Virus record (IMG/VR): IMGVR_UViG_3300041411_000260
Location: 1 to 28,784 of that record
DNA from: a virus
Strand: one strand, 5' to 3'
Length of the DNA: 28,784 nucleotides
Shown here: piece by piece, positions 1 through 28,784 of the stretch
Layout of the letters: each line of letters opens with the position of its first letter
Numbering within the stretch: position 1 is the stretch's first letter
Translations under genes and position numbers: made by a program
Notes under the pieces: model-generated
The model's database searches: none
Told to the model about the DNA's origin: nothing
The model's input: the letters and a program-made list of their open reading frames with translations, nothing else

Positions 1-26
1 CAGACAGAACATGTTTGACGAGATAC

Positions 27-116
27 GGTGAAGTGTCCGAGTGGCTTAAGGAGCACGCCTGGAAAGTGTGTATACAGGAAACTGTATCGAGAGTTCGAAT
101 CTCTCCTTCACCGCCA
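27..116 (+). tRNA. tRNA-Ser (anticodon GGA)
   Basis: A 90-nt class II tRNA with a 7-bp acceptor stem (GGTGAAG pairing with CTTCACC), D-arm, anticodon loop CTGGAAA giving anticodon GGA (reads UCC/UCU), a long serine-type variable arm, the T-loop GTTCGAATC and a genome-encoded CCA end. It is almost identical to the known enterobacterial tRNA-Ser(GGA). tRNA genes are frequent attB sites for tyrosine integrases, and an integrase lies about 2.4 kb to the right. No second copy of the tRNA 3' end was seen in the window, so its use as attachment site is not shown. Confidence 0.97.
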
Positions 117-130
117 AATTTAGTAAACGC

Positions 131-165
131 AAACCCCTGATTTTCCTAGAGAAAGTCGGGGGTTT
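131..165 (+). terminator. Rho-independent terminator after tRNA-Ser
   Basis: The segment starting AAACCCC and ending GGGGTTT forms a long stem with a CTAGA loop and a few G-U pairs. It starts 15 nt after the tRNA and is followed by a weakly T-rich run (GTGGTTT). It most likely ends the tRNA transcript. Confidence 0.75.
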
Positions 166-194
166 GTGGTTTCTGGCGCCTGAAAAAGGGCCAT

Positions 195-214
195 ATGGGA
201 ACAAAATGGGAACA
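195..214 (+). repeat. Tandem ATGGGAACA repeat next to the tRNA
   Basis: Two copies of ATGGGAACA (195-203 and 206-214) are spaced 11 bp apart, about one helical turn, 80 bp downstream of the tRNA. No gene is convincing between the tRNA and base 373. Helically phased short repeats beside a tRNA are common as integrase arm sites at island ends, so this may be a scar of an integration. That reading is inference. Confidence 0.35.
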
Positions 215-372
215 CGGCCAGCATTTTTGAGGTTTTTCGCAACCCCCTCATACAATCCAAATTGGCCTACGCTGCTCATTTCCATGGAGGAGTCATGATT
301 CCAATTCAGACCTGCTGCCTTCCCTGAGAACGGCCGGGTTTTCGGGTATTTGTCCCCTAGCATGGAGCAGTG

Positions 373-909
373 ATGTTGATTAAGGATATCGATCTGCTGG
401 AGCAGGTCATGGACCGCTATTCCACTTGTCTTGGCAGTGATCTCACCGGTTACAGAAACCACGTTTATCGGCTCATCAATCTGTGCTGCCTGCTATCGCC
501 ATTGGAAACTTCGCAAGTCGAGAAGGTTGTCATCGCCGGTGCTTTTCATGATCTGGGTATATGGACAGCGAATACTTTCGATTACCTGCCCGCATCTCGG
601 CAACTGGCAGAAGCGTTTCTGACCGAGCGAGATCAAAAAGAATGGGGAAATGATGTCGCCCGGATGATTGATGATCATCACAAGATCAGCGCTTCGTCGG
701 CCAATCCCCATCACTTGGCTGAAATCTTTCGTCGAGCCGATTGGATCGATGTGTCCTTGGGTTTGATTACATTCGGGCTTGACCGCACCAGCCTTCGGGA
801 AATCCGCTCGACGTTTCCCAATGCCGGCTTTCACCGCCGCCTGGTAGCGTTGTCCGTCAAGCGGATGCTAACCCATCCCTTAGATCCGTTGCCGATGTTG
901 AAACGCTAG
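373..909 (+). CDS. HD-domain family protein (putative metal-dependent phosphohydrolase)
   Basis: Predicted 178-residue soluble protein. It shows the order of metal ligands expected in HD-domain phosphohydrolases: His30 (RNH), the His-Asp doublet at 59-60 (AFHDLG), His102/His103 (DDHHK) and Asp123 (RADW). The family hydrolyses phosphomonoesters or nucleotides; no substrate can be named from sequence. A GTG lies directly before the ATG at 373; the ATG is preferred because GGAG at 364-367 then has a usable 5-nt spacing (2 nt to the GTG). There is no signal peptide or TM segment. The gene is a single unit, oriented away from the tRNA, with base composition like the chromosome rather than the AT-rich cargo further on. 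It is probably a host gene outside the prophage. Confidence 0.75.
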   Translation: MLIKDIDLLEQVMDRYSTCLGSDLTGYRNHVYRLINLCCLLSPLETSQVEKVVIAGAFHDLGIWTANTFDYLPASRQLAEAFLTERDQKEWGNDVARMIDDHHKISASSANPHHLAEIFRRADWIDVSLGLITFGLDRTSLREIRSTFPNAGFHRRLVALSVKRMLTHPLDPLPMLKR

Positions 910-1013
910 AGCCTTGAGTATCGTGAGTCCTCTATGCGCCGAAAGTAGCTGCAGGTTCCAATTGGGGGCACTGTCGCTGCTATGCTTGGGCTTTCTCGAA
1001 AGGAATCGACACC

Positions 1014-1229
1014 ATGCCAAGCGATTATTCACTGTCGGATGTACTGGAAAAGCTGTTCGAAAACCAGCAGGCCCTGGAGGCGGCCATTATGGAGTTGACC
1101 CTGCTGGTCGAGGAGCAAGGGGCGCAGGAAGTGGGCGGAAATGTCCGTGGCGCACTGTGGACCATGGGTGAAAACGCCGGTCATATCAAACAAGGTCTGG
1201 CTCGATTGAAGAAGTTGAACAACTTCTAG
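1014..1229 (+). CDS. Small conserved-type hypothetical protein (71 aa)
   Basis: A 71-residue, mostly helical acidic protein containing an NQQALEAAIMELTLLVEEQG amphipathic helix and a C-terminal LARLKKLNNF. An AAAGGAA ribosome site stands 8 nt before the ATG. It has no recognised domain, TM segment or catalytic motif; the heptad-like spacing of Leu/Ile suggests a helical bundle or coiled coil that may oligomerise. It sits about 100 bp after the HD gene on the same strand and could be co-transcribed with it. Function unknown. An overlapping plus-strand frame starting near 914 has no ribosome site and was not chosen. Confidence 0.6.
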   Translation: MPSDYSLSDVLEKLFENQQALEAAIMELTLLVEEQGAQEVGGNVRGALWTMGENAGHIKQGLARLKKLNNF

Positions 1230-1262
1230 CGGCGCGTTCGGCACCGTTCACTTCATACATTG

Positions 1263-1291
1263 GACTCGTAAAAGCTAAGACTTTGCGAGTC
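1263..1291 (+). other. Strong hairpin in the 1230-1324 gap
   Basis: GACTCG...CGAGTC arms extended by AAAG/CTTT form a stable stem-loop between two plus-strand genes. There is no T-run afterwards, so it is at best a weak terminator; it may also be an RNA structure ahead of the next gene. Confidence 0.35.
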
Positions 1292-1324
1292 TGTTAGCTA
1301 AATCGTTAGGTATTATCAATTCCC

Positions 1325-2419
1325 ATGACAGCACCTTCCCACACACCATTCTTCGCCGCACCAGAAAACTTGGAGTCACTTCGACTCTATTCCCGAACAC
1401 TCAGAAGTTTCGCAGCAGCATCTGATTCCTCTCAGGTCGCGAAATCGCTGCTGCAGATCATCGAGCTGATGATTTCAAACGCGGCTCGATTTGATGAGTA
1501 TTGCACTTCGAACATTGAGTGGATCGGTGATCACTTCATGCGAGAGGTTCGAGAGTTTCCAAATCTTTCCGACGACAAGAGATCTGAGGCGATTACCTCA
1601 GCTTTCACGTCAGCTTTCCGCTTTTTGTGCGAGCTAGAGTTTGTGCAGCCTGCAGAACCAAGCATCGAAATCCGGCGGATCGGAAACTTCGTTGATGAAA
1701 ACTTTGAACTGTTCACCGGAAACGACCGGCACCAGATCACATTCGCAAGATACTCGATGCCAGTTCAAGTAGCGAAGAAACTCCTGAACGATCCTGCTAT
1801 CGCCGAATTTCGAAAATTTTCGCAAACGGTCGAAGCGGCGTCGAAGCTCAAAGTGGACTGGGACTCCGAACTTGACGAGCGACGACTACATGTCGAGGCC
1901 ATTAAGCAGGGACTAAAAGACGCAACATCGTCCTACAATTTCGTTGGTCTTGTTGATGGATTTCGCCAGTTGGCAGCCACAAAGCTCACTGAACGCAGAG
2001 TTGCCTTCTGGTCGCTGATTGTGCTTGCACTAGTGATGATCACGCCACCAACCGCTCAGATTTCTTACGTAGTTTCTCACTTAGACGCCATAGAGTCGAA
2101 AAAAGGGCTACTGCTGTATACGCTTCCAACGATTCTCGCGATCGAAGTGATCGTCATCTACTTTTTCCGCGTTGTCCTCGCGCAGTTCCGATCCGTCAAA
2201 GCACAAGTTCTTCAGCTCGACCTGCGAATAGCCTTGTGCCAGTTCGTACAAAGCTATGCGGAGTATTCGATGAAGATAAAGAAGGATGACCCGAGCGCTC
2301 TCGCGAAGTTCGAGGCCGTTGTCTTCAGCAGTCTTGTCTCAGAAAGCGAAGGCATCCCCTCCACCTTTGATGGCGCTGAGCAACTTGCCAACCTCATCAA
2401 GAGCATCCGAGGAACGTAG
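1325..2419 (+). CDS. Two-TM hypothetical protein at the prophage boundary (364 aa)
   Basis: I do not recognise a named family with confidence. Residues 1-220 are a soluble, mainly helical region; residues about 226-250 and 261-284 are hydrophobic and likely form a TM hairpin; residues 285-364 are soluble and helical again (KAQVLQLDLRIALCQFV). So the bulk of the protein should lie on one side of the inner membrane. The ATG at 1325 has no clear Shine-Dalgarno; TATTAT at 1311-1316 lies only 8 nt upstream, so a leaderless transcript is possible. It ends 87 bp before the stop of the convergent integrase. A large soluble sensor part plus a short TM hairpin is a layout seen in abortive-infection proteins, but no motif proves that. 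It may be host or boundary cargo. Confidence 0.65.
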   Translation: MTAPSHTPFFAAPENLESLRLYSRTLRSFAAASDSSQVAKSLLQIIELMISNAARFDEYCTSNIEWIGDHFMREVREFPNLSDDKRSEAITSAFTSAFRFLCELEFVQPAEPSIEIRRIGNFVDENFELFTGNDRHQITFARYSMPVQVAKKLLNDPAIAEFRKFSQTVEAASKLKVDWDSELDERRLHVEAIKQGLKDATSSYNFVGLVDGFRQLAATKLTERRVAFWSLIVLALVMITPPTAQISYVVSHLDAIESKKGLLLYTLPTILAIEVIVIYFFRVVLAQFRSVKAQVLQLDLRIALCQFVQSYAEYSMKIKKDDPSALAKFEAVVFSSLVSESEGIPSTFDGAEQLANLIKSIRGT

Positions 2420-2506
2420 CGCGATTTAGCGCAAAGCGTCCGCTTTGGGTTGTGGATTCAACCGGTCGATGCACCGGAATTGGCCTCGCGTTGCACGTCC
2501 AGTGGC
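2420..2506. other. Convergent junction between host-side gene and integrase, candidate left att region
   Basis: This 87-bp gap separates the plus-strand 364-aa gene from the 3' end of the integrase. It holds a perfect 7-bp inverted repeat CAAAGCG/CGCTTTG at 2432-2447 with only 2 bp between the arms, and two CCGG-containing half repeats at 2461-2478. The edge of a prophage is often just past the integrase gene end, so attL may be here or at the tRNA at 27-116. No core repeat can be shown because the right prophage end is outside the window. Confidence 0.3.
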
Positions 2507-3673
2507 CTACAGATTCAGAGCGTGTTGTAGGATACCGACGACGTCCGGGCCGTCCTCGTTAATCCAGGTCCCATAGTGCTGGCGAATCATGTTCCCATTG
2601 GTATGCCCCATCTGCTCAGCGATCCAATCAATTGAAGCCACGCCTGTAGTCAGCAATTGACTGGCGTAGGTGTGACGACATTGCCCCGGCCCCCGATACC
2701 GCACCCCGGCCGCATTCAAGTGCGCCTTAAAAAACCGATCCCGCACCACAAAATCGCTAACATGGGGCAAACCGCTTTTGCTGTTCAGAAAAACAAAGTG
2801 CAATTTGTGCTGCCGCACCGTCTTGTTGTCCCGCTCAACGACATCAACCGTCTCCACTTTCTTCTTCCGATTGATCGCATCGATCTTACGTAGCGCATCC
2901 CACGCCGGCTCCAACAGCCGCACCTTTCGCGTCGAACGCCGAGTTTTCGTCACCCGATAAGCCCCGCGAACCTTCGATCGGCGAAACGTCACCGTCCCTT
3001 GCACCAGGTCGACATCCTCCCATGCCAGGGCAATGGTTTCTGACACCCGTGGCCCGGCCCATATCATGAACTGGACCATCAATAGCTCCTGCGTGCGGCT
3101 GGTCGGCGTTTCGAGGATCTGTTTGATTTCCGCCCTGGTAAACGGGTCCGGGGCTTCCGGATCCGGCAGGCGGACGAACAGCCCTTCAGTTGGGTCATGA
3201 GCGACTTTTTTGCGAGTGCGATACAGCCTAAAGACCTGACGTACATTGCTGATGATGTCGCGAATGGTCTTGTTCTTGAGCCTCTTTGATAGTGTGTCCT
3301 GCACCCACTCCTGCAAATCCAAATGATCAATCTGGTCGATCTGAACCTTGCCCCAACGCGGCCGGACATGGACCTCTGCCTTGTTGGCGTACCCCCGGTA
3401 GGAAGTGGCGGCAACGCTGTTGCGTTTGATCTTCAGCCACAGGTCCAGGTAATGGCCGAAGGTGTTTTCGACCAGTCTGGGCGAGTTGGGAAAATGCCGG
3501 CTGTAGTCAAAGGTGCCGGCCTGTATCTCGTATTCGATGATGTTCACCAGGCGTGCTGCATGCTCCCGATTGGCCGCTGTGTTGCCGCCGGGTACAAGCT
3601 CCCGGCACAACTCGCCATTGAAACGAAAATAGACCCGTACTGAATTGCCACGGGCCTCTACGCCATCTGCCAT
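2507..3673 (-). CDS. int: Tyrosine site-specific recombinase (phage integrase)
   Basis: Catalyses integration and excision of the prophage by strand exchange between attP and attB. The 388-residue protein has an N-terminal arm-binding region of the DUF3596 type (about 1-65), a core-binding SAM-like domain (about 70-165) and a catalytic domain (about 175-375). Visible catalytic residues are Arg209 (AGPRVSE), Arg333 (QCRHTYAS), His357 (MGHTNG) and the nucleophile Tyr367 (QHYGTW). The usual first His of the HxxR box is Gly330 here, a change that occurs in some phage integrases. The ATG at 3673 is chosen because GGGGAC lies just upstream; a longer frame to 3754 would run through a terminator hairpin. 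It is transcribed toward the left prophage end and is separated from the early operon by the hairpin at 3724-3745, so it should have its own promoter or depend on read-through. Confidence 0.95.
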   Translation of the reverse strand: MADGVEARGNSVRVYFRFNGELCRELVPGGNTAANREHAARLVNIIEYEIQAGTFDYSRHFPNSPRLVENTFGHYLDLWLKIKRNSVAATSYRGYANKAEVHVRPRWGKVQIDQIDHLDLQEWVQDTLSKRLKNKTIRDIISNVRQVFRLYRTRKKVAHDPTEGLFVRLPDPEAPDPFTRAEIKQILETPTSRTQELLMVQFMIWAGPRVSETIALAWEDVDLVQGTVTFRRSKVRGAYRVTKTRRSTRKVRLLEPAWDALRKIDAINRKKKVETVDVVERDNKTVRQHKLHFVFLNSKSGLPHVSDFVVRDRFFKAHLNAAGVRYRGPGQCRHTYASQLLTTGVASIDWIAEQMGHTNGNMIRQHYGTWINEDGPDVVGILQHALNL

Positions 3674-3723
3674 GTGCGTCCCCACGCAATGTATTGAACA
3701 ACCGACCAGCTTCCTGGAAGAGG

Positions 3724-3745
3724 AAAGGCCCGTTACCGGGCCTTT
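3724..3745 (-). terminator. Bidirectional-looking terminator between early operon and int
   Basis: AAAGGCCCG, loop TTAC, CGGGCCTTT is a perfect 9-bp stem with A/T ends on both sides. It stands 19 nt after the last early-operon gene and 50 nt before the integrase start, so it should limit transcription of int from the early promoter. Confidence 0.8.
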
Positions 3746-3764
3746 CAGGGTCAAGTGTTGCCGA

Positions 3765-3974
3765 TCATTCCTGGCGAAGTAACCAGAACAATCCGGCGCT
3801 TTTTCTAGGTCTTGGAGCTATTCCAGTCTGTTCTTCTTCTGCTCGGCGTCGTGCGTTGATCGCCTGGCGTACTTTGCTGCACTTCCTGTGGTTGCCATGG
3901 GCGCGGGATTTGCCGCATTGGTCGCAGATGCCTGTCAGGTCGAGGTTCCAGGGGAAGGATTTCCCGTTGTTCAT
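3765..3974 (-). CDS. Small Cys/His zinc-finger-like phage protein (69 aa)
   Basis: A 69-residue basic protein with a likely zinc site: Cys17 and Cys20 (CDQC), His26, His29 and Cys32 (HGNHRKC), followed by an Arg-rich helix (NARRRAEEE). Proteins of this size and pattern are found in Pseudomonas prophages beside the integrase; the function is unknown, with DNA or RNA binding a reasonable guess. Its ATG overlaps the stop of the preceding gene as ATGA at 3971-3974, a sign of translational coupling. It is the last gene of the early operon, ending just before the terminator. Confidence 0.7.
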   Translation of the reverse strand: MNNGKSFPWNLDLTGICDQCGKSRAHGNHRKCSKVRQAINARRRAEEEQTGIAPRPRKSAGLFWLLRQE

Positions 3975-4237
3975 TCCGCATCTCCCAACAGAGCACGGGT
4001 CAGGGCATTGCGTTGGCCTTTGCGAGTGAGCTTATTCAACGGTTGCACACTGCTGCGACCGTTACGGGATTTGACGGTGGCCACCCGGTCATTGATCACG
4101 GCGATTTTTCCTTCGCGAACGCTGAAGCTCACGCTATGCCCGGTACTGCGACCAACGATATAGGTAACGTCGTCCCCGACTTTCAAGACGTTCGTGGTAG
4201 CCTCTGTGCCGCTGCTGCTTGGGTGTTGTGCTTGCAT
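3971..4237 (-). CDS. Small phage hypothetical protein (88 aa), beta-rich
   Basis: An 88-residue basic protein. Residues 17-60 are predicted beta strands (NVLKVGDDVTYIVGR, GKIAVINDRVATVKS) resembling a small SH3/KOW-like barrel, and residues 62-88 form a basic helical tail. No enzyme motif is visible. The start is firm: AAGGAGCAGCACC directly precedes the ATG, and the same element GGAGCAGCACCATG also starts the P-loop gene at 4610. The stop overlaps the start of the zinc-finger gene. Role unknown; possibly a nucleic-acid-binding accessory to replication or recombination. Confidence 0.65.
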   Translation of the reverse strand: MQAQHPSSSGTEATTNVLKVGDDVTYIVGRSTGHSVSFSVREGKIAVINDRVATVKSRNGRSSVQPLNKLTRKGQRNALTRALLGDAE

Positions 4238-4261
4238 GGTGCTGCTCCTTGGTGGTGGTCG

Positions 4262-4289
4262 GTGTCGGGGAGGTGCAACTCCTCGACAC
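4262..4289 (-). other. Hairpin in the early mRNA between two small genes
   Basis: GTGTCGGGGAG and CTCCTCGACAC form an 11-bp stem with one mismatch around a GTGCAA loop. No U-run follows on either strand, so it is not a standard terminator. It may stabilise the mRNA or mark a processing point. Confidence 0.5.
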
Positions 4290-4313
4290 CACTTTCAATT
4301 CCTGCGACTGGCA

Positions 4314-4610
4314 TCAACTGGCTTTTCGCACCAGGTGAACAATCAAGTCGTCGTATTGCGTGTCCTCTTCGACGGTTGATTGCCATTCCAGAACCGCATC
4401 GATCTGTTGGCGCGTGCAGTCGTCAACCAATAGCGTTCGCTGCCCTTTGTGAACCCGGACTTCCATAATTCGAAGCAGTCCGGATGCTGCGTAAGATTCC
4501 GCATGGATGATGCTGGCATCTCTCCCTTCGCTTAAAAGCGCCGCCTCAATCGTTCGCAACTTGGATGTTTTACCGGTGGCAATTTCGCCGGTGATGACTT
4601 GGATCTGCAT
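4314..4610 (-). CDS. Small P-loop nucleotide-binding protein (98 aa)
   Basis: The 98-residue protein opens with a beta strand and a Walker A loop at residues 8-15 (GEIATGKT) and later has a Walker-B-like strand TLLVDD near residues 68-73. This is a very compact P-loop NTPase with no room for an added domain. The ATG at 4610 is preferred: AGGAG stands 7 nt upstream and the Walker A spacing is normal. An upstream ATG at 4640 overlaps the primase stop (ATGA) but would add an unconserved-looking N-terminal tail. It follows the primase-helicase in the early operon and may serve replication, but no partner can be proven. Confidence 0.75.
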   Translation of the reverse strand: MQIQVITGEIATGKTSKLRTIEAALLSEGRDASIIHAESYAASGLLRIMEVRVHKGQRTLLVDDCTRQQIDAVLEWQSTVEEDTQYDDLIVHLVRKAS

Positions 4611-4636
4611 GGTGCTGCTCCTATGGTTACTGCGGT

Positions 4637-7351
4637 TCATGCGCTCTGAAACACCCAGCAGCGCACGGTTAAGGGTTTGTTGAACATCGCGTTGCCGGCG
4701 CTCTGTGAAGCGCGCACCGCGCTGTACGTGGGCTTGTTGGTTTCCACCAATTTGTGGCTACGACTCTCAGTCAGCAGCGTGCGCAAGGTCTTCAGGTCGG
4801 CCAGGTTCTGGCGGTGCACGCTGGCCAGCTCGGCGAACTCGTTGAGGTTGATGGCGATCAATTTGGGGTCGGTGCTGTGATTGACCTGCGGGCCTTCGCC
4901 CAAGCTTTCCAGGTACTCGTAGACCTCCCAGAACTCAGCCACCAACGGATGGTCAGCGCTGATTGCGGCCTGACGTTCCTGGGCCATGGCTGTCAGAGCC
5001 TGGTGAGTCGTTACCACCTGGTTTTCATCGAGCGGGCAGACCAGGCACAGGCAATCGACCAGGGCCATCAACTGACTGTGGTTTTTAATGATTCGCTCGA
5101 CGCGGATGTCCTTGAGCTTGCGCAGACGTTGTTCGTGGACAAGCACACGCTCGGCGAACTTCGCCATGACCTGCGCTTCTGCGCGCACAGCCAGCAGCAG
5201 AAAGTGGCTCAGGTGCTCGACCGGGATCAGGTTCAGATTGTCAGCCGCCGCACGGCTCTCGGTGGTGACTTCCGGTCGCGCAAAATGCGATTTGATAATC
5301 CGGGTCAGAATTGCTTCGGACGCGCTGACATCGGCGTTCTGGCTGATCGCAATGGCGCCACGAAACGGCGGCTCGTAGGTTTCGTTACCGCTGGTTTTCA
5401 TACCCTTGGTACCGAGCGTGCCACCGCCGTAGAAGTCCTTCAGCTCGTCCCAGTCGAAGCCCTTCGCGTGAGCCTTGTCCGGCTCATTGCGGTCACCCTC
5501 GATCAGCACCACCGGCATGTTGGAAACCTGACCCATGGCCCGCTGTCGGCCGGCGCGTGTAGATTTCGACGGGTCAAAACCTTCATGCTCGCGGCCCAGC
5601 AGTTTCCAAAGGAAGGTGAGGAGCGTGGTCTTGCCGGCGCCGGCTTCGCCCGTGACCTCAAGGAACGGAAACGACTTGTACTGCGCGCGGATCTGTTCGG
5701 CGAACAGCGAGCCGAACCAGAACGCCAGGGCAACAATGCCCTTGGCGCCAAAACACAGCCACAGCATCGGCAGCCAATCGCTGCGATACACCTTGCTGTC
5801 GCGCTGAATGTGCATGGCAATCGACTTCTGCAGCGTCTTGAGCCGCAGTTTTCCGAACTCGAAAAAGTCCTCCTTGTTCACTTCGCTGACGATACCGCTG
5901 CGCACAGCGATGTCGCCGAACACGTAGCAGCTGTGCTGTTTGCTGTAGCCAATGAAGTCGATGGTCTCCACGGTTTTTAGGCCGAAGAGCTGGTCTTTCA
6001 TGATCTTGTCGAGTTGTTGGCCACTGCCGGTGAATACGGCACCGGCCGCCATGCTGAGCAGTCGCTTTTTAAATTCGCTGGCAGCGGCAACCTGGCCACC
6101 GGTGAAGGTGTTTTTGACGCTGCCACTGTCGTGTGGGAAATCAACGCGGAAGTAGTACCAGGATTCGTCGGTCACTTCGTTGCGCTGGAAATACAGTGCC
6201 TGCGGGTAGCAGTTGGCAATCTCGACCACACCGCCACATTGACGCAGAGCTTTGTCGCGGCGCTGCTTGTCGTTGAGCAACTGGTCTTCATGGCGCTCGG
6301 ATGACTCCAGCGCTTGCATGGCCTTGTTGAACTTCTCCAGGTCCATCTTGAACCAGTACAACCGACTGTCGAAGCCGAAGTGAAATTCATGGCGCTCGCG
6401 CCAGTCGTACATCAGCACGCCTTTCTCTGACGCGCTTTCAGCGATCAGAAGGGAGCCGTGGTAGCGAGCCGTGGCCAGGTCTTTTTCGACCTGCTCGGTG
6501 CGTTTGGTTTCATCATCGATGAAGTTCCACCGCTGGTGCAGGTCATTCCAGTCGACCTTGCGGCTATCTGGTTGGGGGATCTGCGCCGCTTCGCATTCGT
6601 AGCCCAATGCGCGGGCCTGACGTACCCAGCGCTTGGTGTATTTATGCGCGCCTGGTTCGTTGTCCAGTGCCCACACCAACTTCGGCAGCTTGCCGCCGCG
6701 CTGCCGTGCAAGCTCTTTCAACGACTCTTCGGGATAGGCGCCGGATGACATCGCCGATATTGCTGCGATGCCGTTGTGGACCAGAGCAATGGCATCGAAA
6801 ATGCCCTCGACGATCCATAGTTCGGTGACATCCAACAACTCGACGCAGGGGGGGCACCACCAAACACCACGGGGACTATCGCCGGGTTTGAAGCGGGCTT
6901 TCATCTTGCCGAAACGGTGCGGCCGGTCGATCAGCCGTTCCCAGTAGCCGCCCTTGTCTAGGGCGAAACGCACTGTCGCGCTGCCGGCATTCAACTCGCC
7001 AGAGAAATACGTTTCCTGGGTGAACCAGCCTTGAATCAGATCCAGACGAAAGCCGCGAGCAAACTCCAGGTAGGCACGCGCCGTTGCGTTGGGATGCTGC
7101 TCGGTCGCCGGAGCACGTTTGCTCCAGTCGTCGAACAGGTCTTCGTAGATCTCCTTCACGTGCCAGGTCTGGCCGCACTTGCCCCGGCCACAACGGATCA
7201 TCCACGGGTCATCGTGGAAGGCGTACAGCTCCTTTTTCTTGCACGCTGGGCATTCGCCTTCGCGCATGTATTTGCCTGCTTTATGCTTGAGGCCGTAATC
7301 GGACTGAAGGCGTTGCAGGATGTCGGCGCGTAGATCGTGTTTCATGTTCAT
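4637..7351 (-). CDS. Phage replication primase-helicase (zinc finger, toprim, AAA+)
   Basis: Predicted 904-residue replication protein that should make primers and unwind DNA at the phage origin. It has, in order, a CHC2-like zinc finger (Cys34, Cys37, Cys54, Cys59), a toprim primase core (Glu182 in WIVEGIFDA, Asp229 in WALDNEPGAHK, then VDWND at 266-270), a linker region of about 200 residues, and a helicase/ATPase domain with Walker A at 568-575 (GEAGAGKT), Walker B-like VVLIEGD at 614-620 and a sensor-like AIAISQNAD around 666-674. This is the two-module layout of phage and satellite primase-helicases. It lies in the middle of the early operon, 7 nt after the preceding gene. The Shine-Dalgarno at 7351 is weak; a start 6 bases further in (7345) is possible. 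Replication origins are often inside or next to such genes, but no iteron cluster was seen. Confidence 0.9.
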   Translation of the reverse strand: MNMKHDLRADILQRLQSDYGLKHKAGKYMREGECPACKKKELYAFHDDPWMIRCGRGKCGQTWHVKEIYEDLFDDWSKRAPATEQHPNATARAYLEFARGFRLDLIQGWFTQETYFSGELNAGSATVRFALDKGGYWERLIDRPHRFGKMKARFKPGDSPRGVWWCPPCVELLDVTELWIVEGIFDAIALVHNGIAAISAMSSGAYPEESLKELARQRGGKLPKLVWALDNEPGAHKYTKRWVRQARALGYECEAAQIPQPDSRKVDWNDLHQRWNFIDDETKRTEQVEKDLATARYHGSLLIAESASEKGVLMYDWRERHEFHFGFDSRLYWFKMDLEKFNKAMQALESSERHEDQLLNDKQRRDKALRQCGGVVEIANCYPQALYFQRNEVTDESWYYFRVDFPHDSGSVKNTFTGGQVAAASEFKKRLLSMAAGAVFTGSGQQLDKIMKDQLFGLKTVETIDFIGYSKQHSCYVFGDIAVRSGIVSEVNKEDFFEFGKLRLKTLQKSIAMHIQRDSKVYRSDWLPMLWLCFGAKGIVALAFWFGSLFAEQIRAQYKSFPFLEVTGEAGAGKTTLLTFLWKLLGREHEGFDPSKSTRAGRQRAMGQVSNMPVVLIEGDRNEPDKAHAKGFDWDELKDFYGGGTLGTKGMKTSGNETYEPPFRGAIAISQNADVSASEAILTRIIKSHFARPEVTTESRAAADNLNLIPVEHLSHFLLLAVRAEAQVMAKFAERVLVHEQRLRKLKDIRVERIIKNHSQLMALVDCLCLVCPLDENQVVTTHQALTAMAQERQAAISADHPLVAEFWEVYEYLESLGEGPQVNHSTDPKLIAINLNEFAELASVHRQNLADLKTLRTLLTESRSHKLVETNKPTYSAVRASQSAGNAMFNKPLTVRCWVFQSA

Positions 7352-7358
7352 CGGGGGC

Positions 7359-7592
7359 TTACTTCACTTCGCCGAGACTGTGTTTGAGGGCGCCAATCAG
7401 GCGTTTTTGCGCGGCCATCGCGGGGAAGGCGGTCAGCAGCGAGCCGTGCCGTAGACCCTCGGGGATCAAGCGAAATCGATCGTCGTACCAGTGCTCGTTG
7501 AACTGCATCGCGTACTGGCTGCGCAACGTTTCGAGCAACGCTTCGGCCTGCGAACGGCTCAGTTTTGCGGTGATGGCAACGTCGATTTCCAT
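7359..7592 (-). CDS. Small phage hypothetical protein (77 aa)
   Basis: A 77-residue protein with the segments SQAEALLETLRSQYAM and FPAMAAQKRLIGALKHSLGE, so mostly helical with a short tryptophan/tyrosine-rich middle. There is no catalytic motif. The ATG at 7592 is chosen because GAGG stands 6 nt upstream; a longer frame to 7622 lacks such a site. It is in the early operon directly before the primase-helicase, suggesting a replication or regulatory accessory, but the function is unknown. Confidence 0.65.
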   Translation of the reverse strand: MEIDVAITAKLSRSQAEALLETLRSQYAMQFNEHWYDDRFRLIPEGLRHGSLLTAFPAMAAQKRLIGALKHSLGEVK

Positions 7593-7666
7593 GATCCACC
7601 TCGGATTTCGGGCAAAGCTCACCCAAACCCACAGGAAGCGGGGCAGGGCAGGGAGTTAAAAAAGGA

Positions 7667-8038
7667 TTACTGAGGGTGGTGCTTGGGCGCGGAGTCGCGC
7701 TGAGCGAGTAATGTCTGCGGTAGCAGCCTCGCCGGGACGGGATAACGTAGGTCAGCCCGTATATCGATCAAGTGCACGACCGTGCAATCCGGGCTGGTGC
7801 CCCAGTCCACACCAATCCACTTGCGCTGATTGATCACCTGCAACTCGGTCCAAGCGTTGTGCACCAGCTGCTGAGCCATGAACACCGGCACCTCCAGCGA
7901 TGTGGTCAGGTGCCGAACGCAGTTGTCGTAGAGCAGATCGGAATCCACCAGGTACTGAGCTTCGTGTCGTTGCAGGTAGGCAAACGCCGCCCGTTGCATG
8001 CTGCTGCGGTAGTCGTGGGTCAACTGTTCATGGTTCAT
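7667..8038 (-). CDS. Phage hypothetical protein (123 aa)
   Basis: Predicted 123-residue soluble protein. The N-terminal 75 residues are helical (YRSSMQRAAFAYLQRHEAQY; MAQQLVHNAWTELQ) and the C-terminal part contains WIGVDWGTSPDCTVVHLIDI. No known domain can be named with confidence. The ATG at 8038 overlaps the stop of the Ogr-like gene as ATGA, with GGAG 8 nt upstream inside that gene. Tight coupling to the Ogr-like activator means the two are made together from the early transcript. Confidence 0.65.
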   Translation of the reverse strand: MNHEQLTHDYRSSMQRAAFAYLQRHEAQYLVDSDLLYDNCVRHLTTSLEVPVFMAQQLVHNAWTELQVINQRKWIGVDWGTSPDCTVVHLIDIRADLRYPVPARLLPQTLLAQRDSAPKHHPQ

Positions 8039-8325
8039 TGCGCACACTCCATTTCCATTTGGTCGAGCAGGTCGGGTTGATCGTTGGCGGTCTTCATCGC
8101 GGCTCGGCGCAGAGCGATGTCAGCAACTGGAAGCCTCACGGATGGGTTGGCCATGCCGCTTGGGCTCATCTCGTGAGTCATTTCGAATTGGGCACGCACT
8201 GACCAACCGCAAGCCTCGTTGGTGCATTGCAGGTAGGCCACGCGCAGGAAAATATGGGTGCCTTCACTGGTGCGTATGCGCATGCGGCCTTGGCAGTGAG
8301 GGCAGACCAGTTTGTAAGTACTCAT
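8035..8325 (-). CDS. ogr: Ogr/Delta-like zinc-finger activator of late genes
   Basis: A 96-residue protein with the Ogr/Delta zinc motif: Cys8, Cys11 (CPHC), Cys34 and Cys39 (CTNEAC), followed by the typical FEMTHEMSPSG segment. In P2 and P4 the Ogr and Delta proteins bind a TGT...ACA dyad about 55 bp upstream of late promoters and contact the host RNA polymerase. Here the target sites are probably the dyads at 19984-20002 and 26297-26315. The ATG at 8325 has AAGGA 6 nt upstream. Unlike P2, where ogr follows D at the end of the late genes, the gene lies within the early operon upstream of the primase-helicase, so late genes would be switched on by early transcription. The C-terminal acidic tail (DQPDLLDQMEMEC) is longer than in P2. 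Confidence 0.9.
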   Translation of the reverse strand: MSTYKLVCPHCQGRMRIRTSEGTHIFLRVAYLQCTNEACGWSVRAQFEMTHEMSPSGMANPSVRLPVADIALRRAAMKTANDQPDLLDQMEMECAQ

Positions 8326-8335
8326 GACCGATCCT

Positions 8336-8527
8336 TTAGAACGTTTCTGCCGCTTCATGAGCGATGTTCAGCGGAGTGATTGCATCACCGATGGCAATCC
8401 TGATGTCAGTGCCTGAGAGCGAATCGTTGGTGGTTGCTGCAATTTCTTTTAATGTGTCCAGTCGCTGCTGGGCGATGACCAGTAGATCCAGTAAGTGATT
8501 TCTTTCTAAATCGGAGATGTAGGTCAT
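8336..8527 (-). CDS. Small early-operon protein (63 aa), paralogous to the divergent 8526 gene
   Basis: A 63-residue protein of mostly alpha-helical character. Its C-terminal half contains DIRIAIGDAITPLN, which resembles DIRFAVDDVATALK in the protein encoded on the opposite strand at 8526-8744, and both have a QxRxxxLxEI stretch before it. The start codon lies in the palindrome CATG and overlaps the start codon of that opposite gene. The Shine-Dalgarno (GAGTGA) is modest. It is located 10 bp before the Ogr-like gene in the early operon. Function unknown. Confidence 0.6.
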   Translation of the reverse strand: MTYISDLERNHLLDLLVIAQQRLDTLKEIAATTNDSLSGTDIRIAIGDAITPLNIAHEAAETF

Positions 8528-8744
8528 GGCGGCTCACTCAAAAAAGGATGTTGAAAGCTTGATGCAGCGCTTGCAGGAGCGGCATGAAGCGCTGGTGGAA
8601 ATCATGCGTGGTCGCGAATCCATGAAGCTGACCGCTACCGGGGAGGTGCCAGCGCTATTCGTGAGAGCCGAAGACATTCGCTTTGCTGTCGATGACGTCG
8701 CAACAGCGCTGAAAGAGATCAAGGCACGTCTCGGTAAAGGCTGA
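8526..8744 (+). CDS. Small divergent protein (72 aa), paralogous to the 8336-8527 gene
   Basis: A 72-residue helical protein with KDVESLMQRLQERHEALVEI at the N-terminal part and DIRFAVDDVATALKEIKARL at the C-terminal part. The similarity to the minus-strand neighbour (QxRxxxLxEI and DIRxAxxDxxTxL) is the main reason for taking the frame as real. GGAG stands 9 nt before the ATG. The start codon shares bases with the start of the divergent neighbour (CATG at 8525-8528), so no normal promoter or leader fits between them; any plus-strand mRNA must begin inside the other gene. It runs against the early operon transcript. Function unknown. Confidence 0.5.
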   Translation: MAAHSKKDVESLMQRLQERHEALVEIMRGRESMKLTATGEVPALFVRAEDIRFAVDDVATALKEIKARLGKG

Positions 8745-8760
8745 GTACGGCTGCGCATGC

Positions 8761-9237
8761 TCACCTTCCTTCCGTCGTCTTACTGTGCAGTTGGATGGTC
8801 GCCAGCACCTCTGCATAGCGAGCAGACATGTAGTGCATCAAGGCTTTGATAATTGCTTCCGCTTCCCTTGCTTCAATGACGCCATCATCCAAGGCCTTGG
8901 CAATGATTTGATCAACCATTCCGCGCTTCGCCGCGGCCTTGATTGATCGGCTGTACAGCTCGACGTTGTCCAGGTCTTCCGAGGCTGCCATGGGAACAAA
9001 CATGCCGCCGTACTTGGCCGCGATGTAGTCCGGCAAGTAGGCCGTGCCTGCGATCTGTTCGAGGCGGTGAATGTGGTCGTCGCTCAAGGGGCGGCTGCCG
9101 GCGCTTTCATATGCTTGGTTGTCGAACTTCTTGATGGTCATGCCGAGTTCGGCAGCGGCGTATAGACGCCCGCCTGGGTAAGCGCAAATGACTGCACTGA
9201 CAACATCCTTTCTATTGGCTAGAACTGGGCGTTTCAT
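8761..9237 (-). CDS. YmfL/CII-like phage regulatory protein
   Basis: A 158-residue protein with an N-terminal helical DNA-binding-like region (NRKDVVSAVICAYPGGRLYA, MTIKKFDNQAYESAG, LSDDHIHRLEQIAGT) in the manner of YmfL and phage CII-type regulators, and a helical C-terminal part that may oligomerise (EAREAEAIIKALMHYMSARY). Such proteins act early, controlling the lysis-lysogeny choice and early transcription. The ATG at 9237 is chosen over an upstream TTG; GGGAGG lies about 10 nt upstream. It is the second gene after the Cro-like protein. Family assignment rests on the pattern and the position; the regulatory direction cannot be told from sequence. Confidence 0.75.
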   Translation of the reverse strand: MKRPVLANRKDVVSAVICAYPGGRLYAAAELGMTIKKFDNQAYESAGSRPLSDDHIHRLEQIAGTAYLPDYIAAKYGGMFVPMAASEDLDNVELYSRSIKAAAKRGMVDQIIAKALDDGVIEAREAEAIIKALMHYMSARYAEVLATIQLHSKTTEGR

Positions 9238-9266
9238 CTTCTGGTTTCCTCCCTGAGCCAACGGGC

Positions 9267-9479
9267 CTAGTTTGTGACGACGCCGTGTTTAATGCCGAGC
9301 AACACGGCAGCGCGATGGGCTTCGCCCCGCAGACATTTCTTTTGTCCGTTCAACACTGCGTATACCGTCGACGGATTGAGGTGATGCTGATCGGCCCAGT
9401 CTTTCGCTGACAGACCTTGATGCGCGAGGCGCTCTCGAGCCTCTTGGCATGCTTGCTCGGTGGGGTATGCGTTCGGCAT
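9267..9479 (-). CDS. Cro-like HTH protein, BcepMu gp16 family
   Basis: A 70-residue DNA-binding protein. The helix-turn-helix covers about residues 23-45 (LSAKDWADQHHLNPSTVYAV) and is followed by the marker GEAHRAAVLLGIK at 52-64, which is typical of BcepMu gp16 family phage proteins. It is the first gene of the minus-strand early operon and faces the repressor at 9552, so it takes the Cro/Cox position in the genetic switch and probably represses the repressor promoter or autoregulates. The ATG at 9479 was chosen because the predicted promoter (-10 at 9517-9522) lies upstream of it; an earlier frame start would be inside the operator. Confidence 0.85.
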   Translation of the reverse strand: MPNAYPTEQACQEARERLAHQGLSAKDWADQHHLNPSTVYAVLNGQKKCLRGEAHRAAVLLGIKHGVVTN

Positions 9480-9486
9480 AGTCTCG

Positions 9487-9506
9487 TTTCGTGTGATTTC
9501 GTGTGA
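9487..9506. promoter_or_regulatory. Tandem TTTCGTGTGA repeat in the early leader
   Basis: Two exact head-to-tail copies of TTTCGTGTGA (9487-9496 and 9497-9506) lie between the predicted early transcription start and the Cro-like start codon. A 10-bp period puts both on the same DNA face. They differ from the TTCCCA operator and so may be bound by a different protein, such as the Cro-like or YmfL-like regulator. Confidence 0.6.
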
Positions 9507-9516
9507 TGACAGGCGG

Positions 9517-9545
9517 AGTATTTCCCATGATTGTGGGAATGTCAA
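9517..9545 (-). promoter_or_regulatory. Early promoter with embedded repressor operator
   Basis: On the minus strand a perfect TTGACA (-35, 9540-9545) and AATACT (-10, 9517-9522) are 17 bp apart. The palindrome TTCCCA-N6-TGGGAA (9522-9539) fills the spacer, so a bound repressor would directly block RNA polymerase. A further copy of TTGTGGGAAT (9531-9540) recurs at 9562-9571, 31 bp away, inside the repressor gene start, a possible second operator half-site. Confidence 0.85.
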
Positions 9546-9551
9546 CTCGCC

Positions 9552-9896
9552 ATGGAGACGTTTGTGGGAATTGGTGATCGCCTAAAAGAAGAACGCGAGC
9601 GCTTGGGGTTTAATCAGACCGAGTTTGCGGCGAAAGCCGGTGCCTCGAAGAACAGTCAGTACAACTATGAGAAAGGCGAACGAAGCCCCGATGCCAATTA
9701 CCTCGCGGCAGTAGCCGAACAGGGCGTTGACATTCTGTACGTCGTTACCGGTCAGCGGATGCCTGTGGCCGAAGGCGTGCTGTTGGTAGAAGAAATGGAG
9801 ATGTTGCTGCACATACGTGGCTTGGGTGATGAGGACAAGGGGGCAGTCAAGCGTCTGCTATGGGCCGTCGCCCAAAACTCTGACAAGAACATCTGA
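9552..9896 (+). CDS. Prophage repressor, Xre-type HTH (114 aa)
   Basis: Maintains lysogeny by blocking the divergent early promoter. The N-terminal Xre/Cro-CI helix-turn-helix spans about residues 6-62 (IGDRLKEERERLGFNQTEFA, then SKNSQYNYEKGERSPDANYL), followed by a short helical C-terminal dimerisation part. It has no S24 peptidase domain, so it should not be self-cleaved on RecA activation; induction would need another trigger, as in P2. The ATG at 9552 is chosen over an in-frame TTG at 9531 that lies inside the operator; the Shine-Dalgarno is weak. The first codons carry a second TTGTGGGAAT site, which may allow autoregulation. Confidence 0.88.
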   Translation: METFVGIGDRLKEERERLGFNQTEFAAKAGASKNSQYNYEKGERSPDANYLAAVAEQGVDILYVVTGQRMPVAEGVLLVEEMEMLLHIRGLGDEDKGAVKRLLWAVAQNSDKNI

Positions 9897-9916
9897 TGGA
9901 ACGGCCTACGCACTGA

Positions 9917-10060
9917 GTGGCAGTGCCCCGCAGTCAGGCTAAGGATCGCGGTTGGGCGGATGGCCAGGACATCACCAAGGCCAATCCATCCATGCTGTCT
10001 ATCAAAATGGACTACAGCGACATCGTGCAGCGCGCTCAATCGCTCTGTGGCGGCGCATAA
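9917..10060 (+). CDS. Possible small or remnant ORF (47 aa)
   Basis: A GTG-started frame of 47 codons running 20 nt after the repressor, with coding-like composition (RGWADGQDITKANPS, SIKMDYSDIVQRAQSL) but no visible ribosome site. It may be the surviving end of a longer gene. Nothing shows that it is expressed. The rest of the gap up to 10190 holds no other clear element. Confidence 0.25.
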   Translation: MAVPRSQAKDRGWADGQDITKANPSMLSIKMDYSDIVQRAQSLCGGA

Positions 10061-10190
10061 TCCTGTAATTAAAAAACCTTTCGTAGGCTGGTGGCACACC
10101 GAAACATGCTGAAAATCGCCCATTCCCCGGGTGCTTTGGTCGGTACCGATGCTGGTACCGGGCACCCGAACGTGTTGAATGGAGTGACAC

Positions 10191-10352
10191 ATGTCGGTGA
10201 AGAACGAGCTACAAACCCACCAACCCGAAGCGATCGAATTGGCTGAACTGAATGAGCGCGAACGGATGGTCGTGCAGCTGTTCAGGCTACTCGACGAAGT
10301 GAGCCAGAAAGACATTCTTCGTTTTCTGAATATCCTTCTAGCTGCCAAGTAA
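10191..10352 (+). CDS. Small lysogenic-strand phage protein (53 aa)
   Basis: A 53-residue protein of charged helical type (ELNERERMVVQLFRLLDEVS, then DILRFLNILLAAK). GGAG is 6 nt before the ATG and a strong terminator follows the stop, so the gene is bounded like a real unit. Similar small proteins with a LFRxL...QxxILR pattern are found downstream of repressors in Pseudomonas prophages. Function unknown. Confidence 0.7.
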   Translation: MSVKNELQTHQPEAIELAELNERERMVVQLFRLLDEVSQKDILRFLNILLAAK

Positions 10353-10356
10353 AAAG

Positions 10357-10386
10357 AACCCGGCCATGCGCCGGGTTTTTGTTTTT
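10357..10386 (+). terminator. Rho-independent terminator after the 53-aa gene
   Basis: AACCCGGC, loop CATGC, GCCGGGTT followed by TTTGTTTTT. It ends transcription from the repressor side before the next plus-strand gene. Confidence 0.9.
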
Positions 10387-10544
10387 CTGGGCAATGACTC
10401 AAGAAAAAGGAGTTTGTGTCGACAGACTCAGAGAGGGAGGCTATTTCCGGGACAGGATGTTTTCGAACGCCATAGCTGCAGTCGTTCAAAAGTCAAAGCG
10501 GCAAAGCCTCCGATGTCAATCGGCTTAGCAGAAGGTGAGTATTT

Positions 10545-10946
10545 TTGGACGTTGAAAAAGAGATTAAAGCGGCGAAACGGTTGAGAGTGCGGGGCCTGAT
10601 CATCGCGGCTGTGAGCATTGTATTTATTGTGGTCTCGCTGCTGCTTTCGATCTATGGCTACGCCGAGTTCCAGGGGTGGGACCGGGTTAAAAACGTCGTG
10701 GGCAACATCTATTCCCATACCCAATTTCCAGTACTGAGCTCTATCTGGAAAATTGCTGCTCAAGCTGATTTGAATGAACCCTTGCAGCTGCAAAACCTTT
10801 GGTTTTTTGGTGAGATCGTAATTTTTATGGTGGGTGCAGCGATGGTGGGCACTGCTAATAGAACCCTCATGGATATTGCCAAGGCTTCGCACGACGCAAC
10901 ACAGGAACGCCGGAAGGAACAGATCAAGAAGCAGCAGGAAAGCTGA
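10545..10946 (+). CDS. Two-TM lysogenic-strand membrane protein (133 aa)
   Basis: A 133-residue protein with a basic N-terminal helix (KEIKAAKRLRVRG), TM1 at about residues 17-41, a periplasmic or cytoplasmic loop of about 40 residues and TM2 at about 84-104, then a basic C-terminal tail (ERRKEQIKKQQES). The start is TTG at 10545, supported by AAGGTGAG just upstream; no in-frame ATG is nearby. It lies on the same strand as the repressor but after a terminator, so it should have its own promoter. Its position as a single lysogenically transcribed gene with membrane topology suggests a moron, for example superinfection exclusion, but no family was recognised. Confidence 0.65.
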   Translation: MDVEKEIKAAKRLRVRGLIIAAVSIVFIVVSLLLSIYGYAEFQGWDRVKNVVGNIYSHTQFPVLSSIWKIAAQADLNEPLQLQNLWFFGEIVIFMVGAAMVGTANRTLMDIAKASHDATQERRKEQIKKQQES

Positions 10947-11022
10947 ATGAACAACAGCGGGAGAAAGATAAAGATCTTTCTTGAGTACGTTCGTAGCAAA
11001 CCTTCTTGTGTGTTTTGTCAGT

Positions 11023-11050
11023 AATAACCCGGCTATGCCGGGTTATTTTT
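11023..11050 (+). terminator. Terminator between the membrane gene and the TIR-caspase operon
   Basis: AATAACCCGGC, loop TAT, GCCGGGTTATT followed by TTT: an 11-bp stem, symmetric enough to act in both directions. It separates the plus-strand membrane gene from the convergent minus-strand cargo operon, whose last stop codon (11049-11051) touches it. Confidence 0.92.
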
Positions 11051-11162
11051 ATGGTTGATTTACGGGCCGTGGTGTCGGACGCGGAGGCGGTGGTGGTGGA
11101 CGTACATCTCCTCTCACGTTTCGAGTTGGTGGTGGAGGGGGTGGCGGTGGCTTTTGTCTCAT
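11049..11162 (-). CDS. Polyproline microprotein, last gene of the TIR-caspase operon (37 aa)
   Basis: A 37-residue, highly basic, proline-rich peptide. It has a run of eight prolines at residues 5-12 and a run of six at 22-27, then PRPTPRPVNQP; it contains no acidic residue except one Asp. TAGGAG, overlapping the stop of the preceding gene, gives a textbook ribosome site about 8 nt before the ATG, which argues that the frame is translated. No TM segment or signal. Polyproline runs stall ribosomes without EF-P, and proline-rich peptides bind SH3-like or WW-like folds, ribosomes or membranes. A regulator, sensor or toxic peptide is possible, but this is inference. It was below the usual ORF length cutoff. 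Confidence 0.6.
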   Translation of the reverse strand: MRQKPPPPPPPPTRNVRGDVRPPPPPPRPTPRPVNQP

Positions 11163-11173
11163 GCCTTTGGCTC

Positions 11174-11698
11174 CTATAGCTTTGGTAATGTGATCACCGC
11201 ATAAGCTATCACGGCGATACCTGCTGAGATGATGAGAGCTAAATTACAATAGTATAAGCTTGAGCTTTTTCTATCGTTATTAATGGTGCAAATCGTGGCG
11301 CAATTCATATAGTTTTCATAGTAATATTTGCGTAAGTCTTGAGCTACTTTCTCTTCGGAGTTTTCTTCGTCGCTGTAATAGTCAATGAGGTCTAGTCTGT
11401 ATTTTTCAATGGTGTTAGGTGCAGGCAAATTTTCATCCATTTTGCCAAGCAAAGCATCAATAAAAAAATATACCCCTATTGCGAGTACTGATATCGAGAT
11501 GGCTAATATAGTTAGAAACCATATTTTCGCACCCAATGTCAGTGCGGCTCTATCTCCGCCAATTATGACGGAGTAAAAGCCCGCGATTGCGATTATAGTC
11601 GCTAGAGGTATGCTTAATCGGGCAAAAATCTGTTCCTTTCTCGCGAGCTCCTGGAAGTAGATTTTTTCAAAGTGTTCAAATAGTTTGTCGATGGTCAA
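11174..11698 (-). CDS. Three-TM protein of the TIR-caspase operon (174 aa)
   Basis: An amphipathic N-terminal helix (1-27) leads into TM1 (28-47) and TM2 (57-83), then a charged cytoplasmic segment (85-145, EKYRLDLIDYYSDEENSEEK) and TM3 (146-170). Helical-bundle membrane proteins of this layout are common as effectors in bacterial defence operons (SLATT-like or other TM effectors), where they would perturb the inner membrane. The start is TTG at 11698, with AAGGA 8 nt upstream, right after the caspase stop (14 bp gap). It is AT-rich like the rest of the operon. I cannot assign it to a Pfam family; it may be an effector, or a membrane anchor for the protease. Confidence 0.7.
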   Translation of the reverse strand: MTIDKLFEHFEKIYFQELARKEQIFARLSIPLATIIAIAGFYSVIIGGDRAALTLGAKIWFLTILAISISVLAIGVYFFIDALLGKMDENLPAPNTIEKYRLDLIDYYSDEENSEEKVAQDLRKYYYENYMNCATICTINNDRKSSSLYYCNLALIISAGIAVIAYAVITLPKL

Positions 11699-11712
11699 GT
11701 TTTAGTCCTTGC

Positions 11713-12684
11713 CTAAATTCTTTTGTTGTTTATTAATTTCCAGTAGTGTTCGCCTAATACTGTGAGCTTGCAAGACTTGGAGTTCATCGCGGCAAAATAC
11801 ATGTGATCTTCGCCTACAGGCTTGACCAAATTGAGGCGGTTGAGCTTCTGAAGAATAGCAAATTTTCTTGTGTTCTCCGGATTCGGTTCGATTCCGTGAT
11901 TAGGTGCTGGTGGCTGAGGTTCAAAACTGGGGTCTAATGCAAACTCAGAGTTTGCAGTTTCAAAAAGCTCACTTATTTGTCTCAGTTCGGATAACTGTAT
12001 CGGTGGCGATACTTTTCTTAATGAGGTAAAAGCCTTAACGTTTGTTTTGAAAACCGGTCTTTGCTCCCAAAGACTTAATGATTGGTCGATGTGAGCATAT
12101 ATACTGCCTGGAGTAATGTCGCCAAGTAAATTGGCTGCGCCACCGTTGAGAGCATCAACAAATAATGATGTAAATACTCCTGAGCCGTTTACCTCCTCAG
12201 CGTACTGCCCTTCAGTGGAGGCGGTTAGAATTGTCATCCCTTCGGTTAGCAGAGCTTTGTCGCCGAGCGTCTTTGAGGATCCAGCAATTCCTGAATGACA
12301 GCTATCTAGTACAATAATTTTATTAATGGCTTTGGATGAGTTGGCAATGTCAAGTATCTCTTGCAATGGCATCCCGTCATCGCCGTCAGCACACTCTGAT
12401 GTTAGTAAGTAACCGCCGGTGTCTTCGACGTGACCGTGACCAGCGAAATAAAAAAGCGCAATTTGGCAATCGTCTTCGAATAGCTTTCGAATGTATTCTT
12501 TTAACTCTTTTCGGGAGATTGAACTTGCTGCGTCGACGGAGGTTATATGTTTTACGTCAAAGTTAAGTTCGCCGTCCATGTGCCGCTCAAGCACTTGGTT
12601 TACCGCGTATGCATCGTTGACGCAGCCATATAGCTGGTTCAGGTGTTCGTAGTAATTGATCCCCACAACTAATGCTTTTTTCAT
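11713..12684 (-). CDS. Caspase-like (peptidase C14) protease, candidate effector
   Basis: A 323-residue protein with a metacaspase/caspase-like p20 fold: the N-terminal ALVVGINYY, the catalytic dyad His83 (YFAGHGH) and Cys129 (VLDSCHSG), and the downstream STEGQYAEE segment (about 165-175). Residues about 230-275 form a proline-rich linker (FEPQPPAPNHGIEPNPEN) and the C-terminal 60 residues (ILQKLNRLNLVKPV...KLTVLGEHYWKLI) look like a winged-helix or ligand/partner domain. Cys-His proteases of this class cleave after basic residues. Directly paired with a TIR-like gene by ATGA overlap, it fits the effector of type IV Thoeris, in which the TIR product N7-cADPR activates a caspase-like protease that degrades cell proteins. 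Pairing is clear; the ligand is inference. Confidence 0.9.
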   Translation of the reverse strand: MKKALVVGINYYEHLNQLYGCVNDAYAVNQVLERHMDGELNFDVKHITSVDAASSISRKELKEYIRKLFEDDCQIALFYFAGHGHVEDTGGYLLTSECADGDDGMPLQEILDIANSSKAINKIIVLDSCHSGIAGSSKTLGDKALLTEGMTILTASTEGQYAEEVNGSGVFTSLFVDALNGGAANLLGDITPGSIYAHIDQSLSLWEQRPVFKTNVKAFTSLRKVSPPIQLSELRQISELFETANSEFALDPSFEPQPPAPNHGIEPNPENTRKFAILQKLNRLNLVKPVGEDHMYFAAMNSKSCKLTVLGEHYWKLINNKRI

Positions 12685-13103
12685 GAGCGGTTTGCTGCGT
12701 TTTTTCCTTCCCCCATCATTTGGGTGACTGCATTAGCAATCCCGTCCCAAGTCCAATTAATGACTCTGTTTCTATTAAGTCCTGCTGGAAGTGTGCTGTT
12801 GGAGTTTGCCTCGTCAACATATACGCCAAAAATTGGAACGTTCTGAGAACGAGCCATTTCTATTTCTTTAACTACACCTGTGGCGGTGGCCATATGGCGA
12901 CCGACCAAGACTATTAGAAGGTGCGTTTTATTGATTTTTTCTTTTACAATCGCTTCCCATTGAGACTGAGGCATGGGGCTTTTTGCAGACCAGTCTTCAT
13001 GTTTGAAGGGGGTTTTGGAATGCCAAGCCTGACCGGCAAATAGATTTTTGTGGTCGCTGTTATTATCAACGTCAAAACTGATAAAAGCGCGTGGTTCAGC
13101 CAT
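12681..13103 (-). CDS. TIR-like (DUF1863/ThsB type) protein
   Basis: A 140-residue single-domain protein with a Toll/interleukin-1 receptor-like fold of the ThsB/MTH538 type: strand A RAFISFDVDNN, the motif HEDWSAKSPMPQSQW, strand C HLLIVLVGRHMA, the helix VVKEIEMARS with the candidate catalytic Glu80 or Glu82, and strand D VPIFGVYVD. ThsB-type TIRs convert NAD into a cyclic ADP-ribose signal on phage infection. The ATG at 13103 is chosen by AAGGGA 8 nt upstream; a longer frame would run into the promoter region. Its stop overlaps the caspase start, so the two are coupled. It is in an AT-rich segment unlike the tail genes. It lacks an extra sensor domain, so phage recognition must be in the TIR fold or in a partner. 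Confidence 0.88.
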   Translation of the reverse strand: MAEPRAFISFDVDNNSDHKNLFAGQAWHSKTPFKHEDWSAKSPMPQSQWEAIVKEKINKTHLLIVLVGRHMATATGVVKEIEMARSQNVPIFGVYVDEANSNSTLPAGLNRNRVINWTWDGIANAVTQMMGEGKNAANRS

Positions 13104-13234
13104 CTTATAATCCCTTAACCAAATGAATGAAAGGGGAGTGTGACTCCGTGACGGCATTTTGCCAACAGGGTTATAAAATAATTTATAACTGACTGATATT
13201 TAATATGTTTTTTTGAAAAGAAGCGTTTTCTATT
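13104..13234 (-). promoter_or_regulatory. AT-rich leader of the TIR-caspase operon
   Basis: This 131-bp gap between gene D and the TIR gene is AT-rich. It holds the inverted repeat TTATAAA-N4-TTTATAA at 13171-13188, which could provide -10-like elements or bind a regulator. No Ogr-type dyad, and no convincing terminator after D, was seen. The operon may have its own promoter here and may also receive read-through from the late tail operon. Confidence 0.4.
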
Positions 13235-14500
13235 CTAAATGCTTTGCATTAGCTTAGAGTTTTCTCTGTCAACTGCCCGCTTTGCCGTCCTCTCACTCGC
13301 ATACAACCATCGCAACCGCCGCGGTCTGCTCTGATCCCCAGCCGTCACCGTCTTTTCTTTCCCGGTTTTCTTGTCGCGGTAGTACGCGATGATCCCGGTG
13401 AAATCGCCTTTGTTCTCCTCGGCCAATTCCTCAACGGTATCCTCCGGCAGCTTGCTCTCCAGCTCCAAGCTGACGGTGTAACCATTGTCCGCGCTGAGGG
13501 TGTGCTGCACATTCCCGCCATACCAGATGATTTCGTCGATCTCCGGCTTCACGCCCTGGAGCGAGTAGGTCAGTTCGGGAATCAGATCCGGCCGCCCCAT
13601 GGCCAAGGTGTAGCTGAGGGTGGCGCTGCCGCGTTGCAGACGGTTGAACTCGGCCCGAGCGGCGCGCAAGGCTGACTGGCGGTCGCTGAATGTGTGGCGC
13701 AGGTCCTTGAGGTTTTCTCCGCCGCCGGCAACGGCTTCCTGCTTCTTGGCGCTGTTTACATCATAGAAGTAGGCCCGCACACCGTCGTAGCTGTCGCGGT
13801 CGGCTTGCAGGTAGCGGTGCTGATCACCGTCGGCACGAGTGAGGGTGATGTGCGGCAGTTCGGCGCCGCTGGCGGTCTTGCCGCCGCCGGCTGGCAGGCA
13901 CAGTAAGCAGCCGGCCTTGACGGTGACTACGGCGTCGAATTCCTCGCCGACACGGCTGATCAGGTTGGCGTCAGATTCGTTGGCCTGGTCGAGCTGCAGG
14001 ATGGGTAATCCGTCAAGAGCGCCGGCGATGGTCGCGGTTAGGCCGTTGCCCAAGGCGATGTCGCCCAGGACGTCTCCGAGTGTGGTGTTGCTCCAGCTGC
14101 GTTCGCGTTTGGTCTTCAGGCCCTTGCGCAGATCCGCCGAGCGGGCGCGAATGCTCAGCACGTCTGGAGCACCGCTGTGTTCGGTTTCGTCGACGGTGTA
14201 GGTGCCTTTGTCGACCAGGCCGGTGTCGCTCCATCCGAGCCAGAGCCGAATCACGGCGCCTTTGGATGGAATGGCCAGCAGGCCGTCGTGGTCGCTGAGG
14301 GTGAGGCTCAGTTGATCGGCCTCGATGCCACGGTTATCGGTCAGGTCCAGGCTCATCAGCCGCGGGCTGATCAGTTTGGCGATGTCGTTACCGTCGACGG
14401 TGATGCGGAACGCCGGCACTGGGTAGGAGGCCTCGCGACGGTAGCGTTCGGTCGTGCCATTCAGGAAACCGGTGACGCGGGAAAGGGCGGCATCGATCAC
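13235..14500 (-). CDS. D: Tail/late control protein gpD
   Basis: P2 gpD-family baseplate-hub protein (421 residues; 387 in P2), the tail-tube-end component analogous to T4 gp27 on which the spike gpV sits. Features include the N-terminal ITVDGNDIAKLISPRLMSLD, and the long OB-like segments with SLTLSDHDG and RLWLGW that mark the family. Start is GTG at 14500, overlapping the U stop as GTGA. It is the last gene of the FI-FII-E-T-U-D operon; in P2 the ogr gene follows, but here the TIR-caspase operon does. Confidence 0.92.
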   Translation of the reverse strand: MIDAALSRVTGFLNGTTERYRREASYPVPAFRITVDGNDIAKLISPRLMSLDLTDNRGIEADQLSLTLSDHDGLLAIPSKGAVIRLWLGWSDTGLVDKGTYTVDETEHSGAPDVLSIRARSADLRKGLKTKRERSWSNTTLGDVLGDIALGNGLTATIAGALDGLPILQLDQANESDANLISRVGEEFDAVVTVKAGCLLCLPAGGGKTASGAELPHITLTRADGDQHRYLQADRDSYDGVRAYFYDVNSAKKQEAVAGGGENLKDLRHTFSDRQSALRAARAEFNRLQRGSATLSYTLAMGRPDLIPELTYSLQGVKPEIDEIIWYGGNVQHTLSADNGYTVSLELESKLPEDTVEELAEENKGDFTGIIAYYRDKKTGKEKTVTAGDQSRPRRLRWLYASERTAKRAVDRENSKLMQSI

Positions 14501-14937
14501 AGCAACGACCTCATGATGCCAACCCCTGCGCTGGTACCTGCGCCGATCAGGTCGATGCGGTCATCGTCGATGCGCTTGAGGCTGAGGGTGAATTCGATAC
14601 GCCGTGGCGTGCCGTCGCGGAAAAAGAGGGTCTTTGTTTCGCTCAGGCTCTCGATGATCCACAGACCGTAGATGCGGCCGCTGCCCTCGACCATCGGCCA
14701 GGCTTTGCCTGTGTTGGCCATCAGGCGCAGGGCGTCGAGGCTGAGGGCACTGCCGGCCAGTTCCGGGAGGATGATGCCGGGGAGGGTGATCGAATCGTCA
14801 CCACGCCCGACAAATTGTCGGGCCGGTGCGGCGCCGACGCGATTACTGCTTGCATGGCGCCATTCGGTCTGGCGTTGCAGCTCCTGGTAGGCGGCGGTGG
14901 ACAGGCTGAAGACGAACATGCCCAGGGCAAGCATCAT
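14497..14937 (-). CDS. U: Tail completion protein gpU
   Basis: P2 gpU-family protein, 146 residues (159 in P2), needed to finish the tail at its head-proximal end. Recognisable are LALGMFVFSLSTAAYQEL at the start and the IYGLWIIESLSETKTLFFRDGTPR...FTLSLKR core typical of the family. GGAG stands 9 nt before the ATG at 14937; a second ATG at 14934 is possible. It starts 7 nt after the tape measure gene ends and overlaps D. Confidence 0.9.
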   Translation of the reverse strand: MMLALGMFVFSLSTAAYQELQRQTEWRHASSNRVGAAPARQFVGRGDDSITLPGIILPELAGSALSLDALRLMANTGKAWPMVEGSGRIYGLWIIESLSETKTLFFRDGTPRRIEFTLSLKRIDDDRIDLIGAGTSAGVGIMRSLL

Positions 14938-14943
14938 GGGTGA

Positions 14944-17667
14944 TTACTCCAGATCGGACAGTTTGCTGCGCTGGCGGGCGCTTTTTTCGCTGGCGATGCG
15001 TGCCAGCTCCGCACGCACGGCGCGGCTGATCGCCTGTGCGTCCATGCCCGGGGTGGTGTGAATGTTGATTTCGTAGTTGTCGTGGCTGTCATAAGCGGCG
15101 GCCGGTGCCGGACTGATCGGCGCCCGATCATCGATCGACACTGAAGACGATGCAGCGGCTCCGGTGGGCAGCTGCGGTAAACCGATGGCGCCCAGCGGCC
15201 CCGCAACGGCGCCGAGTGCTTTCTGACCGGCTGACGCAACTTGTTTGCCCATGTCGGTGATGGCACCCAACGGGCCGTCTTGACCACCTTGCAGACCTTG
15301 GGTCAGGCCGGCCATGGTGAAACCGCCCAACGCGGTGAACACGCGGGACGGGCTGTGGATACCGAGTTTCTCTTTGAACATGCTGATGGCCGAATCAGCG
15401 ACTGAGCTGACGGCGCTTTTTATCTGCCCCAGTCCGGCCAGCAAGCCGTTGACCAAGCCGTTGACGATCATGTTGCCGAACTCGGTAAAACGGCTGGGTA
15501 GATCCACGCCCAGATAGTTCAGCACGCCGGCAAAGGCCTGATAGATCAGGCCGATGGGGCTGAAGTCGGCGAGGGTGTTGAGGATACCGCCGATACCGCT
15601 ACTGAAGCCGGCTTTGATTTCGGTCCAGGCGTTGGTGAAGTAGAGTTTCACTGCATCCCAATTTTTATAAATCAGGTAGGCCGCGCCTGCGAGTACCGCG
15701 ACCACGGCTGCGATGGCGAGCACTACGGGGTTGGCCGCCAGGCCCCAGAGCGCAATGCTCACGGTGCGCAATGCGGTCAGCAGGGCACCGCCCATCGTGC
15801 TGGCCAACAGCCGAACCCCTTGCGCGAGCATTGGGAAGGCATTGCGAGCCAGACCGGTCAGCGTAGGGGCGAGCTTCTGCATCACCCGCAGTGTGCCACC
15901 ACTCTGCATGCCGAACATGGCCATGCCGTAGCGCACCACGGCGAAGGGGCCGAGCAAGCTCGCCAGGGTCAGTGCCAGCCCACCGAACACGAACGACAGG
16001 CCAGCCACCAATGCCACGACCTTGACCAAGCCACCTGCGAGTTTCGGATTCTCCCTGGCCCAGGCACCTACCTTGTTGGCCATCTCGCCCAAGGTGCTGA
16101 TCAGCTCTTTCAGCTCGGGCGCAACGGCGGCGCCAAACTCGGCCATAGCGTTGGTGAAGCTGCCTTCGGCTGCTTCCATGACGTTGGTCAGGGTGCTGAG
16201 CTGTTCGTTGACACGGGTGCGCAGGTCGGCCTGGTTCGAAAGCTTCTGTTGGACCTCTTTGTAACCCGCCAACCCCTTGTTCATCATCGTGTTCAGGGTA
16301 GTCATGGTTTCGGAGTCGTCCCCGAACAGATCTTTGATGGTCTCCGTGCGGTCTTCGTCGTTGAGCGTCTTGAGCTTTTCGACCTGGGCGAACAGGTTCT
16401 CCAGACCGGCGAAGTTGCCGTCTTTGTTGGTGAAACTGAACTGGATCTTTTGGCCTTTCAACTGGCGGATCTTGTTGACGTCGTCGACCTTGTCCTTGTC
16501 TAAGCCCGCCTGAAAAATCTTCCGGTAGGCGTTACCGGCGGCACCGCCTTCCATGCCGGCCTGGTCCATCATCACCAGGAGCGGCGCCAGTTCGTTGGCC
16601 GCGTCGATGCCGGACTTTTTGATGGTGTCCATCACCGGCGCGATTTTGCTGAAGCCCTGGAGCATGTTGGTCGGGTCAACGCCCGAGTAGAAACCGCGCT
16701 GGATGGTATCCATCAGCGCCATCATGTCCTTCTCGGTGGTGCGGGTGGCATCCTGCATCTTGGCCGCGAATTCGGCCGCTTCGGCCACCGGCATTTTCAG
16801 TTGAACGCCTAGGTACGCCGCTGCCTCACCGGTACCGCCAAGAATGCTCTGCGCGCTCAAGCCCTGGCGCCGGAGCATCGTCATCATTTCCTGAAAGTCA
16901 GCCGTGGTACCTGGCAATCGGTCGCCCAGTTTGGTGGCGAGGTCGGTGATCTTTTTGAAGTCCTCGGCGACCTTGCCGGTGCCGTCCATCATCGACACCT
17001 TCAGCTGCGTGGCCGAGTCTTCGTTCGGTGCAAACGCGCCAATCGCTTTGGCAATCGGGCGGCTCGCCGCATAACCCGCGCCCAAACCAGCGGCACCGTT
17101 CATGGCCATGTTGCCGGCCAGGCTCTGGGTTTTCTCCATCTTGCTGCGTTCGATTGCCAGGCGTTTTTGCTGCGCGTTCAGGGCAACCAATCGCTTGCCT
17201 TGTTCACTGATACTGGCGTTGGTGGCGCCAATCTGCTCGCGCAGCTGACGCTCATGAGTGCCAAGGTCCTTGGTGCTGATACCGGCGCTGTATAGCTTCG
17301 TGCGCAGTGTCTGGAGTTGTTCACTCTGCTGCTGGTGTTGTTCCTTGAGCTTCTGCGCCTCACGCACAGCCGTGCGGAAATCCTTGGCCATGCCCTTGGT
17401 CGGTACACCGGTGGCGGCGAACTGTTGACTGAGTGCCCGAACCTTGTCGCGAGCAGCGGTGAGGGCTAGTTCGGTCTGCTCGGCGGCAGCGCGCTGGGTG
17501 CGCCAAGCACTGACATCCTTCTGCTGGGCGTTGAGTTCCTTGAGGCGGTCGCGTGCATCCTTGAGCGCACGAGCAGCGCCGATGCTGCCCTTGTCGATGG
17601 CCTTCAGAGGTCCGCTCGCACGGTCGATGGCGTTGAGCAGTACCTGAAGTTTTAAGTCATTCGCCAT
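14944..17667 (-). CDS. T: Tail tape measure protein gpT
   Basis: A 907-residue phage tape measure protein (815 in P2) that sets tail length and is ejected with the DNA. The N-terminal third is coiled coil (ARDRLKELNAQQKDVSAWRT and similar), followed by the phage-minor-tail TP901-like region (ATQLKVSMMDGTGKVAEDFK, DATRTTEKDMMALMDTIQRG), then hydrophobic stretches at about 550-600 and 640-680 that could enter the host membrane, and a C-terminal GIHSPSRVFTALGGFT box. It starts 11 bases inside the end of the E' frame (overlap ATGGCGAATGA), as in P2. Confidence 0.95.
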   Translation of the reverse strand: MANDLKLQVLLNAIDRASGPLKAIDKGSIGAARALKDARDRLKELNAQQKDVSAWRTQRAAAEQTELALTAARDKVRALSQQFAATGVPTKGMAKDFRTAVREAQKLKEQHQQQSEQLQTLRTKLYSAGISTKDLGTHERQLREQIGATNASISEQGKRLVALNAQQKRLAIERSKMEKTQSLAGNMAMNGAAGLGAGYAASRPIAKAIGAFAPNEDSATQLKVSMMDGTGKVAEDFKKITDLATKLGDRLPGTTADFQEMMTMLRRQGLSAQSILGGTGEAAAYLGVQLKMPVAEAAEFAAKMQDATRTTEKDMMALMDTIQRGFYSGVDPTNMLQGFSKIAPVMDTIKKSGIDAANELAPLLVMMDQAGMEGGAAGNAYRKIFQAGLDKDKVDDVNKIRQLKGQKIQFSFTNKDGNFAGLENLFAQVEKLKTLNDEDRTETIKDLFGDDSETMTTLNTMMNKGLAGYKEVQQKLSNQADLRTRVNEQLSTLTNVMEAAEGSFTNAMAEFGAAVAPELKELISTLGEMANKVGAWARENPKLAGGLVKVVALVAGLSFVFGGLALTLASLLGPFAVVRYGMAMFGMQSGGTLRVMQKLAPTLTGLARNAFPMLAQGVRLLASTMGGALLTALRTVSIALWGLAANPVVLAIAAVVAVLAGAAYLIYKNWDAVKLYFTNAWTEIKAGFSSGIGGILNTLADFSPIGLIYQAFAGVLNYLGVDLPSRFTEFGNMIVNGLVNGLLAGLGQIKSAVSSVADSAISMFKEKLGIHSPSRVFTALGGFTMAGLTQGLQGGQDGPLGAITDMGKQVASAGQKALGAVAGPLGAIGLPQLPTGAAASSSVSIDDRAPISPAPAAAYDSHDNYEINIHTTPGMDAQAISRAVRAELARIASEKSARQRSKLSDLE

Positions 17668-17827
17668 CGGTGGAACTCCGCACCCTGGCGCGCTCGCGCC
17701 ACTCCATCAGTTCTTGCAAGCCCAACTGATCCATATCAGCCGGCGCCCAGTGGAAGACCACGGCCAGGTCGGCCATAGCGTCCTCTACGCAACGAGGGAT
17801 ACGTCCGTCTTCACCGACCTCTGCAAC
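17657..17827 (-). CDS. E': gpE' extension: C-terminal part of the E+E' frameshift product
   Basis: This frame is entered by -1 slippage from gene E at the T6G heptamer. It adds 56 residues (V-A-E-V-G at the start, R-V-R-S-S-T-D-G-E at the end) and makes a fusion of about 152 residues. It contains the P2 GpE-family block VFHWAPADMDQLGLQELMEW. An internal ATG at 17774-17776 could start a 39-residue protein alone, the form often annotated as 'GpE', but no good ribosome site precedes it. The E/E' pair acts as tail assembly chaperones on the tape measure protein. The stop overlaps the T start. Confidence 0.88.
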   Translation of the reverse strand, partial: VAEVGEDGRIPRCVEDAMADLAVVFHWAPADMDQLGLQELMEWRERARVRSSTDGE

Positions 17828-18114
17828 AAAAAATGAGCGACCTTGTTGCCACAGGCGAGCAGGTCGGCAGGATCCATACCTGCGGCTTCCGGCGCGGTAA
17901 TGCCTGGGGATGTGATGCGTGGCAGCACCTTGAGCAGGGAGGCGACGTCTAGGTTCAACAGGTCTATCAGGTGAACGCCACGCAGCTCGCCAGACTGCGG
18001 TTTGCGCAGGGTGAGGGTGTCGATGCTGGTTTTGCCACGGATGATCGGCGTGTCGAGGGTGACGGTGTTGTCATCGGCTGCTGGCAAGGTTTCGAGGGTT
18101 TCTTCGGATTTCAT
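17785..18114 (-). CDS. E: Tail assembly chaperone gpE
   Basis: A 109-residue P2 gpE-family tail assembly chaperone, with TLTLRKPQSGELRGVHLIDL as the recognisable core, a short helical region, and the end AHFLLQRSVKTDVSLVA translated only when no frameshift occurs. It acts with the extended E+E' product on assembly of the tape measure and tube. GGAG is 6 nt before the ATG. Lies between FII and T in the P2 order. Confidence 0.93.
   Translation of the reverse strand: MKSEETLETLPAADDNTVTLDTPIIRGKTSIDTLTLRKPQSGELRGVHLIDLLNLDVASLLKVLPRITSPGITAPEAAGMDPADLLACGNKVAHFLLQRSVKTDVSLVA
17827..17833 (-). promoter_or_regulatory. Programmed -1 frameshift site TTTTTTG
   Basis: On the minus strand the E codons CAT TTT TTG present the slippery heptamer T-TTT-TTG (X-XXY-YYZ), in the same sequence and position as the P2 E/E' T6G site, 14 codons before the E stop. 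Slippage by -1 opens the E' frame without a stop. Confidence 0.93.
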
Positions 18115-18164
18115 GGGAGGCTCCAGGGTGCAGGGTTATCCGCCCCGGTCGGGGCGGTGTAGGG

Positions 18165-18680
18165 TCAAAGGCCTATGGCGGTGCGCTGTTTTTCCAGCAT
18201 GTCCACGCCGTTGACCTTCTCGATGAAGTTGAGCAAGTCGATCTCGATGATTTCTTCGTTATCAACGATCAGCTTGTAGTAGGTGCAGGTGGTGGTGATG
18301 CTGTGTTCGGTGTCTTCACCAGGCTGGGCGTCGCCCATCTCGATGGTTTCGTGACGGCCGCGCAATACGATCTCCACCGCGCTGACTTCGCCGGTGTCGT
18401 CCTGCTGGAACGAGCCGGCGAAGCGCAGGCCAATGCCGGCGGCGTTAACGGCGCCGAACTGGCGCAGGGAAATCAGATCTAGCCCACCGGTCTTCCATTC
18501 AAACTGGATGCCGTCGTCGGAGAAGCCGAGGTCAGCCTTGACTGGGCCGTTCATACCGCCGCCGCGATAGGCTTCCATCTTGCGGCCGAGCGGGGGCAGG
18601 GCGACCGACTTCACCACGCCGACGTAGCTGTTGGCGTCGTTGAAGAGGTTCAGGTTTTTCAGTTTGCGAGGCATGGCCAT
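18165..18680 (-). CDS. FII: Major tail tube protein gpFII
   Basis: P2 gpFII-family tube protein, 171 residues (172 in P2). It forms the inner tube of the contractile tail through which DNA passes. The start AMPRKLKNLNLFNDANSYVG and the end segment VDNEEIIEIDLLNFIEKVNG match the family. GGAG is about 9 nt before the ATG. It follows the sheath gene with a 57-nt gap. Confidence 0.95.
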   Translation of the reverse strand: MAMPRKLKNLNLFNDANSYVGVVKSVALPPLGRKMEAYRGGGMNGPVKADLGFSDDGIQFEWKTGGLDLISLRQFGAVNAAGIGLRFAGSFQQDDTGEVSAVEIVLRGRHETIEMGDAQPGEDTEHSITTTCTYYKLIVDNEEIIEIDLLNFIEKVNGVDMLEKQRTAIGL

Positions 18681-18737
18681 GGCGGTGTTCTCCGGTACGC
18701 AGGCGTGGGGTCAATTCCCCCTCAGGGGAGGTCCGGT

Positions 18738-19907
18738 TCAGCTGTTAATCTTGTTGGCGAAGTTGATCAGGTAGCGGTCAGTGATGCGCTGCCGCAGCGT
18801 GAGGTCTTCCAGCGGTGGCACCGGTGTGTAGTCGTAGTCTAGGAACAGCTTGCCGGCCTTGAGGGTGTTCTTGTCGTTGATGTCTTCCGGGTACCAGCAA
18901 CTACCGCCGATCAGATAGCCTGAGGCGATCAGCTCGCGGAATTTGGCATTGATGCTCTCTATCATGTCGCGCACCAGGGACGGATTCATCGGCTTGTCGA
19001 TGGCCCACATTTGCGCCTCGGCCATGGTGTCGGCGAGGATCTGCGCGGTGCGTGTGTAGTTCTCGAAAGCGAACAACGGATCGTCGCTGCACGTCCGGCT
19101 GCCCCAGTAGCGGAAACCGCCCTCATTGATGAGGGTGGTGACCTCGTTACTGTTGAGGTAGTTGGCGTCCGTGGCGGGGTTTTGCAGATCCCAGAACACG
19201 TCGGCACTGATCCCGGTGACGCCGTTGACGGCCACGTTGGACAGGGTTTTGTGCCAGCCCACCTCTTGGTCGATCTTGGCTCGCAGACCAAGCGCGCGGG
19301 CGATGGCCGATGCCTTCACAGTCGCGCTGGTCACGGTGTCCCAGTTCTGGAAGTCCGGCCAGATCACCATCACTTCCCGGGCGCCGAAGTTTTCGCGGTA
19401 GGCGACGGCCTCTTCCTTGGTTTTGCAGTTCCAGGCGCTGACGTAGTTGAAGGCGCGCAACTGCTGGCCAATGCTGACCAGGGCGGTGGCCACCGGTTGG
19501 CTGTCGAGGCCTGGCACGCCGAGGATGCGAGGCACCATACCGACCTTGGCCTTGGCGGCGAGCAGGGCTTTCATGCCGGTGTATTTGCCATCTGCGGTGG
19601 TGGTACCGATTAACGCGCTGGTGGTTGCTGCTTCGGTTGCCCCTTCCTTGACGCGCACCACGATCACGTAGGGCTTGGTCTGGTCGGCAATGGCTTGGAG
19701 AGAGGCTGCCAGCGTGCCCTTGGTACCGGCCTTGGCAATAGCGGATTGCACGTTAGTCAACAAAACCGGTGTGTCTAGTGGGAAAGCAGTGGCATCAGCG
19801 TCTTCGGCCGTGCAAACCATGCCGATAACAGCGGTGGGGATGGTGCGGATGGGGCGGGTGCCGTCGTTGAGTTCGATGACCCGCACGCCGTGGAGATAAT
19901 CGGCCAT
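18738..19907 (-). CDS. FI: Major tail sheath protein gpFI
   Basis: P2 gpFI-family contractile sheath protein, 389 residues (396 in P2). It begins ADYLHGVRVIELNDGTRPIR and includes the sheath-type core GFRYWGSRTCSDDPLFAF and, near the end, the FLDYDYTPVPPLEDLTLRQ segment typical of sheath domains. The ATG at 19907 is chosen because AGG lies 7 nt upstream and the frame before it lacks similarity. It heads the FI-FII-E-T-U-D operon, and an Ogr-type dyad lies 77-95 nt upstream. Confidence 0.96.
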   Translation of the reverse strand: MADYLHGVRVIELNDGTRPIRTIPTAVIGMVCTAEDADATAFPLDTPVLLTNVQSAIAKAGTKGTLAASLQAIADQTKPYVIVVRVKEGATEAATTSALIGTTTADGKYTGMKALLAAKAKVGMVPRILGVPGLDSQPVATALVSIGQQLRAFNYVSAWNCKTKEEAVAYRENFGAREVMVIWPDFQNWDTVTSATVKASAIARALGLRAKIDQEVGWHKTLSNVAVNGVTGISADVFWDLQNPATDANYLNSNEVTTLINEGGFRYWGSRTCSDDPLFAFENYTRTAQILADTMAEAQMWAIDKPMNPSLVRDMIESINAKFRELIASGYLIGGSCWYPEDINDKNTLKAGKLFLDYDYTPVPPLEDLTLRQRITDRYLINFANKINS

Positions 19908-19983
19908 GGGTTTGCCTGCGCAGAGAATGGGATGACAGTGCGCAGGCTGCCGCGTGCGCGCTTGATCGGCGAGCACTGGAGAT

Positions 19984-20002
19984 TGTGAGAGCGGGGATTA
20001 CA
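19984..20002 (-). promoter_or_regulatory. Putative Ogr site of the FI late promoter
   Basis: TGT-N13-ACA at 19984-20002, with the extended form TTGT-N12-TACAGG, shared with the site in front of V. Centred 86 bp before the FI ATG, it would place a transcription start near 19938 if the P2 distance of about -55 holds. P2 sites have N12, one base shorter. Confidence 0.65.
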
Positions 20003-20068
20003 GGGAGAAGTGCTGATCTTGTCTCCTGGACCGCTTTTACGGCCCAGGGTTTGGAGCAAGGGCTGGGG

Positions 20069-20536
20069 TTAAATCGCATCCAGCTCGGCGATCACCAATT
20101 CACCAGCGGCGACCACCGCTTCGACGGTGGTCAGCTCAGCCAAAGACGCTTTGCCGCCGATGCGGGCTGCCTCGATGCGAGCCGCTACCGCCAGCCAGGA
20201 ATCACGGGCTTCAATCACCCGGTTTGCCTGCGCTTGTGGTGTGATCTGCAACGCCTCGGCTTCTGTCTTGAGCAACACGTAGTCGCTGGCATCCGCTGGT
20301 GAGCCGGCCGCGATATAGCGCTCGGCTTCGTTCGCCTTGAGCAAGTACATGGAATCCTGGCCATCGATGCGCGTGGCATTGCGTGCGCGGGCCTGTGCCA
20401 CAGCAGCATCAATCCCTTTCTGAACCTGCTCAGCCGCAGCCCCCGCCAGCACCAACACCGGGACTCCTACCGTCAACGCATCCTCGACGGTAAATGCCGA
20501 ATAAAACTGCCCTTCATATGTGAAATTAAGCCGCAT
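20069..20536 (-). CDS. Tail accessory (fibre assembly-like) protein
   Basis: A 155-residue protein with a beta-rich N-terminal part (LNFTYEGQFYSAFTVEDALT) and two helical segments (QVQKGIDAAVAQARARNATR; ANRVIEARDSWLAVAARIE). Proteins with the block YVLLKTEAEALQITPQAQANR stand behind tail fibre genes in Pseudomonas prophages, where they are thought to help fibre assembly or cap it. It is encoded right after the beta-helix-like gene and before the FI operon. The exact role is inferred from position. Confidence 0.65.
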   Translation of the reverse strand: MRLNFTYEGQFYSAFTVEDALTVGVPVLVLAGAAAEQVQKGIDAAVAQARARNATRIDGQDSMYLLKANEAERYIAAGSPADASDYVLLKTEAEALQITPQAQANRVIEARDSWLAVAARIEAARIGGKASLAELTTVEAVVAAGELVIAELDAI

Positions 20537-20550
20537 CTTTAGTCACCGAG

Positions 20551-21378
20551 TTAAACAAGATTCACGTTAGTAACGACACTTCTGGTCGCGCCATTGGAGT
20601 CAAAAACAACGCCCGTCAAATAGTCACCCGACCATTTCGCGCCAGCCGGCAAGGTATTGGATTGCGCTGCAAAAATAATCGGACTGCCGGCTGTCTCGAT
20701 TAATGGAGTGTTTTTAACCACCGGACCCACGCGGCTGATCTTGTTCAAGTACAGCGAGACGATGCCGGTTTGCCCGTTGATGGTGTGACGAGTCAGGGCG
20801 GTATCGCCCAGCTCAATCTCACACCCGGTCACATGAACCATGCCCATCGGGCGGTCATAGCGACGGAACAAGCCCGTGTAGACGTTGTTCGTCGTTGACT
20901 CGGGCTTCGAATAATTGGCCGTGCGAATGCGGATGCTCCCCAAAACAACGGTAGAACTGTCCAGCATAAAACCGGTGGTCGAGTTGTCCTGATTCCCCGC
21001 GCCGTCAGCCCCGTTCGCCTGCACGCAAATGTTGCGCAGGGTGGGCATCACCGTCTCACCCTCGGCGACAGTAATTGTCAGGTTCTTGGATGCGACGAAA
21101 ATCAAACTCTCGATCACATGTTCATGACCAAACAACCGGACGTAACCACCACCGCCGTAAGGAATGGTGTTCACGGCCTTCGCCACCGTTTTAAACGGTT
21201 TGAGTTTGTCGCCCGTGCCGGCGGCATCATCGCCAGTAATAGCGTTCACGTAGTAAGTCTTGTTCATCGCCGGGACCGCACTTATCGCAACGGCCACGGC
21301 GTCTTTAATGTTCTTCTCTTTGTCCTGAAACATTGCAACAAGGCGAGTAGTCTCAGCCAGCAGTGCCGACATGCCCAT
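20551..21378 (-). CDS. Putative beta-helix tail fibre/depolymerase-like protein
   Basis: A 275-residue protein whose centre shows pectate-lyase-like solenoid features: FKTVAKAVNTIPYGGGGYVR, then strand-rich repeats (ESLIFVASKNLTITVAEGE, STVVLGSIRIRTANYS, GIVSLYLNKISRVGP). The N-terminal helix (LLAETTRLVAMFQDKEKNIK) may be a trimerising or fibre-attachment part. Parallel beta-helix proteins in tail fibre loci bind or cleave surface polysaccharide. No catalytic residues can be named. It takes the place of P2 gpG behind H. Start at 21378 supported by GAGGAA. Confidence 0.7.
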   Translation of the reverse strand: MGMSALLAETTRLVAMFQDKEKNIKDAVAVAISAVPAMNKTYYVNAITGDDAAGTGDKLKPFKTVAKAVNTIPYGGGGYVRLFGHEHVIESLIFVASKNLTITVAEGETVMPTLRNICVQANGADGAGNQDNSTTGFMLDSSTVVLGSIRIRTANYSKPESTTNNVYTGLFRRYDRPMGMVHVTGCEIELGDTALTRHTINGQTGIVSLYLNKISRVGPVVKNTPLIETAGSPIIFAAQSNTLPAGAKWSGDYLTGVVFDSNGATRSVVTNVNLV

Positions 21379-21393
21379 AATGATTCCTCTGCT

Positions 21394-23607
21394 TTATTTC
21401 TGTTTAAGTTGCGAAACTTCGTTTTTAAGCACCTGGATCGACTCGCCCATTTCCGCGATCGAGTCTTTTTGCGTCATGTAGCCGCGCATCAAATTCACCA
21501 GACTGGTGGTGCAGTCTCCCGCCAGGGCATCGACCGCTGCTGCCGCCCAGCCCCCTTCGTGGTACATCGGATAAACCGGGTAGCGCAGGTACAACCCGCC
21601 GGCGCCCTCGATTTTCGGTAGCACCGCGTAGATGCCCGAGGCGCGTACAAGCCGAGGCGTTCCGGCGCTATCCAATATCCAGCGCGGGCTCGCCCCTGTA
21701 TCCGCCGGATCGGGATCTAACACCGTGTCAGAGAACATCTCGGCCGGCGTGAGGTAGTGCCGAGAGCTATCGCTGCGCCCAGTCCAGGCGGTTTGCGCAG
21801 TGGCGCCATCGCCGACCGTGGCATTTACCGTGGCGATGCCATAAGGGTTCCAGCCCTCCAGCGGGGTACGCAAAATCAGCTCCAACGGAATCGCGTAGCT
21901 ATTGCGGTAGGTTTGGCCATCGGCCGTAAAGGACGCCACCTCGGGGCGGGTGTTGGACGCGACGAACAAGGTCGGATCGTTGTAACTACGCAGGCCTTTG
22001 GTGCGGCCGCTAGCGTTGCGCTCGTGCCCATATCGACGGTTGTAGTAAGCCGCGTTCAGCAGCTCGGCGCTGTCCCACTTGGTCAGCTTGGTCACCACGC
22101 CGCTGTCCGTGTACTGCTCGACCAAGTTCGCCCCGGCGCCATTCAGCCCCGGAACCTTGGCCATCAGTTCATCAAGTAGGTCGATGGTTGGGGATTCGTT
22201 GTACGCGCCCCAGGTCGGATCGGCTGACAGCTCACGGTTGATACGCCACCGCTGACGGCGGCTTGTCGCCACCTGCGGCCCTGTCAGGTTTGCGTGCCAA
22301 CGCTGCAACGGCAGATCGAGTGGGGTGACGAGTTTTTCAATGGGGTAATCCCCCACGCTGCCCACGTCTGCGACCGATATGCGGTAGCGCCAGGCTACGT
22401 ACTGCGGCCGCCCAGTCTTGGAAACTTGTCGTACCGATCCGGGGATAAACGATCCGTTTTCATTTCGTCCGCTATAGCCGGTGGCGCCCATCAACAGGGT
22501 GCGCGACAACAGGTCGCGATAGCCGTTGATTTCCTCCAGATGGCGGAAGCTTTCAAAGGTGTCGCTCACCTCGTCGGTCAACAGCTCCGGCCAGATTTCC
22601 AGCACCGACAGGTTCCAGCGAAAATGTGGCCGGTAGTCGCGAATTTCCGTATCACGCGTAGCAAAGGCCCGAAAATATTCGCGCATTTCTGCGACCTTCG
22701 CGGGAATGCCAACCGCCGCATTCACCGACGCGGGGGCTGCTGGTGGAGCAATGTCCACCATTGCCAGATAGTTACCTGGCGCAGCGCTGCGCAGGCGGTA
22801 GTCGTTATGCCGCGTCCTGACCATATGGCCGTTGATCATGGCCGCGATTTCCCCCAGACCCGGCGTGGCCAGCAGGTTGGGATGGTTGTGCAGGTTGATG
22901 GCCGAATAAGCGCCGTCGAATGTGCGGTTGAACGACTCGGTCCCGGCAGAGCCGTACTGGCGACTGCCCAAAACCCCCGACTGGCCAAAGGTGCGGAAAA
23001 TTTCAGCGAGGTATTCCGATTGGCTTGACTCAGCGACCCAGTCTGTTTCGATGAAATTGGTCAGCGGATAATTATGAGTTTTGCCTTCCGCATGTTCGGC
23101 CGACAGGTCCTTCTTGATGCTGGCCAATTCGACTTCGACAAACTCTTTCACCCAGGCACGGGTCGCCTGAATGACCGAACCGTCGAGCATCAACGTTACG
23201 TTGTCGGCATTGCTGGTAGTGAAGATGGTGCGAATGTTGATTTCGCGGCCGGCACCCGTGGTAATGAGCGGCTTGAACGACTCAGGGTATTTGCCGATGG
23301 CGTACAGAATGCCGGTGTCCGTCCAGACGGCAACCTCACGAATCCAGAAGCCACCGACGTTCTGAGGAATGATCGCCTCGATCACCAGCCAGGCGGTGTT
23401 TGTTTTGTCTTGATACAGATTGCTGAAGCTGCCTTCCCAGACCTTACGCTTCAAGGCGACTTGCGTATCGACTGGGTTGTAGGAGGCGCCGTTCCCGTCA
23501 CCGACGCTCATCTTCACCAGCTTGATCGGCTTCCCGGTGGCCTTGCACTCGGCTTCATATTGAATGCCGGCCTTGGTCAAAATCGTATAGAACTCTTGCG
23601 CTGCCAT
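21394..23607 (-). CDS. H: Tail fibre protein gpH-like
   Basis: A 737-residue tail fibre. The N-terminal about 160 residues match the tail-collar fibre domain DUF3751 (TILTKAGIQYEAECKATGKP, GGFWIREVAVWTDTGILYAI), which attaches the fibre to the baseplate via gpI/gpJ. The remainder is a host-range distal part rich in aromatic and Asn/Gly residues, and the C-terminal 30 residues are coiled coil (SIAEMGESIQVLKNEVSQLK), likely a trimeric tip or chaperone end. The ATG at 23607 overlaps the gpI stop (TGATG); GTG at 23610 is a less likely start as GGAGG would be too close. Confidence 0.9.
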   Translation of the reverse strand: MAAQEFYTILTKAGIQYEAECKATGKPIKLVKMSVGDGNGASYNPVDTQVALKRKVWEGSFSNLYQDKTNTAWLVIEAIIPQNVGGFWIREVAVWTDTGILYAIGKYPESFKPLITTGAGREINIRTIFTTSNADNVTLMLDGSVIQATRAWVKEFVEVELASIKKDLSAEHAEGKTHNYPLTNFIETDWVAESSQSEYLAEIFRTFGQSGVLGSRQYGSAGTESFNRTFDGAYSAINLHNHPNLLATPGLGEIAAMINGHMVRTRHNDYRLRSAAPGNYLAMVDIAPPAAPASVNAAVGIPAKVAEMREYFRAFATRDTEIRDYRPHFRWNLSVLEIWPELLTDEVSDTFESFRHLEEINGYRDLLSRTLLMGATGYSGRNENGSFIPGSVRQVSKTGRPQYVAWRYRISVADVGSVGDYPIEKLVTPLDLPLQRWHANLTGPQVATSRRQRWRINRELSADPTWGAYNESPTIDLLDELMAKVPGLNGAGANLVEQYTDSGVVTKLTKWDSAELLNAAYYNRRYGHERNASGRTKGLRSYNDPTLFVASNTRPEVASFTADGQTYRNSYAIPLELILRTPLEGWNPYGIATVNATVGDGATAQTAWTGRSDSSRHYLTPAEMFSDTVLDPDPADTGASPRWILDSAGTPRLVRASGIYAVLPKIEGAGGLYLRYPVYPMYHEGGWAAAAVDALAGDCTTSLVNLMRGYMTQKDSIAEMGESIQVLKNEVSQLKQK

Positions 23608-24410
23608 CACGCCTCCAACGGGTAGATAGTGGTCAATTCACCCGCGTCCGCAGCGATGGACTGATAGGCCGGTTCGGCCAGTTGTTCCAAGGCAGTGACG
23701 TGCAGGGGGTGGATAGTCGTTTGCTCGCCAGAATCACTGCCGACCGCCTCTCGGGCGGGATAGGCATGCTGTTCCAGCAACGTGGGTTGAAGCGGATAAA
23801 GGGTGGTCATTTCGGTGGTGACCGCGACGCTCGCCGCGCTTCGATCCGTGCAGGTGAGCTCCAGCAACGAGACCTGCAACGGGTAGATCGTGGTGACCTC
23901 GCCCTCGACAACGCAGGCACCGAAACAGAGGGCGGCGGTGGTTTCCAAGCCAAAGGCGAGGCGGGTCATGTGCCGGCTGACCGGCTTGGCGTCATCAATG
24001 AGCCGGGTCAGCTCCTGGTACATTTCTTCGGTGATGCCGGTATCCAGAACCTCGACCTTCAGTGCAAACGTGCCCGGCTCGCGCTCAGGCACGGTCTGCC
24101 ACCATTCCTCCACTTCGATCAGGTAGCCCAGAGGCTCGACCACACGGCGCAACGCACCGAGGGTGCCTTTGCGCGCATGGATGTAGAACGACGCGCGGAT
24201 GGCGGTGCGCTTAGCTGCCTCGGACCATCGATGGTCCCAGCGATCAACCGAGAAGGCCCATGCCAGATAGGGCAACAGGTGCAGCGGGCACAAATCCGGG
24301 TTGTACAGCTGGCGCAAAGGAATCGGCACGCGCTGGATATCTGCCAAAGCTTGGGCGGCCTGGCGTTCAAGTGGGGTGACGTTGCGCGGGAGTAGAGCTT
24401 GGGCGGTCAT
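23607..24410 (-). CDS. I: Baseplate/tail protein gpI with four-repeat C-terminal extension
   Basis: P2 gpI-family baseplate protein (about 268 residues; 176 in P2). The first 165 residues are the conserved domain (LCPLHLLPYLAWAFSVDRWD; ASFYIHARKGTLGALRRVVE) that holds the fibre. The extra C-terminal 95 residues carry four copies of a TTIYPL-type motif (at about 174, 203, 232 and 261), each exactly 29 residues after the previous one. Translation starts at ATG 24410 (TGATG overlap with the J stop) or GTG 24413. Confidence 0.92.
   Translation of the reverse strand: MTAQALLPRNVTPLERQAAQALADIQRVPIPLRQLYNPDLCPLHLLPYLAWAFSVDRWDHRWSEAAKRTAIRASFYIHARKGTLGALRRVVEPLGYLIEVEEWWQTVPEREPGTFALKVEVLDTGITEEMYQELTRLIDDAKPVSRHMTRLAFGLETTAALCFGACVVEGEVTTIYPLQVSLLELTCTDRSAASVAVTTEMTTLYPLQPTLLEQHAYPAREAVGSDSGEQTTIHPLHVTALEQLAEPAYQSIAADAGELTTIYPLEA
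23615..23900 (-). repeat. Four 87-bp repeats at the 3' end of gene I
   Basis: The codon blocks for TTIYPL, TTLYPL, TTIHPL and TTIYPL begin with a GGGTAGATAGTGGT-like plus-strand signature near 23621, 23708, 23795 and 23882, spaced exactly 87 bp. The spacing is exact while the rest of each unit has diverged, so the repeat length is under constraint. They end with the last unit at the stop codon. Confidence 0.85.
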
Positions 24411-25321
24411 CACTCAACCCCCAGGGACAAATCGATGTGCGTGCAAAAGGGCGCCTGGTAGGGGGTAGCAACGATGTCCTGCCAATTCTGCAACACGACT
24501 TTGCGCACGCCTTCAACGTGCAGCGAAGCGTGCACGATGGATTCGGACACTTCGAGTCCGAGGCGACGCCGCTGGTTTACGAACTTCAGCAGGCTGGTCT
24601 TCGCCGCGGCAAGCGCAAGCTCGCTCTCGGGACCATTGCTCAGCATGTAGAGCTTGGCTTTCACCTGGTAGTTGATGATGTCGGCGCCCTGCACGGTCAG
24701 TCGATCAGCGACCGGGCGGCGATCATCGTCACTCAGGTAGGTCTTGACCGTGGCCAGCAGCGCAGGGGAGGCGGTACCGTCGCCGAGAAGCGATTGCACA
24801 ATCACCACCACTGTGGCGGGCGAAGGGCTTTCTGCGGTTGCGTCCGCCACTTGGCCATCTGCCGAGCGAGCATGAAAGATGTAACTGTTGCGAGAACCTG
24901 CGGTGCTCAGACCTTCCCAGGCCATTTGCGCACGCTCGCGCAGGCTGTCGTCACTCTCCACCACTAGGGGAATTGGCGGTGTTGCGGAGGGCTTGGCTTC
25001 CTGAACGACCAGGCGAGCGATGTTGTAATTCGCCGCAATGTTTTCGAGGTCGGTGCCTTTGGCGAGGGCCAGCATGTTGGCAACGGACGCTTCATTCACA
25101 CGCTGACGCCAGACAGTCTCGCGATAGGCGTTCTCTTGAAGCAGCTTGGTCAGCGGCTCCGACTCCAGCGCAAGGCGTGCAGCAATTTCGGCCTGTTCTT
25201 CGACTGGCCAGAGGCTGATAGCGTAGGCCTTGCGCTCGGCAAGGATCTGTTCGAAATCGATCTGTTCGACGATCTGCGGGGCCGGCAGCTGAGCCAGGTC
25301 GATGGCGGTAAAGGTACTCAT
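24410..25321 (-). CDS. J: Baseplate protein gpJ
   Basis: P2 gpJ-family baseplate assembly protein, 303 residues (302 in P2), part of the baseplate wedge. Recognisable core: ETVWRQRVNEASVANMLALA, followed by the ANYNIARL region and NYQVKAKLYML near the C-terminal part. The ATG at 25321 overlaps the W stop as ATGA, and its stop overlaps the I start, so the V-W-J-I-H genes are tightly coupled. Confidence 0.95.
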   Translation of the reverse strand: MSTFTAIDLAQLPAPQIVEQIDFEQILAERKAYAISLWPVEEQAEIAARLALESEPLTKLLQENAYRETVWRQRVNEASVANMLALAKGTDLENIAANYNIARLVVQEAKPSATPPIPLVVESDDSLRERAQMAWEGLSTAGSRNSYIFHARSADGQVADATAESPSPATVVVIVQSLLGDGTASPALLATVKTYLSDDDRRPVADRLTVQGADIINYQVKAKLYMLSNGPESELALAAAKTSLLKFVNQRRRLGLEVSESIVHASLHVEGVRKVVLQNWQDIVATPYQAPFCTHIDLSLGVE

Positions 25322-25662
25322 ACGCTGGCCCCCAGCTGCAACGGGACGCTAAGACTCAAGGGCTCGTTGGTGTCGACACGGCTGCATTCGATGTCCATCA
25401 CCGTCTGACCTTGCAACGTGGCCCCCATGAACTGCACGCGGCTGAGGGAAATCCGGGGTTCCCAGCGCATCAGGGCCATGACGGTGGCGGCGTAGACGCG
25501 CAGCCGGGTGACGTCATTGAACGGATGGTCGACCAGCTCCGGCAGAAAGCTGCCGTACTCCCGGCGCATCACGCGGGTGCCGAGGCGAGTAGTCAGGATG
25601 TCGGTGGTCGACTGGACGATATGCTCGACGGTGTCGATCGCGGCGCCGGTTTCTCGGTTCAT
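25318..25662 (-). CDS. W: Baseplate wedge protein gpW
   Basis: P2 gpW-family (gp25-like lysozyme-fold) baseplate wedge protein, 114 residues (115 in P2), with the VRMREYGSFLPELVDHPFND block (in the form VMRREYGSFLPELVDHPF). Start overlaps the V stop (ATGA) and the stop overlaps the J start, so it is translated by coupling. Confidence 0.95.
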   Translation of the reverse strand: MNRETGAAIDTVEHIVQSTTDILTTRLGTRVMRREYGSFLPELVDHPFNDVTRLRVYAATVMALMRWEPRISLSRVQFMGATLQGQTVMDIECSRVDTNEPLSLSVPLQLGASV

Positions 25663-26249
25663 TCCGGTTTCCCCGTCTTGCCGCTGCCTGACATCACGCC
25701 GCCGTGCGGATGGTTGACCAAGCTGATCTCGGCGGCGACCACATCTTCCGAGGCGATGACTTTCCCAGTGATGGCTTGATTGCCTTCCTGGGTGTAATTG
25801 CCGGTCTGCGTGTAGTCACCTTCATGGGTGATCGATCCGACGATGTGAATACCGCCGGTACTAATCAAGTCCGTGGTACCGCCTTCCACCAGCACGGCGC
25901 TGAGGTGGTGAGCAACGCTGTCGTACTCGATGACGGTGCCGTCGTGATAGGTGCGCCGGTGCAGCCCAGGGCGATCGCCATTGGCCGGATTGAGGTCGCT
26001 GAAAATGCCGGTCAGGGCAATGCCGTTACCCAGTTGCCCGGATGGGCTGAACAGAATGACTTGCTCATCGACCGTAGGCGGGTCCCATTCCTTGCCCGCA
26101 CCGGCGCGCAAAGTGATCCACGGCAGCCAGGCAGTGGTCAACGTTCCAGTATTTACACGCACACGGGGGGGCTTCATCTGTATTTCGGCGATGGTGCCAA
26201 AGCGGATGAGGTTTTCGATCAGGCGGGCGAGGGTGGCTAAATCGTTCAT
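25659..26249 (-). CDS. V: Baseplate spike protein gpV
   Basis: P2 gpV-family spike that pierces the host membrane, 196 residues (211 in P2). The N-terminal OB fold starts MNDLATLARLIENLIRFGTI, which lines up with the P2 N-terminus, and the C-terminal beta-helix ends in the metal-binding tip HPHG at His180/His182, which in P2 binds iron through an HxH motif. Repeats THEGDYTQTGNYTQEGNQ (141-158) are typical of spike beta-helices. It heads the V-W-J-I-H operon, with an Ogr-type dyad upstream. The Shine-Dalgarno is weak. Confidence 0.94.
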   Translation of the reverse strand: MNDLATLARLIENLIRFGTIAEIQMKPPRVRVNTGTLTTAWLPWITLRAGAGKEWDPPTVDEQVILFSPSGQLGNGIALTGIFSDLNPANGDRPGLHRRTYHDGTVIEYDSVAHHLSAVLVEGGTTDLISTGGIHIVGSITHEGDYTQTGNYTQEGNQAITGKVIASEDVVAAEISLVNHPHGGVMSGSGKTGKPE

Positions 26250-26296
26250 GGCGCCGATGGTGGTGCCATGCGTGCGTGAGCGCAGTAATCTCGACT

Positions 26297-26315
26297 TGTA
26301 GGCGAGTAGGCTACA
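26297..26315 (-). promoter_or_regulatory. Putative Ogr site of the V late promoter
   Basis: TGT-N13-ACA at 26297-26315 with the same extended form TTGT-N12-TACAGG as the FI site. It is centred 57 bp before the V start codon; at the P2 distance of about -55 this would leave almost no leader, so the exact promoter position is uncertain. It also lies between V and the divergent nuclease-like gene, 78 bp before that start codon. Confidence 0.6.
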
Positions 26316-26392
26316 GGTGGTCGGTCTAAGCTATGGTGTCGAAACGCCCAAACGGCAGAAATATCTCGATTGATTTCAAAGGAGTGAACTAG

Positions 26393-27613
26393 ATGTTGTC
26401 AATTATGCATCCAAGCGTTATGCGTAAGGTTCATGAATTATCTATCGGGCTTCTGCCTGTAATAATTAAGGCTGATTCGATTCCTAAGCTGATAGTTAAA
26501 GTATCTAAGGAGGCCATCTTAACGGCTAAGGTTAGGAAGGGGTTCCTGATTTATTTGATTCCGTATGAGGTTTTGGGGGTTAAGTCTGTTGGTTTTTTGG
26601 CGGCTTTTTTTGATGATCAACACCATCCTTATACGGCGAGCGGCGCGCTGATTAAGGAGTTGTCAGGAAGGGAGCTTTCTAAGTTGTTCGTCGCTCCCGT
26701 AGTTGATGTGCATTTTTTCGACGAGCTTGGGAGGGAAATGTTGGCCTATCGGGCAGATTTTAAATCTACCAAAAAACATCGTGATATGTTACGTGGAGCA
26801 GTTATTCCGAGCATTCATGGATTGAATCAAGGTGCAGTTCTTGATCAGATCAATGATTGGTACAAGCTCAGTAGTTTGGAAGATGATGCTTCGGCAATAA
26901 AAGTGACCTTTGTAGAACCGATCATGCCAGAGGATATTGTTTATTTTGATTTGCGTCATGATGTCAACAGCTATCACGGGAGTCCAGGTTTTAGTGAGGC
27001 TCCCCTTGAGCGTGAGATTCCCGGGCCACCTCAAGAGAAAGAGATAATCGCTTTGCTTCAACGTACTTTTGATTCTAATGAAATCTATTTGGCACCAAAA
27101 AGGACAGACGACAAAAGGGAGGTGGTCGATATTCTCGTTGTTACAGATCAGAGTGTCATTTTGATCCAGGCTAAGGATAATCAGAATCTTGAAAGCATCC
27201 TAAATAAGACGATTGAAAAAAAACGAATGGCGACAAATAAAGCATTGAAGAAGGGGCTTGTTCAAATTGGGGGTGGAATAACTTACCTTAAGAAGTCGTC
27301 GCTTTTGGTGTTTTTGATGGGTGGGGAGGAGGTCGAAATAGATTTGACCGGTAAGAGAATTTATTCGATTGTTATTGTCAAAGAGTTATTTATTGATGAT
27401 TATGATGTTTATACGCCGCCTATGCTTGAGCTGTATGAGAAGAGTGGAGTCCCATGCATCCCATTGTCGTATAGTGAGTTGCATCAGTACACACGCTTTA
27501 TTCAGGGGGATCAACCATTCTTCGAGGCTTTTATAAAAGTTTTTAATCATGGGTTAGAAACTGGGATGTTCCCCCGTCTGCGAGTGTTGCCCCCTGGTTC
27601 TATTGTTAACTAA
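26393..27613 (+). CDS. PD-(D/E)XK nuclease-like cargo protein inserted between S and V
   Basis: A 406-residue protein. Its centre carries a restriction-endonuclease-like core: Glu215/Glu217 in QEKEIIALLQ, Asp246 in EVVDILVV and Gln259-Ala-Lys261 in VILIQAKDN, a pattern of the PD-(D/E)XK fold with Gln in place of the usual Asp/Glu. The N-terminal 200 residues (FFDDQHHPYTASG, VIPSIHGLNQGA) and the C-terminal 100 are unassigned. GGAG is 8 nt before the ATG. Unlike its neighbours it is on the plus strand and AT-rich, and its stop (TAA) overlaps the S stop. It is cargo, probably a defence nuclease, though target and trigger are unknown. Confidence 0.75.
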   Translation: MLSIMHPSVMRKVHELSIGLLPVIIKADSIPKLIVKVSKEAILTAKVRKGFLIYLIPYEVLGVKSVGFLAAFFDDQHHPYTASGALIKELSGRELSKLFVAPVVDVHFFDELGREMLAYRADFKSTKKHRDMLRGAVIPSIHGLNQGAVLDQINDWYKLSSLEDDASAIKVTFVEPIMPEDIVYFDLRHDVNSYHGSPGFSEAPLEREIPGPPQEKEIIALLQRTFDSNEIYLAPKRTDDKREVVDILVVTDQSVILIQAKDNQNLESILNKTIEKKRMATNKALKKGLVQIGGGITYLKKSSLLVFLMGGEEVEIDLTGKRIYSIVIVKELFIDDYDVYTPPMLELYEKSGVPCIPLSYSELHQYTRFIQGDQPFFEAFIKVFNHGLETGMFPRLRVLPPGSIVN

Positions 27614-28074
27614 TCACGAATAGTGAGGTGCGATAGTAAGCCGTCGCGGATCAAATCGAGATCCGCTTCGGTGAAACCGAGAATTTCTCGCTGTTCGTAC
27701 TTTATATTAGGAGCGTCACGCTCCGCACGATCCTTCAATCCGTACTGATGCACTCTGGCTATGCGAGCGATGCGACCCGTGAAGCCAACGCTGATGGCGT
27801 TACCGTCACCCTGAACCTTGAGAAAGCTAGCGGTGCGCAGCTTCTGGAACATCTGAACTTTCCGCTTCACCCGTCCCTGTTTACCGCGCAGGTTATGCTG
27901 CTTGCGCGGGGCATACTTGCTGCCATCCGGATTGCGCTGGGTGATCACTCTTTGCTGTTGGCTGCGGCGTAAAGCCTGACCGAGGCTTCGAGCCAGTCTG
28001 TTGCGTGATGCGGGCTCCAGTTGCCCGAGCAGGCCGGCCGCCCAATCTTCCAGCGCCTCCAGTCTGTTAGTCAT
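27610..28074 (-). CDS. S: Tail completion protein gpS
   Basis: P2 gpS-family virion morphogenesis protein, 154 residues (150 in P2), acting at the tail end. Recognisable are MTNRLEALEDWAAGLLGQLE and the basic central segment PRKQHNLRGKQGRVKRKVQM. It overlaps R by 8 bases and its TAG stop overlaps the stop of the convergent nuclease-like gene at 27610-27613. In P2 it ends the O-to-S operon. Confidence 0.93.
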   Translation of the reverse strand: MTNRLEALEDWAAGLLGQLEPASRNRLARSLGQALRRSQQQRVITQRNPDGSKYAPRKQHNLRGKQGRVKRKVQMFQKLRTASFLKVQGDGNAISVGFTGRIARIARVHQYGLKDRAERDAPNIKYEQREILGFTEADLDLIRDGLLSHLTIRD

Positions 28075-28546
28075 TCGGGACTACCCACTCATTACCTGTG
28101 GCCTGAGTACCCGGAATCCATGCGGAGTCTAGAAACGCCGCGACACGCTGAGGTTCACCAGGATGCCTGATGGTGGTATTGCCTTCGGCGTCCTTGCCTA
28201 CGACCACGCGCTCGGTCAGCGGCAAGGTCAGGCTGAAATCCACTTTGCTGTTGTCGAGAATGTCGGCTTCGAACTGGATGCCGGCGGCGGACTTGTTCAG
28301 GTTTTCCAGCAGCTCGGATTGATGGACGCTCAGCCAGCCGAGCAGTGGCAGCATGACACTGTCGGGGTGGCCGGCGAAGTCGGTGAGGAGGACTTGTAGG
28401 TCGAAGCTGTATTCAAACGAGAGGCTGGCCGCAGCAGTGCAACGGACTTTGCCGTTATCGATAAAGATCAGCAGTCGGTCGGGGTTGTGTTTGAGTTCGG
28501 CAACGGTGGCCAACAGATGAGCGCGCAGGCTCTCGGGTTTGTTCAT
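28067..28546 (-). CDS. R: Tail completion protein gpR
   Basis: P2 gpR-family protein, 159 residues (155 in P2), essential to complete the tail. The start MNKPESLRAHLLATVAELK, RLLIFIDNGKV and AASLSFEYSFDLQVLLTDF follow the P2 protein closely. The ATG at 28546 overlaps the Rz1 stop (ATGA), so it is coupled to the lysis genes, as in P2. Confidence 0.95.
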   Translation of the reverse strand: MNKPESLRAHLLATVAELKHNPDRLLIFIDNGKVRCTAAASLSFEYSFDLQVLLTDFAGHPDSVMLPLLGWLSVHQSELLENLNKSAAGIQFEADILDNSKVDFSLTLPLTERVVVGKDAEGNTTIRHPGEPQRVAAFLDSAWIPGTQATGNEWVVPND

Positions 28547-28784
28547 GGGGTGGCCTGTTGATGCTGATAAACCATATCGACCTGACCTGCGCATTCTGCC
28601 CAAGCAGCCTCGACGCGGTCCTGGTCGCTGAGTTGGTCGCCGTTACTGTGTGGACTAGTCGCCGGCAGAGTGCAGGGCACCACGGCCGGACAACCACTGA
28701 CGATAAGCGTCGGCGCCGGTGAGAGTGGGGCGCTCGCGCAGCCGGCGAGCAGCATCAGGCAAAGGCTGACCAGCCCAGTCGCGT
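28543..28784 (-). CDS. lysC: Rz1-like outer-membrane spanin lipoprotein (LysC-like), cut by the window end
   Basis: Partial CDS: the start lies beyond 28784. The frame reads ATGLVSLCLMLLAGCASAPL, a lipoprotein signal with the lipobox LLAGC, so the real start must be upstream of the ATG at 28755. The mature part is a short Pro/Ser-rich, Cys-containing peptide ending VDMVYQHQQATP. Rz1-type spanins fuse outer and inner membrane in the last step of lysis, together with Rz. The gene overlaps the Rz frame, as expected for this pair. Confidence 0.82.
   Translation of the reverse strand, partial: ATGLVSLCLMLLAGCASAPLSPAPTLIVSGCPAVVPCTLPATSPHSNGDQLSDQDRVEAAWAECAGQVDMVYQHQQATP
28655..28784 (-). CDS. 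lysB: Rz-like inner-membrane spanin (LysB-like), C-terminal fragment
   Basis: Partial CDS in another frame. The visible C-terminus contains DWAGQPLPDAARRLRERPTL, then GADAYRQWLSGRGA and the stop TAG at 28655-28657. This RP-L-TGA-AYRQWL block is typical of LysB/Rz-family spanins of P2-like phages. The start and TM segment lie outside the window. Rz1 is nested in its 3' end. Confidence 0.8.
   Translation of the reverse strand, partial: RDWAGQPLPDAARRLRERPTLTGADAYRQWLSGRGALHSAGD

Follow-up and report, generated by a model that had tools for sequence, protein, structure and literature searches.

Does the TIR-caspase operon of a P2-like phage end with its protease and, if it does not, do the genes that follow belong to the same defence system? 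We addressed this question in one stretch of viral DNA, hereafter called the window, in which four genes form a minus-strand run between a tail hub gene and a repressor-like gene. The first two encode a TIR protein and a caspase, the third a protein with three transmembrane segments (TM) and the fourth a polyproline microprotein (PP).

Two genes beyond the protease

The features of the window that the argument needs are the following:

1-28,784: the window, a virus record of 28,784 bases (IMGVR_UViG_3300041411_000260)
13235-14500: P2-type tail hub gene gpD (profile matches)
12681-13157, minus strand: ThsB-type TIR gene (Pfam ThsB_TIR PF08937, 6.5e-10; PADLOC ThsB, 4.3e-8)
11713-12684, minus strand: caspase-family protease gene of the type IV Thoeris kind (Peptidase_C14 PF00656, 7.6e-20)
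11706-11710, minus strand: ribosome site AAGGA of the TM gene, directly past the caspase stop and 7 nt before the TTG
11174-11698, minus strand: three-TM gene, 174 aa, TTG start (TM/PP family, phrog_36961)
11171-11175, minus strand: ribosome site AGGAG of the PP gene
11049-11162, minus strand: polyproline microprotein gene, 37 aa, ATG start
11023-11047: hairpin between convergent transcription units, scored terminator-like for the plus strand only
9531-9896: repressor-like gene (profile match)

An earlier note on this DNA had claimed that the operon extends past the protease, with a three-TM gene 14 bp beyond it that starts from TTG with AAGGA, and then a 37-residue peptide whose ribosome site lies over the TM stop. 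Coordinates and spacing agree exactly: TM starts 14 nt past the caspase stop, and AGGAG (11175-11171) overlaps the TM stop codon (11176-11174). The PP product is MRQKPPPPPPPPTRNVRGDVRPPPPPPRPTPRPVNQP, which combines a proline run with the motif R-x-phi-x-x-D.

The first two genes resemble a known system. According to a part of PMC12847820, the TIR protein of type IV Thoeris makes N7-cADPR, which activates a caspase-like protease, and the operon of the system is described there as consisting of a TIR gene and an effector gene. The window shares with it a ThsB-type TIR gene followed directly by a caspase gene with a His-Cys pair, and differs by two additional genes from a separable module. The pair in the window caspase is H83 (AGHGH) and C129 (DSCHSG), which from family knowledge we take to be the expected catalytic residues; both are invariant in all seven rows of our caspase profile (A1), which had no PDB sequence match at 1e-5. 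The TIR reading frame opens at 13157 and the proteins of two relatives (L002 and L008) begin with MAEPRAF, equivalent to 13103 in the window; judged by this alignment, the true start is likely 13103 (MAEPRAFISF...).

Because the hairpin is terminator-like on the plus strand only, it is doubtful as the terminator of the four-gene operon. A promoter scan of the window found none upstream of the TIR gene and one site overall, on the plus strand, against 3.5 expected by chance. Across the hairpin, and convergent with the operon, lies a plus-strand gene (10545-10946) for a 133-aa protein with two weak matches, to YniB (2.5e-3) and to RT-associated SLATT (0.02); it belongs to phrog_29499, to which no function is assigned.

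Both additional genes are conserved

The earlier note had suggested looking for the same gene order in other genomes, and had counted absence of the pair from all relatives against its idea. In fact, the four-gene order is kept in four related loci, three from IMG/VR (L002, L003 and L004) and one from Pseudomonas kielensis (L008). The TM proteins of the three IMG/VR loci are 80-86% identical to that of the window. In L003 the TIR frame (735-1208) has an in-frame stop within ATGVVK*IEMA, where the other phages read through, and the caspase, TM and PP frames are all open; there, the four-gene order is thus kept with an interrupted TIR.

Codons were compared in all 10 pairs of these five loci. 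For TM, dN is 0.03-0.12 and dS 1.1-1.7 in four pairs, being saturated in the other six; for PP, dN is 0.07-0.23 and dS 0.66-2.3 in nine pairs, one being not estimable. Judged from these codon changes, TM and PP are both under purifying selection, and the view that the operon continues beyond the protease with two further genes is borne out. The PP core PPPPPPPP-TR(N/A)VRG(D/N)VR-PPPPPP is constant in the five loci and its proline codons vary synonymously, while the C-terminal end drifts.

Could PP be a chance reading of GC-rich DNA? A control test asked for an ORF of 25-90 aa with five or more consecutive prolines (P5) that starts at most 150 bases from the end of a gene. Of the 19 Pseudomonas TM genes retained in the ORF pick, 13 passed it; the 208 other ORFs with 120 aa or more in those loci all failed. 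Together with the synonymous variation of the proline codons, this rules out a chance reading.

TM and PP form a two-gene module

When a TM profile (A3) was searched in 398 sampled Pseudomonas genomes, 21 matched, and PP follows TM directly in 15 of these 21 loci, frequently with the core KPPPPPPPP-MRN(V/I)(R/K)xDVPLPRR-x-PP. Five of the six loci that lack PP have a proline-rich TM C-tail; in L120, which has no PP, the TM tail differs from those of close relatives.

A wider profile (A8) extended the family. Its matches come from 88 loci, many of which cover the same place more than once; by shared 5-mers they fall into 46 TM groups. A PP with a run of at least four prolines (P4+) occurs in 36 of the 46, as a separate gene in 32 and as a fused C-terminal tail in six, two of which have both. 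The fused tails are found in three groups from a Bacteroidota sample (L187, L188, L189), in a phage contig (L197), in a genome from the order of Rugamonas (L199) and in Photobacterium (L090). Such fusions, in six groups, argue for one functional unit. In several loci, L084 and L088 among them, a separate PP gene overlaps TM at its 3' end. Among the 10 groups without a P4+ PP, five have only proline-rich tails; the L095 group has PPs with shorter runs (P3), and the other nine are L111, L120-L123 and L127 (Pseudomonas), L180, L178 and L200. The weak matches L178 and L200 may lie outside the TM family.

PPs are about 33-63 aa long, with uncertain start codons, and P2-like copies carry one to three of them. 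An E. coli P2-like prophage (L104, 4651-4997) has three tandem overlapping PP genes with the position-specific motifs IEDDSK, RLVRES and FDHDD; the same three stand in the same order in L094 and L098, with close variants in L099 and more distant ones in L100 and L095. RefSeq annotates one of the three in the L104 record. PPs are easily overlooked, being short and, in L104, mostly unannotated. As far as gene content tells, TM-PP is a separable module, found in at least three phyla.

What do the PPs have in common? Past the first proline run (P4+), R-x-[IVLMA]-x(0,2)-[DE] occurs in 37 of 42 distinct 16-residue stretches; 2000 shuffles averaged 5.2 such stretches and never exceeded 13. With identical stretches merged and one stretch taken per TM group, R-x-[IVLM] is present in 30 of 31 (shuffle mean 11.4, maximum 21). 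These figures are descriptive only, since the pattern was written after the sequences had been seen and some groups, being related, do not count as independent. Motif-bearing PPs persist where TM identity has fallen to about 20%, which suggests that the motif binds something conserved; its target would be TM itself or a host target. The motif also offers a simple search key and a target for mutagenesis.

A membrane protein outside the named families

The hydrophobic segments of the window TM begin near residues 28, 62 and 153, and M1, Y14, E17, N141 and P172 are invariant in profile A3. The protein has no Pfam, NCBIfam or PADLOC family match. Its one hit is phrog_36961, of unknown function in PHROGs, which matches the window TM at 9.7e-7 and the relative L093 at 4.8e-22. 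Some relatives come closer to known effectors: L084, L092 and L100 have weak PADLOC matches to PycTM or CBASS 2TM effectors (7e-5 to 2e-4), and L084 matches NCBIfam SLATT_1 at 4e-4, below the cut-off. The other relatives scanned have no PycTM, 2TM or SLATT match, or only one above 0.01; of L092 and L093, two TMs with close E. coli copies, only L092 has a PADLOC match, a weak one to a 2TM effector. By hhalign, the family profile does not match a Pycsar-type TM protein. Profile A8 has no PDB sequence match at E up to 1, and a tblastn search of a phage collection was negative both for the window TM (threshold E 0.01) and for that of L093 (threshold 1e-3).

An AlphaFold model of the window TM (16 sequences; mean pLDDT 86, pTM 0.70) is all helix: a first helix, a hairpin of TM1 and TM2, a short helix and a 60-residue helix that terminates in TM3. 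Compared with PDB and viral folds, it resembles nothing above the usual helical-bundle level. The model of the fused L197 protein has the same core, confidently predicted, with a low-confidence, non-helical PP tail.

With PycTM, CBASS 2TM and SLATT effectors the family shares its nature, small multi-TM proteins beside defence sensors, and the weak profile matches of relatives; the window TM itself, by contrast, matches none of them, and we know of no polyproline partner in those families. TM is plausibly a membrane effector. On which side of the membrane would its tail lie? An N-in protein with three TMs would have its C-tail, the site of PP fusion, outside the cytoplasm, which conflicts with the separate PPs: these have no signal peptide by eye and are hence expected to be cytosolic. 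The charges past TM3 (SPRK, RR) would favour a C-in tail. The point matters, as the side that holds the C-tail bears on every model of TM-PP action.

A small two-gene layout, often with overlapping genes, also recalls a toxin-antitoxin pair, in which TM would be a membrane toxin and PP a labile antitoxin, causing addiction or abortive infection when a phage shuts off host expression. Since ribosomes require EF-P to translate long proline runs, the synthesis of PP would be stress-sensitive. The resemblance of TM to membrane effectors and the carriage of the pair by phages and plasmids fit as well, but a partner that is fused to TM in six groups, or present in up to three different versions per TM, is unusual for a labile antitoxin, and we regard this explanation as doubtful.

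Where the module occurs

TIR-caspase genes stand beside TM-PP in four lineages and in two gene orders; other copies have other neighbours:

P2-like Pseudomonas phages and G001: TIR-caspase-TM-PP
G272/L136: TM-PP-TIR-caspase
L061, a Campylobacterota MAG: TM-PP-TIR-caspase, with intergenic gaps of a few bases
L084, a Cyclobacteriaceae MAG: TIR-caspase-TM-PP
L132 and L133 (Pseudomonas): TM-PP after DO-GTPase1, GAP1-N1 with EAD1, and a caspase with EAD1
L138 and L139 (Pseudomonas): TM-PP convergent with a caspase-helicase gene
P. syringae plasmids: TM-PP next to an integrase, no adjoining caspase
Several Pseudomonas loci among those listed: TM-PP, no adjoining caspase
L137: TM-PP near a patatin gene, no adjoining caspase
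Phage contigs L195 and L196: TM-PP, no adjoining caspase
L091, a similar phage: TM-PP downstream of a repressor-like gene, no adjoining caspase
E. coli P2-like prophages (copies seen): TM-PP between gpQ and gpA, the replication endonuclease gene

DO-GTPase1, GAP1-N1 and caspase-EAD1 are presented in a part of PMC7159879 as components of a predicted conflict system. The caspase-helicase (2770-5763 in L138, 2765-5758 in L139) is a 997-aa protein that joins an N-terminal caspase domain to a Hel308-like helicase part. The neighbour of TM-PP in L137 appears, from its gene content, to be a CBASS-like locus. The L091 TM is 52-55% identical to that of the window and its PP has the same core; 6.8 kb of that 8.0-kb contig were examined.

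In the part of PMC9122126 that deals with it, the P2 gpA-gpQ interval is a hotspot of anti-phage systems, among them old-tin, DUF4238, a tested three-gene system whose proteins are unnamed and a TIR with TM proteins. The E. coli TM-PP copies seen occupy this same hotspot, and no polyproline gene is named among its systems in the corresponding main-text section of PMC9122126. The L093 stretch is matched by 20 of 5426 E. coli genomes, six of them over at least 80% of its length. Outside Pseudomonas, TM-PP is rare in the species samples: TM was found in two of 369 genomes of the Gammaproteobacteria class sample (the query genome and L178, a weak match without PP), in six of 296 from the phylum of G003 (one the query genome), in one of 150 from the phylum of G002 (the query genome) and in two of 250 from the order of G005 (one, L200, weak).

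Residence in P2-like prophages, and in L091 the position downstream of a repressor-like gene, could also point to an ordinary phage function, superinfection exclusion or lysis, with no immune effector involved. We find this very unlikely, given that TM-PP is also present in bacterial genomes, on plasmids and, in three phyla, beside caspases.

How strong is the link to caspases?

A caspase stands beside TM in 11 of the 46 groups, and none was found within 4 kb in the other 35, some of whose loci are only about 3.5 kb long. Among the 21 Pseudomonas loci, six have a caspase at most 1 kb from TM, representing four lineages once near-identical pairs are collapsed, and 15 have none seen nearby. The 119 sampled genomes contained 24 Peptidase_C14 places, or about 3 per 100 Mb. 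At this density 21 windows of 8 kb would hold about 0.006 by random placement, a figure that overstates the caspase link because defence genes cluster in islands. C14 is also the commonest Pfam family among 69 neighbours hand-picked from 172, with six members (next EAD1, with three).

Seen from the protease, the association is loose. Among the best 80 of 448 genome loci of the window-type caspase, a TIR-like ORF lies within 1.5 kb in 77, while a TM-family gene is present in three and absent from 77; in the 64 of these best 80 that are flanked on each side by 1.5 kb or more, TM-PP occurs in two. In Pseudomonas, TM-PP is found at two of 53 places of this caspase, and of the seven sampled genomes that have both TM and the caspase, the two adjoin in two. 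Thus, the window-type caspase does not need TM-PP, and TM-PP is not a constant part of TIR-caspase loci.

How should the module then be read? The explanations weighed in this text overlap partly, and the likelihoods we attach to them do not sum to one. The earlier note had raised the possibility of an undescribed four-gene subtype. What stands is that both genes are real and conserved and occur with TIR-caspase in three further lineages; they do not define a Thoeris subtype, given the 35 groups without a caspase and the three hits among the best 80 caspase loci, and TM-PP adjoins two other caspase kinds besides. A true subtype of type IV Thoeris, with TM and PP as a dedicated second arm acting only under TIR-caspase control, would suit the tight operon spacing in the window, the related loci with the same four genes, the renewed association with TIR-caspase in L136, L061 and L084, and the two Pseudomonas genomes in which TM and caspase adjoin. 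Yet no caspase was found near TM-PP in L091 or in the copies at P2 gpA-gpQ, where one TM can have as many as three PPs, and so we hold this to be unlikely.

At the other extreme, the TIR-caspase and TM-PP could be two functionally unlinked defence units that share a cargo site or islands. Defence islands do collect unrelated systems, most TM-PP copies are seen without a caspase, L137 adjoins the CBASS-like locus instead, and the caspase-helicase of L138 and L139 is convergent with TM-PP and forms no operon with it. It is harder to reconcile with three caspase kinds recurring as direct neighbours, with the rank of C14 among the scanned neighbours, and with L061, where TM-PP heads a four-gene run and TIR and caspase follow a few bases away. 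We consider this a real possibility, short of probable.

A proposed portable membrane effector

The explanation towards which we lean, by a little, is that TM-PP is an autonomous, mobile membrane effector that is gated by PP and has been repeatedly recruited by caspase systems. Its support is the co-conservation of the two genes, their fusions, the motif, the recurrence beside caspases and the residence in a defence hotspot; from these we infer a membrane-effector activity, an anti-phage role, a switching function of PP and cleavage by the caspase. A membrane effector with a proline-rich switch fits the fusions, the tandem PPs, the gene overlaps and the setting.

We envision that PP acts together with TM, sometimes as its own C-terminal tail, and that TM, on activation, would damage or leak the inner membrane. 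The PP tail or subunit would keep or switch TM through the proline run plus R-x-phi-x(0,2)-[D/E]. In P2-like prophages, on plasmids and in islands the module would act by itself; the TIR-caspase operon of the window, type IV Thoeris-like, would gain a membrane arm from it. In the simplest link, TM would be released when the activated caspase cleaves PP in its arginine-rich part, which lies between the two proline runs. Stand-alone copies would need another trigger, and cleavage by a caspase is not the general one, as 15 of the 21 Pseudomonas TM loci have no caspase nearby.

A precedent for such traffic exists. A part of PMC12799240 describes nuclease-protease pairs that were acquired by several defence systems and in which a caspase activates a pro-nuclease. 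Like these pairs and the caspase-nuclease (canu) systems treated there, TM-PP is a gene pair that moves between unrelated systems, some of the known pairs being caspase-activated (PMC12799240). It differs in its make-up, a membrane protein plus a polyproline microprotein with no enzyme seen, and in that its activation by caspases is a proposal by analogy. More tentatively, TM-PP may represent a new effector class, made of a membrane protein and its PP switch, alone in prophages and plugged into several caspase systems, in which proteolysis would open a membrane. Caspase-gasdermin death works likewise, proteolysis opening a membrane; TM-PP would differ as a two-piece effector.

Should TM-PP prove to be such a portable effector, hypothetical genes at the P2 hotspot and next to caspases would gain a name, and one could test directly whether bacterial caspases reach a membrane target. 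The module is unnamed in the family libraries searched and may be described elsewhere. In the literature covered, mostly open-access main texts, supplements aside, polyproline was not found with Thoeris, caspase or TM antiphage systems; titles listed for SLATT with a proline-rich defence protein and for polyproline in prophage anti-phage defence included nothing relevant.

Membrane proteins beside other TIR-caspase pairs

Other TIR-caspase pairs also have membrane proteins as neighbours. Those in L005, L006, L007 and L012 were considered as members of the TM family and rejected, as hhalign against the family profile gave no relation. A P5+ scan that took in the first 88 caspase loci also picked up polyproline ORFs in L024, L051 and L073, which are presumed to be chance ORFs.

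In Salmonella houtenae (L006, 6235-8966), the TIR-caspase pair is directly preceded by two genes, one for a TM protein and one that is nucleotide-cyclase-like, which reads as Pycsar-like from sequence; integrating-element genes are nearby. A Bacillus locus (L012, 9160-10179) has TIR-caspase and then a DUF6338-like TM gene, with a 35-aa ORF on the opposite strand that ends in a proline run. In L005 (6012-6604 and 6943-7947, both minus strand), the neighbour of another TIR-caspase pair is a SLATT-like TM gene; just upstream of it is a 32-aa ORF with a long proline run, giving the order PP, TM, and upstream of that ORF a further gene that reads as TIR/SEFIR-like. Finally, L007 (MT835687.1; 1585-2202 and 1608-1829, both minus strand) has a three-TM gene divergent from its TIR-caspase pair, the 3' end of which overlaps a proline-rich ORF in another frame; since this TM is unrelated by hhalign, several families of membrane proteins may have polyproline partners.

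Follow-up and report, generated by a model that had tools for sequence, protein, structure and literature searches.

The stretch of DNA analysed here (the window) comprises the 28,784 nucleotides of IMG/VR virus record IMGVR_UViG_3300041411_000260 and originates from a P2-like phage, whose minus strand, read leftwards, encodes the genes R, S, V, W, J, I, H and further tail genes. Between the tail genes S and V the ORF list contains an antisense gene of 406 amino acids with an ATG start (26393-27613, plus strand), referred to as the cargo gene in the following. The features of this region are:

25659-26249, minus strand: baseplate gene V, which opens the next late operon and flanks the slot (baseplate V/Apex families, PF04717 and PF18946)
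26297-26315, minus strand: activator-like palindrome TGTAG-N9-CTACA at -66 to -48 of V, probable Ogr-type site (77/77 phages; the annotated site of P2 has the same position)
26380-26384, plus strand: ribosome-binding site AGGAG of the cargo gene, 8 bp upstream of the ATG (from the sequence; AGGAG is also kept before relatives)
26393-27613, plus strand: cargo gene, predicted solo PD-(D/E)XK nuclease of an unnamed family (ORF, full-length relatives, AlphaFold2 model)
26393-27010, plus strand: N-terminal domain, residues 1-206, with invariant G19, K36, D74, P79, D110 and E115; proposed sensor or DNA clamp (AlphaFold2)
27023-27391, plus strand: predicted PD-(D/E)XK core, residues 211-333 (helix 212-222; strands 247-250 and 254-260; helix 274-300; strand 322-329; AlphaFold2, Foldseek, alignment)
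27035-27037, plus strand: E215, predicted active-site helix glutamate (invariant 58/58)
27128-27130, plus strand: D246, predicted metal-binding aspartate (ExxD, with E243; invariant 58/58)
27167-27175, plus strand: Q259-A260-K261, QxK half of the motif (invariant 58/58)
27610-28074, minus strand: tail completion gene S, which closes the upstream late operon and flanks the slot (Phage_tail_S, PF05069, E 2e-37)
28067-28603, minus strand: gene R (matches P2 GpR)

The original prediction, which was made from the sequence alone, had described the gene as antisense to the tail genes, divergent in base composition and overlapping with its stop codon that of S by four bases, and all three points are borne out. 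The TAA of the cargo gene (27611-27613, plus strand) and the stop codon of S (27610-27612, minus strand) share the bases CTAA, and the GC content is 41.9% compared to 57-64% in the neighbouring tail genes (42% versus 63-84% at third codon positions). A chance ORF was ruled out by shuffling, conservation and dN/dS: the longest open run over 500 shuffles was 181 codons, compared to the 406 codons of the cargo gene, the reading frame is kept in full-length relatives of 98-27% identity, and dN/dS is 0.13 toward the nearest relative, the other relatives being saturated at synonymous sites. Judged from these sequence comparisons, the cargo gene is real, conserved and under purifying selection. That it forms part of the tail operon was likewise ruled out, as it lies on the opposite strand, differs in composition and is absent from relatives with an empty slot, in which a gap of 61 bp separates the flanks. 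A sigma-70 scan of the upstream region revealed no clear promoter, and promoter and terminator scans gave results at chance level.

The slot itself is already known: it is the orf30 locus of P2, and PMC3091744 counts three variable loci in P2-like phages, namely orf30, Z/fun and the TO-region. The P2 record (AF063097) places the nonessential gene orf30 in the same S-V slot in the same antisense orientation, and annotates S as followed by a terminator and V as preceded by an activator site for its promoter. In 77 related viral contigs holding both S and V, a palindrome TGT-N12/13-ACA was found 66 bp before the V start in every case, with filled as well as with empty slots, while it appeared in 4/77 shuffled controls. 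As its position equals that of the annotated P2 activator site, the palindrome probably serves the V operon as late-activator (Ogr-type) site. The cargo sits between palindrome and S. The S/V junction had been proposed to be an operon boundary at which an insertion does not break tail expression; the terminator and activator site of P2 and the palindrome in 77/77 phages agree with such an expression boundary, and the sparing of tail expression is supported because the conserved activator-like site is left intact with the cargo beyond it.

The comparison of the slot across prophages that had been suggested as a check was carried out on the same 77 contigs. Six slots are empty (61 bp) and 71 are filled with AT-rich inserts of 0.5-2.9 kb (GC 37-49% versus about 63% for V), which encode 86 proteins falling into 33 protein families (loci L101-L180). 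The slot thus holds a variable accessory gene at a conserved site that spares the phage operons. The largest insert ORF is antisense in 40 of the 71 filled slots, so antisense cargo is common and not a rule. Pfam and PADLOC searches gave matches for 39 cargo proteins, among them Septu PtuA-like and OLD/AriA-like ATPases, AbiV, FRG and HEPN/Toprim proteins, as well as Mrr, DUF4145, DUF4062, a trypsin-like peptidase and ParE. Such a defence-like nature of the S/V slot in Pseudomonas phages is not described in PMC9122126, PMC9519451, PMC3091744 or PMC13182921. Many of the cargo families are unrecognised, and candidates for defence genes can readily be drawn from the slot. In each of the ten P2-like loci with a nuclease of the window type, the gene lies in the S/V slot (L016 shows V only, at a contig end), and these copies form one clade (support 100/99) confined to Pseudomonas P2-like phages. 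Based on this phylogeny, the nuclease probably entered once and was then inherited and exchanged within the P2-like phage group.

An AlphaFold2 model of the window protein, built from a 58-row alignment of relatives, reached a pLDDT of 92.3 and a pTM of 0.90. Residues 212-329 follow the PD-(D/E)XK order of helix, strands, long helix and strand, and in the model E215 belongs to the first helix, D246 lies at the second strand and the third strand ends with Q259-A-K261. This corresponds to the alpha-beta-beta-beta-alpha-beta core of the superfamily with a glutamate in the helix, an aspartate in the second strand and a (D/E/Q)xK motif in the third. The structure search called for in the original prediction returned as best PDB match the nicking endonuclease Nt.BspD6I (Foldseek probability 0.92-1.00, E 2.5e-3 to 9e-3), followed by Card1 (probability 0.91) and, lower, Mus81-Eme1 and Hef, all of them PD-(D/E)XK enzymes. 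As the Foldseek E-values are modest (best 2.5e-3), the fold call is based on motif, topology and fold match jointly. By the features tested, the window protein is a predicted PD-(D/E)XK protein, in agreement with the proposed nuclease core with a QxK variant, and the numbering given for D246 and K261 was right. A sequence search of the PDB found nothing, and a structure search of BFVD gave no clear match, with some restriction-endonuclease-like matches at low TM-scores. The N-terminal domain, modelled alone with a pLDDT of 94.3, had no match in a fold search of the PDB (best probability 0.08). A set of 300 Pseudomonas genomes contained it solely in combination with the nuclease, and no independent architecture of the domain was detected there.

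The relatives of the window protein form a coherent family of approximately 400-residue proteins (398-426 amino acids with few exceptions), with about 80 members ranging from Pseudomonas to Acidobacteria and Bacteroidota. In 58 of 58 non-redundant relatives the residues G19, K36, D74, P79, D110, E115, L205, G211, E215, P235, E243, D246, Q259, A260, K261, D262, K277, Q291, E331, F333 and Y360 are invariant, and the catalytic residues are still retained at about 30-40% identity. According to protein searches, full-length relatives are encoded by plasmids from Roseibium, Pseudomonas, Acetobacter and Paracoccus as well as by viral contigs. A scan of 84,980 species genomes yielded 76 family loci, mostly in Proteobacteria and additionally in Acidobacteria and Bacteroidota, a count that is a lower bound because the scan relied on just two short peptide patterns. 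The window protein matches no Pfam, NCBIfam or PADLOC model, the family is absent from the PADLOC models, and a tblastn search of the INPHARED phage set gave no match; PHROG 30399 matches the nuclease core of the window protein with an E-value of 2e-9. As a family the protein is new, while as a kind, i.e., a prophage cargo nuclease, it is ordinary.

Some variants of the family were observed besides. A 398-residue member resides on a Pseudomonas/Stutzerimonas mobile element, both plasmid-borne and chromosomal, which carries a run of three tyrosine recombinases together with a thymidylate synthase (L007, L060, L062-L064, L066, L071-L073 and L078). A distant version of the nuclease with 22% identity and a QSK motif occurs in an IncFIB phage-plasmid from Salmonella and in viral contigs related to it (L010, L021-L023). 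Six loci contain frameshifts or stop codons (L069, L074, L083, L089, L093 and L096), which may mean that the nuclease is costly to carry or that the assembled genomes contain sequencing errors.

The genes surrounding family members were analysed within two positions, giving 126 proteins from about 60 loci, and were compared to 126 control proteins from the same genomes. At a threshold of 1e-8, 264 PADLOC models were matched by the neighbours versus 43 by the controls, which is an enrichment in kind and no precise ratio, since the models are not independent and one ATPase matches dozens of them. The neighbour matches are led by Gabija/OLD-type ATPases and helicases, while those of the controls are mostly due to one reverse transcriptase. 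An OLD/GajA-type gene lies beside one member (L045), a TIR gene is found directly upstream of the Roseibium member, and a type I restriction-modification system and a DUF4238 gene are located near the Acetobacter member. Ordinary metabolic neighbours occur too, such as an alpha-glucosidase (L036). No recurrent partner gene was detected across the family loci except on near-identical mobile elements, from which it follows that the nuclease gene probably works alone. The claim of an unassigned single-gene defence system stood with respect to the missing partner and the missing coverage by Pfam, NCBIfam and PADLOC, and its defence part is carried by context: we infer protection against phages from the slot cargo and from the defence-rich neighbourhoods, and nuclease activity, trigger and expression in the lysogen are presumed as well.

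The window contains a second AT-rich cargo block next to gene D (11174-13157, minus strand, GC 39-45%) with the following genes:

11174-11698, minus strand: 174-residue protein of no assigned function
11713-12684, minus strand: caspase-like protease, EACC1-associated type
12681-13157, minus strand: ThsB-like TIR protein

Such a pairing of TIR and caspase-like proteins points to Thoeris-like signalling in which a protease would be the effector.

Taken together, the cargo gene is considered with fair confidence to be a horizontally acquired stand-alone nuclease and a lysogenic-conversion (moron) gene that would serve as a single-gene system against phages or mobile elements. In the proposed mechanism, the C-terminal PD-(D/E)XK half with E215, D246, Q259 and K261 would cut nucleic acid, most likely DNA, in a Mg2+-dependent manner. 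As a solo nuclease without methylase or antitoxin it would have to tell self from foreign by a feature of its target (modified bases or DNA ends) or through a trigger that arises on infection. Recognition of this target or trigger, for which modified DNA, DNA ends and phage products come into question, would fall to the N-terminal domain, which has a set of invariant acidic residues of its own and, with no partner methylase or antitoxin present, would keep the nuclease off host DNA. In the lysogen the cargo gene may be read from a promoter of its own, facing either leftward or rightward, with late tail expression unbroken; such reading would be compatible with the tail genes because the slot is flanked by the end of the S operon on one side and by the activator site of V on the other. 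Direct, sensor-gated cleavage of invading DNA is favoured, because the two-part build matches that of Shedu and of type IV enzymes, and abortive action is the main rival. More tentatively, and with somewhat less than even confidence, the N-terminal domain might represent a new or strongly diverged fold that senses infection by an undescribed route, and the S/V slot a third P2 defence hotspot beside A-Q and Z/fun with many single-gene systems.

An abortive-infection effector, in which infection switches on the nuclease to attack host DNA or RNA so that the cell dies, would fit the missing cognate modification enzyme, the several frameshifted relatives as expected for a costly gene, and the presence of the signal-activated PD-(D/E)XK effector Card1 among the fold matches. 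However, no conserved signalling or antitoxin partner adjoins the gene and the N-terminal half lacks a ligand-binding domain of known type, which leaves this explanation unlikely, though it is to be taken seriously. The same nuclease could also act in superinfection exclusion or competition between prophages, aimed mainly at P2-like phages or satellites instead of general defence. The copies in the P2 slot are, as outlined above, one clade in one slot of one phage group, as expected for vertical upkeep by the phage, and a system from a P2 hotspot is reported to block P2 itself (PMC9122126); yet the majority of the family is found outside P2-like phages, namely on plasmids, in chromosomal islands, in other phages and in phage-plasmids, and such a restricted role appears improbable. 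Slightly more improbable still is a housekeeping nuclease for DNA repair, recombination or mobile elements, carried as a passenger without a role in defence. PD-(D/E)XK nucleases fill many such roles and ten Pseudomonas copies adjoin the trio of tyrosine recombinases on one mobile element, but no recombination partner is constant across the family, its distribution is patchy with a full-length copy in 15 of 300 Pseudomonas genomes, the neighbours are rich in defence genes, and in its slot it is exchanged against cargo of defence type.

If the stand-alone defence nuclease is confirmed, a widespread single-gene family with a sensor domain without known fold has been missed by the catalogues of defence systems. 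The P2 orf30 locus would then be a mapped and easily cloned hotspot, bounded by the S stop codon and the conserved activator-like site, and two primers would suffice to amplify dozens of candidate defence genes from it.

Compared to P2 orf30, the window gene occupies the same slot in the same antisense orientation, in which the P2 gene is nonessential, but it is a different gene. PHROG 30399, a group without an assigned function, is distant (22% identity), and an alignment shows that the Salmonella phage-plasmid relative (L010) keeps the N-terminal as well as the nuclease motifs. Among known families, HMM scans and profile comparisons with Pseudomonas members did not assign the window protein to Shedu, Mrr_cat, NERD or GapS1. 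The profile comparisons were run without calibrated secondary structure and exclude close kinship only, because the known families also fail to link to each other (NERD-Mrr 1%).

The nearest named domain is NERD (PF08378), to which 8 of 58 members give matches with E-values up to 1 (the best one, 0.005, falling short of the Pfam cut-off) and the window protein none, with a profile comparison of about 1%; in one Pseudomonas protein the same stretch is matched by the family profile and by NERD. NERD has an ExK motif, whereas the window family has QxK. GapS1 (NF047931) is an anti-phage protein that acts alone and contains a PD-(D/E)XK-like stretch, D-(x)n-ExK, but it comprises 530 residues with an ECK motif; the window protein gave no match to its model, 2 of 58 members matched weakly (E 0.09), and the profile comparison reached at most 10%. 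Mrr shares the QxK motif (VQAK in Mrr, IQAK in the window family) and the build of a solo nuclease with a separate recognition domain, and differs in its N-terminal domain. Mrr_cat (PF04471) had no Pfam match in the window protein or in the members, and the profile comparison gave at most 11%.

Shedu (SduA, PF14082) shares the single gene of approximately 400 residues, the variable N-terminal domain joined to a C-terminal PD-(D/E)XK nuclease, and the location in prophages and defence islands. Its motif is ExK in contrast to the QxK of the window family. The SduA_C model did not match the window protein and matched 1 of 58 members weakly (E 0.05), and the profile comparison with Pseudomonas Shedu gave a probability of 1-2%. 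N-termini vary among Shedu proteins, and the fold search of the PDB gave no match for that of the window protein. A review describes for EcSduA an N-terminal clamp that attaches to DNA ends, and nicking by the nuclease at a set distance (PMC12904381). The best reading of these comparisons is that the window protein may work like Shedu or like a type IV restriction enzyme, while standing outside all families tested.
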